Translations under genes and position numbers: made by a program
Notes under the pieces: model-generated
Seen by the model: only the letters and a program-made list of their open reading frames with translations
What the model was told of the DNA's origin: nothing
Database searches by the model: none
NCBI GenBank assembly: GCA_017458065.1
Contig: JAFTGD010000063.1
Span: 1 to 53,370 of the forward strand
Direction: 5' to 3'
DNA: 53,370 nt
Source: Oscillospiraceae bacterium
GTDB taxonomy: Bacteria > Bacillota > Clostridia > Oscillospirales > Oscillospiraceae
In this document: piece after piece, positions 1 through 53,370 of the stretch
Numbering within the stretch: the first letter of the stretch is position 1
How the letters are laid out: each line of letters opens with the position of its first letter

Positions 1-3000
1 GTCATCGTCTCCGGAAAACTCAAAGATCAGGTCATGTCCCCAGTCATCAAGACCGCTCGCGCTCTGCATAAAGCTGGCTTCCATTTCCATACCGAAGTAA
101 TGGTCGATATAAGGATCGGCTTTTATGCTCTGGTTATTTGTAATCGAATACAGTTTTTCTCCGTAGCGGGGATCCAGCGATGAAAGCGGATTTCCTTTAA
201 TATCATGCGTATTGAACTGTGAGTTGTGATAAGTATATTTCGGCGTGAAGTCGGTGATATTACCATCCTCATCCACTGTAACCTCTTTTGCGAGATCGTT
301 AAATGGGAAAAATTGCCCATGATTTCTGTAGTTTTGATAACTGTCAGAACTTGTCGCAAGCTGATTGTAGACCACAAAATCGCCAACACCATATGTCCCG
401 CCACCCGGCATCGGTTTACCAAACCAGATGTCTTCTTCACTGGTAATCAAATGAGCAAAATTCTGCGTGCTGTCATATTCAAAATAGCCCGTCTCGCTGT
501 AGGTGCTGGCAAGGAAGGTATGATTCACTAATGTTTCAGAAGCATATGTACAGTCGGCATACAGCTCGCTCAGATTATGATCGGTATACCCCGTGAAGGC
601 AACATCAGGGTAGCCATTACTACTCAAGTTCTTTTCCAGAAGATCTGAGTAAACCACACTGCCGCTCTTGCTTGTTTGACCTAACACGTTCGTCTGGATC
701 ATATTGTGGAAGTTGCCATTTGAAGTGGATTGTGAGCCTCCCGGATAGTTGATCATTTTTACTGTAACATAACCGGTATGATCGACTGTCTGTACTGTTG
801 ACAGTTCCCCGTCGGCTTCATCATTTGTCATGATAGCAAAATAGAAATCACTCGTAATCGTCGAGTCATTTGCCAGCGCAATCGGGGCAGAACCCAGTTG
901 ATACTCGTTTTGCGGAACCATAAGCATGGCATAATCATAGTAGGGATTATCCCACGCCAGGATGGTGCTGTAATACTCGTTGTAGCGCCGCCCGTTCAGA
1001 TTAATGCCGATCGTGCTGTCAGACAGGAAGTCAGTACCCGAAACCTGTGGGGCGATATACTTTCCGGAATAGTTGTTCTGGAGCTCATAGTAGTAGTTCG
1101 GTATGTTTGTTTCATTGCCGTCCGCATCTGTTGTGTGGTATTCTGTAAAATCCCACAGCATGGTGTTGACCTTGCTGCCAACCCAGGAGATGTTGTCGCC
1201 GCTCATGTACGCTTTGACTAACATTCCGTCATGGTCGATCGCGTAGTATTCGTACTCCAGGGTCTTATCATTCCAGATACGGGTATAAAGAACGACCTGA
1301 TCGCCGTCTTTCACGTCGTAATCAATGGTTCCGTCTTCATTCACTGGGCCGGAAACGCTGACCTTCTTTGCGGTGTAAACCACAAAGTCGTCATCGTTCA
1401 AATTTGACTGCTCGGCAAAGTACATATAGACATACTGGTCATTTTGAGAGTCTGCTTTTGTAAAGAAATTCCCATTGTTGTTAAAGAGGACTCTGCCATT
1501 ACTGCTGAACTTATACTTCCCGCTGTAAGCACCGGTTCCCTCTGTCACAGTAATCTTGCAGCGATCGTCAGGGGCATCCACCAGGGAGATGCCCTTGTCA
1601 CCGGTTCCGGCAGTCTGTGAATCGTCGAAACGTACATATTTCAGCTGATCATTCACCACCGTCGTGATGTAGTACTCGGCAGGTCCGCAGCAGGTGAATG
1701 TCCACATTGAGATGTCGCTGTTCTGCGCGACGAAAACGCGATCTGCCCGGCTTACCGGGTCGATCTTGACCGTAGTGGACTTATTCTTCAAGACAGCTAT
1801 GGATTCGGTTACTTTTGCGCTTCCATCAGAAGGAGTTATCTGGGAATTCGCCGTGCCAACAGTCGACATCATTGCTGAACCAGATGTGTCGTTCACATTC
1901 CAGAGAATACCCAGCGACTGGCCGTCCAAACCATAGGGATCTGAGAGAGTACTGTCATCAGAACCGACTTTTGTCAGGATTAGTTTTGTATTATTATTTT
2001 TCGGCACAGAAGTATTTGTACCTTTCGCCAATTCAAAATAGTTTCCATTTCTGTTCCAATAATAGAATTCTTTGGCACCTTCCTTATGATAAATCACAAA
2101 AGTCTCTGGTGAGCCTTCTGTATGGATTTCAACTGTATACTTGGTCGCCGTTTCTTCTTCGTCGCCAAATTCAAAATAACGAAGATTATTTGTTTCTATT
2201 TTTAGATTAACATATTTTTTGTTTCCCTCTTCGTCAAGTATATAGATGTAGAGACTATTGCTCTGTTCATCCGGTTCTGCTGCTTCAAAATAGAACCTGG
2301 TCGCGGAATCAAGCGTCGTGGTCCTTTGAAACTTCCAAGCGCTGCTCACTAACGTCAATGGATCGGTATAGTAATACCGATTATTTCCATCGTCCGTCGA
2401 GATATAATAGCTTTTCCCGTCAAGTTCCTCAACAGAACCCGCCGTTTCTGCCGAATCAAGCTCAACAATACCGTATACAGAGAAGCCGTCGGTATGAAAT
2501 ACCACCGCTGTCTCAAAGCTGTCCGCAGTACCGCTTTCCGTATCAAGGAGAACAGCACTCGGATTCCCGATTTCGTTTTCTCCGTCACCATCAGCTTTAA
2601 GAAAATGCACAGCCGTCATCTGGCTATCCGGCACATCGGCCAGTTCGACCTTTACCTCTACCGCTCCGGCGGGCTGAATCTCAAGGCCGTCAGACAGGAT
2701 GCTGATGTTAAAAAAGCGTGCAAAAGCGATGTGCTGGTTCTCTTCCAGTACACTCTCAACCTTCGCAATATATTCGTCATAGAGGGATGCAGGCTCTGTG
2801 TCGATTTCAGCGCTCACGCCGTCTTCGTCAGTGATCTTGCCGACGGCTGCCTCTTTGCTATCAGCTTCATCCGACTGAGCAGGTCTGACAATCTCTTCCA
2901 CCGACAATTCCGCATCCAGCGGCAGCTTTGCCGCGGCATTATAGGTCACACTGATCTGATAACTGTTGCCGTCAGAGGCCGAGATGGTTTTCTCCAGCGT

Positions 3001-4893
3001 CGTCATGACGACCCCGTATACCGAGAAGCCTTCAGCCGAGAAAACAACTTCACTCCCCGCCGCAGTCGCCTCTTCGGTGCCCTCCGCGTCTCCGTCAGCA
3101 AGCGTGCCGACAACGGCGTCAATCACCTCGATCTCTTCCCCAAAGTGGAGTGTTTTCACGCTGTCATCCAGCTCGTCCGCCAGCTCGATCTTCACCTCGA
3201 CCGGCGCGGCGGGCTGGATCTCTTCCCCGCCCGCAAGGATCGCAATGTCAAAGAAGCGCGCGAACGAGACCATTTCGTTTTCAATGGTCTCATCTGTCAG
3301 CTGCATGTAGGCCTTGTATTCATCTGAGTCGGCGAGGATCTCTGCCACCGCCAATTCAGCGCTTTCCGGGATGCCGGACTCAGGGCCATAGGTGACCGTG
3401 ATTCTGTAATGATTGCCGTCAGAGGCTAGGACGTTTTTCTCAATTGTCGTCCCAATGAGGACATAGACGGAGAAGCTGTCTGCCTCAAAGGTGACGTCCC
3501 GTTCCCCGGACTCAGTGTTCTCGACCTGGGAGGCTGCGCCCTCGCCGTCCACATGGACCACGACGGTGTCCTCCGACTCAATGACCACGGAGGAGGTCAT
3601 GGTGACACGGATGGGGAGCAGCGGCTGGATCTCCTGTCCCTGACTGTCGAAGAAGCAGATATCGACGGCACAGAGAGTACTGATCTCGGTCTGTACAGCA
3701 TCGGCAGCGGCGTCGAGGATCTCGGCATCATGCACGGGGGCGACAGTCATATAGCTCCAGGCGGGGAAAGCGCCTTCGGGGGCCTCGACATAGACGGCCA
3801 CTTCGGAGGTCTCGCCGTAGAAGCTCTGTGCGGGCATGCTGACGCCGGCGGGCTCTTCGTCCGCCGTTTTATCTGCTTCTGTATTCTCTGTATCCGGCTT
3901 CTCCGTGGGCAGCGCCGAAGGCAGTGCTTCCGGCTCTTCCTCCGGTGCTTCTTCCACTGGCGCGTTGGGGTTCTCCGGCTCTTCAGCTGATATGTCGTTG
4001 TCTCCTGTCCTCTCGGGGACGCCGTCATCCAGCTCCACGACCGTAAAGCACTCCGCGCCATGGACGTGTTCGACGACCTCAATCTCGCCGCAGGTCAGGT
4101 AGGTATTGCCGTTCTGGTCCGTTGTATAGCACGCATCTGTATGAGTGTGCAGGCGGATCTCCTGTTCGTCGCAGATGAGCTCTTTGCGGGTCTCATAGCA
4201 GGCATCGGTGTGGTGGTGAGCATCCTCCCCCTCGGGGATGCCACAGGTCAATTCGTCATGGCTCTCATAGCATTCGTCTGTGTGGTGATGCGCGCCTTCG
4301 CCTTCGGTCATGCCGCAGGTCAGCTCATCGACCCACTGATAGCATTCATCTGTATGAGTATGTCCCGGCTCGGTCACATTGCCGTTCTCATCCAGTTCCG
4401 GTTCGGATTCTTCCAGGCCGCAGTCCAGGTCTCCACGCACTCTGGTATAGCAATCAGCCGTATGTTGATGCCCGTCAGACTCGGGGATGGTGCAGATAAG
4501 ATTGGTGACATGGGTATAGCAATCCGGCGTGTGCTGATGTCCATCAGATTCGGGGATGGTGCATGTGAGGACCTCGTAGGAGGTATAGCAGCTCTCATCG
4601 TGCTCGTGCGTCTCGATCTCCGGAAGCAGGCAGACCAGGTTCCAGTTTTCATCGTAACAGTCGTCATTATGGGTGTGCACAAAGAAACCGGCATAACCCT
4701 CGCCATATTGCGGTTCGGCAGTGCAGGTGAGCACCTTTTTCTGATAAGTTTGGGCAATTCCGATGAGATGAAAGAGCCAGAAAACACCTGCAGTCAGAAG
4801 GACAGCAAGGCACAGAAACAGCGCCACCTGCGCGCCGCGTCTTCGCCGCGCGCGCAGTATGGCTTCCGCCTGTTTTATCGTTGTTCTGGTCAT
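1..4893 (-). CDS. Giant cell-surface protein with Cys/His repeats and fibro-slime-like domain (3' end outside window)
   Basis: An uninterrupted minus-strand frame runs from ATG at 4893 (weak AGGGG ribosome site 7 nt upstream) to the window edge, 1631 codons without a stop. Visible order: short basic N-terminus; one hydrophobic signal/anchor segment at about residues 22-46 following an RARRRR stretch; nine Cys/His repeats at about 52-283; an acidic Pro/Glu-rich linker at about 291-352; three related surface domains at about 355-478, 479-627 and 628-810, each ending in an FSVY-type strand; a long Tyr/Asn/Thr-rich region; and from about 1569 a segment ending in FEFSGDDD at the edge. That last motif is what fibro-slime/PA14-like domains show just before a VWVF strand (family knowledge). 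Large gut clostridial surface proteins of this build usually continue into SpaA/Cna-B repeats and a sortase signal; this part is outside the window and is inferred. Likely role: exported adhesin or matrix-binding protein. Confidence 0.85.
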   Translation of the reverse strand, partial: MTRTTIKQAEAILRARRRRGAQVALFLCLAVLLTAGVFWLFHLIGIAQTYQKKVLTCTAEPQYGEGYAGFFVHTHNDDCYDENWNLVCLLPEIETHEHDESCYTSYEVLTCTIPESDGHQHTPDCYTHVTNLICTIPESDGHQHTADCYTRVRGDLDCGLEESEPELDENGNVTEPGHTHTDECYQWVDELTCGMTEGEGAHHHTDECYESHDELTCGIPEGEDAHHHTDACYETRKELICDEQEIRLHTHTDACYTTDQNGNTYLTCGEIEVVEHVHGAECFTVVELDDGVPERTGDNDISAEEPENPNAPVEEAPEEEPEALPSALPTEKPDTENTEADKTADEEPAGVSMPAQSFYGETSEVAVYVEAPEGAFPAWSYMTVAPVHDAEILDAAADAVQTEISTLCAVDICFFDSQGQEIQPLLPIRVTMTSSVVIESEDTVVVHVDGEGAASQVENTESGERDVTFEADSFSVYVLIGTTIEKNVLASDGNHYRITVTYGPESGIPESAELAVAEILADSDEYKAYMQLTDETIENEMVSFARFFDIAILAGGEEIQPAAPVEVKIELADELDDSVKTLHFGEEIEVIDAVVGTLADGDAEGTEEATAAGSEVVFSAEGFSVYGVVMTTLEKTISASDGNSYQISVTYNAAAKLPLDAELSVEEIVRPAQSDEADSKEAAVGKITDEDGVSAEIDTEPASLYDEYIAKVESVLEENQHIAFARFFNISILSDGLEIQPAGAVEVKVELADVPDSQMTAVHFLKADGDGENEIGNPSAVLLDTESGTADSFETAVVFHTDGFSVYGIVELDSAETAGSVEELDGKSYYISTDDGNNRYYYTDPLTLVSSAWKFQRTTTLDSATRFYFEAAEPDEQSNSLYIYILDEEGNKKYVNLKIETNNLRYFEFGDEEETATKYTVEIHTEGSPETFVIYHKEGAKEFYYWNRNGNYFELAKGTNTSVPKNNNTKLILTKVGSDDSTLSDPYGLDGQSLGILWNVNDTSGSAMMSTVGTANSQITPSDGSAKVTESIAVLKNKSTTVKIDPVSRADRVFVAQNSDISMWTFTCCGPAEYYITTVVNDQLKYVRFDDSQTAGTGDKGISLVDAPDDRCKITVTEGTGAYSGKYKFSSNGRVLFNNNGNFFTKADSQNDQYVYMYFAEQSNLNDDDFVVYTAKKVSVSGPVNEDGTIDYDVKDGDQVVLYTRIWNDKTLEYEYYAIDHDGMLVKAYMSGDNISWVGSKVNTMLWDFTEYHTTDADGNETNIPNYYYELQNNYSGKYIAPQVSGTDFLSDSTIGINLNGRRYNEYYSTILAWDNPYYDYAMLMVPQNEYQLGSAPIALANDSTITSDFYFAIMTNDEADGELSTVQTVDHTGYVTVKMINYPGGSQSTSNGNFHNMIQTNVLGQTSKSGSVVYSDLLEKNLSSNGYPDVAFTGYTDHNLSELYADCTYASETLVNHTFLASTYSETGYFEYDSTQNFAHLITSEEDIWFGKPMPGGGTYGVGDFVVYNQLATSSDSYQNYRNHGQFFPFNDLAKEVTVDEDGNITDFTPKYTYHNSQFNTHDIKGNPLSSLDPRYGEKLYSITNNQSIKADPYIDHYFGMEMEASFMQSASGLDDWGHDLIFEFSGDDD
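2466..3830 (-). repeat. Three tandem related surface domains in the giant surface protein
   Basis: Three units of about 125-180 residues follow each other. Units two and three open with nearly the same stretch (TTIEKNVLASDGNHYRITV against TTLEKTISASDGNSYQISV). Each has an EIQP-x-x-P/A-V-x-V core and closes with FSVYVLI, FSVYGVV or FSVYGIV. The third unit carries an insertion of about 30 residues. They look like stacked beta-sandwich stalk domains, although I cannot name the family with certainty. Confidence 0.7.
4046..4740 (-). repeat. Nine tandem C-x(n)-H-x-H-x4-C-[YF] protein repeats
   Basis: Within the surface protein, residues about 52-283 contain nine modules of the form Cys, 7-19 residues, His-x-His, four residues, Cys-Tyr (Phe in the last). 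The second halves read HTHNDDCY, HEHDESCY, HQHTPDCY, HQHTADCY, HTHTDECY, HHHTDECY, HHHTDACY, HTHTDACY and HVHGAECF. Between modules is a short L-x-C strand that supplies the next first Cys. Two Cys and two His per module could bind a metal or form disulfides; which is not decided by the sequence. Confidence 0.85.
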
Positions 4894-5434
4894 TCGCGTT
4901 GCCCCTGTTCTGACTGCTGACTTTCGGATTATCTGTCGTTTATCGTTTCTCTTTTTTCCCCGCATCACCTTTCACAGGAGGCTTGGCACGGCTGAGACGC
5001 CGGGCCGCGGAGACGGTTTTCACCGGGACGCCTGAGACGCCGCCCCTGCGAGAGAAACACGATGGTTTTCTGTTCTAAAGGGATGATACCTCTTCCGCCG
5101 TCAACAAAGGAATCAATCATTCCTGTTTTTTGCATCGGCAGAGTTTTTTCTTGTTTTCTGCTTGCGGCACCGGTTTTTGTAGTCTGATCCGTCCGCCTGG
5201 ATCCAAGAAAGGCATGTTACACCTATTATTACGCATATCATTTTATGTCAAGAGCGTCTGTTATGTCAATGAAATTCCCTCATCTTACAGTCTGGAAGAG
5301 TTTGAATTTACAGCTTTTTCACAATTGTTTTTGTTTCTTTTATCTTTTTTCATTTTTCTGTTTCCGGACATCATCAAACCTCAGAACGACAGAGCGTTTC
5401 CCCTTTTCTACACCCGGGTGCGTGTAAATATTGC
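4894..5434. other. Intergenic region between the divergent surface-protein gene and hprK
   Basis: About 540 bases without a credible gene. The half next to the surface gene is GC-rich and holds an 11-base direct repeat, CTGAGACGCCG, at 4992-5002 and 5032-5042, plus a small stem with a GAAA loop. If the minus promoter at 5223-5251 is used, this half is its 5' leader. The half next to hprK (about 5210-5400) is AT-rich with pyrimidine tracts and no other structure that I can support. Confidence 0.5.
5223..5251 (-). promoter_or_regulatory. Candidate promoter of the giant surface-protein gene
   Basis: On the minus strand TTGACA (5251-5246) is followed after 17 bases by TAATAG, or after 15 bases by AATAAT. 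It would give a leader of roughly 320 nt before the ATG at 4893. The -35 is perfect, while the -10 is only moderate. Confidence 0.45.
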
Positions 5435-5463
5435 TTGCCAAATATCGCAGCCGGTTTTATAAT
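5435..5463 (+). promoter_or_regulatory. Promoter of the hprK-murB-rapZ-whiA-dnaE operon
   Basis: TTGCCA at 5435-5440, 17-base spacer, TATAAT at 5458-5463. The start site would lie about 40 bases before the hprK ATG. Confidence 0.75.
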
Positions 5464-5511
5464 AGACTTATCTATACATTTCGGAAAAACAACTGACAGG
5501 AGGGCATACGC

Positions 5512-6450
5512 ATGCGCAGCAAATATACCGTCCCGCTCAAGACCATTGTGAAGGACATGAACCTGAACATTCTGCACCAGTCGAAGGACTATGACACCGC
5601 GGTCCTGACCATGGCCGACGTCAACCGCCCCGCCATGCAGCTGACCGGCTTTTACAACTACTTCGACCCCAAGCGCCTCCAGGTCATCGGCATCGTGGAG
5701 TCGACCTATCTGGACACCCTGACGCACGAGGAGCGCCTCAAGGCCTTTGACCGCTTCATGGCCTACGACATCGCGGGTCTGGTCATCTGCCACAGGTGCG
5801 AACCCTTCCCCGAGTGCCTGGAGATGGCGGAGAAGTACGACCGCAACGTTTTCTACACTCCCACGGACACCTCGGACTTCCAGGCGAGAGTGATCTTCCT
5901 GCTGCACAACTACCTGGCGCCGCGTCTCACCACCCACGGCGTGCTGGTGGACATCTACGGCGAGGGCGTCCTCCTGATGGGCGACAGCGGCATCGGCAAG
6001 AGCGAGACCGCGCTCGAGCTCATTAAGCGCGGACACCGCCTGGTAGCGGACGACGCGGTGGAGATCAAGCTCATCAGCGAGACCACTCTGGTGGGCTCCG
6101 CCCCGGAGATCATCCGCTATTACATGGAGCTGCGCGGTATCGGCGTCATCAACGTGCGGCATATCTACGGCATCGGCGCCGTGCTCCCCTCCTCCAGCAT
6201 CGACCTCGTCGTGAAGATGGAGCACTGGGTGGACGGCAAGGCCTACGACCGCCTCGGCCTTACCAGTGAGACCGAGGAGATCCTCGGGGTCAAGATCCCG
6301 CGGGTCACCATCCCCGTGACGCCCGGGCGGAACCTCGCCGTGATCCTGGAGCTTGCCGCGATGAACAACCGCCAGAAGAAGACCGGCTACAACGCCGCCG
6401 AGATGCTGGCCGCCGAGCACGACTTCGCCATCGATAACGGCACTTTCTGA
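5512..6450 (+). CDS. hprK: HPr kinase/phosphorylase
   Basis: A bifunctional enzyme that phosphorylates HPr on its regulatory serine with ATP and removes that phosphate, setting carbon catabolite control in Firmicutes. 312 residues, normal for the family. Visible: the N-terminal substrate-like domain; HGVLVDIYG with a conserved His at 142; P-loop GDSGIGKS at 157-164; the acidic ADDAVEI segment after it; and the family signature MELRGIGVINV near 205-215. The start follows AGGAGG at proper spacing. It opens a five-gene plus-strand operon and ends 26 bases before murB. The hprK-murB-rapZ-whiA order is a familiar Clostridia arrangement that links sugar control to wall synthesis and division. No ptsH or ptsI is seen in the window. 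Confidence 0.97.
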   Translation: MRSKYTVPLKTIVKDMNLNILHQSKDYDTAVLTMADVNRPAMQLTGFYNYFDPKRLQVIGIVESTYLDTLTHEERLKAFDRFMAYDIAGLVICHRCEPFPECLEMAEKYDRNVFYTPTDTSDFQARVIFLLHNYLAPRLTTHGVLVDIYGEGVLLMGDSGIGKSETALELIKRGHRLVADDAVEIKLISETTLVGSAPEIIRYYMELRGIGVINVRHIYGIGAVLPSSSIDLVVKMEHWVDGKAYDRLGLTSETEEILGVKIPRVTIPVTPGRNLAVILELAAMNNRQKKTGYNAAEMLAAEHDFAIDNGTF

Positions 6451-6476
6451 CAGGAACAACAAGGAAACGAACGAAC

Positions 6477-7475
6477 ATGGACAATCTCGAACAGGCCATA
6501 CAGGCCGTCAAAGAACAGTTCCCCGGCATGGCGCTGAAGGAGAACGAGCCGATGAAGGCCCACTCCTCCTTCCGCATCGGCGGGCCGGTGCGGGCGCTTG
6601 CGACGCCCTCGGACATCACCAGCCTGACCAGGCTCTGTGACCTCTTAAAGCAGTACCACATTGCCCCCTTCCTTCTGGGCAACGGCACCAACATTCTCTT
6701 TCCCGACGAGGGACTGAGCGATCTTTTCATCGTCAGCACCGAGAAGCTGCAGAAGCTGTTCCTGCTGCCGGACGGCGCCATCTACGCCGAGGCGGGCGTG
6801 TCGCTGGCGCGGCTGGCCGCCTTCGCCCAGGAGAACGGGCTCAAAGGCCTCGAGTTTGCCGGGGGCATCCCCGGGACGCTGGGCGGCGGCTGCATCATGA
6901 ACGCAGGCGCCTACGGCGGCGAGCTCAAAGACGTGGTCGAGAGCGTGGTCTTTCTCTTCATTCCCGACCAGTGCCTCTACGAGCTGCCGAACGCCGACTG
7001 CGCCTTCGCCTACCGGCAGAGCTATTTTCAGAAAACGCCGGGCTGCATCGTCCTCAGCGCCGTACTGCGTCTGGAGCAGGACGACCCGCAGGCCATCGCC
7101 GCAAGGATGCAGGAGCTCTCGGAAAAGCGCCGCTCCAAGCAGCCGCTGGACCTCCCCTCAGCGGGCAGCGCCTTCCGCCGCCCGGAGGGGCACTTTGCCG
7201 CCGCGCTCATTGAGCAGGCGGGGCTGAAGGGCTATACCGTCGGCGGCGCACAGGTCTCAGAGAAGCACGCCGGCTTTGTCGTGAACCGGGGCGAGGCCAC
7301 CTCCCACGATGTCTATGACCTGATGATGCACGTGCGCAACACGGTCTACAAAGAGAGCGGCGTCTTCCTCGAGCCGGAGATCATGATCCTCCCGCCGGAC
7401 TACCGCCTGGAGGACAACGGGCCGCAGGTTCCGCGCAACCGCATCACCGCTGTGTCGGAGCCTGCCGAAGAATAA
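6477..7475 (+). CDS. murB: UDP-N-acetylenolpyruvoylglucosamine reductase
   Basis: An FAD-dependent cytoplasmic enzyme that reduces the enolpyruvyl group of UDP-GlcNAc-enolpyruvate to give UDP-MurNAc, using NADPH, in peptidoglycan precursor synthesis. 332 residues. Visible: the FAD-binding part with SSFRIGGP (30-37), LGNGTN (67-72) and FAGGIPGTLGGG (128-138); the substrate domain with YRQSYFQ near 179-185; the proton-donor serine in PSAGSAFRRP (Ser231); and the C-terminal GVFLEPEIMIL segment with the active-site Glu near 299. The compact form lacks the extra tyrosine loop of the E. coli type, as is usual in Firmicutes. It sits 11 bases before rapZ. Confidence 0.97.
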   Translation: MDNLEQAIQAVKEQFPGMALKENEPMKAHSSFRIGGPVRALATPSDITSLTRLCDLLKQYHIAPFLLGNGTNILFPDEGLSDLFIVSTEKLQKLFLLPDGAIYAEAGVSLARLAAFAQENGLKGLEFAGGIPGTLGGGCIMNAGAYGGELKDVVESVVFLFIPDQCLYELPNADCAFAYRQSYFQKTPGCIVLSAVLRLEQDDPQAIAARMQELSEKRRSKQPLDLPSAGSAFRRPEGHFAAALIEQAGLKGYTVGGAQVSEKHAGFVVNRGEATSHDVYDLMMHVRNTVYKESGVFLEPEIMILPPDYRLEDNGPQVPRNRITAVSEPAEE

Positions 7476-7486
7476 GGAGCAGAACC

Positions 7487-8344
7487 ATGCAATTTCTCAT
7501 CATTACGGGGCTCTCCGGCGCAGGCAAGACCCGCGCCGCCGACGTGTTGGAGGACCTGGACTACTACTGCGTAGACAACCTGCCGGTCGCGCTGATGACG
7601 CGCTTTGCCGAGCTCTGTCTGGACACCCGCGGCCGCTATGAGAAGGTCGCCCTTGTGACGGACATCCGGGACCGGGAGGGCTTCGGCGAGCTGCCCAACA
7701 CCATTGAGGAGTTGCGCAAGATGGACTGCGACGTGCAGATCCTCTACATGGACGCGGACCTGCCGACGCTGGTCCGGCGCTATAAGGAATCCCGCCGCCC
7801 CCACCCCCTCGCGGAAAAGGGCATGAGCACGGAGGACGCCGTGCGCCGGGAGGAGGAGCTGCTCGCGCCCATCAAGCGAAGCGCGGACTTTGTGGTGAAC
7901 AGCTCGACCATGACGCTGGGCGTGCTGCAGAACCGGCTGTATGCGCTCTTCGCCGGCGAGGGGAAGAAGCGCGGCCTCGACGTGACCGTGATGAGCTTTG
8001 GCTTCAAGCACGGCATCCCGCTGGATGCGGACCTGGTCTTCGACGCGCGCTTCCTGCCCAATCCCTTCTATGTGGACGATCTGCGCCCGCTTTCGGGTCT
8101 CGACCGGCCGGTGGCGGAGTTTGTCTTCGGCTATCCACAGACCCGCCTGTTTCTGGAGAAGCTGGAAGAGATGATCGCCTTCCTGCTGCCCTACTACATT
8201 GAGGAAGGGAAGCTCACCCTCACCATCGCCATCGGCTGCACCGGCGGCCGCCACCGCAGCGTGGCCCTCGCCTCGGCCCTGCACCACCATCTGGTCGCCA
8301 ACAACGTCAGTTCCGTCAACATCAACCGGGACATCGACAAGTAA
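7487..8344 (+). CDS. rapZ: RapZ/YvcJ nucleotide-binding protein
   Basis: A P-loop protein of the RapZ family, 285 residues. Walker A is GLSGAGKT at 8-15, at the very N-terminus. The DYYCVDNLP motif follows, and TDIRDRE is the family's next conserved segment. The C-terminal domain ends with the conserved IGCTGGRHRSV motif. In E. coli RapZ guides RNase E to a small RNA controlling glucosamine-6-phosphate synthase. In Gram-positives (YvcJ) it binds ATP and GTP and its target is less clear, so only the family call is firm. A good AGGAG site precedes the ATG. It is separated from whiA by 10 bases, and rapZ-whiA is a widely conserved pair. Confidence 0.95.
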   Translation: MQFLIITGLSGAGKTRAADVLEDLDYYCVDNLPVALMTRFAELCLDTRGRYEKVALVTDIRDREGFGELPNTIEELRKMDCDVQILYMDADLPTLVRRYKESRRPHPLAEKGMSTEDAVRREEELLAPIKRSADFVVNSSTMTLGVLQNRLYALFAGEGKKRGLDVTVMSFGFKHGIPLDADLVFDARFLPNPFYVDDLRPLSGLDRPVAEFVFGYPQTRLFLEKLEEMIAFLLPYYIEEGKLTLTIAIGCTGGRHRSVALASALHHHLVANNVSSVNINRDIDK

Positions 8345-8354
8345 GGAGGCCGAA

Positions 8355-9260
8355 ATGTCCTTTTCCTCCGATACCAAGGCCGAGCTCTGCGAAGGCCGCC
8401 CCGACAAGCGGAGCCTTGCCGTCGCCGTCTGCTACGGCATTCTGCTCTACTGCAACACCTTCCGCACCTCGGAGATTCGTATCATCACCGCCTGCGAGCC
8501 CTTTGCCGAGCAGCTCCCGCGGCTGTTCAAAAAGGCCTTTTCGGTGAGTTTTGACCAGCTGCCCCCCGAGGGCGCCCAGGGGAAGCGGAGCTTCTGCATC
8601 AGCGACACGGGCAAGATCACCCGCATCCTCGAAGCCTTCGGCGTAGGGGACGACGGTCCTCTCTCCCACCACGTCAACCTCAGCATTCTGGAAGATCCCG
8701 GCTGTCCGGAGGCCTTTGTGCGCGGCGCGTTCCTTGCCGGCGGCAGCGTCACCGACCCGGAGAAGCGCTTCCACCTGGAGCTTGCCACCAGCCACCGCAG
8801 CGTCAGCCGCGAGCTCCGCTCCATCCTGCTGGAGATGGATCTGGAGCCGAAAGAAGCCGAACGCGGCGCCCACTCCCTGCTGTATTTCAAAAAGGCCGAT
8901 CAGATCTCGGACTTTCTCGCCCGCATCGGCGCACCCGTCGCCGCGATGAACATTCTGACCGCCAAGGTCGACAAGGAGATGCGCAATACCGTCACCCGGC
9001 AGATCAACTGCGATTCCGCCAACGCCGACAAGACCGTCTCCGCCGCCATCCGGCAGAACGAGGCCATCCGCCGCCTCATCAAGCGCGAGGGTCTCGACGC
9101 GCTGCCGGAGCCGCTGAAGGACGCGGCCCTGCTCCGCCTCGCAAATCCCGAGGCCAGCCTTGCGGATCTGGCGACGCTGTCGAATCCGCCGGTGACCAAG
9201 AGCTGCCTTTCCCACCGTCTGAACAAGATCATCCTTCTCGCCGGAGAGGAGCCAACATGA
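8355..9260 (+). CDS. whiA: DNA-binding protein WhiA
   Basis: WhiA couples an N-terminal LAGLIDADG-like domain that lacks nuclease activity to a C-terminal helix-turn-helix, and affects cell division and chromosome segregation in Firmicutes (sporulation in actinomycetes). 301 residues. The ATG at 8355 is chosen over longer in-frame starts because it has AAGGAGG directly upstream and opens with the family sequence MSFSSDTKAELC. Visible: AFVRGAFLAGGSVTDPEK in the homing-endonuclease-like domain, and the conserved C-terminal part with NCDSANADKTVSAA and the LSHRLNKI helix. Its stop overlaps the dnaE start as ATGA, which implies translational coupling. Confidence 0.96.
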   Translation: MSFSSDTKAELCEGRPDKRSLAVAVCYGILLYCNTFRTSEIRIITACEPFAEQLPRLFKKAFSVSFDQLPPEGAQGKRSFCISDTGKITRILEAFGVGDDGPLSHHVNLSILEDPGCPEAFVRGAFLAGGSVTDPEKRFHLELATSHRSVSRELRSILLEMDLEPKEAERGAHSLLYFKKADQISDFLARIGAPVAAMNILTAKVDKEMRNTVTRQINCDSANADKTVSAAIRQNEAIRRLIKREGLDALPEPLKDAALLRLANPEASLADLATLSNPPVTKSCLSHRLNKIILLAGEEPT

Positions 9261-12200
9261 GCTTTGTCCATCTGCATGTCCATACCGAATACTCGCTGCT
9301 GGACGGTTTCTGCCGCATTGACCAGATCGCCAAAAAGGCGCGGTCGCTCGGCCAGACCGCCATTGCCGTCACCGACCACGGCGTCATGTACGGCGCTGTG
9401 GCGTTTTACCGCGCCTGCATCAAAGAGGGCATCCGCCCCATCATCGGGTGCGAGGTCTACGTCGCGCCGCGCAGCCGCTTCCAGAAGGAGCACGGCATCG
9501 ACAACAACTACTCCCACCTGATCCTGCTCTGCAAGGACGAGACCGGCTACCGCAACCTCTGCGCCCTCGTGAGCGCGGGCTTCACGGACGGCTTTTACAT
9601 CCGACCCCGGATCGACTGGGAGCTGCTGCATGCCCACGCCGAGGGCCTGATCTGCCTCTCCGGCTGTCTTGCGGGCGAGATTCCGCAGGCGCTTCTGAAC
9701 GGGAACACCGACAAGGCCAGATCCCGTGCGCTGAAGCTGAAGGAGCTCTTCGGCGAGGACTTCTTCCTCGAGATCCAGAACCACGGCATCCCCGAGGAGC
9801 AGCGCGTCACCGAGGGCCTGGTCGCCCTCAGCCGCGAGACCGGCATCCCCCTGGTGATGACCAACGACGCCCACTACCTGGAGAAGAGCGACGCCTATTA
9901 CCAGGACGTGCTCATGTGCATCCAGACCGGCAAGACCGTGGACGAACAGAACCGCATGCGCTTTGAGACGCAGGAGTTCTACCTCAAGAGCGAGGCCGAG
10001 ATGCGCAGCCTCTTCCCCGGTCTTGCCGAGGCTGCGGACAACACCGTCGTCATCGCCGAGCGCTGCCATTACGACTTTGAGTTCGGCCACTACCACCTGC
10101 CCCGCTTCCGCCTGCCGAAGGGCGAGACGGACAGTGCCGCCTATCTGCGCAAGCTCTGCGAGCAGGGCTTCGCCGCGCGCTACCCCGGCCGCCCCGAGGT
10201 CCACGAGCAGCTGGACTACGAGCTGGGCGTTATCGAGAAGATGGGCTTTGTGGACTACTTTCTCATCGTGTCGGACTTCATCGGCTACGCCAAGCGCAGC
10301 GGCATCCCCGTCGGCCCCGGGCGCGGCAGCGCGGCCGGCAGCGTCGTCGCCTACTGCCTGTATATCACGGACGTGGACCCGATCAAGTACTCGCTGTTCT
10401 TTGAGCGCTTTCTGAATCCGGAGCGTGTGTCCATGCCGGATATCGACGTGGACTTCTGCGTCAACCGGCGCGGCGAGGTCATCGACTATGTCAACCGTTT
10501 TTACGGCGAGGACCACGTGGCGCAGATCGTCACCTTCGGCACGATGGCGGCCCGTGCCGCCATCCGCGATGTGGGAAGAGTGCTGAACATCAGCTATGCC
10601 GAGACCGACGCCGTGGCCAAACAGGTCCCCACCTCGCTCAACATGACGCTGGACGAGGCTCTGCGCCTCTCCAAACCCCTGAAGGAATTCTACGACACCA
10701 ACGACAAGCTCCGCACCCTCATCGACGTGGCCCGCGCCCTGGAGGGCATGCCGCGCCACGCCTCGACCCACGCGGCCGGCGTTGTCATCACCGAGCGGCC
10801 CGTCAAGGACTACGTCCCCCTTGCGAAGAACGACGAGTCCGTCGTCTGCCAGTACCCCATGACCACGCTGGAGGAGCTGGGCCTGCTGAAGATGGACTTT
10901 CTCGGGCTGCGGAACCTCACCGTCCTCGAGGACGCCGCCCAGCTGGTGCGGCAGAAGGAACCCGGCTTCCGGGTCGAGGAGATCCCGGAGGACGATCCCG
11001 CGGTTTTCGAGATGCTGTCCGCCGGACAGACGGAGGGCGTGTTCCAGCTGGAGAGCGCCGGGATGACCGGCGTCTGTATGAACCTGCACCCCAAAAGCAT
11101 CGAGGACATCACCGCCGTCATCGCCCTCTACCGCCCCGGCCCCATGGACAGCATCCCCCGCTTCATTGAGTGCTCGCAGCACCCGGAGCACGTCACCTAC
11201 AAACACCCCCTGCTCCGCCCGATCCTGGAGGTCACCTACGGCTGCATCGTGTATCAGGAGCAGGTCATCGAGATCTTCCGCCAGCTGGCGGGCTTCTCCC
11301 TCGGTCAGGCGGACATGATCCGCCGCGCCATGAGCAAGAAGAAGCACGCCGTCATCGACGCCGAGCGCGTGGCCTTTGTCCACGGCGATCCGAAGCGCGG
11401 CATCACCGGCGCGGTGGCAAACGGAGTGCCGGAGAATATCGCCAACAGCATCTATGACGAGATCCTGGACTTTGCCAGTTACGCCTTCAACAAAGCCCAT
11501 GCCGTCTGCTACGCCGTCGTCTGCTACCGCACCGCGTATATGAAAAAGCATTATCCCGGCGAGTATATGGCGGCGCTCCTCTCCTCGGTCCTGGACAACG
11601 GCCAGAAGATTGCCGAGTACACCGCCGAGTGCAGAGAGCTGGGTCTGGCCCTGCTGCCCCCGGACGTCAACGAATCCCGCTCGGGCTTCTCGGTTTCGGG
11701 CGGCAACATCCGTTTCGGTCTCGCCGCCATCAAGGGCATCGGCCGCAACGCCGTGGCTCAGCTGGAGGCCGAGCGGCAGAAGAACGGACCCTTCCGCAGC
11801 TTTGAGGACTTCCTCCGCCGGATGAACGGCAAGGACTTTAACCGCCGTGCCGTCGAAAACCTGGCGCGCGCGGGCGGTTTCGACTCCTTCGGTTACAAGC
11901 GCAAGGCGCTGGTCACGGTCGCGGGCAGCATGATCGACAGCATCAGCCGCGAGACCCGCGACAACATTTCCGGCCAGATCGACCTCTTCGGCAGCTGGGA
12001 CGGGAGCAGCACAGAGGAAGAGCCGCCCCAGGACAGCCTCCCCATCCCGGACATGCCCGACTTCACCGCCCGGGAGCGCATGGCCCTGGAGAAAGAGATG
12101 ACCGGTCTCTACCTCAGCGGGCACCCAATGGACGAGTACCGCCAGGCGGTCAAGCGTGTCGGCGCAGTCCCCCTCGGGGCGATCATCGGGGATTTTTCCT

Positions 12201-12757
12201 CCGAGGACGGACCGAAGCGCTTTTCGGACAACCAGCCGGTGACCGTCGCCGGCGTCATCGACTCGCACCGCACCCGCACCACAAAGAACAACTCGCTCAT
12301 GTGCTATGCCCAGCTGGAGGACGACAGCGGCAGCATGGAGCTTATCATCTTCCAGAAGGCACTGGATCTCTGCGGGTCCTACATCGTCGACAACCAGGCC
12401 GTCCTGGTCCGCGGCAAGATCTCGGTCCGCGACGAGAAGGAGGCCCAGATCATGGTGGACTCGCTGCGGCCGCTCTCGGATCTGAACACGCCCGACGCCA
12501 TGCCGGCCGAGCGCAACCCCGTCCAGCCGAAAGCGCCGCCCGCCCCCGACCAGAAGCTCTATATCAAGCTCCCCTCGGAAAACGACCCGGTGCTGAAGCG
12601 CATCACGCTCATCCTCACCATGTTCCCGGGCAACGGTTCGCTGATCATCTGGTGCGAGAAGGAAAAAAAGAAGCTTGGCACCCGCTGCCTGCTGCACGAG
12701 GGTCTGATCCTCGAGCTGCAGGAGCTCCTCGGAGAAGAAAACGTCGTCCTGAAATGA
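9257..12757 (+). CDS. dnaE: DNA polymerase III alpha subunit, DnaE type
   Basis: Replicative polymerase subunit of 1166 residues. Domains in order: PHP domain starting at once (HLHVHTEYSLLDG, with FTDGFYIRPR further on); palm with PGRGSAAGS and the metal-binding PDIDVDF; thumb/fingers with the Lys/Arg-rich YRPGPM and YQEQVI segments; helix-hairpin-helix region near LAAIKGIGRNAV; and C-terminal OB fold (VTVAGVIDSHRTRTTKNN). Low-GC Firmicutes use DnaE beside PolC, so it is probably the DnaE partner, although PolC is not in the window. It overlaps whiA by ATGA and is the last gene of the operon; a hairpin follows at 12760. The strong GC bias makes a very long false frame on the opposite strand. 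Confidence 0.97.
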   Translation: MSFVHLHVHTEYSLLDGFCRIDQIAKKARSLGQTAIAVTDHGVMYGAVAFYRACIKEGIRPIIGCEVYVAPRSRFQKEHGIDNNYSHLILLCKDETGYRNLCALVSAGFTDGFYIRPRIDWELLHAHAEGLICLSGCLAGEIPQALLNGNTDKARSRALKLKELFGEDFFLEIQNHGIPEEQRVTEGLVALSRETGIPLVMTNDAHYLEKSDAYYQDVLMCIQTGKTVDEQNRMRFETQEFYLKSEAEMRSLFPGLAEAADNTVVIAERCHYDFEFGHYHLPRFRLPKGETDSAAYLRKLCEQGFAARYPGRPEVHEQLDYELGVIEKMGFVDYFLIVSDFIGYAKRSGIPVGPGRGSAAGSVVAYCLYITDVDPIKYSLFFERFLNPERVSMPDIDVDFCVNRRGEVIDYVNRFYGEDHVAQIVTFGTMAARAAIRDVGRVLNISYAETDAVAKQVPTSLNMTLDEALRLSKPLKEFYDTNDKLRTLIDVARALEGMPRHASTHAAGVVITERPVKDYVPLAKNDESVVCQYPMTTLEELGLLKMDFLGLRNLTVLEDAAQLVRQKEPGFRVEEIPEDDPAVFEMLSAGQTEGVFQLESAGMTGVCMNLHPKSIEDITAVIALYRPGPMDSIPRFIECSQHPEHVTYKHPLLRPILEVTYGCIVYQEQVIEIFRQLAGFSLGQADMIRRAMSKKKHAVIDAERVAFVHGDPKRGITGAVANGVPENIANSIYDEILDFASYAFNKAHAVCYAVVCYRTAYMKKHYPGEYMAALLSSVLDNGQKIAEYTAECRELGLALLPPDVNESRSGFSVSGGNIRFGLAAIKGIGRNAVAQLEAERQKNGPFRSFEDFLRRMNGKDFNRRAVENLARAGGFDSFGYKRKALVTVAGSMIDSISRETRDNISGQIDLFGSWDGSSTEEEPPQDSLPIPDMPDFTARERMALEKEMTGLYLSGHPMDEYRQAVKRVGAVPLGAIIGDFSSEDGPKRFSDNQPVTVAGVIDSHRTRTTKNNSLMCYAQLEDDSGSMELIIFQKALDLCGSYIVDNQAVLVRGKISVRDEKEAQIMVDSLRPLSDLNTPDAMPAERNPVQPKAPPAPDQKLYIKLPSENDPVLKRITLILTMFPGNGSLIIWCEKEKKKLGTRCLLHEGLILELQELLGEENVVLK

Positions 12758-12759
12758 CA

Positions 12760-12783
12760 GAACCCGCCCAAATGGGCGGGTTC
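12760..12783. terminator. Hairpin between convergent dnaE and MoaE-like gene
   Basis: GAACCCGCCC and GGGCGGGTTC pair over 10 bases around an AAAT loop. Neither side has a long T-run, so termination strength is uncertain, but its place between convergent genes fits a shared terminator. Confidence 0.6.
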
Positions 12784-12805
12784 CGGTTATCTTGCGGGTC
12801 TCTGT

Positions 12806-13198
12806 TCAGTACACTTCCTGCTCGAGAACGCACTCGTTCTTGATGGTCCCGACCAGGGCCTGCAGGGCGTCGATCACATGCGGGCGGATATCCCCGCCGA
12901 CCAGAACATACATAATATCGTCCCCGAGGACGAGCTCGCCCTCGTTGAGCCAGACGCGGATATAATAGATGCCCTCCATCCGCTTTGCCGCCTCGACGGC
13001 TTTGTCGACCTTCTCCGCGTCATAGCGGAAGACCATGCCCGTAACCGCCTCGGTGTCCTGCCTGCCCTGACGTACCTTCGCCCTGGCCGTCTGCCGGACC
13101 GTCCCGTTGTGGACGAGAAACATGCCACAGTCCGCTGCGGCGGGGTCCGCCTTGGCCTCCTTCAGCCACTGGTCCATGGATGGGGATGCTTTTTTCAT
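12806..13198 (-). CDS. MoaE-like protein (molybdopterin synthase large subunit family)
   Basis: 130 residues from ATG at 13198, which has GGAGG eight bases upstream; an earlier in-frame ATG lacks this. The fold signature of MoaE can be followed: CGMFLVHNGTVR corresponds to the family's G-x-V-x-x-F-x-G-x-VR, followed by a DAEKVDKAVEAA helix, IYYIRVWLNEGEL, GDDIMYVLVGG and a final helix. In true MoaE the end carries two essential lysines; here IKNECVLEQE keeps the first and lacks the second. No moaD, moaA or other cofactor gene is nearby. MoaE family membership is likely by sequence reading, but molybdopterin synthase activity is not assured. Confidence 0.65.
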   Translation of the reverse strand: MKKASPSMDQWLKEAKADPAAADCGMFLVHNGTVRQTARAKVRQGRQDTEAVTGMVFRYDAEKVDKAVEAAKRMEGIYYIRVWLNEGELVLGDDIMYVLVGGDIRPHVIDALQALVGTIKNECVLEQEVY

Positions 13199-13250
13199 GT
13201 CTGTTTCCTCCGTCTTTCTTCGATACAAACGACCGATGCCTCTGTCTCAC

Positions 13251-13279
13251 AGTATACAACCGGGGACGGTTTTTCACAA
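13251..13279 (-). promoter_or_regulatory. Promoter of the MoaE-like gene
   Basis: On the minus strand TTGTGA (13279-13274), 17-base spacer, TATACT (13256-13251). It lies back to back with the DMT permease promoter. Confidence 0.6.
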
Positions 13280-13303
13280 GAGAGGATTCTGTCGCTTTTC
13301 CTC

Positions 13304-13333
13304 TTGACAGGCCGCTTGCGCCTGTTGTATCCT
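13304..13333 (+). promoter_or_regulatory. Candidate promoter of the DMT permease gene
   Basis: TTGACA at 13304-13309, 18-base spacer, TATCCT at 13328-13333, about 65 bases before the ATG. Confidence 0.55.
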
Positions 13334-13399
13334 TGCCCGGGCAGCAGTGTTCACACCGCTGTGCGCAATTTTTTCAACACATTGGAGGCAATCGCTTTC

Positions 13400-14299
13400 A
13401 TGACAAAGAAAGACAATAACGCGCTCGGTCCGGCGCTCATCATTCTTGCGGGTATTTTCTGGGGCAGCATGGGCATCTTTGTCCGCCGCCTCGCCGCCTA
13501 CGGGCTCAGCTCCATCCAGATCGTCTGCGTCCGGGTCGTGCTGGCCGCACTGGTCTTTTGCCTGATCCTGCTCGTGAAGGACCCGAAGGGCTTCCGGATC
13601 TCGCTGCGGGATCTCCCGCTCTTCCTCGGCCTCGGCCTCGGGAGCGTCCTGGTGTTCACCGTGTGCTACTTTACCGCCATCTCGATGATGCCCCTCTCCA
13701 CGGCGGCCATCCTGCTCTATACCTCGCCCATCTGGATCATGCTGATGTCGGTGCTGTTCTTTCACGAGAAGCTGACGGCCAGAAAAATCCTCGCTCTGGT
13801 GCTGGCTTTCGGCGGCTGCGTGCTGGTCTCCGGCATCTCCGGCGGCGGGCTCACGGTCACAGGCCTTCTCATCGGCCTGGGTTCGGGCATCGGTTACGGG
13901 CTCTACAGCATTCTGGGCACCGTCGCGCTGCGGCGTTACTCCCCTTACACCGTTACGACCTGGACCTTTCTGATTGCGGGGACCGGCTCTCTGCTGATCA
14001 GCCGCCCGGCGGACATCGCGTCGAAGCTTTCGGCAGCGCCTTCCGTGCCCGGCGTGCTCGGCTTTTGTCTGCTGACCGCGCTGGTGACGGCCGTGGTCCC
14101 CTTCCTCGCCTATACGCTCGGGCTGCGCCGCGTCGAGGCCAGCAAGGCGGGTATCCTCGCCACCGTCGAGCCGATGGTCGCCACGCTCATCGGGGTCCTG
14201 GTGTTCTCCGAGCCGCTGACGCTCACCTCCGGTCTCGGTGTGCTGCTGATCCTCGCCGCCGTCGTCCTGCTAAATCTGCCTTCGAAGGATCCGGGTTAA
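13400..14299 (+). CDS. EamA/DMT-superfamily permease
   Basis: A 299-residue inner-membrane protein with about ten hydrophobic segments in two repeated EamA halves. The first starts with ALIILAGIFWGSMGIFVRRL and the second with GLLIGLGSGIGYGLYSILG. Such permeases export or import small metabolites, often amino acids, nucleosides or drugs; the substrate cannot be read from sequence. The start at 13400 is preceded by TTGGAGG. The open frame extends further upstream, but that part has no coding character and contains the promoter. The gene ends in its own terminator, whose stem begins just before the stop codon. Confidence 0.9.
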   Translation: MTKKDNNALGPALIILAGIFWGSMGIFVRRLAAYGLSSIQIVCVRVVLAALVFCLILLVKDPKGFRISLRDLPLFLGLGLGSVLVFTVCYFTAISMMPLSTAAILLYTSPIWIMLMSVLFFHEKLTARKILALVLAFGGCVLVSGISGGGLTVTGLLIGLGSGIGYGLYSILGTVALRRYSPYTVTTWTFLIAGTGSLLISRPADIASKLSAAPSVPGVLGFCLLTALVTAVVPFLAYTLGLRRVEASKAGILATVEPMVATLIGVLVFSEPLTLTSGLGVLLILAAVVLLNLPSKDPG

Positions 14300-14330
14300 G
14301 TCAAAGCGCTCCGGATCCCTCTGTTTTTTT
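14287..14330 (+). terminator. Terminator of the DMT permease gene
   Basis: GGATCCGG at 14287-14294 pairs with CCGGATCC at 14311-14318, followed by CTCTG and seven T. The first arm lies inside the last codons of the gene. Confidence 0.75.
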
Positions 14331-14344
14331 GTGCACCTTTCCGA

Positions 14345-14373
14345 TTGACTTCTCTCCCGCTTCGTGGTATTCC
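14345..14373 (+). promoter_or_regulatory. Promoter of the ParB-like/BMP gene pair
   Basis: TTGACT at 14345-14350, 17-base spacer ending in TGG (extended -10), TATTCC at 14368-14373, about 45 bases before the start codon. Confidence 0.55.
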
Positions 14374-14422
14374 TTACGCGCATCCGAAGGATGCACAGTT
14401 TTGACATCAGAAAGGACGCTTT

Positions 14423-16369
14423 ATGAGATCTGAAGCGGTCGAACAATACAACATCGCCCTGAAGCTGGGCCAGAAATATATGAAGAACGCCATCCTGCGG
14501 GGCGAATACCCCTACCCTCTGGTGCTGGATGATATTCTTCAGGAATCCGCCATCGCCGGCTACGCCGACCTCGGGACCGTCAACGTCCCCACCGAGCGTT
14601 TTGTCGGCACCAAGTCCGCCGGGCGCGTCGCCGCGCTCGCGGGCAACTTTATGCCGCTGCTGGAGGTCGGCAGCGAGTTTGCCGCCAAATGGATCGCGCT
14701 CTGTGACGCGCATCTGAGCGAGGAGGGCATCCGCGACCCGATCCAATGCTACGAGTTCCTCGGACGCTTCTATGTCCAGGAGGGGAACAAGCGCCTCAGC
14801 GTATTGAAGAGCTATCTCGCCCCCAGCATCTCCGCCCGCGTTACCCGTGTGATCCCCCAGTGGTCCGAGGACCACGACGTGCAGCTCTACTACGAGTTCA
14901 TGCACTTCTATTCCCTTTCGGGACTCTACGGGATCGACTTCCGTCACCGCGGCGACTACGCAAAGCTGCAGGCCGCGCTGGGTTTCGAGCCGGAGCACAT
15001 CTGGACCGAGAACGAGCGCCGCAGCTTTTCCGCCGGCTTCAGCCACCTGAAGGACGCGCTGAAGAAGCACGACCTGGAGAAGAACCGTGTCACCCCGGCT
15101 GAGGTCCTCCTGACCTGGCTGCAGGTCTTCTCCTTCGGGGATATCAAGGACCTGACGCAGACGGAACTGGCCAGGCGCATCGACACCCTCTGGCCGGACG
15201 TTCTGGCCCGGGACGGCGGCGCTGTCATCGAGCTGAGTACCGAGCCGAACGAGAAGGAAAAGAACGTCATCTCCAAGATCATCAGCATCGCGAAGCCCGA
15301 CCACCTGAACATCGCCTTTCTCTACGATGCCGCACCTGAGGACAGCACCTGGGTCCGGGCGCACGACGACGGCAGACAGTATCTGGAAGACCAGCTCGGC
15401 GCCCGGGTTGCAGTGCGGGCCTATCTCCGCGAGGAGCGTGATTATGACGATGTGCTTGAGGCCGCCATCGACGACGGGGCGGAGCTCATTTTCGCCACCG
15501 ATGCCGCTATGGTCAGCGCCTGCCGCAAGGCCGCCGCCCTGCACAAGAACGTCCGCTTCCTGACCTGCGCGCTGTTCCAGCCCTATACGGGCGTCAGGAT
15601 GTACAACGGGCGGACGTACGAGTGCAAGTTCATCACCGGCGCCATCGCCGGCATCATGACCGAGACCGACACCATCGGCTATGTGGCCAACAACCCGATC
15701 TTCGGCACGCCGGCGAGCGTCAACGCCTTTGCTCTCGGCGCCCGCATGACCAATCCCCGGGCCAGGATCAAACTGGACTGGGCCTGTCTGCCGGGGGACC
15801 CGGTGCAGCGCCTGCTGGACAGCGGCGTCTCGGTCATCTCCAACCGTGAGATTGTGAGCCCCAGCACCCTGTGGAAGGACTTTGAGCTCGGTACCTTCAA
15901 GCTGCAGTCCGACGGCTCTCTGCTCCCCCTTGCGACGCCGTACTGGAACTGGGGCAAGCTCTATGAAAAGATCGTCCGCAGTGTTTTTACCGGAGCCTGG
16001 AACAGCATTTCGTCCAGCAAAGCCATCAACTACTGGTGGGGTATGGCCAGCGGCGTCCTCGATGTGCACATCAGCGAACTGCTGCCCGACGGCGTGCGGG
16101 GCCTCGGCAAGATCCTGAAGGACGGCATCTGCAGCGGGACGATCCAGCCCTTCCGCATTCCCATCACCGATCAGAACGGCGTCCTGCACAACGACGGTGC
16201 ACATCCCTTCCTGCCCGACGAGATCATCTCGATGGACTGGTTCTGCGACAACGTCGACGGTCGAATCCCCGACTATGAAGAGCTCCGTCCCGAATATGCC
16301 GAGACCATGCGCATCCTCGGCCTGTACAGAAAAAAACTGCTCCCGGAGGCAGAAGGAGGACAGCTGTGA
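14423..16369 (+). CDS. Cytoplasmic fusion of a ParB-like domain and a BMP/PnrA-type ligand-binding domain
   Basis: 648 residues with no signal peptide or membrane segment. Around residues 55-145 the pattern resembles ParB/sulfiredoxin-type domains, with FYVQEGNKRLSVLKSY at 116-131 matching their G-N-x-R-L core. From about 293 (LNIAFLYDAAPEDSTWVRAH) to about 480 it reads as a BMP-family (PnrA/Med-like) periplasmic-binding fold, including IFATDAAM, FITGAIAGIMTETDTIGYVA and NAFALGARMTNP. BMP proteins are normally exported lipoproteins for nucleosides. Here the domain sits in the cytoplasm behind a putative nucleotide- or DNA-related domain, so a sensor or regulator role is an inference. Its TGA overlaps the GTG of the following metallophosphoesterase, implying a joint function. 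Confidence 0.75.
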   Translation: MRSEAVEQYNIALKLGQKYMKNAILRGEYPYPLVLDDILQESAIAGYADLGTVNVPTERFVGTKSAGRVAALAGNFMPLLEVGSEFAAKWIALCDAHLSEEGIRDPIQCYEFLGRFYVQEGNKRLSVLKSYLAPSISARVTRVIPQWSEDHDVQLYYEFMHFYSLSGLYGIDFRHRGDYAKLQAALGFEPEHIWTENERRSFSAGFSHLKDALKKHDLEKNRVTPAEVLLTWLQVFSFGDIKDLTQTELARRIDTLWPDVLARDGGAVIELSTEPNEKEKNVISKIISIAKPDHLNIAFLYDAAPEDSTWVRAHDDGRQYLEDQLGARVAVRAYLREERDYDDVLEAAIDDGAELIFATDAAMVSACRKAAALHKNVRFLTCALFQPYTGVRMYNGRTYECKFITGAIAGIMTETDTIGYVANNPIFGTPASVNAFALGARMTNPRARIKLDWACLPGDPVQRLLDSGVSVISNREIVSPSTLWKDFELGTFKLQSDGSLLPLATPYWNWGKLYEKIVRSVFTGAWNSISSSKAINYWWGMASGVLDVHISELLPDGVRGLGKILKDGICSGTIQPFRIPITDQNGVLHNDGAHPFLPDEIISMDWFCDNVDGRIPDYEELRPEYAETMRILGLYRKKLLPEAEGGQL

Positions 16370-16956
16370 AGCTGCTGCTCATCTCGGATGAGGAAGACAA
16401 ATATCTGTGGGACTACTACCGCCCCGGCCGTCTTGACGGGGTGGACCTGATTCTGTCCGCCGGCGACCTGAAGGCGAGCTATCTCAGCTTTCTCGTGACC
16501 ATGTCCAACCGCCCTCTGCTCTATGTCCACGGCAACCACGACGGCGCCTATGACCGCCAGCCCCCGGAGGGCTGCGACTGTGTCGACGACCGCCTCATGG
16601 TGGTGAACGGGCTGCGGATCCTGGGGCTGGGCGGCTGCCGCCGCTACAACGACGGACCTTATCAGTATTCCGAGCGGCAGATGCGGCTGCGCATCCTGAA
16701 GCTGCAGATGAAGATCATGCGGGCGGGCGGCGTCGATATCGTCCTGACCCACGCGCCGGTCGCCGGGTACGGCGACGAGGACAACATCACGCACAGGGGC
16801 TTTGAGGCCTTTCTCCCGCTGCTGGACCGCTGGCAGCCCTCCTATCTGGTCCACGGCCATGTCCACAAGCGATACGACCCGCGGCAGGAGCGCGTCCTGC
16901 AGTACAGGAACACCACCATCATCAACGCAAACGGAAAATACTATCTGGAGCTGTGA
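16366..16956 (+). CDS. Metallophosphoesterase
   Basis: 196 residues from a GTG start that overlaps the previous stop (GTGA) and has GAAGGAGG upstream. Calcineurin-like motifs are visible in order: SDEED at 7-11 in place of the usual D-x-H; SAGDLK with Asp34; GNHDG at 56-60; LTHAPV; and HGHVHKR. These bind two metal ions for hydrolysis of a phosphoester, probably a nucleotide or cyclic nucleotide, in the cytoplasm. The first motif has Glu where His is usual. Close coupling with the BMP/ParB-like protein suggests that this protein may turn over the ligand sensed by its partner, but no substrate can be named. Confidence 0.85.
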   Translation: MKLLLISDEEDKYLWDYYRPGRLDGVDLILSAGDLKASYLSFLVTMSNRPLLYVHGNHDGAYDRQPPEGCDCVDDRLMVVNGLRILGLGGCRRYNDGPYQYSERQMRLRILKLQMKIMRAGGVDIVLTHAPVAGYGDEDNITHRGFEAFLPLLDRWQPSYLVHGHVHKRYDPRQERVLQYRNTTIINANGKYYLEL

Positions 16957-16971
16957 AAAGCCTGTTTCCTG

Positions 16972-17000
16972 TTGTCAATCCCGCTTTTCTATGCTATACT
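16972..17000 (+). promoter_or_regulatory. Promoter of the HU gene
   Basis: TTGTCA at 16972-16977, 17-base spacer ending in TGC (extended -10), TATACT at 16995-17000, about 45 bases before the ATG. It looks strong, as expected for HU. Confidence 0.75.
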
Positions 17001-17044
17001 CTGATTACCCCTAGCAAAAAACAGCAAAAAAGGAGTCTTTAACC

Positions 17045-17317
17045 ATGAATAAAACCGAACTGATCAAGAAAGTCGCCGCGGAGAATGATCTCACTCAGAA
17101 AGCCGCAGCAGCCGTTGTGGACAGCGTCCTGAACTCCGTCATGGATTCTCTCGCCGCCCGTGAGCCCGTTTCCCTCTTCGGCTTCGGGACCTTCTCCTGC
17201 AAGCACCGTGATGCCCGCCAGGGCCGCAACCCCGCGACCGGCGAGGCCATGGAGTTTGCCGCAAGCAACACTCCCGTCTTCAAAGCCGCAAAGGCCTTCA
17301 AAGAGAAAGTGAACTAA
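17045..17317 (+). CDS. hup: HU-family DNA-binding protein
   Basis: A 90-residue histone-like protein that bends and compacts DNA as a dimer. It has the standard layout: MNKTELIKKVAAENDLTQK helix, a second helix, the beta segment VSLFGFGTFSCKHRDARQGR, and the DNA-intercalating arm RNPATGEAMEF with the proline, followed by FKAAKAFKEKVN. Length and motifs are normal. An AAAAAAGGAG ribosome site precedes it. It is monocistronic, with its own extended -10 promoter and a downstream hairpin terminator. Confidence 0.96.
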   Translation: MNKTELIKKVAAENDLTQKAAAAVVDSVLNSVMDSLAAREPVSLFGFGTFSCKHRDARQGRNPATGEAMEFAASNTPVFKAAKAFKEKVN

Positions 17318-17355
17318 AGCCACAGCATCCTGTGCTGTGCTGCCGATCTTCAGGG

Positions 17356-17388
17356 AAAGGGCATCATCGTTCTGATGGTGTCCTTTTT
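17356..17388 (+). terminator. Terminator of the HU gene
   Basis: AAAGGGCATCATC pairs with GATGGTGTCCTTT (13 pairs, two G-U) around GTTCT and runs into further T. Confidence 0.8.
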
Positions 17389-17406
17389 CGTTGGGGCACG
17401 GTGCGT

Positions 17407-17447
17407 ATATGCAAAGAAGCGGGGTTGCTCCCCGCTTCTTTGTATAT
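17407..17447 (-). terminator. Terminator of pfkA
   Basis: CAAAGAAGCGGGG (17412-17424) and CCCCGCTTCTTTG (17430-17442) form a perfect 13-pair stem, extendable to 18 pairs with one G-U. It lies just past the pfkA stop on the minus strand. Confidence 0.8.
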
Positions 17448-17461
17448 GATAGTGATATTCC

Positions 17462-18454
17462 TCAGTCCCGGCTCGAGATCTGGCTGCCCAGCTGCATGGC
17501 CTCCATGATCTTGTAGCGCTCCATCTGCAGATGCTTTTTCATCGCAAGCGCTTCTTCGATCGGCAGATCCACGATGTCGCCTTCCTTGGTGGCTATGATG
17601 CTGTTGCCGTGTCCTTCGGCAAAAGCCTTCACGGCGTAATAACCCATCCGGGTAGCGATCTCGCGATCTCGCGCGCTCGGCGACCCGCCGCGCTGGATGT
17701 GTCCGAGGACCGTGACGCGAGGCTCGATGCCGATCGCCTCTTTGATCTGCTTTCCGATCTCGACCGCACTGCCGGCGCCCTCGGCAACGACGATCATAAA
17801 ATGGGTGTTCCCGGCGAGACGGGACGCCTGGATTCTCTCGATCACGTTCTTCTGGATATCGAACTCCTGCTCCGGAATCAGAACAGCCGTCGCCCCGACG
17901 GCAATCCCCACGTACAGTGCGAGGAAGCCCGCGTTGCGCCCCATGACTTCCACAACCGAGCAACGCTCGTGGGACTGCATGGTGTCCCGCAGCTTGTCGA
18001 TGCAGTCGATGGCCGTGTTGCAGGCGGAGTCGAAACCGATGGTGTAATTCGTGCAGCCCACGTCGTTGTCGATGGTGGCGGGGATCCCGACAACCGGGAT
18101 GCCGAGCCGCGACAGCTCCAGCGCGCCCCGGAACGTCCCGTCGCCGCCGATGGCGACGATGCCGTCCAGACCCAGCATCTTGCAGGTCATGACCGCCCGC
18201 TCCCGGCCTTTTTCCGTCATGAAATCGTCGCTGCGCGCGGTATACAGGATGGTACCTCCGCGGGACAGGATATGTCCCACGCTGGAGCTGTCCAGCTTCA
18301 CAAAGTCGGCATTGATCAGTCCCTGCCAGCCTCTGCGAATACCGATGCACTCCATCCCGCAGGACAGTGCGGTACGAACGACCGCTCTCACCGCGGCGTT
18401 CATTCCGGGCGCATCTCCTCCGCTGGTCAATACGCCGATCCGTTTCATTGTCAT
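17462..18454 (-). CDS. pfkA: ATP-dependent 6-phosphofructokinase
   Basis: Phosphorylates fructose-6-phosphate at C1, the committing step of glycolysis. 330 residues. ATP site IGVLTSGGDAPGMN at the N-terminus and IGGDGTFRGA; catalytic ATIDNDV; MGRNAGF; and GHIQRGGSPSARDR for the sugar phosphate. The GGDGT form marks the ATP-using rather than the pyrophosphate-using type. In the catalytic loop the usual Gly before TIDND is Ala. The start at 18454 is preferred over the ATG two codons later because CGGAGG sits seven bases before it. Own promoter at 18583-18611 with a leader of about 125 nt, own terminator. Confidence 0.95.
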   Translation of the reverse strand: MTMKRIGVLTSGGDAPGMNAAVRAVVRTALSCGMECIGIRRGWQGLINADFVKLDSSSVGHILSRGGTILYTARSDDFMTEKGRERAVMTCKMLGLDGIVAIGGDGTFRGALELSRLGIPVVGIPATIDNDVGCTNYTIGFDSACNTAIDCIDKLRDTMQSHERCSVVEVMGRNAGFLALYVGIAVGATAVLIPEQEFDIQKNVIERIQASRLAGNTHFMIVVAEGAGSAVEIGKQIKEAIGIEPRVTVLGHIQRGGSPSARDREIATRMGYYAVKAFAEGHGNSIIATKEGDIVDLPIEEALAMKKHLQMERYKIMEAMQLGSQISSRD

Positions 18455-18582
18455 ATCTCTACCTCCGTTGTTTTTTCTTCCGGGTTTTCATGAGATGGCT
18501 GCTGCTGTCGGTCGAGATCGCTCGACCGGGGCAGAGGCGTCCCTGCTGACGGTCCAGGCCCTCAGCTTGGCGGGACAGCCCA

Positions 18583-18611
18583 ATTGTACCATAGGAAATG
18601 CCACAAAACAA
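18583..18611 (-). promoter_or_regulatory. Promoter of pfkA
   Basis: On the minus strand TTGTTT (18611-18606), 17-base spacer ending in TGG, TACAAT (18588-18583). The leader contains a GGTCGAG/CTCGACC hairpin near 18510-18528. Confidence 0.65.
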
Positions 18612-18627
18612 TCATTCATGCGGTTTT

Positions 18628-19584
18628 TTACTTTTTGTATCCGGTTGCAAAATCCACAACGTTCCGCAGCTCTCTGCCCTCCAGGAAGGCCGCAAGGTTC
18701 GATGCGGAGATATCCACGATCCGCTCGAAGGTCTCCGGCAGGTGGAAGCCTCCGGAGATGTGGGGCGTGATGACCAGATTCTCGAGGCCCCAGAGCGGGC
18801 TGTCCGCGGGCAGGGGTTCCACCTCGGCCACATCTATGGCCGCCGCGGCGATTTTGTGCTGGGAGAGCGCCTGATACAGCACCTCGGAGGACACGGCATT
18901 GCCGCGTCCGCAGTTGATGAAGAGGGCTGTGTCCTTCATCCTGTCAAAGCTCTCGAGGGTGTAGATATAGCGGGTGGCGGCGGTACTCGGCAGAATCGAC
19001 ATGATGATGTCCGCACGGGGCAGGACCGTGTCCAGATCCTGGGTCATGACCAGCTCGTCCACACAGTCAGGCGGATCGGCAGCGCGGCGTTTGACGCCGA
19101 TGACCTTCGCGCCCATGGCCTTCACGAGTCTGGCATAGGCCTGGCCGATGTCGCCCAGACCCACGACCGCGACGGTGCAGTCGGCCAGGGAGCCGACCGT
19201 GCCGTGGTCGCTCCAGAAGGCCTTCTTCTGCTCGTCCCGGTAGAGATAAAGCTTTTTCTGCAGCATCAGCGTCAGGGCAAAGGCGTGCTCAGAGACCGCC
19301 TTGGAATAGGCCCCTGTGGCATTGGTGAGCACGGTTTTTGCATTCAGCACGCCGGGTACGATGTAGGGGTCCGCTCCGGCAGATTCCAGCTGCATCCACT
19401 CGAGGTTCTCGGAGGCGCCGATCAGCGCCGCCTTCGGGTTGCCGAAGATGACATTCGCGCTGCGGACCTGCTCTTCCGTCACCCGGTCGGGGCTGCTGTA
19501 TACAAAGCTGCATCCCGATCCTGCCGCTTCGAGCTTCTCTTTGTGTCTTGCCTCCACAGGCATCAGAACCAGTACGTTTTTCAT
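18628..19584 (-). CDS. D-2-hydroxyacid dehydrogenase
   Basis: 318 residues from ATG at 19584, with GGGAGA upstream; the longer frame to 19677 has no ribosome site. NAD(P)-dependent family of phosphoglycerate, glycerate and lactate dehydrogenases. Rossmann motif VVGLGDIGQAYARLV near the middle, substrate Arg in NCGRGNAV, Glu in VAEVEPLPADSPLW, catalytic His in ITPHISGGF. The N-terminal half lacks a clear specificity mark, so the substrate is open; glyoxylate, hydroxypyruvate or a sugar-derived 2-keto acid is plausible given the araD and yhcH neighbours upstream. Last gene of the minus-strand set. Confidence 0.88.
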   Translation of the reverse strand: MKNVLVLMPVEARHKEKLEAAGSGCSFVYSSPDRVTEEQVRSANVIFGNPKAALIGASENLEWMQLESAGADPYIVPGVLNAKTVLTNATGAYSKAVSEHAFALTLMLQKKLYLYRDEQKKAFWSDHGTVGSLADCTVAVVGLGDIGQAYARLVKAMGAKVIGVKRRAADPPDCVDELVMTQDLDTVLPRADIIMSILPSTAATRYIYTLESFDRMKDTALFINCGRGNAVSSEVLYQALSQHKIAAAAIDVAEVEPLPADSPLWGLENLVITPHISGGFHLPETFERIVDISASNLAAFLEGRELRNVVDFATGYKK

Positions 19585-19642
19585 ATGGGTACCATCTCCC
19601 GCTTTACTCGTAATCTTTGAGGGATCCGGCGTCTCTGCCGAC

Positions 19643-20104
19643 TCAGAGCTTGATTTTGAAAACGACCTTGCGCACATCGCTGGCGCCGTTCACCTGGCCT
19701 TTGCAGCGGTGGGCGTCGGAGGGGAAGGCCACCAGGAACCAGCCTTGTCTCAGCAGGACGCGCTGGCACTCCGGGGTCTTGTCCGCGTAGGCATAGAAGT
19801 CGTTCTCCGGCCTGCAGGCCGCCTCATCGAGCGTCAGATCCGGCGTGTAGGCCACGTCCAGTCTCTCTTCCCCGGCCAGGACAACATGGATGTCCAGATA
19901 CTCCCGGTGCGCTTCGAAGAACAGCTTCTCATCCGGCTGCGTCTCGAAGAGGTTCAGCGTGGCATAGAGCCGGTCGCCCTCCATGTGGATCGTCTCGGTG
20001 CCGACGGTGCTCAGGAACTCGTCGTTCAGACAGTCCAGCGCTTTGTCCAGCATGGGATGGATCCCGCGGTAGTCCGCGGCGTTCTGCAGTTTACCAACGA
20101 TCAT
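19643..20104 (-). CDS. YhcH/YjgK/YiaL family protein (sugar anomerase-like)
   Basis: 153-residue cupin-fold protein of the DUF386 family. Recognisable parts are EGDRLYATLNLFET, FFEAHREYLDIHVVLAGEERLDVAY, the ENDFYAYAD segment and the metal-site end FLVAFPSDAHRC. Family members act as anomerases on sialic acid (NanQ) or occur in pentose and sialic acid operons. Here it lies between araD and a 2-hydroxyacid dehydrogenase, 15 bases downstream of araD, so it probably handles a pentose or sugar acid. No nan genes are in the window. Confidence 0.85.
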   Translation of the reverse strand: MIVGKLQNAADYRGIHPMLDKALDCLNDEFLSTVGTETIHMEGDRLYATLNLFETQPDEKLFFEAHREYLDIHVVLAGEERLDVAYTPDLTLDEAACRPENDFYAYADKTPECQRVLLRQGWFLVAFPSDAHRCKGQVNGASDVRKVVFKIKL

Positions 20105-20119
20105 GTCTCTTCTCCTTCT

Positions 20120-20806
20120 TTATTGGCCATAATAGGCGTTTGCGCCGTGCTTGCGCAGATAGTGCTTGTCCAGCAGGGTCTGCTGCATGGGGCCGCGCTC
20201 GGGATTGAGCACCATGGCGTGCCAGTCCATAAAGGCAACTTCTTCCAGCACCACCGCGTTGTGGACGGCGTTCATCGGGTCGGTCCCCCAGGCAAAGGGG
20301 CCATGGGAATAGACCACGCAGGCCGGGATCGCGACCGGGTCGATGTCCCGAAAGGTCTCGACGATGACATTGCCCGTCTCTTTCTCATAGTGGCCTTTGA
20401 TCTCCGCATCGGTCATGGGTCTCGTACAGGGCACCGCGCCATAGAAATAGTCCCCCTGGGTGGTACCCATAGCAGGGATCTCCCGCCCGGCCTGCGCAAA
20501 GGTGGTTGCCCAGCGGGAATGGGTATGCACGATGCCTCCGCATTTCGGGAAGGCCTTATACAGCACCACGTGGGTGGGCGTGTCGCTGCTGGGTTTCCAT
20601 TTGCCCTCTACGACCTTGCCCTCGAGGTCGACCACGACCATGTCCTCCGCGCTCATCCCCTCATAGGAGACGCCGGAGGGCTTGATGACCACAAGACCGC
20701 TCTCGCGGTCAATGCCGGAGACGTTGCCCCAGGTGAAGGTTACGAGGTTGTGCTTCGGGAGCAGAAGATTGGCTTCCAGAACCTGCTGTTTCAGCGCTTC
20801 TAGCAT
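20120..20806 (-). CDS. araD: L-ribulose-5-phosphate 4-epimerase
   Basis: A class II aldolase-fold enzyme that interconverts L-ribulose-5-phosphate and D-xylulose-5-phosphate. 228 residues from ATG at 20806 with ATGGAGG in front. Visible: [10 protein letters not shown] near 24-33, [10 protein letters not shown] near 42-51, Asp75 in SSDTPTH, zinc ligands His94 and His96 in [10 protein letters not shown], and a later HGPFAWG loop with the third His. The motifs match AraD better than fuculose aldolase ([15 protein letters not shown] is AraD-like). araA and araB are not present. Lies downstream of mrp and may share its transcript. Confidence 0.92.
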
Positions 20807-20865
20807 AGTGGTACCTCCATTTATTGTTTGTCCGGGTATCCTTGCCGATCGGGTTTTCGTGTTTC

Positions 20866-20919
20866 TCAGCCGCAGCCGCAGGAGCATCCGTCCCCTGCGC
20901 CGCAGCCGCGATCCTCATA
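20866..20919 (-). other. In-frame Cys-rich extension beyond the mrp TGA
   Basis: Reading on past the mrp stop (TGA, 20922-20920) the same frame gives [17 protein letters not shown] and then a second TGA at 20868-20866. Four Cys in 17 residues is not random-looking. It may be a lost or read-through tail. A stem (GCAGGGG with CTCCTGC, one G-U, loop of 7) begins about 20 nt after the TGA. Confidence 0.35.
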
Positions 20920-21762
20920 TCAGGCTTCTCCCTCCAGGGGCAGCTCCTTCTCGAGGCTGTCCGCCAGCGGGGAGACGTACTCGCCGCTCACCTGCTCCAC
21001 CTCGCCGGCATCCACCAGCGCAGTGATCGCCGGGTCGATCGGAAGCTTTGCCACATGGGGGATCTCAAAATCCGCTGCGACCTTCTCCGCCTGGCTGGCG
21101 CCGAAGATCTCATGGGTTTTTCCGCAGTCGGGGCAGGTGAAGTAGCTCATATTCTCCACCAGGCCCAGCACCGGGATGTTCAGCATACCGGCCATCTTCA
21201 CGGCCTTCGCCACGATCATGCCGACCAGATCCTGCGGCGTGGTAACGATAACAATGCCGTCGATGGGCAGGGACTGGAACACCGTCAGGGGCACGTCGCC
21301 GGTTCCGGGGGGCATATCCACAAACATGTAGTCCACGTCGGTCCACAGCACATCCGTCCAGAACTGCGTCACCGCCCCGGCGATGACGGGTCCGCGCCAG
21401 ACGACCGGTTCGGTCTCGTTCTCAAGGATCAGGTTGATGGACATGATCTGCAGGCCGGAGGGCGTTGACACCGGGATCAGATACTCCTCCGTGCCCATGG
21501 CATGCTGTTTGATGCCGAAGGACTTGGGAATGGAGGGACCGGTGATGTCCGCGTCCAGCACCGCGCAGCGGTGACCGCGGCGCTGCATCTCGGAGGCCAG
21601 AAGGCTGGTGACCAGGCTCTTGCCGACACCGCCCTTGCCGCTGACGACGGCGATGACCTTTTTGACACTGGAATAGGGATTCAAAGATTTCAGAAAGCTC
21701 TCGGGCTTACGCTCGGAACAGTTGGAGCTGCAGGTGGAGCAATCGTGCGTGCAATCCGCCAT
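20920..21762 (-). CDS. Mrp/NBP35-type iron-sulfur carrier ATPase
   Basis: A deviant-Walker P-loop ATPase that carries and delivers iron-sulfur clusters. 280 residues. N-terminal Cys cluster at 4, 8, 11 and 15; P-loop SGKGGVGKS at 41-49; DADITGPS; MFVDMPPGTGD; TTPQDLVG; and the cluster-binding pair CPDC in SYFTCPDCGK near the C-terminus. Start ATG at 21762 with AAGGATG upstream. Own promoter at 21803-21830. The stop is an in-frame TGA after which Cys-rich codons continue, so the protein might be longer if this TGA is decoded. Confidence 0.93.
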   Translation of the reverse strand: MADCTHDCSTCSSNCSERKPESFLKSLNPYSSVKKVIAVVSGKGGVGKSLVTSLLASEMQRRGHRCAVLDADITGPSIPKSFGIKQHAMGTEEYLIPVSTPSGLQIMSINLILENETEPVVWRGPVIAGAVTQFWTDVLWTDVDYMFVDMPPGTGDVPLTVFQSLPIDGIVIVTTPQDLVGMIVAKAVKMAGMLNIPVLGLVENMSYFTCPDCGKTHEIFGASQAEKVAADFEIPHVAKLPIDPAITALVDAGEVEQVSGEYVSPLADSLEKELPLEGEA

Positions 21763-21802
21763 GATGAAGAATCATCCTTTCAATAATGTTTTCAGCGCCC
21801 CC

Positions 21803-21830
21803 ATTATAACAGAATTCCCGGTTTCGTCAA
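21803..21830 (-). promoter_or_regulatory. Promoter of mrp (and possibly araD-yhcH-dehydrogenase)
   Basis: On the minus strand TTGACG (21830-21825), 16-base spacer ending in TGT, TATAAT (21808-21803). Confidence 0.7.
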
Positions 21831-21847
21831 TCACCCCGGCGCACAAA

Positions 21848-21877
21848 AGCCCCGCTCCGGAGCGCCGGAGCGGGGCT
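21848..21877 (-). terminator. Terminator of the VanY-type gene
   Basis: AGCCCCGCTCCGG and CCGGAGCGGGGCT form a perfect 13-pair stem with a 4-base loop; on the minus strand TTTTG follows, and on plus TGTTTTT. Confidence 0.8.
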
Positions 21878-21940
21878 GTTTTTCGATTCTGCCGGTTTGG
21901 GCTGCGTCCCTTTTTTGCAGCCGGGCGGCATCCATGCCCG

Positions 21941-22669
21941 TCAGCCCTTGTCGTAAACGACCTGGGCCTCGTCGCTGTAGAAGAGGGAGAGATACTCCTC
22001 AAGCGTGATGCCGAGGGCCTGGATATTCCCGGCAGCGTCCTCCCCCACATAGCGGTAGTGCCAGGGGTGCCAGCTGTAGCCGGTGATCTCTTCCGCGTCG
22101 GGGGGATAGCGCAGGATAAAACCGTATCGCCAGGCGTTCTCCCGGAGCCACTGCGAGGTAGGCGTCTCGGCCTGGGTCTCGTCGGTGACGGGGTTGTCCG
22201 CATCGACAATATCCACCGCGAGGCCCATCTCGTGTTCGCTTCGCCCGGCGGCGGCAATCACCTTGGAGACCTGCCATTCCGCCGCTTCCGGCGTCATGCC
22301 TCCATCCACAAGGCGCTGGACCTCCGCGTCATGCAGGACCAGCTGATCGTCCACGCTGCGGTAGGCGTCGGCGATCAGGGCATTTCTCCCCGCCGCCCTG
22401 CAGTCCGTCAGCATCCGGCGCAGCGCATCGGCACAGACGCGGTCCATCTGGTAGCCGTCCTCCACCTCGGTAAGCTTGGCGGTATAGCCGGTCTCGGAGA
22501 CCGGGTTCCAGGGGTTCACGAGCGTCATCACACGGCTCCGCTCGCCGAAGGTGTTCCAGGAGTGGATCCGGACAGCGGTGAAGACCGCCAGCGCCGACAG
22601 CACAACCACCATGGCGACCCGCACATAGGGGCTGAGCCTTCTGCCCAGGTATGACACCGGTGTCCTCAT
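21941..22669 (-). CDS. VanY-type D-alanyl-D-alanine carboxypeptidase, membrane anchored
   Basis: 242 residues from ATG at 22669, which has GGGAGGG six bases upstream; the longer reading starts at TTG without a site. One N-terminal membrane segment (about 15-35), then an extracellular zinc peptidase domain of the VanY/LAS type: SVDDQ, the zinc motif SEHEMGLAVDI, and HPWHYRYVG with the catalytic base and third ligand. It trims the last D-Ala from peptidoglycan stem peptides outside the cell. A second member of the family is at 47227-48081. Flanked by its own extended -10 element and a perfect terminator. Confidence 0.9.
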   Translation of the reverse strand: MRTPVSYLGRRLSPYVRVAMVVVLSALAVFTAVRIHSWNTFGERSRVMTLVNPWNPVSETGYTAKLTEVEDGYQMDRVCADALRRMLTDCRAAGRNALIADAYRSVDDQLVLHDAEVQRLVDGGMTPEAAEWQVSKVIAAAGRSEHEMGLAVDIVDADNPVTDETQAETPTSQWLRENAWRYGFILRYPPDAEEITGYSWHPWHYRYVGEDAAGNIQALGITLEEYLSLFYSDEAQVVYDKG

Positions 22670-22701
22670 ATCCGCCCTCCCTGTCCTCAAAACTTTTCGT
22701 T

Positions 22702-22710
22702 ATTGTACCA
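22702..22710 (-). promoter_or_regulatory. Extended -10 element for the VanY-type gene
   Basis: TGGTACAAT on the minus strand, about 33 bases before the start codon; no good -35 is visible. Confidence 0.5.
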
Positions 22711-22799
22711 TATCTTTGTGACGAATGCGTGAAATTGCCGGGCTGTTTAAGCATTTTTAAGATTTCGCGCAATCAAGGCTTCCATCTGCCGGGAGATTG

Positions 22800-22808
22800 T
22801 GCTATAAT
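22800..22808 (+). promoter_or_regulatory. Extended -10 element for the KimA-like gene
   Basis: TGCTATAAT at 22800-22808, with a weak -35 (TTCCAT) 17 bases upstream. The leader is about 80 nt. Confidence 0.6.
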
Positions 22809-22897
22809 GCGACTAATCTTAACACATTCTTAGCATAAATGACCTGTTTTTTCATGAGTTTTTTATTTCGCATGACAATGAGGTGGAAATCGCAGTC

Positions 22898-24736
22898 ATG
22901 AACAAGAAAATCAAACAGATTCTCATCGGCACTCCGCTTGCGGATTCTGAGCTGGGGAACGAGAAGTTCAACGTTCTCTGGGGGATTCCGGTCTTCGCGA
23001 GCGACGCCATTTCGTCCGTCAGCTACGCCGGAGAAGAGATCCTCCTGGTTCTGATCCCGGTCCTCGGCATGCTGTCCTACCGCTACTTTCTCCCCATCGT
23101 GGCGGCGATCATCGGCCTGCTGCTGATTCTGGTCTTCTGTTACCGGCAAACCATTGACGCCTACCCCCAGGGCGGCGGCGCATACATCGTCGCGCACGAG
23201 AACCTTGGCCAGACGCCCGGACTCGTGGCGGGCGGCGCGCTCATCATCGGCTATATCCTGACCGTGGCCGTCAGCGCCTGCGCCGGCGCCGCGGCGGTCA
23301 CCTCCGCCTTCCCCGCCCTGCTGCGGTACAAGGCGCTGATCGCCTTTGCCATCATCTGCCTGCTGACCTGGGGCAATCTCCGCGGCCTGCGGGAATCCGC
23401 CGTCATGTTCGGCGTCCCGACCTATATCTTCATCCTGACGATGATCGCGCTGATCGTCACGGGGCTTGTGAAGTACGCTCTCGGGCTCTATACTCCGGAG
23501 GAACACGCCATCGTCATGCAGCAGTCGGGGGACGCCCTGGTGTTTGTGCTGCTCCGGGCTTTTGCCTCCGGATGCACCGCACTGACCGGTGTGGAAGCTG
23601 TCTCCAACGGCGTCCCCAACTTCAAGGAGCCCTCACAGAAACATGCCAAGATCGTCCTCTACGCGATGGCGGGATTCGTGGCGCTGGTGTTCTTCGGCGT
23701 GAGCGCGCTCATTAACCTCTACCGGATCCAGACAAGCGAAGAGGCCACCGCCGTGAGCCAGCTGGCCGGAGCGGTCTTCGGGCACGGAAGCATCATGTAC
23801 TTTGTCGTACAGATCATGACGGTCATCATCCTTGCCCTCGCTGCGAACACCGCCTACGCCGGGATGCCGCTGCTGATGGCGCTGATGGCCGGCGACGGCT
23901 TTCTCCCCCGCCAGCTGGTGGCCCGCGGCACCCGCCTGAACTACTCCAACGGCATTCTTTTCCTCTTCGGGACCGCGTCGATCCTGGTCTTCGCCTTTAA
24001 CGGCGACCAGCACCTGCTGCTGCCGCTCTACGCAAGCGGCGTCTTCATCTCCTTCCTCCTGAGCCAGTACGGCATGCTGGTCCACTGGGTGAAGGAAAAG
24101 AGCCCCGGCTGGCAGCTGAAGGCGATCATCAACGGGCTCGGCACCATCGTCACCGGCATCACCCTCATCGTCATCGTGATCATGAAGTTTCTCAGCGGGG
24201 CCTGGGTCACGCTGCTGTGCATCATCGGGCTGGTCTTCCTCATGCGGGGGATCAAGAAGCACTATGACTCCGTCGCCGCGGACCTGCGCATTGCAAACAC
24301 CGCCGCCGCAAAGGAGATCATCCGCAGCGTCAGCTCCAGCAAGGTCATTCTCCCGGTCCAGTCCCTGAACCGCTCCTTCCTGAAGACGCTTGACTGCGCG
24401 CTCAGCTGCGGCTTTACGGAGATCGAGCTCTATCACATCTCCGACGACGCGGCCAAGGCGGAGGCCCTGAAAAAGTCCGTCGAGGAGCTCGGCATCAACG
24501 CCTCCTTCCGCTATGAGATCACCCCTTACCGCAACATGAACGAGGTGCTGCTGCACCATGTGGAAGCAGAGGCGGAGAAGCTGGAGCCGCATCAGGGCCT
24601 GATCGTCATGATGGGCATGCTGGTGGTGACCAATCCCGCCGAGAAGCCCCTGCACAACCAGACCACGCAGCGCCTGATGCGCAAGCTCGAGACCTATCGG
24701 AACGTCTCGGTCTTCACGGTCCCCTATCTGATCTGA
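22898..24736 (+). CDS. KimA-like APC-superfamily potassium/amino acid permease
   Basis: 612 residues starting MNKKIKQILIGTPL at ATG 22898, with GAGGTGG upstream; a GTG five codons earlier is part of that site. About twelve membrane segments, with WGIPVFASDAISSVSYAGEEI in the first and YPQGGGAYIVAHENLGQ after the second, both hallmarks of the KimA/YdaO branch. A cytoplasmic C-terminal domain of about 140 residues (from RSVSSSKVILPVQSLNRS) resembles the universal-stress-like domain that binds c-di-AMP in this family. Likely a proton-coupled potassium importer; amino acid transport is the alternative. Confidence 0.85.
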   Translation: MNKKIKQILIGTPLADSELGNEKFNVLWGIPVFASDAISSVSYAGEEILLVLIPVLGMLSYRYFLPIVAAIIGLLLILVFCYRQTIDAYPQGGGAYIVAHENLGQTPGLVAGGALIIGYILTVAVSACAGAAAVTSAFPALLRYKALIAFAIICLLTWGNLRGLRESAVMFGVPTYIFILTMIALIVTGLVKYALGLYTPEEHAIVMQQSGDALVFVLLRAFASGCTALTGVEAVSNGVPNFKEPSQKHAKIVLYAMAGFVALVFFGVSALINLYRIQTSEEATAVSQLAGAVFGHGSIMYFVVQIMTVIILALAANTAYAGMPLLMALMAGDGFLPRQLVARGTRLNYSNGILFLFGTASILVFAFNGDQHLLLPLYASGVFISFLLSQYGMLVHWVKEKSPGWQLKAIINGLGTIVTGITLIVIVIMKFLSGAWVTLLCIIGLVFLMRGIKKHYDSVAADLRIANTAAAKEIIRSVSSSKVILPVQSLNRSFLKTLDCALSCGFTEIELYHISDDAAKAEALKKSVEELGINASFRYEITPYRNMNEVLLHHVEAEAEKLEPHQGLIVMMGMLVVTNPAEKPLHNQTTQRLMRKLETYRNVSVFTVPYLI

Positions 24737-24798
24737 GCAGCGTTATAAAAACCGGCGGAAGCAGCCGGCGGAGAAAAACAGACTTTATAGAAAGCAAT

Positions 24799-24850
24799 CG
24801 TCCCGGAGCCGTGCGACATCACGCCGCAGGCTCCGGGACGGTTTTCTCTT
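24799..24850 (+). terminator. Terminator of the KimA-like gene
   Basis: CGTCCCGGAGCC pairs with GGCTCCGGGACG (12 pairs) around a longer loop that itself holds TGCG/CGCA, followed by GTTTTCTCTTTG. It also separates the convergent Lgt-like gene. Confidence 0.75.
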
Positions 24851-24866
24851 TGTTGTTAATGATACC

Positions 24867-25904
24867 CTATTCTTCCTCGTAGCCGTAGTCTTTCGCCACA
24901 CAGCTGCGGTAGATCAGGATAACGTTCAGGGCCAGGACGAGCAGAGATCCGCCCTGCCACAGATAGCACCGGACATACTGCGCGGTGCGCTGGACCCGGT
25001 ACTCGCCGAAGAAGCCCGCGCCGACCAGGCAGGCGAGGAAGACCAAGATCGCCAGGATGTGGAACCAGCGCCAGCCGTTGGTCTTCACCGAGATGCGCAT
25101 GTAGTGGATGAAGACCAGCAGGATGCACACCGCCGTAAAGATCTGGGTGACGGAGATGAAGGAGGCGTAAGGGTTCAGCTTTTTTATCAGGAAGAAATGC
25201 ATCAGCGCCGAGTCATAGCGTGTGGAATCGGCGATGAACTCCACAATCCCCACCAGGATCAGAAACAGCCTCGCGACGTTGCCCTCGTTGGGATAGCCCT
25301 CCCAGAGCGGTTCCGACCGGTGGCGGAAGAAGAACACGCACAGAATCACCGTGACGACCAGCAGGGCCAGAAACTCCAGGAAGAAGGTCGCCAGACGGTA
25401 CTCCACATTCCCCGCCGCGTCGGTCCAGGAGATGGCAAAGGGGAGCTGCTGGTAGAGATAGTTGTTGATGACGATGCGGCCGCGGCAGTTGGTGCTGAAG
25501 AGGGAGCTCAGGCGAATCAGCGCGAGGCACAGGGCCATGCCCGGCGCCACTGCGTCCAGCAGCTCGCCCGCCGTGGGCGTGAGGCGCACCAGCCGCACCA
25601 GGAGCGCAGCAAACAGTGCCCCAAGGATGACGCCCTGGACGCAGTAGCCGCCGTTCGTGTAGTTGGTCATCGCCTCCAGGAGCGAGCCGTACTGTTCAAT
25701 GTGGCTGTACCAGTGGATCAGCCGTGCCAGGAGCACGCCCAGCACCGCCGCGATCGGGAAGAAGGCCCAGACGGCCGTGTTATGGCGGTGGTCCATCGGA
25801 TAGAGCGCCAGGCTCAGGCAGAGCCCCGCCGCAATCCCGAGGCAAATGATGATCGAACTCCAGTATATCGTCACACTGCCGGTGAATACAGCTATTTCGT
25901 TCAT
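24867..25904 (-). CDS. Lgt-fold membrane protein with altered active site
   Basis: 345 residues, about seven to nine membrane segments. It can be aligned by eye with prolipoprotein diacylglyceryl transferase: GGYCVQGVILG (85-95) at the place of the GG-x-x-x-HGG-x-IG motif; IRLSSLFSTNCRGR (130-143) at the GRLGNF-x-N-x-E-x-x-GR signature; and EFIADSTR (222-229) at the last R motif. The essential His is replaced by Gln90 and the Asn/Glu of the signature are absent, while the two arginines (131, 229) remain. It is therefore Lgt-derived but probably not a standard Lgt. ATGA overlap with the phosphodiester glycosidase gene upstream suggests joint work at the membrane. Confidence 0.65.
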   Translation of the reverse strand: MNEIAVFTGSVTIYWSSIIICLGIAAGLCLSLALYPMDHRHNTAVWAFFPIAAVLGVLLARLIHWYSHIEQYGSLLEAMTNYTNGGYCVQGVILGALFAALLVRLVRLTPTAGELLDAVAPGMALCLALIRLSSLFSTNCRGRIVINNYLYQQLPFAISWTDAAGNVEYRLATFFLEFLALLVVTVILCVFFFRHRSEPLWEGYPNEGNVARLFLILVGIVEFIADSTRYDSALMHFFLIKKLNPYASFISVTQIFTAVCILLVFIHYMRISVKTNGWRWFHILAILVFLACLVGAGFFGEYRVQRTAQYVRCYLWQGGSLLVLALNVILIYRSCVAKDYGYEEE

Positions 25905-27457
25905 GGCGTTCCCTCCGATTCCGGAATGGCGGTGGCAAAGTACATGATGTCGCTGACCTCGCGCTCGCCGCCGAAGTCGATGTAATTGAACGGAGCGCCG
26001 CGCCAGACGATCTCGCTGGTCTGGCCGCCGTCCAGGCAGTAGGCCTGCTGCAGGCCGCGCTCATACATCCGCTCGCCGAAGGTGTTGACGGTCCAGCGCG
26101 CCTCCTTGTGGGCCGAGTGGTTCAGGGACATGTAGAAGTAGTGCAGATGGTCCTTCTGGCCGATTCCCGCGCGGGAATAGCCGCGGTCGATCTCGCCGGC
26201 GGGGTACCAGTCGCAGGGCGTCAGCTGGCCGTCCTCCACCAGGATGGGTCCGAAGGCGATGGAGAAGACAATGTTGTTCTCCTCAATAAAAGCCCGCATC
26301 TGCTCGGCGGTGGCCTCCTGCAGCCGGTGCCAGAAGACAAAGTCGCCCTCCTCGGTTACAAACATTGTGTCGGTGCAGTTGTACTTTTTATACATGCCGG
26401 TGTAGGTGTCCTCGGAGAACCGGTACAGCTCCCGATCGTAGACCACGATGCCGAAGTCACGGAACATGTAGAAGTCGGCGTTCATCGCGACGACCGAGTT
26501 GACGCTTGCCGCGATGGAGGTGGCAAAGAGCTTCCGCGCCGAGCCGAAGGTGTCGTCCACCAGCTTGCGGCGGAACTGGCTGGCGTCCGCGACCTTGACC
26601 TCACAGCAGGTGACGGTGTTGCCGTCGATCAGTTCCTTCCAGAGGATCGTCAGAATGGTCTCGTCATAGTAATACTGGATGTAGGTGTTCGGCTCGAAGT
26701 TCAGGTCGGTGTTGAAGATCACATCCTGCCCCTCCAGCAGACCGGAATTTCGGGCGAGCTGGATGATGTCCATCACGGTAGCGGCGTTCTCCGGGCTCAC
26801 ACTGCCGAAGTTTGCCTCCTGGGGTCTGGGGGCGACCGTCTCCCCCTCAGGGATGCTGTAGTGCTTGGGTATGTAGGCAATGTCGCTCAGGGCATTCGCC
26901 TTGGCATTGTTGAGGCCCGTGTCCAGACGGGAAATCAGATTGGTGCTCCCGAGGCTGCGGCTCGACTCGGTGATCTCGCTGCTGTCCGGGTGGATGTTTC
27001 CCAGAGTCCAGGCCAGAACGGCGAGAGACACTACCGCAAAAATCAGGCTCAGCAGGCCGAAACCGAGCTTCTTCCCGAAGCTCTCTTTTCTGGGCTTTTT
27101 CTTTTTCGCTTTTTTTGCTCTCTTTACAGGCTTGTCCGGCTCCTCCGCCGGAAGCTCCTCCACTGCCGTGACCTGCTTTTTCGCTTTCTTATCGGTCTTC
27201 GGCACACGGAAAATCTGCGTCAGCTGCTGGGCGGCCGGATCGGCCTGCTCCGCCTCCTCCGGGTCGTCCGCATCCGGCTCTTCTTCCGCTTCGCCGGCGG
27301 CATCCGGAAATGCGGCCTCTTCCCCATCGGGGATCCAGTCTGCAAAGCCCTCAGGCTCTGCGGGGAGGTCTTCCCTTTCCTCAGGCTGAGCCGCTTCTTC
27401 GGAGTAATCGCTGTACTCCGCCAGGATATCTTCCAGGTCGTAATCTCTGATACTCAT
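25901..27457 (-). CDS. Membrane-anchored phosphodiester glycosidase (NAGPA/DUF2233-type)
   Basis: 518 residues. Residues 1-85 are strongly acidic (many Glu, Asp, Pro), 88-130 are Lys-rich, and 131-152 form one membrane segment, so the first 130 residues lie in the cytoplasm and the rest outside. The outer domain ends in a NAGPA-like part: FGPILVEDGQL, RAGIGQKDHLHYFYMSLNH and AYCLDGGQTSEIVWRG with the conserved D-G-G. Family members cleave sugar-1-phosphodiesters, so a target in teichoic-acid-like or other phosphodiester wall glycans is a reasonable inference. Start ATG after GGAGGGG. Transcribed with lepA and coupled by ATGA to the Lgt-fold gene. Confidence 0.8.
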   Translation of the reverse strand: MSIRDYDLEDILAEYSDYSEEAAQPEEREDLPAEPEGFADWIPDGEEAAFPDAAGEAEEEPDADDPEEAEQADPAAQQLTQIFRVPKTDKKAKKQVTAVEELPAEEPDKPVKRAKKAKKKKPRKESFGKKLGFGLLSLIFAVVSLAVLAWTLGNIHPDSSEITESSRSLGSTNLISRLDTGLNNAKANALSDIAYIPKHYSIPEGETVAPRPQEANFGSVSPENAATVMDIIQLARNSGLLEGQDVIFNTDLNFEPNTYIQYYYDETILTILWKELIDGNTVTCCEVKVADASQFRRKLVDDTFGSARKLFATSIAASVNSVVAMNADFYMFRDFGIVVYDRELYRFSEDTYTGMYKKYNCTDTMFVTEEGDFVFWHRLQEATAEQMRAFIEENNIVFSIAFGPILVEDGQLTPCDWYPAGEIDRGYSRAGIGQKDHLHYFYMSLNHSAHKEARWTVNTFGERMYERGLQQAYCLDGGQTSEIVWRGAPFNYIDFGGEREVSDIMYFATAIPESEGTP

Positions 27458-27473
27458 TCGGCCCCTCCTCTCC

Positions 27474-28103
27474 TCAATTCTCTCCGCCCACCAGGGCGTT
27501 CATCAGCGTGCGGTCCATGACCATCTTCCACGCGCCGTCGGTATACTTCAGCCGGATCTCCACTGAAGTCTCGGTGCAGAGTCCGTCGGTGTTCTGCAGG
27601 GCCTGCTCCAGCGCATCGGCATAGACCGCGTCCGTCAGGCTGGTCAGGTAGCCGCCGTTTCCGTCATAGATCTCCGAGGCCGGCAGCGCCGCCACCTTCT
27701 CCTCCAGGATCCCGTTGACCCGCTGCTGGATGGCGTTCTCGGTCTGGCGCAGGTTCAGCGCCCGCAGCGTCACGCGTTGGGAGGCCTCCAGCCCATTGAC
27801 CGTGCTCTCTCCGTCCAATGTGAAGCCGTAGCTGCTTCTCAGCGCGTCGTAAACCCGTTTCGCTTCGGCGGTCTCGGGCTCCTTCTCCAGGCCGAGGGTC
27901 GCATAGTCGCTGAGGCAGGCGTAGGCCGTTTCATAATCCCTGTTCTGCAGGCTGGTGAAGAAGCGCGACACTGTCTCGGCAGGATCTCCGTCCGGCCGGA
28001 TCAGGATGCTGCCGAAGAGCCCGGCATAGAAGCAGGCGAAGCCGGCCGCGGCGGCAAACAGAACCGCCAGGATCAGCCAGAACAGTCGTATTCTTCCGCT
28101 CAA
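27474..28103 (-). CDS. Membrane-anchored protein of unknown function
   Basis: 209 residues from TTG at 28103, chosen because GGAGG stands just upstream and no ATG fits. One N-terminal membrane segment at about 7-29 and then an outside domain beginning PAETVSRFFTSLQNRDYETAYACLSDYA, which looks like the NTF2/DUF4878-like domains of small clostridial lipoproteins. The rest is alpha/beta with no catalytic motif. It lies 12 bases after lepA and 16 before the phosphodiester glycosidase gene. A helper or lid for the outer glycosidase is possible but unproven. Confidence 0.8.
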   Translation of the reverse strand: MSGRIRLFWLILAVLFAAAAGFACFYAGLFGSILIRPDGDPAETVSRFFTSLQNRDYETAYACLSDYATLGLEKEPETAEAKRVYDALRSSYGFTLDGESTVNGLEASQRVTLRALNLRQTENAIQQRVNGILEEKVAALPASEIYDGNGGYLTSLTDAVYADALEQALQNTDGLCTETSVEIRLKYTDGAWKMVMDRTLMNALVGGEN

Positions 28104-28115
28104 TCCGCTTCCTCC

Positions 28116-29921
<1,806 letters not shown>

Positions 29922-29962
29922 GTCTTCTCCCGCTTCTGTAGTGAGTCATGCTGAGTTAGAAT

Positions 29963-29992
29963 ATTATACCCCAAGGGTCCGCTTCTTGTAAA
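29963..29992 (-). promoter_or_regulatory. Promoter of the lepA set
   Basis: On the minus strand TTTACA (29992-29987), 18-base spacer, TATAAT (29968-29963), about 42 bases before the lepA ATG. Confidence 0.75.
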
Positions 29993-30042
29993 CAAAAAGC
30001 TTGACGAAATAAGACATTTTTAATTTCAGTCCCGCTTTACAC

Positions 30043-30071
30043 TTGAAAAACCGGCGTCTGCGTGGTAGAGT
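30043..30071 (+). promoter_or_regulatory. Promoter of pta
   Basis: TTGAAA at 30043-30048, 17-base spacer ending in TGG, TAGAGT at 30066-30071. Confidence 0.65.
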
Positions 30072-30109
30072 AGAAAACACCGAGCAAATAACAAACGGAG
30101 GCGTGTTTT

Positions 30110-31108
30110 ATGTTTGAAAATCTTGTTGAAATCCTGAAAGCCAATCCCCGCAAGATCGTCTACACCGAGGGCCCCGATGCCCGAATTCTCGAGTCCGCAG
30201 CCAGACTGAAAAAGGGCGGCTTCCTCACCCCGATCCTCGTCGGCAACGTGGAGGAAGTGAAGGCCGCGGCCGCAAAGGGCGGCTTTGACATCGAGGGTCT
30301 GGAGATTCTGGATCCCGCCACCTATCCCGGCATGGATGAGATGGTCGAGAAGATGGTCGAGCTGCGCAAGGGCAAGATGACGCCGGAAGACTGCCGCGCT
30401 GCCCTCAGCAAGGGCAACTACTTCGGCACCATGCTGGTGAAGATGGGCGTGGCGGACGCGCTTCTCGGCGGCGCCACCTACTCCACCGCCGATACCGTCC
30501 GTCCGGCACTGCAGCTGGTCAAGACCAAGAAGGGCGCCAACCTCGTGAGCTCCTGCTTCATTATGGTCCGCGGCGATGAGATGCTGGCCATGGGCGACTG
30601 CGCCATCAACATCGACTATCAGGACAAGCTGGACAAGGAAGGCAACGTGGTTCTCTCCGCCGCCGCCCAGCTCGCCGAAGTCGCCGTTGAGACCGCAAAG
30701 ACCGCAAAGGTCTTCGGCATCGACCCGAAGGTCGCCATGCTGTCCTATTCCACCAAGGGCTCCGGCAAGGGCGCCAATGTGGACCTCGTCCGCGAGGCGA
30801 CTGCCATCGCCAAGGAAAAGGCGCCCGATGTCGCCATTGACGGCGAGATGCAGTTTGACGCCGCGGTCTCCCCGGTCGTCGGCCAGCTGAAGTTCCCCGG
30901 CAGCAAGGTCGCGGGCTATGCCAACACCTTTATCTTCCCCGAGATCCAGTCCGGCAACATCGGTTATAAGATCGCCCAGCGGCTCGGCGGCTTCGCGGCC
31001 TACGGCCCGATCCTGCAGGGTCTGAACGCGCCCATCAACGACCTCTCCCGCGGCTGCGACGCGGAGGAAGTCTATCAGATGTCCATCATCACGGCGGCCC
31101 TCGCCTGA
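30110..31108 (+). CDS. pta: Phosphate acetyltransferase
   Basis: Converts acetyl-CoA and phosphate to acetyl phosphate in acetate fermentation. 332 residues, the short Firmicute type without extra N-terminal domains. Visible: RKIVYTEGPDARILESAARL at the start; KGNYFGTMLVKMGVADALLGGATYSTADTVRPALQ; the active-site region AMLSYSTKGSGKG; EMQFDAAVSPVVGQLKFPGS; and NTFIFPEIQSGNIGYK. Preceded by ACGGAGG. No ackA follows; the gene stands alone with its own promoter and a strong terminator. Confidence 0.96.
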   Translation: MFENLVEILKANPRKIVYTEGPDARILESAARLKKGGFLTPILVGNVEEVKAAAAKGGFDIEGLEILDPATYPGMDEMVEKMVELRKGKMTPEDCRAALSKGNYFGTMLVKMGVADALLGGATYSTADTVRPALQLVKTKKGANLVSSCFIMVRGDEMLAMGDCAINIDYQDKLDKEGNVVLSAAAQLAEVAVETAKTAKVFGIDPKVAMLSYSTKGSGKGANVDLVREATAIAKEKAPDVAIDGEMQFDAAVSPVVGQLKFPGSKVAGYANTFIFPEIQSGNIGYKIAQRLGGFAAYGPILQGLNAPINDLSRGCDAEEVYQMSIITAALA

Positions 31109-31135
31109 CCGGACGGCTGATTTCAGATACAAAAT

Positions 31136-31164
31136 TCCACCCGCCTCAGGCGGGTGGATTCTTT
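31136..31164 (+). terminator. Terminator of pta
   Basis: TCCACCCGCC and GGCGGGTGGA pair perfectly around TCA, followed by TTCTTTATC. Confidence 0.75.
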
Positions 31165-31177
31165 ATCGAGGTTTCCT

Positions 31178-31627
31178 ATGAAGAGAGAAGAACTCATGCA
31201 CGAGGCACTGCTGCTCGCCGGAGAAGCCGCAGAGATGGGCGAGGTGCCGGTCGGCTGCGTCGTCACGGACGCGGAGGGAAAAATCATCGGCCGAGGTCGG
31301 AACCGGCGGGAAGAGGCGCACGACGCCACCGCCCACGCCGAGCTGGAAGCCATCCGGGAGGCCTGTGAGACCGTCGGGGACTGGCGGCTGGACGGCTGCA
31401 GCATCTACGTCACGCTGGAGCCCTGCCCCATGTGCGCCGGGGCCATCATCAACGCCCGCATTCCCCGGGTCGTCTTCGGCGCTCGGGAGGAGAACACCGG
31501 CTCCTGCGGCAGTGTGATCGACCTCTTCTCCGAGCGCTACGGGCACCGTCCCGCCGTTTTCCCCGGCGTCTGTGAGGCGGAGAGCCGGGAACTGCTCCGG
31601 CGCTTCTTCCGGGAAAAACGCTCGTGA
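31178..31627 (+). CDS. tadA: tRNA-specific adenosine deaminase
   Basis: A zinc deaminase that turns A34 of tRNA-Arg(ACG) into inosine. 149 residues from ATG at 31178 with a GAGGT site; an upstream GTG lies inside the pta terminator and is rejected. Zinc and catalytic motifs: HAE at 53-55 with the proton-shuttling Glu55, and PCPMC with Cys83 and Cys86. The TadA marks GEVPVGCVV, ARIPRVVFGAREENTGSCGS and the final FFREKR are present, separating it from cytidine deaminases. It stands just 14 bases after the pta terminator, with no clear promoter of its own, so readthrough from pta is possible. Confidence 0.95.
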   Translation: MKREELMHEALLLAGEAAEMGEVPVGCVVTDAEGKIIGRGRNRREEAHDATAHAELEAIREACETVGDWRLDGCSIYVTLEPCPMCAGAIINARIPRVVFGAREENTGSCGSVIDLFSERYGHRPAVFPGVCEAESRELLRRFFREKRS

Positions 31628-31674
31628 GTATGGCTTGACGCGCCTGGCCTCCAAAAACACGAACCGGATTCAAA

Positions 31675-31711
31675 GGAAATGCCGCTGTGAAAGGCTCACG
31701 GCGGCGTTTCC
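31675..31711. terminator. Bidirectional terminator between tadA and trmL
   Basis: GGAAATGCCGC pairs with GCGGCGTTTCC, with an inner TGTG/CACG continuation, about 15 pairs with G-U. Short T-rich stretches lie on both outer sides. Confidence 0.7.
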
Positions 31712-31716
31712 TGTTT

Positions 31717-32223
31717 CTATTCTCCAGTCTCCCAGTGGAGGCGGTGGAGCTCGCCCTGCTTTTCGAGACCGGCGTAGCCCGTGTGGCGCAGTGCCTCGTA
31801 GAGCGCAATCGCAACGGCGTTGGAGAGGTTCAGGGACCGCTCTCCCTCCGCCATCGGGATACGCACACAGCGCTCGGGATGCGCGGCCAGGATCTCTTCC
31901 GGGATCCCGGCGCTCTCCTTCCCGAACATCAGGAAGTCGCCGTCCCGGTAATCCCCCTCATCGATGGTATGATGCGCCTTGGTGGTCAGGTACCAGATCC
32001 GCGCATCCGGGTTCTGCGAGAGGAAGTCCTCCATGCTGTCATACTCCCGCACGCCCAGTCTTGGCCAATAGTCCAGGCCGGCCCGGCGCACGGACTTTTC
32101 ATCCGTGAGAAAGCCCAGGGGTCGGATCAGATGCAGGCTGGCGCCTGCGCAGATACAGGTTCGGCCGATGGCGCCGGTGTTGCCCGGCTGCTCCGGCTCA
32201 TGCAGGATCACTCCAAAACTCAT
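31717..32223 (-). CDS. trmL: tRNA (cytidine(34)-2'-O)-methyltransferase
   Basis: SPOUT-fold methyltransferase of 168 residues that methylates the wobble ribose of certain leucine tRNAs. Visible: PEQPGNTGAIGRTCICAGA at the start, HLIRPLGF, RRAGLDYW, the knot motifs FMFGKESAGIP and RCVRIPMAEGERSLNLSNAVAIALYEALRHTG, all as in TrmL. ATG at 32223 is preceded by GGAGG; the longer frame begins at TTG. It is transcribed from the asd side and follows a hairpin. Confidence 0.94.
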   Translation of the reverse strand: MSFGVILHEPEQPGNTGAIGRTCICAGASLHLIRPLGFLTDEKSVRRAGLDYWPRLGVREYDSMEDFLSQNPDARIWYLTTKAHHTIDEGDYRDGDFLMFGKESAGIPEEILAAHPERCVRIPMAEGERSLNLSNAVAIALYEALRHTGYAGLEKQGELHRLHWETGE

Positions 32224-32236
32224 TGCTGCCTCCAAA

Positions 32237-32260
32237 ACACCCCGCCTCCCGGCGGGGTGT
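32237..32260 (-). terminator. Second hairpin after asd, in front of trmL
   Basis: ACACCCCGCC and GGCGGGGTGT (10 pairs), with TTTTGG following on the minus strand. It resembles the hairpin at 32335-32357 and appears to be its duplicate. Confidence 0.6.
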
Positions 32261-32269
32261 GAGCTATTT

Positions 32270-32332
32270 TTAATATGATACTATCTTCCTGATCTTCTTC
32301 AAAATCTGAACCGCGTTGGCCGGTGTCTCTTC
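32270..32332 (-). pseudogene. Duplicated remnant of an asd 3' end
   Basis: Downstream of the asd stop and its hairpin, the minus strand reads TPANAVQILKKIRKIVSY and then TAA. The core ANAVQILK is identical to the end of asd (AANAVQILKFIAEHQ). There is no start or ribosome site, so it is a leftover C-terminus, followed by its own copy of a CCCCGCC hairpin. Confidence 0.7.
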
Positions 32333-32334
32333 TT

Positions 32335-32357
32335 GTACCCCGCCGGAGGCGGGGTAC
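32335..32357 (-). terminator. First hairpin after asd
   Basis: GTACCCCGCC and GGCGGGGTAC form a perfect 10-pair stem with a 3-base loop; no T-run follows on the minus strand. Confidence 0.5.
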
Positions 32358-32366
32358 ATATCATCC

Positions 32367-33374
32367 TCACTGATGCTCCGCGATGAATTTCAGAATCTGA
32401 ACCGCATTGGCTGCCGCCCCCTTGCGGATCTGGTCTCCGCAGCACCAGAGCGTGAGACCCTTCTCATCGGTCAGATCGTCGCGGATGCGGCCGACCCAGA
32501 CCAGGTCCTGATTGCTGGTATCCAGCGGGGTGGGATAGCAGCGGCCTTCGTAGTCCTCAATAAGCCGCACACCGGGGAACGCGGCCACAGCCGCCTTGGC
32601 GTCCTCCACCGAGACCTTCTCGGCGGTTCTCAGCGTGACGGCGATGGAGTGGGAGCGCATGACCGGTACGCGGACGCAGGTGCAGTTGACCTTCAGATCG
32701 GGGGCGTGCATGATGCGGCGTCCCTCGTTCTGCATCTTCATCTCTTCCTTGGTATAGTCGTTGCCGTAGGGGGCGTCGATAAAGGGGATCACGTTCAGCG
32801 CGATCTGGGTGGCAAAGGTCTTGACGACCGGCTCCTCGCCCTTGGCGATGGCGGCCATCTGGTTCTCCAGCTCCGCAAGACCCGCCTGGCCTGCGCCGGA
32901 CACGGCCTGATAGGTACAGGCGATCATGCTCTCAATGGGAGAGAGCTTTGCGATCCCGGCCACCGCCATCAGCGCGATGATGGTGCAGCAGTTGGGGTTT
33001 GCGATGATGCCGTGATGCTGCAGGGCGTCCTCGCCATTGATCTCGGGGACCACCAGGGGCACGTCCGGATCCAGACGGAAAGCCGAGCTGTTATCGATGT
33101 AGACCGCGCCGCTCTTTTTGATGGCGGGAGCAAAGCGCTGGCTCATGGGACCCTCGACCGCGCCGAGGACAAAGTCCAGCCCGTTGAAGCTGTCGCCCGT
33201 GGCCTCCTGGATGACGACCTCTCTGTCGCCGAAAGCGACCTTCTCGCCGGCGCTGCGGGCGCTGGCCAGCAGGCGGAGCTCCCCGACGGGGATCCGGTAC
33301 TCGTACAGGACCTTCAGCATCTCCTGACCGACGGCGCCCGTGGCGCCGAGAATGGCAATGTTAAACTGTTTCAT
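32367..33374 (-). CDS. asd: Aspartate-semialdehyde dehydrogenase
   Basis: Reduces aspartyl phosphate to aspartate semialdehyde with NADPH, at the branch to lysine/diaminopimelate and threonine/methionine. 335 residues. NADP site ILGATGAVGQEML at 8-20; SARSAGEKV; DNSSAFRLDPDVPLVVPEIN; catalytic Cys129 in NPNCCT; and the binding-site region CTYQAVSGAGQAG. The C-terminus KGAAANAVQIL is as in the family. Third gene of hom-lysC-asd, 18 bases after lysC. A remnant of a second asd end follows. Confidence 0.97.
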   Translation of the reverse strand: MKQFNIAILGATGAVGQEMLKVLYEYRIPVGELRLLASARSAGEKVAFGDREVVIQEATGDSFNGLDFVLGAVEGPMSQRFAPAIKKSGAVYIDNSSAFRLDPDVPLVVPEINGEDALQHHGIIANPNCCTIIALMAVAGIAKLSPIESMIACTYQAVSGAGQAGLAELENQMAAIAKGEEPVVKTFATQIALNVIPFIDAPYGNDYTKEEMKMQNEGRRIMHAPDLKVNCTCVRVPVMRSHSIAVTLRTAEKVSVEDAKAAVAAFPGVRLIEDYEGRCYPTPLDTSNQDLVWVGRIRDDLTDEKGLTLWCCGDQIRKGAAANAVQILKFIAEHQ

Positions 33375-33392
33375 GTTCTGTTCTCCTCTCTA

Positions 33393-34706
33393 TCAGCCGG
33401 CGAAGCTGTTATACAGCACGCGGATGGCTTTTTCATACTGTTCGTTTTCCACACCGACGGTGATTGCCAGCTCGTCAGAGCCCTGTGCAATGGTGCGGAT
33501 GTTGACGCCCTCGTCGCCCAGTGCCTTGAACAGGCGGCCGGAGACGCCGGGGCGGCTGCTCATCTTGCGTCCGACGGCGGACACCATCGCGATATTCTCG
33601 CGGATTTCCACCTCGTCGGGACGGCAGTTCTTCTTGATCTCGGCAATGATGTCATAGACCGCGTCGCCCAGCGTGGCGGTGGAGGACACCAGGGCGAAGG
33701 AGTCGAGCCCCAGCGTGATGTGTTCCACCGGCGCGTTATAGCGGTCGAAAATCTCCAGCGCCTGCCGCAGGCTGTGGCTGAGCTTCATGGAGTGCTTGTA
33801 CACCGTCACAATGGTGAAGTTCTTTCTCCCTGCGATGCCGGTGATGAAGCGGTCGCTCTGCTCGTTTTCACTGACCTGCTCCACAATCAAGGTCCCGGGG
33901 TCCTCAGGCCGGTTGGTGTTGCGGATGTTCAGGGGGATGCCTCTCTCCTTGACCGGCTGGACCGACTCCTCATGCAGCACCGAGGCACCCATAAAGGCCA
34001 GCTCCCGGAGCTCGGCAAAGGTGATCTTCTCGATCGGGGCGGGGTTCGGTACGATCCTCGGGTCCGCCATCAGGATGCCGGAGACGTCCGTCCAGTTCTC
34101 GTACACATCGGCCTTGACCGCCGCCGCCGCAATCGCGCCGGTGATATCGCTTCCGCCGCGGGACATCACGCGCAGGCGGCCGGTGGGCAGCTGCCCGTAA
34201 AAACCCGGGATCACGATCCTGCCGTGGCGCTCCAGCGCCTCGGCAATGGCCGCGTCCGTGGTCTCGCGGTCCAGCGTGCCGTCCAGGGCAAAGAAAACGC
34301 AGTCCGCCGCGTCCACAAAGGCGTAGCCCAGATAAGCCGCCATCAGCTTGGAGGTGAAGTACTCGCCGCGGGAGACGATCTCATCGACGGACATCTCCTT
34401 GCTGAGCTTTTTCCGGAAAGCGTTCAGCTCCGCGGAGAGATCCACGGGGATCTGCAGCTCGTCCCGGATCTCGGTCAGACGCGACTCGACCGTGGAGAGA
34501 ATCTCCTCACAGGAGACGCCGTAGGTCAGGTGCGCGTGGATCAGATACAGCAGGTCCGTCAGCTTGTGGTCGTCGCCGAAGCGCTTGCCGGCGGCGGAGA
34601 TGACGATGACGCGCCGGCTCTCGTCTGCCTCGACGATGGATCTGACCTTTCGGAACTGCTCCGCTCCGGCGACGGAAGAACCGCCGAATTTTGCTACCTT
34701 CAGCAT
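33393..34706 (-). CDS. lysC: Aspartate kinase
   Basis: Phosphorylates aspartate, the first step of the aspartate family pathway. 437 residues from ATG at 34706, with GGGAGGG upstream; the longer open frame lies in hom. N-terminal kinase domain with KVAKFGGSSVAGAEQF, FTSKLMAAYLG, GRIVIPGFYG and MSRGGSDITGA; two C-terminal ACT domains from about residue 290 (ITGIAGRKNFTIVTVYK and ENIAMVSAVGRKMSSRPGVSG) that usually bind lysine or threonine for feedback control. Only one base separates it from the hom stop, so translation is coupled. Confidence 0.95.
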   Translation of the reverse strand: MLKVAKFGGSSVAGAEQFRKVRSIVEADESRRVIVISAAGKRFGDDHKLTDLLYLIHAHLTYGVSCEEILSTVESRLTEIRDELQIPVDLSAELNAFRKKLSKEMSVDEIVSRGEYFTSKLMAAYLGYAFVDAADCVFFALDGTLDRETTDAAIAEALERHGRIVIPGFYGQLPTGRLRVMSRGGSDITGAIAAAAVKADVYENWTDVSGILMADPRIVPNPAPIEKITFAELRELAFMGASVLHEESVQPVKERGIPLNIRNTNRPEDPGTLIVEQVSENEQSDRFITGIAGRKNFTIVTVYKHSMKLSHSLRQALEIFDRYNAPVEHITLGLDSFALVSSTATLGDAVYDIIAEIKKNCRPDEVEIRENIAMVSAVGRKMSSRPGVSGRLFKALGDEGVNIRTIAQGSDELAITVGVENEQYEKAIRVLYNSFAG

Positions 34707-34707
34707 C

Positions 34708-35862
34708 TCAGCCCTCCCGCACCGCGGCGAAGAACACCGCGTTGTTCGCCTTGCGCAGCGCGCGGGCAGTCTCGTGCATCTTCTGCACACTGACTGTCTC
34801 TGTCAGCACCCGGAGCGTCTCTCCGTCCTCCGCCAGCACTTCCCTCACCGGGAACGCATCGGCGCAGGCTTCCGGCAGACGCACATAATAGGCGTGGGCT
34901 GCGGCGCTGTTGTCGGCAACGCCCTCCACGCAGTCGGCCGGGAACATGGCGGCTTCTCCCACACAGATGCCGCTCAGGTCGCGCAGAACCGCTGAAGCTG
35001 TCGGATAACGCCCCGCCCCCTGACCGATCATGGCGATCGGTCCGGCATTTCTGCCCTCGTAACGGGCCATGTTGTAGTTCTTCAGCACGGCGCTCTCCGC
35101 GTCTCCCGCGCGGACCAGCACCGGCTCCACATAGGCCGAGACTTTTCCCTCCGGAGCGGGCTGGCCGCTTGCCACCAGGCGGCAGACAAAGCCCCTCGCC
35201 ATAAAGTCCTTCACATCCGCGGCGCTCAGGCTGTCGATCCCCTCGTTCAGCAGGCCTTCCTTCGGCAGGACACCCCAGGCCACCGCGCAGGCCAGCATGA
35301 TCTTCCGCAGCGCGTCGAGACCGGTGACATCGGCCGTCGGATCCGCTTCGGCGTATCCGAGTTCCTGTGCCTCCCTGAGGGCGTCGGCGTAGTCCTTGCC
35401 GGTGCTCTGCATCTGATCCAGCATGAAGTTGGTCGTGCCGTTGAGGATGCCGCCGACAGAGAGGATCTCGTCCGTTCGGACCGCCCTCGCGAGGTTGTGC
35501 AGAATGGGGACACCGCCGCCGCAGGCCGCGCTGAACAGGAAAGAGACGCCCGCTTCCCTGGCCGCACGGTTGAGCTCCACGCCCTTTGCCGCTACCAGAG
35601 CTTTGTTGGAGGTGACGAAGTGCTTCCCGGCGCGGATCGCCGCCATGGCATAGGAGAAGGCCGGTTCCACTCCGCCCATCACCTCGGCCACCGCGTCGAC
35701 AGTGGGATCCCCGACGATGTCTTCGATCCGGGAGACCTTAAACGCCTCGTTCTCTTTCCCCGGCCGGACCAGGACGGGACCTGCCTCCAAGCCCTCTGCC
35801 GCCTGCAGCATCTCATAGACGCCGACGCCGACCGTACCGTAACCCAAAACTGCTACTTTCAC
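34708..35862 (-). CDS. hom: Homoserine dehydrogenase
   Basis: Reduces aspartate semialdehyde to homoserine. 384 residues from GTG at 35862 after AAGGAG. NAD(P) site VAVLGYGTVGVGVYEML; VTSNKALVA; FLFSAACGGGVPILHNL; the catalytic stretch SVGGILNGTTNFMLD; and AEADPTADVTGLDALRK. The C-terminal part after about residue 310 is a short regulatory domain. Opens the hom-lysC-asd operon from a promoter that interlocks with that of the divergent ACT-thrC pair, with a structured leader of about 145 nt. Confidence 0.95.
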   Translation of the reverse strand: MKVAVLGYGTVGVGVYEMLQAAEGLEAGPVLVRPGKENEAFKVSRIEDIVGDPTVDAVAEVMGGVEPAFSYAMAAIRAGKHFVTSNKALVAAKGVELNRAAREAGVSFLFSAACGGGVPILHNLARAVRTDEILSVGGILNGTTNFMLDQMQSTGKDYADALREAQELGYAEADPTADVTGLDALRKIMLACAVAWGVLPKEGLLNEGIDSLSAADVKDFMARGFVCRLVASGQPAPEGKVSAYVEPVLVRAGDAESAVLKNYNMARYEGRNAGPIAMIGQGAGRYPTASAVLRDLSGICVGEAAMFPADCVEGVADNSAAAHAYYVRLPEACADAFPVREVLAEDGETLRVLTETVSVQKMHETARALRKANNAVFFAAVREG

Positions 35863-35901
35863 TTTCTTATCTCCTTCAAAATAAAATCTCTTATCACCAA
35901 G

Positions 35902-35919
35902 GAAGACGCCTGCGTCTTC
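35902..35919. repeat. Inverted repeat in the hom leader
   Basis: GAAGACGC and GCGTCTTC form a perfect 8-pair stem with a 2-base loop, 40 bases before the hom start codon. Confidence 0.6.
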
Positions 35920-35925
35920 TCACAG

Positions 35926-35956
35926 CTTCCCCGCTGGAGGCGGGGAAGTTTTTCTC
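35926..35956 (+). terminator. Hairpin in the hom/ACT intergenic region, terminator-like on plus
   Basis: CTTCCCCGC and GCGGGGAAG pair around TGGAG. On the plus strand TTTTTCTC follows, so it could stop antisense transcription; on the minus (hom) strand no T-run follows. Confidence 0.5.
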
Positions 35957-35997
35957 AACCCTTTGAAAAAAACTTCTCGTCCGTGAAATAAAAACAC

Positions 35998-36026
35998 TTG
36001 TTTTTTTACGGGCGACAGTGTATCAT
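35998..36026 (+). promoter_or_regulatory. Promoter of the ACT protein and thrC
   Basis: TTGTTT at 35998-36003, 17-base spacer, TATCAT at 36021-36026. Confidence 0.6.
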
Positions 36027-36045
36027 ATAGCTGCCTGAAAAACAA
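36017..36045 (-). promoter_or_regulatory. Promoter of hom-lysC-asd
   Basis: On the minus strand TTGTTT (36045-36040), 17-base spacer ending in TGA, TACACT (36022-36017). Its -10 overlaps the -10 of the plus-strand promoter by two bases. Confidence 0.6.
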
Positions 36046-36087
36046 GTCTTGATTTTCCCATTTTTACAGAATTGGAGATTTTGAACA

Positions 36088-36525
36088 ATGCTGTCAAATT
36101 ATTTGATTGTCCATAAAAGCATTTTGCCCGAATATTACGAAAAGGTCCTCGCCTGCCGCAGACTCATGGAGAGCGGCAAGGTCCGGGAGGTCAGCCAGGC
36201 GGTCAGGCAGGTCGGCATTTCCCGCAGCACCTATTACAAATACAAGGACTACATCTTTGAGCCCTCGGACCTCAACAGTTCCCGCAAGGCGGTCTTCTCC
36301 ATGATGCTGGACCACGCTCCCGGCGTCCTCTCGACCCTGCTGGCCAGCATCTCGGAGACCGGCGCCAGCGTCCTGACCATCACCCAGAGCCTGCCCATCC
36401 ACAACAAGGCCAGCGTCACCATCTCCATCGACATCACCGATGTCACGGAGACCGTGGATGCGCTCTCCCGGCGGCTTTCCGGCATCCCGGGGCTTGACAA
36501 CCTGCGCCTCCTCGCCATAGAATAA
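36088..36525 (+). CDS. ACT domain-containing protein (UPF0735/PheB-like)
   Basis: 145 residues. An N-terminal helical part with AVRQVGISRSTYYKYKDYIF (about residues 38-57) reads like a helix-turn-helix, and the C-terminal half MLDHAPGVLSTLLASISETGASVLTI to the end is an ACT domain. This matches the UPF0735/PheB family, often placed next to homoserine or phenylalanine genes in Firmicutes. Its place between divergent hom and downstream thrC suggests an amino-acid-sensing regulator of these genes; that is inference. Start ATG 36088 with TTGGAGA about ten bases upstream. Confidence 0.88.
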   Translation: MLSNYLIVHKSILPEYYEKVLACRRLMESGKVREVSQAVRQVGISRSTYYKYKDYIFEPSDLNSSRKAVFSMMLDHAPGVLSTLLASISETGASVLTITQSLPIHNKASVTISIDITDVTETVDALSRRLSGIPGLDNLRLLAIE

Positions 36526-36552
36526 GGCGCTTTTGAGAACACGTTATTTCTC

Positions 36553-36584
36553 CCGGCCGGTTGATAAGACCGATCGGGAGAGCT
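36553..36584 (+). repeat. Imperfect hairpin between the ACT gene and thrC
   Basis: CTCCCG and CGGGAG with an inner CGGT/ACCG pair surround TGATAAG. It has no T-run and may stabilise or separate the two reading frames. Confidence 0.4.
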
Positions 36585-36619
36585 GAAGAAAGAATCATCA
36601 GGAAAAGGATCGTACTGTT

Positions 36620-38149
36620 ATGAGTCTGTTTGATTTTGTGAACGCCCGTAAGGCGCCAAAGGCGCCGAGTTCCCCTGCCGCGCCGTTCCGCTCCACCCGG
36701 AGCAATGCCTCCGCCACAGCCCCCGAGGCCGTGCTTCGCGGGCTGGCCCCAGACGGAGGACTGTACGTTGACCCAGAGATCGGCAAGGGCGGTTTCGATG
36801 TGCAGGGCTGCCTCACGCTTGATCCTTTCGGCCAGGCGGAACGCATCCTCACCCGGCTGCTGCCGGGCTTTGACGACATGCACGCGCTGGTGCAGCGGGC
36901 TTACGCGGGGCGTTTTGCAAGCGATGCGCTGACGCCGCTCGTCCCGGTGGGCGACGATTATGTTCTCGAGCTGTTCCACGGGCCGACCGCCGCCTTCAAG
37001 GACGTGGCGCTCTGCATGCTGCCGCAGCTCATGACCGCTGCGCGCTCCCTCACCGGCATGAAGGAAAAGACCGTCATCCTCACCGCGACCTCCGGCGATA
37101 CGGGGAAGGCGGCGCTGGAGGGCTTCCACGATGTGCCGGGCACAGGTATTGTCGTGTTCTTCCCCCATCAGGGGGTGTCCGCCGTGCAGGAGGCGCAGAT
37201 GCTGACTCAGGAGGGCGCCAATGTGGCCGTCTGCGCGGTCAGGGGCAACTTTGACGACTGCCAGAGCGCGGTCAAGCAGGTCTTTTCCCGTTACGCGAAC
37301 AGGGCTCCTGTGCCCGGCGTGCGCCTCTCCTCGGCAAACTCCATCAACATCGGCCGCCTCGCGCCGCAGGTGGTGTACTACTTCCTCGCATATGCAAGCC
37401 TCATGAAGCAGGGCCGCATCCGCTTCGGCGAGGCGGTGGACTATGTGGTCCCGACCGGCAACTTCGGCGACATCCTCGCCGGCTGGTATGCCAAGCAGCT
37501 GGGGCTCCCGGTGGGGCGCCTGGTCTGCGCCTCCAACGCCAACCGGGTGCTGACGGACTTCCTCACCACCGGTGTCTACGACCGGCGGCGGGAGTTCTTC
37601 AAAACGAACTCGCCCTCCATGGACATTCTGGTCTCTTCCAACCTCGAGCGGCTGCTCTTCTACGCTTCGGGTGGGGATGCCGACTGCGTACGGAACGACA
37701 TGCTGCGCCTGCAGAACTCCGGTTACTACAAAATCTCCGCCTCGGCGCTGGACTTCATCCGGAAGGATTTCTCCGCCTACAGCTGCGATGAGCCGGGGAC
37801 CCTCGGGGAGATCCGCCGCTGCTTCCAAGAGACCGGGTATCTCCCCGACACTCACACCGCCGTCGCGCTGCACGCCGCGCAGGAGTATAAACAAAAGGAG
37901 AGCAGCGGCGCACCTGTTGTGGTGCTCTCCACCGCCTCCCCCTTCAAGTTCCCCGCCGCGGTCCTGCAGGCGCTGGGCGAAGAACCGGAAGGCGACGCCT
38001 TCCGGCAGATGGCGCAGCTCTCCGCCGTCTCCGGCCTGGAGGCGCCCGCCTCTCTGGCCGGGCTGCAGGGCAAAGCGTATCTACATCAGGACGTGATCGA
38101 GAAAAGCGATATCGCCGACTACGTTCTGGAGAAGCTGCCCCGACTGTAA
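36620..38149 (+). CDS. thrC: Threonine synthase
   Basis: PLP enzyme turning O-phosphohomoserine into threonine. 509 residues, the long type with an N-terminal addition. Visible: TRSNASATAPEAVLRGLAPDG near 26-46, the PLP lysine Lys127 in HGPTAAFKDVA, TATSGDTGKAALEG, NFDDCQSAVKQ, SSANSINIGRLAPQ, PTGNFGDILAG and the C-terminal STASPFKFP. This is the class I layout of E. coli and many Clostridia. Follows the ACT gene at 94 bases with an AAAAGGA site. No thrB is in the window, so homoserine kinase must lie elsewhere. Confidence 0.96.
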   Translation: MSLFDFVNARKAPKAPSSPAAPFRSTRSNASATAPEAVLRGLAPDGGLYVDPEIGKGGFDVQGCLTLDPFGQAERILTRLLPGFDDMHALVQRAYAGRFASDALTPLVPVGDDYVLELFHGPTAAFKDVALCMLPQLMTAARSLTGMKEKTVILTATSGDTGKAALEGFHDVPGTGIVVFFPHQGVSAVQEAQMLTQEGANVAVCAVRGNFDDCQSAVKQVFSRYANRAPVPGVRLSSANSINIGRLAPQVVYYFLAYASLMKQGRIRFGEAVDYVVPTGNFGDILAGWYAKQLGLPVGRLVCASNANRVLTDFLTTGVYDRRREFFKTNSPSMDILVSSNLERLLFYASGGDADCVRNDMLRLQNSGYYKISASALDFIRKDFSAYSCDEPGTLGEIRRCFQETGYLPDTHTAVALHAAQEYKQKESSGAPVVVLSTASPFKFPAAVLQALGEEPEGDAFRQMAQLSAVSGLEAPASLAGLQGKAYLHQDVIEKSDIADYVLEKLPRL

Positions 38150-38175
38150 CAGGATCTGTTTTAGTCCATGACCGC

Positions 38176-38212
38176 GAAGAAGCGGCGTCCGCGCGACGCC
38201 GCTTCTTCATTT
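38176..38212. terminator. Terminator between thrC and the transglutaminase-like gene
   Basis: GAAGAAGCGGCGTC and GACGCCGCTTCTTC form a perfect 14-pair stem with a 5-base loop, followed by ATTTTATC on plus. Confidence 0.8.
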
Positions 38213-38250
38213 TATCTGTTGTCAGCGCTGTTCCGTTTTGGCTCTGCCGG

Positions 38251-39180
38251 TCAGTTCTGGACTTCTCCGGAAGCTGCCAGCACCTTCTCCGGGTCAACGA
38301 CGGGCGATGGGACAGATTTCGGATTGGCCCGCTCCTCGGCTTCCTTTTTCTCGGCCTCGAAGGGGTCGACATACTTCAGGTAGCCGAGGCCGGTCGTGCC
38401 GCCGATGTCGTCCTTGGATTTATAAAAGAGATCGTGCTGTTCATTTAGCCAATAGATGCGGGAGTACTCTGTCTCCGGATCGCTGTACCAGACTTTGCCG
38501 TCCCCGTCCAGGATCTCCACCCAGCCATGCTGCTGCTCCTCTGAACCGATCACACCGGAGGCCGCATAGGCCTGGAAACCCAGTCCCCGGGCCAGGGCTG
38601 CAAAGGTCGCCGCAAAATGATAGCAGTTCCCATTCCCCTCTTCCAGGGCATGGGTGGCACATTCGATCATCCAGCCGCCTTCCCCGTGGGCAGGCTCGTA
38701 GCTGTAATCGTGGTTCCCGAAGCCGACATACTTGATGTTGTCCCGGGTGTAGTCATACATCGCACGGAGTTTTTCCATCCGCGTCATACTGTCATCCGTG
38801 TTCTCCCGGATCACAGCGGCGACCAGCCTGTCCAGCGCCTTCGAGCCGCTGGTGTAGCGCCCGCCTGCGCCGAAATACAGGACCCCGACATAGCGGTCAC
38901 AGATCAGGCTCCCCTCTTCGTCCACCGTGTAGAGAAAGCCCCTGTCCCAGACGAAGCCGTCCTGCTGTGCTTCCAGCCGTTCCCTGCGCTTTTTTGCTTC
39001 CTTCTCCGCCGCGATCTCTTCCGGGCTCGGCGTCGCGGTGGCCTCCGGCGTTACGGCGGGTTCCGGTGTCGCTGTCGGTTCCGGTCCCGCGTTGGCTGCT
39101 CCGAAGCCGCAGCCGCAGAGGACGCCGGCTGTCAGCAGCAGCGTGAGCAGCATGGCTATCCAGCGATAGCGCTGTTTCAT
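38251..39180 (-). CDS. Transglutaminase-like lipoprotein
   Basis: 309 residues. Signal peptide with a lipobox-like VLCGC (Cys24), then a Thr/Pro/Glu-rich spacer (about 30-55), then a transglutaminase/protease-like domain. The Cys-His-Asp triad is visible in [28 protein letters not shown] and WYSDPETE. Exported clostridial members are often fused to or near wall proteins and may act as cysteine peptidases or crosslinkers; the substrate is unknown. Its start overlaps the glyA stop as ATGA, an unexpected coupling of a surface protein to a one-carbon enzyme. Confidence 0.85.
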
Positions 39181-40418
39181 GCTTCGGGATACAGGGGGAA
39201 GCGGCGGCAGAGCTCCAGGACCTCTTCCTTCACAGCCGGGACCGCGTCTTCGCCTTCATGGATCAGCCTTGCGATCAGGCGACCGATCTGCGCCATCTCC
39301 GCTTCCTTCATACCGCGGCTGGTGCTGGCCGGGGTGCCGAAGCGCATACCGCTGGTCTCCTTGACGGAGAGCGTATCAAAGGGAATGGCATTCTTGTTGG
39401 CGGTGATGTTCGCCTCGTCCAGCAGCTGCTGGACCTCTCTGCCGGTCTTTCCGCAGCTGTACACATCTGCGAGCATCAGGTGGTTGTCGGTGCCGCCGGT
39501 CACAATACGGACGCCCCCGTTCTGCAGAGTCTCGGCAAGCACCGCGGCATTGCGGACAATCTGCTGCTGATAGGTCTTGAACTCCGGCTCCATGGCCTCT
39601 TTGAAGCAGACCGCCTTGGCGGCGATCGTGTGCATCAGAGGGCCGCCCTGAGAGCCGGGGAAGATGGCGCTGTCGATCTTTTTGCGCAGCTCGTCGGTGC
39701 AAAGGATCAGTGCGCCGCGGGGTCCGCGCAGGGTCTTGTGCGTGGTGGTGGTGACGACGTGGGCATAAGGGACCGGGTTGGGGTGCACGCCGGCCGCCAC
39801 AAGGCCCGCCACATGGGCCATGTCGATCATCAGCCATGCCCCAACCGAATCGGCGATTTCACGCATGCGCTTGTAATCGATAAACCGCGGGTAGGCGCTG
39901 GCGCCGCCGATAATGAGCTTTGGCTTCACTTCCTCCGCCTTCTGCTGCAGCGCATCATAGTCGATCTGCTCGGTCTCCGGACTCACCCCGTAGGCCTCCG
40001 CGTGAAAATACTTCCCGGAAATAGAGGCCTTGGCCCCGTGGGTCAGGTGCCCGCCGTCTGAGAGGCTCATACCGAGGATGGTGTCGCCGGGCTTCAGCAG
40101 GGCGAGATAGACGGCGACGTTGGCCTGAGAGCCGGAGTGCGCCTGCACATTCGCATGCTCGGCACCGAAGATCGCCTTGGCGCGCTCAATGGCAACGCGT
40201 TCCACTTCATCCACAAACTCGCATCCGCCGTAGTAGCGGGCGCCGGGGTAGCCCTCGGCGTATTTGTTGGTCAGATGGCTGCCCATGGCTTCCATGACCG
40301 CCTCGCTGACAAAATTCTCGGACGCGATCAGTTCAATATGATCCTGCTGCCTGCGCAGCTCTCTCATCATCGATTCATAAATCTCCGGATCTGTCTTCCG
40401 GATGTGCTCGTAGTTCAT
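39177..40418 (-). CDS. glyA: Serine hydroxymethyltransferase
   Basis: PLP enzyme interconverting serine and glycine with tetrahydrofolate. 413 residues, standard length. Visible: [30 protein letters not shown], the substrate region SHSGSQAN-like [28 protein letters not shown] and the PLP lysine Lys228 in [21 protein letters not shown] lies nine bases before the ATG. Promoter TTGTAA-17-TATAAT upstream. The downstream transglutaminase-like gene is coupled to its stop codon. Confidence 0.97.
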
Positions 40419-40452
40419 TGGAAATGACCTCCCTGTATCAGTAGGTTGTTGT

Positions 40453-40481
40453 ATTATACGATACTTTCCCGGCTTTTACAA
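40453..40481 (-). promoter_or_regulatory. Promoter of glyA
   Basis: On the minus strand TTGTAA (40481-40476), 17-base spacer, TATAAT (40458-40453). Confidence 0.75.
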
Positions 40482-40505
40482 TGGGACAGATTCCACGAAT
40501 ATTCC

Positions 40506-40534
40506 TTGCTTCAAAGCCCGGAAGATGGTACAAT
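40506..40534 (+). promoter_or_regulatory. Promoter of the EEP-family gene
   Basis: TTGCTT at 40506-40511, 17-base spacer ending in TGG (extended -10), TACAAT at 40529-40534. Confidence 0.65.
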
Positions 40535-40572
40535 CCATGTATAAAATCGAAAAAACTTTCAGGAGGCTGAAA

Positions 40573-41625
40573 ATGGAAAAAGTACTGAAGATTCTGCTGG
40601 TCCTTTTGCTGGCCGTAATCGTCGTGTTCGGGGGCCTTCTGGGCTTTCTGACCGCCACGGAATACAAACCCGCAGACGTAGAAGCCGTCACGGTCACGCA
40701 CAATGCCGAGACCCGGCACGTCCCCGCAGACGGGCTCACCGTTCTCAGCTGGAACGTCGGCTATGCAGGGCTCGGCAGGCACCAGGACTTCTTCATGGAC
40801 GGCGGGACCAAATCCAAGCCCGGCGATCCGGACGCGGTCTATTCGTATCTGATGGGGATCTCCGCCGGCATCCGGGACGCTGGGGCGGACCTTGTTCTCC
40901 TGCAGGAGGTGGACAGCGATTCCTCCCGCACCTACAGCATCGACGAGACCGCTGAGCTCGCCCTCGGGACTTATGCCTACGCGCTTAATTACTCCTGTCC
41001 CTTTGTCCCGATCCCCCTGCCCCCCATCGGGAAGGTCCACAGCGGGCTCTTCACCACCACGGACTATGAGATCACCGGGGCTGAGCGCATCGCCCTGCCC
41101 TGCCCCTTCTCCTGGCCGCTCTCCACGGCCAATCTCAAGCGCTGCCTGCTGGTCAGCCATGTCCCCGTGGAGGGAAGCGAACATGAGCTTGTCCTTGTGA
41201 ACCTGCATCTGGAGGCCTATGACGACGGCGAGGGAAAGATCGCCCAGACAAAACAGCTCATGAGCTTCCTGGAAGAGGAATACCAAAAGGGCAACTACGT
41301 CATCGCCGGCGGCGACTTTAACCAGATCTTTCCCGGCGGGCTGGAGGCCTGGCCCAACACGCATCCTGAGCTCTGGTCCCCCGGAATTCTGGAAGCGGAT
41401 TCGCTGCCGGAGAGCTTCGGCTATGCGTATGATCTCACGGTGCCCAGCTGCCGTCTGCTCAACCAGCCCTATGACCCCTCGGACACGGTGAACACGCAGT
41501 ACTACTCCATCGACGGCTTCATCGTCTCTCCGAATGTGGATGTGAGCGGGGTGGAGACGCTGGATCTCGGGTTTGAAAACTCCGACCATAACCCCGTCCG
41601 CATCAGCGTGAATCTCCTTCCCTGA
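40573..41625 (+). CDS. Membrane-anchored endonuclease/exonuclease/phosphatase family protein
   Basis: 350 residues from ATG at 40573, with AGGAGG directly upstream; an earlier in-frame ATG lies at the promoter. One N-terminal membrane segment (about 5-27) and then an outside EEP-fold domain: TVLSWNVGYAGLG, DLVLLQEVDSDS, LVLVNLHLEAYDD, VIAGGDFNQIF and the final SDHNPVRI. These are the metal and catalytic motifs of the DNase I/sphingomyelinase/inositol phosphatase superfamily. Being outside the membrane, it may cut phosphodiesters of lipids, wall polymers or DNA; the substrate is open. Confidence 0.87.
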   Translation: MEKVLKILLVLLLAVIVVFGGLLGFLTATEYKPADVEAVTVTHNAETRHVPADGLTVLSWNVGYAGLGRHQDFFMDGGTKSKPGDPDAVYSYLMGISAGIRDAGADLVLLQEVDSDSSRTYSIDETAELALGTYAYALNYSCPFVPIPLPPIGKVHSGLFTTTDYEITGAERIALPCPFSWPLSTANLKRCLLVSHVPVEGSEHELVLVNLHLEAYDDGEGKIAQTKQLMSFLEEEYQKGNYVIAGGDFNQIFPGGLEAWPNTHPELWSPGILEADSLPESFGYAYDLTVPSCRLLNQPYDPSDTVNTQYYSIDGFIVSPNVDVSGVETLDLGFENSDHNPVRISVNLLP

Positions 41626-41696
41626 CGTCTCCGTCCTCTCCCGGGCGCGCCGCAGCCGAACCGGCCAAAAATCTCAGGAAAAAAGCAAAATAACCC

Positions 41697-41725
41697 TTGA
41701 CAAACCGGTCGAAATCGACTATATT
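41697..41725 (+). promoter_or_regulatory. Promoter of rplJ-rplL
   Basis: TTGACA at 41697-41702, 17-base spacer, TATATT at 41720-41725. Confidence 0.75.
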
Positions 41726-41731
41726 ATCGGA

Positions 41732-41838
41732 GCGCTCCGAAGACAGCAGGTGGGTTTGCCCGTAAATCCTGCCGAGGACATCAACATCATCTTGATTGTT
41801 TTTGTACCTCTGCGTCTTTTGATGCAGAGGTTTTCTTT
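41732..41838 (+). promoter_or_regulatory. L10-type ribosomal protein leader with attenuator
   Basis: Leader of about 140 nt in front of rplJ. It holds a CAGCAGG...CCTGCCG pairing around 41744-41774 and ends in an intrinsic terminator: ACCTCTGC (41806-41813) with GCAGAGGT (41824-41831) and TTTCTTT. The position and plan fit the L10 leader, in which the L10-L12 complex binds the RNA and favours termination (known for Firmicutes). The RNA match is by eye. Confidence 0.7.
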
Positions 41839-41874
41839 ATGAGCGTGAGTTCAAGTGTGGAGGTGAAATCACAC

Positions 41875-42408
41875 ATGCCAAACGCAAAGGTTCTCAGCGA
41901 AAAGCAGGCGATCGTAGAGGCTCTGGCCGAACGCATCAAGAGCGCGGGCTCCGGTATCCTGGTGGACTATAAGGGGATCACCGTGGAGGAAGACACCGCT
42001 CTGCGTACCGAGATGCGCAAGGAATCCGTCAACTACACCGTCGTCAAGAACACGCTGACCAGAAAGGCTCTGGATTCTCTGGGGATGGAAGGCCTCGACC
42101 ACGTCCTCAACGGTACCACCTCTCTGGCTACCACCGAAAGCGATCCGATCGCTCCGTTCCGTATCGTTACCGACTATTCCAAGAAGCTCGGTGACCGCTT
42201 CAATGTCAAGGCCGCGTTCATGGAGGGCAAGATCCTCAGTGAACAGGAGATCGAAGAGATTTCCGCGCTGCCCGGCAAGGATGCGCTGTATGCAAAGGTT
42301 CTGGGCACCATGATCGCTCCGATCACAGGTCTTGCCGTTTGCCTCGGTCAGATCCTGGAACAGATGGGCGGCTCTGTCGAAGCCCCCGAAGCCGAAGCTG
42401 CTGAATAA
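41875..42408 (+). CDS. rplJ: 50S ribosomal protein L10
   Basis: Stalk base protein of the large subunit, 177 residues from ATG at 41875 with GGAGGTGA upstream; the earlier in-frame ATG at 41839 overlaps the attenuator. Visible: KVLSEKQAIVEALAERIKSA, ILVDYKGITVEEDTALR, NYTVVKNTLTRKAL, the GTTSLATTESDPIAP segment and the C-terminal helix VCLGQILEQMGG that binds L7/L12 dimers. It is 30 bases before rplL, as usual. rplA and rplK are not adjacent in this window. Confidence 0.97.
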   Translation: MPNAKVLSEKQAIVEALAERIKSAGSGILVDYKGITVEEDTALRTEMRKESVNYTVVKNTLTRKALDSLGMEGLDHVLNGTTSLATTESDPIAPFRIVTDYSKKLGDRFNVKAAFMEGKILSEQEIEEISALPGKDALYAKVLGTMIAPITGLAVCLGQILEQMGGSVEAPEAEAAE

Positions 42409-42438
42409 GCAGAAAATCATTAAATGGAGGAAATTACA

Positions 42439-42810
42439 ATGAGTGAAAAAATCGCTGCCATGATCGAAGAGATCAAAGGCCTTTCCGTTCTGGAGCTCTC
42501 TGAGCTCGTCCACGCTCTGGAAGACACCTTCGGTGTTTCCGCCGCCGCTGTTGCAGCTCCCGCCGCCGGCGCCGCTGCCGGTCCCGTTGTCGAAGAGAAG
42601 ACCGAGTTCGACGTCGTCATGACTGAATTCGGTGCTGAGAAGATCAAGGTCATCAAGGAAGTCCGTGCCATTACCGGTCTGGGCCTCGCCGATGCCAAGG
42701 CTCTGGTCGAAGGCGTCCCCGCCAAGATCAAGGAAGCCGTCTCCAAGGAAGATGCCGAAGCCCTCAAGGCTCAGCTCGAGGCTGTTGGCGCGAAGGTCGA
42801 GCTCAAGTAA
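42439..42810 (+). CDS. rplL: 50S ribosomal protein L7/L12
   Basis: 123-residue stalk protein that recruits translation GTPases. ATG at 42439 after TGGAGGAA; the in-frame ATG five codons before is inside that site. N-terminal dimer part [19 protein letters not shown], Ala-rich hinge ([13 protein letters not shown]), and the C-terminal domain [20 protein letters not shown] and [20 protein letters not shown]. All features are normal. Confidence 0.98.
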
Positions 42811-42872
42811 GCACGCACTGCCGAGTCTTTTTCAAAGCGGCGCGTCCGTTCGGTTCCGTGCCGTTTCAGCAA

Positions 42873-42901
42873 AGGCCTTCTCCCTTCGCACCGGGCCTTT
42901 T
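42873..42901 (+). terminator. Possible terminator after rplL
   Basis: AAAGGCC and GGCCTTT pair over 7 bases around a 15-base loop, followed by only two T. It is a weak candidate. Confidence 0.35.
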
Positions 42902-42906
42902 CCCGG

Positions 42907-42935
42907 TTGACAAGCTTTTCGTCTTCGACTATAAT
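42907..42935 (+). promoter_or_regulatory. Consensus promoter of yceD-rpmF
   Basis: TTGACA at 42907-42912, 17-base spacer, TATAAT at 42930-42935: both hexamers perfect. It is probably very active. Confidence 0.85.
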
Positions 42936-42969
42936 ATTTTAGTCACTGCGGAGAGCGAGGTACTTTTTC

Positions 42970-43464
42970 ATGCGGCTTGATCTGCGAGAACTGATTGTGA
43001 ATCCCGATGTCCGTCTTCCGTTCCGTGTGGAGCTGGAGACCGACGGGCTGGATTTCCCTTCGGTCAAGGAATATCCCGTCCCGCCCATGGCGGAGGGCCT
43101 CATTTCCAATGAGGCCGGGATCCTGCATATGCGCGGGAAGATCACAGCGAACATGCTGTGTGTCTGCGACCGCTGCGGGCAGGAGTTTGAGAGTGTGAAG
43201 GAGACCGATGTCGACGCGGTCCTCGTCGAAGAAGAAAGCGAGGAGAATCCGGAGCTCTTCGTCCTGGAGGGGACGGAGATCGACACGCAGGAGGTGCTGG
43301 CCACCTGTCTGATTCTGGACATGGAGACCAAGTTCCTCTGCCGGGAGGATTGCAAGGGCCTTTGCGCCCGCTGCGGCAAGAACCTCAATCTGGGTCCATG
43401 CGGCTGCGGGAAAGAAATTGATCCAAGATTTGCTGTACTTGAGCAGCTGTTGGATAAATCATAA
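42970..43464 (+). CDS. yceD: DUF177 (YceD) family protein
   Basis: 164-residue protein of the YceD family, linked to 23S rRNA or large-subunit metabolism in bacteria and plants and nearly always beside rpmF, as here. Two Cys groups are visible: CDRCGQ near the middle and, at the end, CREDCKGLCARCGKNLNLGP followed by CGCG, a probable zinc site typical of Firmicute members. The stretch FVLEGTEIDTQEVLATCLIL is the family core. GAGG lies ten bases before the ATG. Confidence 0.9.
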   Translation: MRLDLRELIVNPDVRLPFRVELETDGLDFPSVKEYPVPPMAEGLISNEAGILHMRGKITANMLCVCDRCGQEFESVKETDVDAVLVEEESEENPELFVLEGTEIDTQEVLATCLILDMETKFLCREDCKGLCARCGKNLNLGPCGCGKEIDPRFAVLEQLLDKS

Positions 43465-43513
43465 TAAGGAGATTGCGCTGCTCAAACAGCTGTGATCAGG
43501 AGGTGTCAACAAC

Positions 43514-43702
43514 ATGGCAGTCCCAAAAGGAAAAGTCTCGAGACAGAGACGTGATAAGAGGCGCTCTTCCGTTTGGAAGCTCACCGCTCCCCAACTGGTA
43601 GCATGCCCCAACTGCGGCGAACTGGTTATGCCTCACCGCGCTTGCCCGGCTTGCGGACAGTATAAAGGCCGTACGGTCATCAACGTAGAAGAGAGCAAGT
43701 AA
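43514..43702 (+). CDS. rpmF: 50S ribosomal protein L32, zinc form
   Basis: 62 residues. MAVPKGKVSRQRRDKRRS at the start, then WKLTAPQLVACPNCGE and CPACGQYKGR. The two CxxC pairs mark the zinc-binding paralogue type. AGGAGG upstream. The yceD-rpmF pair is standard; in many bacteria it is followed by fatty acid genes, but here a DUF512 protein follows after a terminator. Confidence 0.97.
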   Translation: MAVPKGKVSRQRRDKRRSSVWKLTAPQLVACPNCGELVMPHRACPACGQYKGRTVINVEESK

Positions 43703-43710
43703 GTATTTAT

Positions 43711-43746
43711 GAGGAGGAGGGCTTCGCCTTTCCTCCTCTGTTTTTT
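43711..43746 (+). terminator. Terminator of yceD-rpmF
   Basis: GAGGAGGAGGG pairs with CTTTCCTCCTC (11 pairs, two G-U) around a short CTTCGC loop, followed by TGTTTTTT. Confidence 0.8.
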
Positions 43747-43756
43747 GGTGAACAAC

Positions 43757-45133
43757 ATGGAGAATGTGATCCGCAGCATCGATCCGGGGAGCCCCCTGGA
43801 GGGACGCGCCGCCGTCGGCGACAGGCTGCTCAGCATCAACGGAAAACGCATCCTCGACGTCCTCGACTATAAGTTCTACGCCTATGACCGGGATCTGCAT
43901 CTGCTTCTCGCCAGGCCGGACGGCGCGGAATACCGTCTGCACATCCGGAAGACGGAGGGCGGCGACCTGGGTCTGGACTTTGAGAGCTATCTGATGGACC
44001 GGCCGCGTTCCTGCGCCAACAACTGCGTTTTCTGCTTCATCGATCAGCTCCCGAAGGGGATGCGTCCGACCATGTACTTCAAGGACGACGATGCACGGCT
44101 GAGCTTTCTCCTGGGCAATTACATCACCCTGACCAATCTCTCCGAGCGGGAGATTGAGCGGATCATCGCCCTTCATGTGAGCCCGGTGAATGTATCGGTG
44201 CACACGATGAACCCGGAGCTCCGCATCCGGATGCTGAAGAATCCCCGGGCCGGTGAGAGCATCCGCACCATGAAGCGCCTTGCGGAGGCCGGCATCGTGA
44301 TGAACTGTCAGATCGTCTGCTGCCCCGGCCTCAACGATGAGGAGGAACTGGACTACAGCATGCGGGAGCTCGCCGCGCTGTACCCGGCCGTCCACAGCGT
44401 ATCCATTGTTCCTGTCGGCCTCACCCGCTTCCGGGAAGGTCTGTATCCGCTGACGCCCTTCACACCGGAGCACGCGGCGGAGACCATCGACCGGGTGACG
44501 CGCTTCGGCGACCGCTGCCTGAAGGAACTCGGCTCGCGCATCTTTTTCTGCGGGGACGAGCTCTACCTGAAGGCGGGTTATCCCTTACCCCCGGACGAGT
44601 TTTACGAAGAATATACCCAATTGGAGAACGGGATCGGCATGCTCCGTCTGCTGGAGACGGAATTCAGTTCCGCGCTGCGGCTCTCGGACGACCCCGGCCC
44701 GCAGCGATGCAGCATTGCGACAGGCTTCGCCGCCGCTCCCTGGCTGCAGGAGCTCGCAGACCGCGCCATGGCGCGCTACCCGGCGCTGCAGATCCGCGTC
44801 TATCCGATTGTCAACGACTATTTCGGCCGGCAGATCACGGTCTCCGGCCTGATCACCGGCGGTGATCTGATCCGTCAGCTCCGGGGAAAGGAGCTCGGCG
44901 ACCGCCTGCTCATCTCGCAGAACATGCTGCGCAGACAGGAGCGGGACTTCCTGGACGATGTGACGCTGCGCGAGGCGGAAGATGCGCTGGGCGTGCCCGT
45001 TGTCCCGGTGGAATCCGATGGCTTCGCCCTCTGGGACGCCCTCTGCGGCGTCATTGAAGAGTCCTCTCCCTCACCCGCGCCGTCAGAGGACACAGAATAT
45101 TATCCATATAACCAGAACCGCAGGGAAAACTGA
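43757..45133 (+). CDS. DUF512 family radical SAM-like protein with PDZ start
   Basis: 458 residues from ATG at 43757 (GGTGA six bases upstream); the longer frame begins inside the rpmF terminator. A PDZ-like start (SIDPGSPLEGRAAVGDRLLSI) is followed by a Cys motif CANNCVFCFIDQLPKGMRP at about 92-110, the hallmark of this family. The middle part is a TIM-barrel-like radical SAM region (NVSVHTMNPELRIRML, NCQIVCCPGLNDEEEL), and the end is the DUF512 domain (ITVSGLITGGDLI, SQNMLRRQERDFLDDVT). It is conserved next to der in Clostridia. The function is unknown; an iron-sulfur-dependent RNA or translation-linked role has been guessed from context only. Confidence 0.9.
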   Translation: MENVIRSIDPGSPLEGRAAVGDRLLSINGKRILDVLDYKFYAYDRDLHLLLARPDGAEYRLHIRKTEGGDLGLDFESYLMDRPRSCANNCVFCFIDQLPKGMRPTMYFKDDDARLSFLLGNYITLTNLSEREIERIIALHVSPVNVSVHTMNPELRIRMLKNPRAGESIRTMKRLAEAGIVMNCQIVCCPGLNDEEELDYSMRELAALYPAVHSVSIVPVGLTRFREGLYPLTPFTPEHAAETIDRVTRFGDRCLKELGSRIFFCGDELYLKAGYPLPPDEFYEEYTQLENGIGMLRLLETEFSSALRLSDDPGPQRCSIATGFAAAPWLQELADRAMARYPALQIRVYPIVNDYFGRQITVSGLITGGDLIRQLRGKELGDRLLISQNMLRRQERDFLDDVTLREAEDALGVPVVPVESDGFALWDALCGVIEESSPSPAPSEDTEYYPYNQNRREN

Positions 45134-45270
45134 CCACGGCAGGAAAGCAGCGGCTTCGTTTTCCGGTTTTCAACCGGAATCACGGCAAAAGTGCCTGCTG
45201 CCGTTCTCTTCCCCGCCCACGCCCCGCAGGGGCGGCAGGGTTCAACCGTTTGTTTTGTAAGGAGGAAACC

Positions 45271-46596
45271 ATGTCAAGACCGCTTGTAGCTATCGTCGGG
45301 CGACCCAATGTCGGAAAATCCATGCTGTTTAACAAGCTGGTCGGGCAGCGGCTTTCCATCGTCGAGGACACCCCCGGCGTCACCCGGGACCGGCTTTACG
45401 CCTCCTGCGAGTGGCGCGGCAGGACCTTCGACCTGGTCGATACTGGCGGCATTGAGCCCAGCACCGACAGCGAGATTCTGCTCTTCATGCGGGAGCAGGC
45501 TCAGATCGCCATCGACGCCGCCAATGTCATCATCCTTGTGACCGACATCCGCACCGGCGTCACTGCGGCGGACGAGGACGTCGCCACCATGCTGCAGCGC
45601 TCCCGCAAGCCGGTGGTTCTGGCCGTCAACAAGGCCGACTCGACCGGCGCCACGGACCCGACGCTCTATGAGTTCTATTCCCTCGGCCTCGGCGATCCCA
45701 TCGCCGTCTCCGCCGTGCACGGGCACGGGACCGGCGACCTGCTGGACGCCTGCATGGAGTACTTCCCGGACGAGGAAGAGGAGGATCCGGAGGACGACGT
45801 GATCCACGTCGCCGTGATCGGCAAGCCCAACGTCGGCAAGTCCTCTCTCACCAACCGCCTGCTGGGCGAGAAGCGCGTGATCGTCTCCGACATCGCCGGG
45901 ACCACCCGGGACGCCGTCGACACCCCCTTTGAGAACAGCTTCGGTAAGTATGTCTTGATCGACACGGCCGGCATCCGGCGCAAGTCCAAGGTGGAGGAGC
46001 GCGTGGAGAAGTTCTCCGTCATGCGGGCGCAGCTTGCCATTGAGCGGGCCGATGTCTGCCTGATCCTCATCGACGGCCGTGACGGCGTCACCGACCAGGA
46101 CACCAAGATCGCGGGGCTCGCCCACGAGGCCGGGAAAGCAAGCATCATCGTCGTCAACAAGTGGGACCTGGTGGAGAAGGAAACCGGCACCATGGAGAAG
46201 ATGCGCAAGGAAATCATGCGCGATCTGGGCTTCATGAGCTATGCCCCCATCCTGTTCATCTCCGCCCTGACCGGCCAGCGCACCGAGAAGCTCTTCGAGC
46301 TCATCAACTATGTGAATGACCAGAGCTGCATGCGCATCACCACCGGTATGCTCAACAACGTTCTCGCCGACGCACAGGCCCGTGTGCAGCCGCCCACGGA
46401 CAAGGGCCGCCGTCTGAAGATCTATTACATGACCCAGACCGGCATCAAACCGCCCTGCTTTGTGATCTTCTGCAACTCGAGGGAGCTGTTCCACTTCTCA
46501 TATCAGAGATATATCGAGAATCAGATCCGCTCTGTATTCGGTCTGGAGGGGACGCCGATCCATCTCATCATTCGGCAGAAAGGAGATCAGGAATGA
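45271..46596 (+). CDS. der: Ribosome biogenesis GTPase Der (EngA)
   Basis: A double GTPase needed for 50S assembly, 441 residues. First G domain with GRPNVGKS at 10-17, DTGGIEPS and NKAD; second with GKPNVGKS at 184-191, DTAGIRRK and NKWDLV; and the C-terminal KH-like domain with the ending KIYYMTQTGIKPPCFVIFCN. ATG at 45271 follows AAGGAGG. It overlaps the PlsY-like gene by ATGA. Confidence 0.97.
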   Translation: MSRPLVAIVGRPNVGKSMLFNKLVGQRLSIVEDTPGVTRDRLYASCEWRGRTFDLVDTGGIEPSTDSEILLFMREQAQIAIDAANVIILVTDIRTGVTAADEDVATMLQRSRKPVVLAVNKADSTGATDPTLYEFYSLGLGDPIAVSAVHGHGTGDLLDACMEYFPDEEEEDPEDDVIHVAVIGKPNVGKSSLTNRLLGEKRVIVSDIAGTTRDAVDTPFENSFGKYVLIDTAGIRRKSKVEERVEKFSVMRAQLAIERADVCLILIDGRDGVTDQDTKIAGLAHEAGKASIIVVNKWDLVEKETGTMEKMRKEIMRDLGFMSYAPILFISALTGQRTEKLFELINYVNDQSCMRITTGMLNNVLADAQARVQPPTDKGRRLKIYYMTQTGIKPPCFVIFCNSRELFHFSYQRYIENQIRSVFGLEGTPIHLIIRQKGDQE

Positions 46597-47240
46597 TCGG
46601 ATACTGGATTCTGCTGCTGATCTCTGCTTTCATCGCCTACTGCTTCGGCAGTCTCAGTACGCTCTCCATCGCCTCGGTCTTTGTGTTCCACCGGGATCTG
46701 CACCGGATCGGCAAGAAACGGATGTTCCTCTCCAACTTCCGCCGGCTCTTCGGTTACAAGGGCTTCCTGAAACTGCTGCTGGTGGAGCTTCTGCGGGACC
46801 TGATTCCGATCCTGATCGGCGGGCTTCTGATGAGCATCAAAAAGCATGCCGATGTAGGCATGGCCTTTGCCGGCTTCTGTCTGGTCCTCGGACGGCTGTT
46901 CCCGGTGTTCAACCGCTTCCGCGGCAGCTATGCCACCGTCTGTCTGATCTCCACCATGCTGTGCGCCAACGTCTCCCTCGGCATCGCAACCGCCATTGTG
47001 GCGGCGGCCGTCACCTGGTTCAGCCGCTATCTGTCCCTCGGCGCCATCGCCGGCGCCCTCACTTCCATCCTCGTAACTGTCCTGCTCATCGACGACAGGC
47101 TGGTCAGAATGCTGCTCATCCTGGCGGCGGCGATCGTCCTGCTGAAGAACGCACCCGCTATCCGCCGCATCTCCAGGAAAACCGAGATGCGCATGAGCCT
47201 CGAGGAAGACATCAGCTATAAGTTCGATGAAACATTCTAA
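46593..47240 (+). CDS. PlsY-like membrane protein lacking the acyltransferase motifs
   Basis: 215 residues, about five membrane segments, in the usual place of plsY behind der. The overall pattern can be followed: FGSLSTLSIAS for FGSIPFG, RDLIPILIGG for DxxKGxxP, and VLGRLFPVFNRFRGSYATVC for LGHNFPVFLKFKGGKGVAT. But the GSGNxGxTN loop reads IGKKRMFLSNFRR, LGH is LGR, and GGKG is lost. A true PlsY transfers acyl from acyl phosphate to glycerol-3-phosphate. This protein probably does not, and may be a repurposed paralogue. Start ATG overlaps the der stop; its end overlaps the VanY-type gene by 14 bases. Confidence 0.75.
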   Translation: MIGYWILLLISAFIAYCFGSLSTLSIASVFVFHRDLHRIGKKRMFLSNFRRLFGYKGFLKLLLVELLRDLIPILIGGLLMSIKKHADVGMAFAGFCLVLGRLFPVFNRFRGSYATVCLISTMLCANVSLGIATAIVAAAVTWFSRYLSLGAIAGALTSILVTVLLIDDRLVRMLLILAAAIVLLKNAPAIRRISRKTEMRMSLEEDISYKFDETF

Positions 47241-48081
47241 GATTCGCTCCGGCGGAAAATCCATCCGGCGGGAGGTCCTGATTGCCCTGGCGCTCATTGT
47301 CCTGACGGTCGCCTCCGGCTTTGTGATCCAGCTGCTGCTGCAGCTACAGGCCATGCGCCGGTCGGAGGAACAGGCGGGCCTGCTGATGATCGACACGCTG
47401 GAAGAGTTCGACAGCTTTATCTGGAACGAGCATGCGGCGCATGCCGCCGCGGCAGAGCGCCTGAAGGAGCTTCCGCAGCAGAAGAAGCAGCGTCACGACG
47501 ACCTGCAGCTCGACCTCCTCACCATCGTGAGCAGTGCCTCGCCGCTGAAGGAAGGCTATGTGCCGGAGCTTGCCACCGTCGTCGAGGAATACCAGCTGGA
47601 TGCACGCTGCGCCGCCCTCTGCTGGGACATGATGCAGGACTGCCGCGCCGAGAACGCGGGCTTCCCCATGATCTGCTCCGCCTACCGGACGCAGGAATTC
47701 CAGCAGGAGCTGTTTGACAACAAGGTCATCCGCGTCATGCAGGAGAAGTACTGTAGCGTCGAAGAGGCCACCGTCCTCGCCGCGGAGGAGGTCGCCTTTC
47801 CCGGCACCAGCGAGCACCAGCTCGGTCTCGCCGCGGACATCATCGACGAGACCTACCCCTATCTGACCGAGTGGCAGGAGACCACCGGGACGCAGCGCTG
47901 GCTCAAGGAGCACGCGGCGGACTACGGCTTTATCCTCCGCTATCCGCCGGAGAGCAGCAACATCACCGGGATCATCTATGAGCCCTGGCATTACCGCTAC
48001 GTCGGAGAAAAGTTTGCACATGAAATCACAAACCGCGGTATCACGCTGGAAGAATACGTCGCCTGGCGAAGAGGCCGATAA
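47227..48081 (+). CDS. VanY-type D-alanyl-D-alanine carboxypeptidase, membrane anchored
   Basis: 284 residues. Membrane segment at about 17-39, then a helical stretch, then the LAS/VanY peptidase domain: ICSAYRTQEFQQELFDNKV, the zinc motif TSEHQLGLAADIID, TQRWLKEHAADYGFILRYP and YEPWHYRYVG. It trims D-Ala from wall peptides outside the cell. The start lies within the last codons of the PlsY-like gene, so translation is likely coupled. It differs from the family member at 21941-22669 by an extra helical region between anchor and domain. Confidence 0.9.
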   Translation: MKHSKIRSGGKSIRREVLIALALIVLTVASGFVIQLLLQLQAMRRSEEQAGLLMIDTLEEFDSFIWNEHAAHAAAAERLKELPQQKKQRHDDLQLDLLTIVSSASPLKEGYVPELATVVEEYQLDARCAALCWDMMQDCRAENAGFPMICSAYRTQEFQQELFDNKVIRVMQEKYCSVEEATVLAAEEVAFPGTSEHQLGLAADIIDETYPYLTEWQETTGTQRWLKEHAADYGFILRYPPESSNITGIIYEPWHYRYVGEKFAHEITNRGITLEEYVAWRRGR

Positions 48082-48083
48082 AA

Positions 48084-48117
48084 AGAATGACCCGCCCCTC
48101 ATGGGGTGGGTCATTCT
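48084..48117. terminator. Bidirectional terminator between VanY-type gene and acpP
   Basis: AGAATGACCCGCCCC pairs with GGGGTGGGTCATTCT, 15 pairs with one G-U and a TCAT loop, between convergent genes. Confidence 0.8.
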
Positions 48118-48131
48118 CGCTTAGAAGGCTC

Positions 48132-48359
48132 TTATTTGATGTTTTCGAGATAGTCGACAATGCGGCCGACGGTATAGAGCTGGGCGGCGGCATCGTCCGA
48201 AATGCTCACACCGAACTCGTCCTCCAGGGACATGATGAGTTCGACCACATCCAGGGAGTCGGCGCCGAGATCGTCGATGAGGTTCGTCTCGAGGCTGATG
48301 GTCTCCGGATCCAGCTCAAACTGCTGGGCAAGGGCATCTCTGACCTTTTCAAAATACAT
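48132..48359 (-). CDS. acpP: Acyl carrier protein
   Basis: 75-residue carrier for fatty acid synthesis. ATG at 48359 after GGAGGAAACGAC. Acidic four-helix protein; the phosphopantetheine serine is Ser35 in LGADSLDVVELIM. The C-terminal VGRIVDYLENIK is normal. It stands alone next to the khpB gene and has no visible fab genes beside it, which is less common than the plsX-fabD-acpP order. Confidence 0.96.
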   Translation of the reverse strand: MYFEKVRDALAQQFELDPETISLETNLIDDLGADSLDVVELIMSLEDEFGVSISDDAAAQLYTVGRIVDYLENIK

Positions 48360-48429
48360 GTCGTTTCCTCCGATCTGTAGTGATAAAGACGATTGAAACA
48401 GATACGAGTTTTCCGTTCCTGAGCGGGGA

Positions 48430-49218
48430 TCAGGCCCACTCTCTGGTCTGTTTGCGGGGCTGGGGCTGCTCTCCGCGCACATAGCTCACGACGACACGGC
48501 GATTCGGCTCAGTGCCGGTGGAGGCCGTGGTCACGCCCTCATAGTTCTGCAGGGCGGTGTGGATCACATGGCGCTCATAGGAGTTCATCGGCTCCAGAGC
48601 CATGCTCCGCTTGTACTTGATGGCCTTCTCCGCCATCTTCTCCGCAAGCTTTGTGAGGGATTCCTCCCGCTTGGCGCGGTAATTCTCCGCATCGACGCTG
48701 ACGCGCAGATGCTTCTCGCTGCCGTGGTTCACGGCATAGTTGGTGAGATGCTGGATGGCATCCAGGGTCTCGCCGCGGCGTCCGATGACGGCGCCCATGC
48801 CGGGTCCGGCCAGGTCGACGTTGATGCCGCCGCCCTCGCGCTCGGTCATGGTGATCTCCGCCTCGATGCCCATGCGCTCCAGCAGACCCGTGAGGAAGCT
48901 GCGCACGGCGGCGTAGTCCTCGGGCTCATCCGCCGGGACAGCGGGCGCGGCCTTCTTCTCGACCGGCTTTGCGGGCTCCTCGACGGTCTTTTCCACAGGT
49001 GCGGGTGCTGCCGGCTTTGCTTCGGCCGGGGTGGGGGCGTCTTCCGACTCCCAGCTCACACGGACCCGGGCAGGCTGCGCGCCGATCCCGAGAAAGCCTG
49101 CCTTTGCGCGCTCGACGATCTCCACCGAGACATCGTCCCGCTCCATCTGCAGCTCCTGCAGGGCGGCCGCAATGGCCTCGTCTTCGGTCTTGCCGGTTTT
49201 TTCCAGATAATTGATCAT
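48430..49218 (-). CDS. khpB: RNA-binding protein KhpB (Jag)
   Basis: 262 residues. Jag N-terminal domain (1 to about 52, with KTGKTEDEAIAAALQEL and KAGFLGIGAQPARVRV), an Ala/Pro/Glu/Lys-rich linker (about 58-98), a KH domain with GPGMGAVIGRRGETLDAIQHL, and a C-terminal R3H domain with KAIKYKRSMALEPMNSYERHVIHTAL. It binds RNA with KhpA and influences cell elongation in streptococci. The start overlaps the yidC stop (ATGA), as in most Firmicutes. Confidence 0.95.
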   Translation of the reverse strand: MINYLEKTGKTEDEAIAAALQELQMERDDVSVEIVERAKAGFLGIGAQPARVRVSWESEDAPTPAEAKPAAPAPVEKTVEEPAKPVEKKAAPAVPADEPEDYAAVRSFLTGLLERMGIEAEITMTEREGGGINVDLAGPGMGAVIGRRGETLDAIQHLTNYAVNHGSEKHLRVSVDAENYRAKREESLTKLAEKMAEKAIKYKRSMALEPMNSYERHVIHTALQNYEGVTTASTGTEPNRRVVVSYVRGEQPQPRKQTREWA

Positions 49219-50600
49219 GCGTTTACTCCGTTCTCATCTGCAGCAGGCTCAACAGCCGCTTCCGCCGCCTCTGTCACTTCCGCTTCCACGGCGGCTGCGG
49301 TCTCCGCAGCCTGCATCAGGTCGACATCGTCCTCCACCGTCTCATCGATGGATTCGGCATTTTCGGAAGCCATAGCGGCTGCAAGCGTTGCCTCTTCCGC
49401 TGCCTCGGGGTTGGAGTAGCGGTCGGGCACATAAGCGCGGCCTCTGGCATAGCGGCGGTTGCCGACCTGAGAGGCGGGCTTCTCCGCCTCCTTGACGCCA
49501 AGGCGCTCACGGCGGGCAGCGCGGTCGGCGCGCTCCAGCGCCGCTTTGCGCTCATCGCTCTTCTGTTTTTCGTTGGCCTGGATTTTCTTTTTGCTGGTGT
49601 TGGCGTTCTTCTCGGTTTTTCCCTCTGCGCGGAGGCGTTCCGTCTCCTCGTGCTGCTTCTCGATCTCCCACTCCCGGGCATCCCGCGCGGCCTTGCGCTC
49701 AGCGTCCTCAATATCGAGGCGCTTCTTGTAATATTTGGTCAGGATATAGTCGCGGGCGATCCCGAAGACGGAGTTGGCAATCCAGTAGATACCCATGGCG
49801 GCCGGCATGACAAAGCAGATCCAGATGCTCATCAGAGGCATCATGAGATTCATGCTCTTCATGGTGGCGGCGCTCTGCGCATCCTGCGCGGTGGGCGGGT
49901 TGGACGCAGAACTGATCTTCATCGAGACCCAGGAGAGCCCTGCCGAGATAAACGGGATCAGGAACAGGCCCAGAGCCGGCAGCCAGACATGGACATCGCT
50001 CCAGTCGGTGTCGACGAAGAAGTTCCATCTGGGCTGGTCGCCGAGGTTCAGGCCTAGGAAGGAGAAGTCGATATCCAGGAAATTGGGGTCGAGCTTCCCT
50101 GCAAGGCCGGACTGGACCAGATCCCAGTTGTCATGGGCAAGCTTGGTCAGCTTGATCTCCGCATAGGCGTCGGCGCGTGCGGCCACTTCATAGAGCCCAT
50201 GCTCCACAAAGAACTCCTGCAGGACCGTGACAAACTCTTCCGCCACGAACATCATCCTGGTCAGGGGCTGACGGATGACGCTGTACAGGGCGATCAGGAT
50301 CGGGAAGGGGATCAGGGACCACAGACAGCCGGACATCGGGTTGACGCCCTCTTCGCGGTAGAGCTTCTGCATCTCCGCGTTCAGCTTCTGGGGATTTCCC
50401 TCATGCCGGCGCTGAAGCTCCTGAATCTTCGGCTGCAGGCGCGTGGAACGCATCATACTCTTTTTGCTCTTGGCCATGAAAGGGGCCAGGATGAGGTTCA
50501 CCGCGAGAGCAAAAAAGATGACAGCCCAGCCATAGCTGCCGGTCAGGTTATACAGCCAGATCATCAGCCATGCAAAGGGTTTTGTAATGGTCTTCCACAT
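49215..50600 (-). CDS. yidC: Membrane protein insertase YidC
   Basis: 461 residues of the short Gram-positive type (no large periplasmic domain). Five membrane segments; the cytoplasmic hairpin between the first two is basic (KSKKSMMRSTRLQPKIQELQ). The groove position usually held by Arg or Lys in the first conserved segment is Asn35 (FFALAVNLILAPF). A very long C-terminal tail, about 160 residues, is first Arg/Lys/Glu-rich coiled coil and then Ala/Glu-rich. Such tails can bind ribosomes. There is no lipobox Cys at the start. It sits between yidD and khpB. Confidence 0.93.
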   Translation of the reverse strand: MWKTITKPFAWLMIWLYNLTGSYGWAVIFFALAVNLILAPFMAKSKKSMMRSTRLQPKIQELQRRHEGNPQKLNAEMQKLYREEGVNPMSGCLWSLIPFPILIALYSVIRQPLTRMMFVAEEFVTVLQEFFVEHGLYEVAARADAYAEIKLTKLAHDNWDLVQSGLAGKLDPNFLDIDFSFLGLNLGDQPRWNFFVDTDWSDVHVWLPALGLFLIPFISAGLSWVSMKISSASNPPTAQDAQSAATMKSMNLMMPLMSIWICFVMPAAMGIYWIANSVFGIARDYILTKYYKKRLDIEDAERKAARDAREWEIEKQHEETERLRAEGKTEKNANTSKKKIQANEKQKSDERKAALERADRAARRERLGVKEAEKPASQVGNRRYARGRAYVPDRYSNPEAAEEATLAAAMASENAESIDETVEDDVDLMQAAETAAAVEAEVTEAAEAAVEPAADENGVNA

Positions 50601-50630
50601 GGTTTTTTCCTCAAATCTTCTGCGGTTCCG

Positions 50631-50849
50631 TCAGGGAACCGGATCGTAATAGGGGTGCTTCCCGTGATAGAAGGGGTGGCACCGGCATATGCGCTTCAGA
50701 GCGAGCCATCCGCCCTTCAGAGCGCCGTATTTTTCCACGGCCTCCAGCGCATACTGGGAACAGGTGGGCATAAAGCGGCAGCAGGGCTGCCTGGTGGGGG
50801 AAATATATTTCCGGTAGAACCGGATCATGGCGAGAAGAACCTGCTTCAT
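50631..50849 (-). CDS. yidD: Membrane protein insertion efficiency factor YidD
   Basis: 72 residues with the full family signature: [37 protein letters not shown], here quoted in parts as [18 protein letters not shown] and [19 protein letters not shown]. It helps YidC at the membrane and is always found between rnpA and yidC. Its ATG overlaps the end of rnpA by 4 bases. Confidence 0.96.
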
Positions 50850-51196
50850 GTTTTCACATCTTTCTTCATCAGGTGAAGCCTGCCGCAGCAGTTCAGAACG
50901 TCCGTCTCCAGCCTGCGGTATTCGGCCTCCACCGCGCGCGTCCTCGCCACAAGGATCAGGTCGTAGCCCTGCTCCAGCCTCTCTCTGTTGAGCCGCATGA
51001 TCTCCCGCAGACGGCGCCGGACACGGTTGCGCACGACCGCCTTCCCCAGCTTCTTGGAGACGGTAAAGCCGACGCGGTTGGTCCCGAGGCGATTTTTCCT
51101 GCAGTAGACCACGACGCAGGGACTGACAGCGCTCTTCCCCTTCGCATAGATCCTGCGGAAGTCGCTGTTGAGTTTGATGCTTGTGCCGGGATTCAA
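50846..51196 (-). CDS. rnpA: Ribonuclease P protein component
   Basis: Protein subunit that helps the RNase P RNA cut tRNA precursors. 116 residues if started at TTG 51196, which has GGGAGG eight bases upstream and puts the family start ([21 protein letters not shown]) close to the N-terminus. An ATG 21 codons earlier, at 51259, lacks a site. The RNR core is [19 protein letters not shown], followed by YDLILVAR. Part of the rpmH-rnpA-yidD-yidC-khpB cluster. Confidence 0.94.
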
Positions 51197-51301
51197 GTCA
51201 TTGCCTCCCACGGGCCCGGAAAATGCCGAAAGGGCGGATTGCGCCGCCCTGTGAAGCACTTCCAGTCTGCCCCATTCCTGCTCAAATCTCTGACCGAATG
51301 A

Positions 51302-51436
51302 TCAGGCGCTGAGTTTTGCTCTGCCTTTCGCTCTGCGGCGGGCAAGAACCTTGCGGCCGTTGGCGGTGCGCATTCTTTTCCGGAAGCCGTGCTCCTTGCT
51401 GCGCTGGCGTTTCTTGGGCTGATAGGTACGAAGCAT
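51302..51436 (-). CDS. rpmH: 50S ribosomal protein L34
   Basis: 44 residues beginning [18 protein letters not shown] and ending [10 protein letters not shown], with the family stretch [22 protein letters not shown] lies about ten bases upstream. It is first in its cluster, with a promoter at 51567-51596 and a leader of about 120 nt that starts with a perfect hairpin. Confidence 0.98.
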
Positions 51437-51540
51437 GTGTCTGCACTCCTTTCACACAATAGATACTCAACATCTTCCTCTCCGGCTCTGGAAGCAGGCG
51501 CCGGCCGGATCCGGAAGAAGCAGTTGACAAAAGAAACTCA

Positions 51541-51596
51541 CTCGGCGGACATGCCGCCGAGTGGATATTATACCGTATACGAGCTTGGAATGTCAA
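51541..51596 (-). promoter_or_regulatory. Promoter and leader hairpin of rpmH
   Basis: On the minus strand TTGACA (51596-51591), 18-base spacer, TATAAT (51572-51567). Right after the start site is a CTCGGCGG/CCGCCGAG stem (51561-51541). Confidence 0.8.
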
Positions 51597-51681
51597 CTGA
51601 AAAAACAGCTTTCCAAAAGAATTCGTGTTATCACAATGATGCCATATCATTCAGAAATAACATGGAAGCGAGATAAGAAGT

Positions 51682-53019
51682 TTATAACCTCCACCAGTTG
51701 ATGCCAGATTGCTTCAATTCTTCTATTTTGTACAAACCTTTGACATCGATCAGCACTTTTTCTTCCGCCGCTCCATGGGCAAACAGCTTCAGAACTCCCC
51801 GCAGCCCTAACGCTCTGAATTCGTTGTGGGCAACCGCAACAATGATGCAGTCAGCGTCTTGCACACTGATAAAGGGAACGATCTCCACTCCATATTCTTT
51901 CTTCGCAACATCCGGATCTGCCCATGGGTCTACCACTGTTGGATAGATTCCATAGCCGCCAAGACGCTCGATGATATCTGCTACTTTACTGTTTCGTGCA
52001 TCAGGACAATTTTCTTTGAAGGTCAGTCCCAGAATCACAACTTTGCTTTTTTTCGGAGCCTGTCCTGCCCTTATCATCTGTTGAACCGCTTTATCGGCAA
52101 TAAATGCCCCCATAGAGTCATTCACAATTCTACCATTGAGAATGATTTGACTGTGATATCCCAACCTTTCTGCCTCATATGTAAAATAATACGGGTCGAC
52201 CCCAATACAATGACCGCCTACAAGTCCAGGCCGAAATCCGAGGGCATTCCATTTCGTATTCATTCCGTCTATGACTTCATTGGTGTCAATGTCCATACGG
52301 TCAAATACCATTGCCAGCTCATTCATAAAAGCAATATTGATATCACGCTGACTGTTTTCAACCACTTTGATTGCTTCTGCCGTTCGTATGTTCGAAACAG
52401 GGAATGTTCCTGCTTCAATTACAATATCATACACCTGTTTGATTATTCTGCAGGTTAATTCATCCATGCCCGAAACAATTTTCCGTATCGTCGTTAACGT
52501 ATGGACCTTGTCTCCCGGATTGATCCGTTCCGGACTGTAACCGACCTTAAAGTCGACTCCGCATTTCAAACCGGATTCTTCTTCCAAAATTGGAACACAG
52601 ACATCCTCGGTCACTCCGGGATAAACTGTAGATTCATAAACAACAATGCTCCCCGGGACCAGATTGCGTCCTACAATTCTGGATGCATTTTCCACAGGAA
52701 ACAGATCCGGCGTGTGATCAGAATTGATCGGAGTAGGAACTGCCACAATATGGAATTTCGCTTCTTTTAGTTTGCCCTCATCCGATGTGAATTCCACCGC
52801 AGTCTCTCGGATTGCTTTGTCGCCCACCTCATGCGTTGGATCAACACCCTCTCTATACTGTTGGATCCGTTTTGGGTTATGGTTGAACCCGATTACATTA
52901 ATATGCTTTGCAAATTCAACCGCTATTGGCATCCCTACATAACCGAGGCCAATTAAGGCCAACTTTTCTTCCCTGGAGATTAGTCGCTCATATAGAGAAT
53001 CAAATATATTGTCATTCAT
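51682..53019 (-). CDS. UDP-N-acetylhexosamine/UDP-glucose 6-dehydrogenase family protein (WbpO/TviB-like)
   Basis: Oxidises C6 of a UDP-sugar to the uronic acid with two NAD+. 445 residues. NAD site ALIGLGYVGMPIAVEFA (21-37), VAVPTP (92-97), YSPERINPGDK (161-171), the catalytic Cys271 in VGGHCIGVDPYY, and GLTFKENCPDARNSK. The pattern fits the UDP-GalNAc/UDP-GlcNAc dehydrogenases of capsule loci (TviB, WbpO) better than UDP-glucose dehydrogenase. The gene is visibly more AT-rich than all its neighbours, which suggests transfer. ATG at 53019 follows AGAGGT. Makes a precursor for capsule or exopolysaccharide. Confidence 0.9.
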   Translation of the reverse strand: MNDNIFDSLYERLISREEKLALIGLGYVGMPIAVEFAKHINVIGFNHNPKRIQQYREGVDPTHEVGDKAIRETAVEFTSDEGKLKEAKFHIVAVPTPINSDHTPDLFPVENASRIVGRNLVPGSIVVYESTVYPGVTEDVCVPILEEESGLKCGVDFKVGYSPERINPGDKVHTLTTIRKIVSGMDELTCRIIKQVYDIVIEAGTFPVSNIRTAEAIKVVENSQRDINIAFMNELAMVFDRMDIDTNEVIDGMNTKWNALGFRPGLVGGHCIGVDPYYFTYEAERLGYHSQIILNGRIVNDSMGAFIADKAVQQMIRAGQAPKKSKVVILGLTFKENCPDARNSKVADIIERLGGYGIYPTVVDPWADPDVAKKEYGVEIVPFISVQDADCIIVAVAHNEFRALGLRGVLKLFAHGAAEEKVLIDVKGLYKIEELKQSGINWWRL

Positions 53020-53218
53020 CTTTTCTAATTACCTCTCAGTAAACGTTCTCCATAACAACAAATAATAACAGGAAGAATATACACTGCCACATTTTTCAGC
53101 AATCTTCTGAGTCATCTGCACCCATGGTGGGTGAGAATAATTAACAACGGAATATAGAAAAGCCACTGCGAATCTCCTAATATACTGAGTTGCGACACAA
53201 CAGCGAAGGAGAAGAGCA

Positions 53219-53370
53219 ATGGCTTCGCTACTCAGTATACTAAAAAACATCATAAATCTCAATAGGGTTCATGTAGAAAAACAAGAATTTGTTACTGTTC
53301 CTGTGCTCCATTTTGGTGAAGTGTTTGAGGAGAAACGAATTTATATATGGTTGCGGCCGATACGGAGATA
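53219..53370 (+). CDS. N-terminal part of a probable ISL3-type transposase (runs off the window)
   Basis: 50 codons from ATG at 53219 with GAAGGAGA in front, open to the edge. It begins MASLLSILKNIINLNRV and ends IYIWLRPIRR. The short opening followed by a beta segment and RPIRR is what ISL3 transposases show just before their zinc-finger Cys pairs; this is recognition by pattern and the decisive part is missing. AT-rich like the neighbour. Confidence 0.5.
   Translation, partial: MASLLSILKNIINLNRVHVEKQEFVTVPVLHFGEVFEEKRIYIWLRPIRR

Follow-up and report, generated by a model that had tools for sequence, protein, structure and literature searches.

A nine-module repeat in an exported protein

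The window is an entire contig (JAFTGD010000063.1, 53,370 nt, our contig C42 of genome G000) from the assembly GCA_017458065.1 of an Oscillospiraceae bacterium. At its beginning, on the reverse strand, it carries the coding sequence for a large surface protein, P0001 (positions 1–4968, reverse strand), which is open at the contig start, so that 1656 amino acids are visible and the C-terminus is cut off. The N-terminus of P0001 is basic and is followed by the hydrophobic segment of a signal peptide (4753–4836, reverse strand), with a possible cleavage site (identified by eye) after GIA, nine residues ahead of the first Cys. Directly after the signal peptide comes the array of nine modules, then a spacer rich in Glu and Pro, and then large domains. 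Upstream of the gene is a sequence resembling a sigma-70 promoter (5240–5269, reverse strand; 11 of 12 positions match), but this is a pattern match only, and the pattern has three matches in the region when 0.9 would be expected. Farther along (5512–12757) are divergently oriented housekeeping genes, which from the look of their translations we take to be hprK, murB, rapZ, whiA, and dnaE. The sole Rfam match in the window above the gathering thresholds is a ribosomal protein L10 leader (41719–41845).

Each module has the form C1-x(n)-H-x-H-x3-C2-[YF]; we will call the two histidines H1 and H2. The whole array spans 4045–4725 and all nine modules are on the reverse strand: module 1 (4654–4725, with 15 residues between C1 and H1), module 2 (4585–4632), module 3 (4516–4563), module 4 (4447–4494), module 5 (4339–4422, with a long loop of 19 residues), module 6 (4267–4317), module 7 (4195–4245), module 8 (4126–4173), and module 9 (4045–4092). 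Across the nine modules, the C1-H1 loop varies from 7 to 19 residues. When this stretch of 254 amino acids was shuffled 20,000 times, the full module occurred 0.005 times on average and at most once, and H-x-H-x3-C alone, which also occurs nine times in the array, averaged 0.12 occurrences with a maximum of three. From residue 77 onwards, 18 of the 24 visible Cys of P0001 lie inside the array. The pattern scan and the shuffles thus confirm the nine-fold C-H-H-C repeat that had been predicted from the sequence of this DNA. The order of Cys, loop, His-x-His, and Cys was also as predicted, but the gap between H2 and C2 is three residues instead of four: scanning with a gap of four found no modules and scanning with a gap of three found all nine. 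The predicted Cys-Tyr ending holds for modules 1–8, while module 9 ends with Cys-Phe.

The missing end of P0001 may be on another contig of the same genome. Contig C65 begins with the same 106 bases as the window and runs into a reading frame that matches TIGR02148 (E = 3.7e-14). By way of this overlap, positions 1–105 (reverse strand), the cut end of P0001, are probably the start of a fibro-slime or PA14-like domain. It is likely, judging by the shared bases, that the window's gene is adjacent to C65 in the genome, but this is unproven because the same 106-mer is also found inside contig C39. The exact 106-base repeat is present in three copies (window 1–106, C65:1–106, and C39:4806–4911); it sits at an assembly break, the start of the window, and is probably within a fibro-slime-type domain.

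Similar arrays in other Clostridia

A species-level scan, with one genome per species, found 142 stretches that encode a relative of the array, and we analysed the best 80 of these 142 (loci L044–L123). According to their record titles, these 80 are from Lachnospiraceae, Oscillospiraceae, Ruminococcaceae, and other Clostridia, along with one Atopobiaceae MAG. The relatives include isolates (Dorea sp. 5-2, at L077, and Pseudoflavonifractor sp. MSJ-30), and two array loci were found on viral contigs. The loci from the window's genus, the best 80 of 142, and the viral loci together give at least 105 distinct arrays, each with between 3 and 31 cores, mostly from gut Clostridia. This bears out the statement in the original prediction that other surface proteins of gut clostridia carry similar repeats at their N-terminus. 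Within the genus, 20 of the 61 genomes drawn have a match to the array (E of 0.001 or better). At the level of the class, 5 of 293 genomes match, including the window's own, and at the level of the phylum, only the window's own genome matches (1 of 299); these two counts are lower bounds because the limit was stricter (1e-8, with a three-module profile).

The window's genome has further arrays on contigs C10, C17, C65, C21, C71, and C18. The three of these array proteins that are complete at the C-terminus finish with a sorting signal (LPATG, LPSTG, or MPETG), and its array proteins match Cna_B, SpaA, CHAP, List_Bact_rpt, PA14, or fibro-slime domains. (At L010, L011, and L014, a CHAP-type amidase domain follows the array; this is a Pfam match in L011 and was recognized by eye in L010 and L014.) More broadly, 99 of 104 arrays have a hydrophobic segment within 90 amino acids ahead of the first HxH (one further array is cut). 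Among the 70 array ORFs with a visible stop, 51 have an LPxTG-like end by a loose pattern, of which 46 are LPxTG or MPxTG, and 19 lack even a loose LPxTG-like end. The combination of a signal peptide and a sorting signal, by which tip or ancillary pilins are recognized, was found across the arrays that we examined, with the C-terminus of the window's protein cut off.

The array had no significant match in the copies of Pfam and NCBIfam that we searched, and a profile of 64 rows had no match among PDB sequences up to E = 1. The structure models of the array (described below) had no confident fold match in the PDB, and we found no description of the module in the literature that we searched. With phmmer, the window's array did hit designed SAKe proteins among the PDB sequences (best E = 1.9e-6), but because the 64-row profile gave no match up to E = 1, we take this as a similarity of composition. 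The array is a real and recurrent repeat that is described nowhere in the sources we searched, and it points to a recurrent domain for which those copies of Pfam and NCBIfam contain no model.

Conservation of the modules

We computed statistics for 1,124 cores from the 105 arrays. The linker from C2 to the next C1 is usually 8 residues, as in 553 of the 896 intervals that contain a single Cys. The loop from C1 to H1 is mostly 7 residues (501 cases) or 4 residues (184 cases), with rare loops of up to 71. The residue after C2 is Tyr in 807 of 1,124 cores and Phe in another 161.

Arrays were selected for having at least three H-x-H-x3-C cores, which favours intact cores. Given C2, a linker, and the next C1, HxH is at -6/-4 in 804 of 830 cases. 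We inspected the other 26 by eye: an HxH is missing from the vicinity in 6, an insertion displaces it in 18 (of 1–2 residues in 14 cases and longer in 4), and 2 were mis-anchored. Given C1 and HxH, C2 follows exactly three residues on in 1,013 of 1,041 cases and four or five residues on in 21 more. C1 is absent from 33 of 1,019 intervals between cores. All four ligands are almost invariant, and to about the same degree; of the remaining core positions that were listed, the aromatic residue following C2 is the only one that is nearly as constant (Tyr 84%, Phe 10%). Loss of Cys or His in close homologues, which the original prediction had named as a sign against it, was seen only as rare exceptions. 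Overall, that prediction is partly supported: its zinc-like site with four ligands, on an exported protein of the wall-anchored type, is supported at the sequence level by the retention of the ligands across relatives.

We also modelled the array with AlphaFold2. Three modules (64 rows) gave a mean pLDDT of 76.6 and a pTM of 0.43, and nine modules (17 rows) gave a mean pLDDT of 85.0 and a pTM of 0.39. In every module of both models, a helical turn of three residues ends at C2, and in 2 of 3 modules of the first model and 6 of 9 of the second, it is followed by a strand of seven or eight residues. In these models, H2 and C2 would be about one helical turn apart, which is a usual spacing for zinc ligands. 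With pTM values of 0.39–0.43, the models do not fix the arrangement from module to module.

Metal ligands or disulfides?

The array proteins are rich in Cys only in the arrays. Cys makes up 8.0% of the residues in 105 arrays (2,205 of 27,584), versus 0.48% elsewhere (571 of 118,951, in 88 proteins with at least 300 amino acids outside the array and with further modules removed). The low content outside the arrays agrees with the tendency of obligate anaerobes to exclude Cys from their exported proteins, as described in one study (PMC12453122).

Could the Cys of the array form disulfides instead of binding metal? C1 might be bonded to C2, or C2 to the next C1, with the His pair serving another purpose such as pH sensing. 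Among 100 complete arrays, 47 are perfect C-HH-C repeats, 96 begin in that register, and 89 end in it. The number of Cys is even in 76 arrays, which fits with pairing; it is odd in the other 24, which counts against the metal reading. Furthermore, the loss of a Cys is usually accompanied by the gain of another: gained Cys are present in 30 of 33 arrays with a loss but in just 20 of 67 arrays without one (Fisher's exact test, 3e-9, which is inflated by related arrays). The link remained after clustering at 55% identity (21 of 23 vs. 16 of 41, 3e-5) and at 50% identity (13 of 13 vs. 5 of 10, 0.007, with one cluster of 69 arrays); clustering at 45% leaves two clusters only, which makes the test uninformative. 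Of the three arrays with uncompensated losses, one (L047) is an artefact, and in the refined counts, a gain is present in 29 of the 31 arrays that show a loss. These matched losses and gains are also compatible with the pairing of Cys. They suggest to us that the gained Cys are lone C1 elements and the lost Cys mark HHC halves, or in other words, that these are split modules. (In L055, L064, L081, L086, L099, and L114, a lone extra Cys is near the start and the HHC half is 9–14 modules on.)

A different comparison bears on the two readings. With the refined tokens, the number of Cys minus twice the number of His pairs, expected to be zero for intact modules, is -1 in 2 of the 100 complete arrays, 0 in 66, and above 0 in 32. 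The two arrays with a deficit (L053 and L065) resemble changes of C1 to Ser. Rare deficits along with common surpluses would be expected if a site requires no fewer than two Cys for each HxH, but simple pairing fails to explain them, as pairing alone would treat a surplus and a deficit alike. Judging from these counts, a metal site fits the pattern better than disulfides do. Disulfides would also leave it unexplained that HxH is as invariant as the Cys are.

The redox enzymes of these bacteria point in both directions. Among the 61 genomes drawn from the genus (24 of which are at least 90% complete, with no more than 5% contamination), we found no VKOR and no DsbB, while the control genomes were positive in 3 of 14 and 6 of 14 cases, respectively. 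Matches to the DSBA family are present in 6 of the 61 genomes: 4 of the 20 genomes with arrays, including the window's, versus 2 of the 41 others, which leans against the metal reading. However, 16 of the 20 array genomes have no DSBA match, and the DSBA proteins at the two loci that we read (L129 and L130, from relatives in the genus) lack a signal peptide. Some clostridia do have DsbA- and VKOR-type enzymes, but the same work reports that exclusion of Cys from exported proteins is the tendency in obligate anaerobes (PMC12453122). Given the ligand conservation, the surplus of Cys, and the lack of VKOR and DsbB among the 61 genomes, we consider disulfide-stapled repeats to be unlikely.

Array genes and pilus operons

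We examined the neighbours of 59 arrays from L044–L125 whose genes have a visible stop; 37 of these have at least 2.5 kb of downstream sequence. A homologue of the sortase on C65 is encoded within 4 kb downstream on the same strand for 33 of the 59, and for 32 of the 37 with enough sequence. (The sortase is absent in 5 of the 37: L045, L053, L082, L093, and L097.) A homologue of signal peptidase I is upstream on the same strand in 41 of 59. In 32 of the 33 cases with a sortase (all but L094), an ORF of 457–666 amino acids with an LPxTG-like end lies between the array gene and the sortase. We tested four of the intervening ORFs, and all four scored above the cut-offs for GramPos_pilinBB (PF16569) and RrgB_K2N_iso_D2.

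This setting is less clear for the window itself. We saw no sortase near the window's closest relatives (L044–L054), but most of these have little downstream DNA (2 kb or less for L046, L044, and others) and just L045 and L053 have over 6 kb. The window's genome has sortases on C65, C77, and C38 only, and six of its seven array contigs, including the window's, have no sortase match. On C65, the order is signal peptidase, array protein, sortase. (Downstream of the sortase on C65, at L131 (G000:C65:11000–20000), are a DUF5979 protein, small secreted proteins, and two signal peptidases. One of the small secreted proteins looks TasA-like by eye and has no Pfam match.) So, the adjacency of a backbone pilin and a sortase was seen for many relatives, but the window's gene has only the end overlap with C65, which carries a sortase, and a pilus setting for the window's own subfamily is weakly indicated.

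In the sortase-assembled pili of the SpaA/RrgB type, as in the operons of many relatives, signal peptidase I, a large LPxTG protein (here, the array protein), a GramPos_pilinBB/RrgB_K2N pilin, and a sortase are encoded together, and several array proteins have Cna_B or SpaA domains. The difference is at the N-terminus. Known pilus tips carry vWA or thioester domains at this position, while the array proteins have tandem C-H-H-C modules without a significant match in Pfam or NCBIfam.

Proposed role of the array

We propose that every module holds a single metal ion, with Zn2+ as the likeliest metal, and that the modules together make up a metal-stapled rod on the outer end of a protein of the pilus-tip type. 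We think that this is somewhat probable. C1, H1, H2, and C2 of a compact module would hold the single ion; the helical turn would end at C2, and the linker, usually of eight residues and often modelled as an extended strand, would reach the next C1. In P0001, nine such modules in series would stand at the N-terminus of the mature protein, which would be anchored by sortase. Sortase attaches proteins by their C-terminal LPxTG, so an N-terminal array would be outermost, and in many relatives, the array gene would occupy the place of the tip protein in a sortase-pilus operon. The rod would hold the remainder of the protein at a distance from the cell, perhaps for adhesion. Metal would replace the stabilizing disulfides or isopeptide bonds, in anaerobes in which we found no DsbB or VKOR. 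A stalk had been among the functions suggested originally, and the operon setting makes that idea more specific.

The original prediction also held that such sites are unusual outside the cells of Firmicutes, but metal-binding repeats on Gram-positive surfaces have precedents in streptococcal Pht proteins (PMC3842936) and staphylococcal Aap (PMC9802226). The modules do not belong to the Pht family: both have repeated metal-ligand motifs at the surface of a Gram-positive cell, but PhtD has an HxxHxH motif with Glu as the fourth ligand (PMC3842936), and our modules have HxH and two Cys instead. The module shares the order C-H-H-C and the H-x3-C spacing with the eukaryotic CHHC zinc finger (of U11-48K, tRNA methyltransferase, and GTSF1). 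That finger, CPX4HX9HX3C, binds one Zn2+, and its family is described as exclusively eukaryotic (PMC9539491). The eukaryotic finger has H-x9-H while the array modules have H-x-H (mostly C-x4-8-H-x-H-x3-C), and the array is bacterial and extracellular, with many modules in a row. Given the difference in spacing and the lack of a Pfam match, we did not assign the array to zf-U11-48K. The G5-E repeats of Aap and SasG are also part of a long surface protein with a zinc-dependent function, but we know of no C-H-H-C module in those proteins.

Alternatively, the modules, whether filled with metal or not, might bind partners at the tip, such as mucin glycans or the array of another cell. The array would be outermost by the same sortase logic, the C1-H1 loops vary in length, and in Aap, zinc mediates homophilic contacts between proteins, making it a zinc-dependent homophilic adhesin (PMC9802226). 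However, the same consensus is found across the lineages that we examined, as would be expected of a scaffold more than of a binding face that diversifies, and we think that a ligand-binding tip is quite unlikely. Sites with two Cys and two His are usually tight and structural, and the frequent neighbours of the array, among the types that we looked for, are signal peptidase, backbone pilin, and sortase; so despite the presence of up to 31 cores in one protein, it is very unlikely that the array is a scavenger or sensor, with the modules serving as a surface store of zinc or another metal that feeds an importer and not as a structural rod. A model for such a store would be PhtD, a repeated Zn2+ binder at the surface that passes zinc to AdcAII (PMC3842936).

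If the metal-stapled rod is correct, then a dense array of Cys and His on proteins of the pilus-tip type would be a third route to rigidity, beside disulfides and isopeptide bonds. Such a fibre would depend on zinc in the gut, which is altered by the host and by diet. We also speculate, though we consider this stronger version doubtful, that the arrays are a new kind of extracellular, zinc-finger-like tandem repeat that forms the outermost rod of sortase pili, with each module folded by zinc and not by a disulfide or an isopeptide bond, so that tips would stiffen or collapse with the supply of zinc. The split modules might then be lassos that are closed by zinc. In the 29 of 100 arrays with both lost and gained Cys, the putative C1 and HHC halves are up to 17 modules apart, and zinc that joined the two halves would close a loop of modules at the tip.

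A few arrays from the genus have a different register. L025, L026, and L028 have four modules each, in the order HHCC: they start with HxH-x3-C without a C1 and end with a lone C1, and so the fourth ligand may differ in these proteins.
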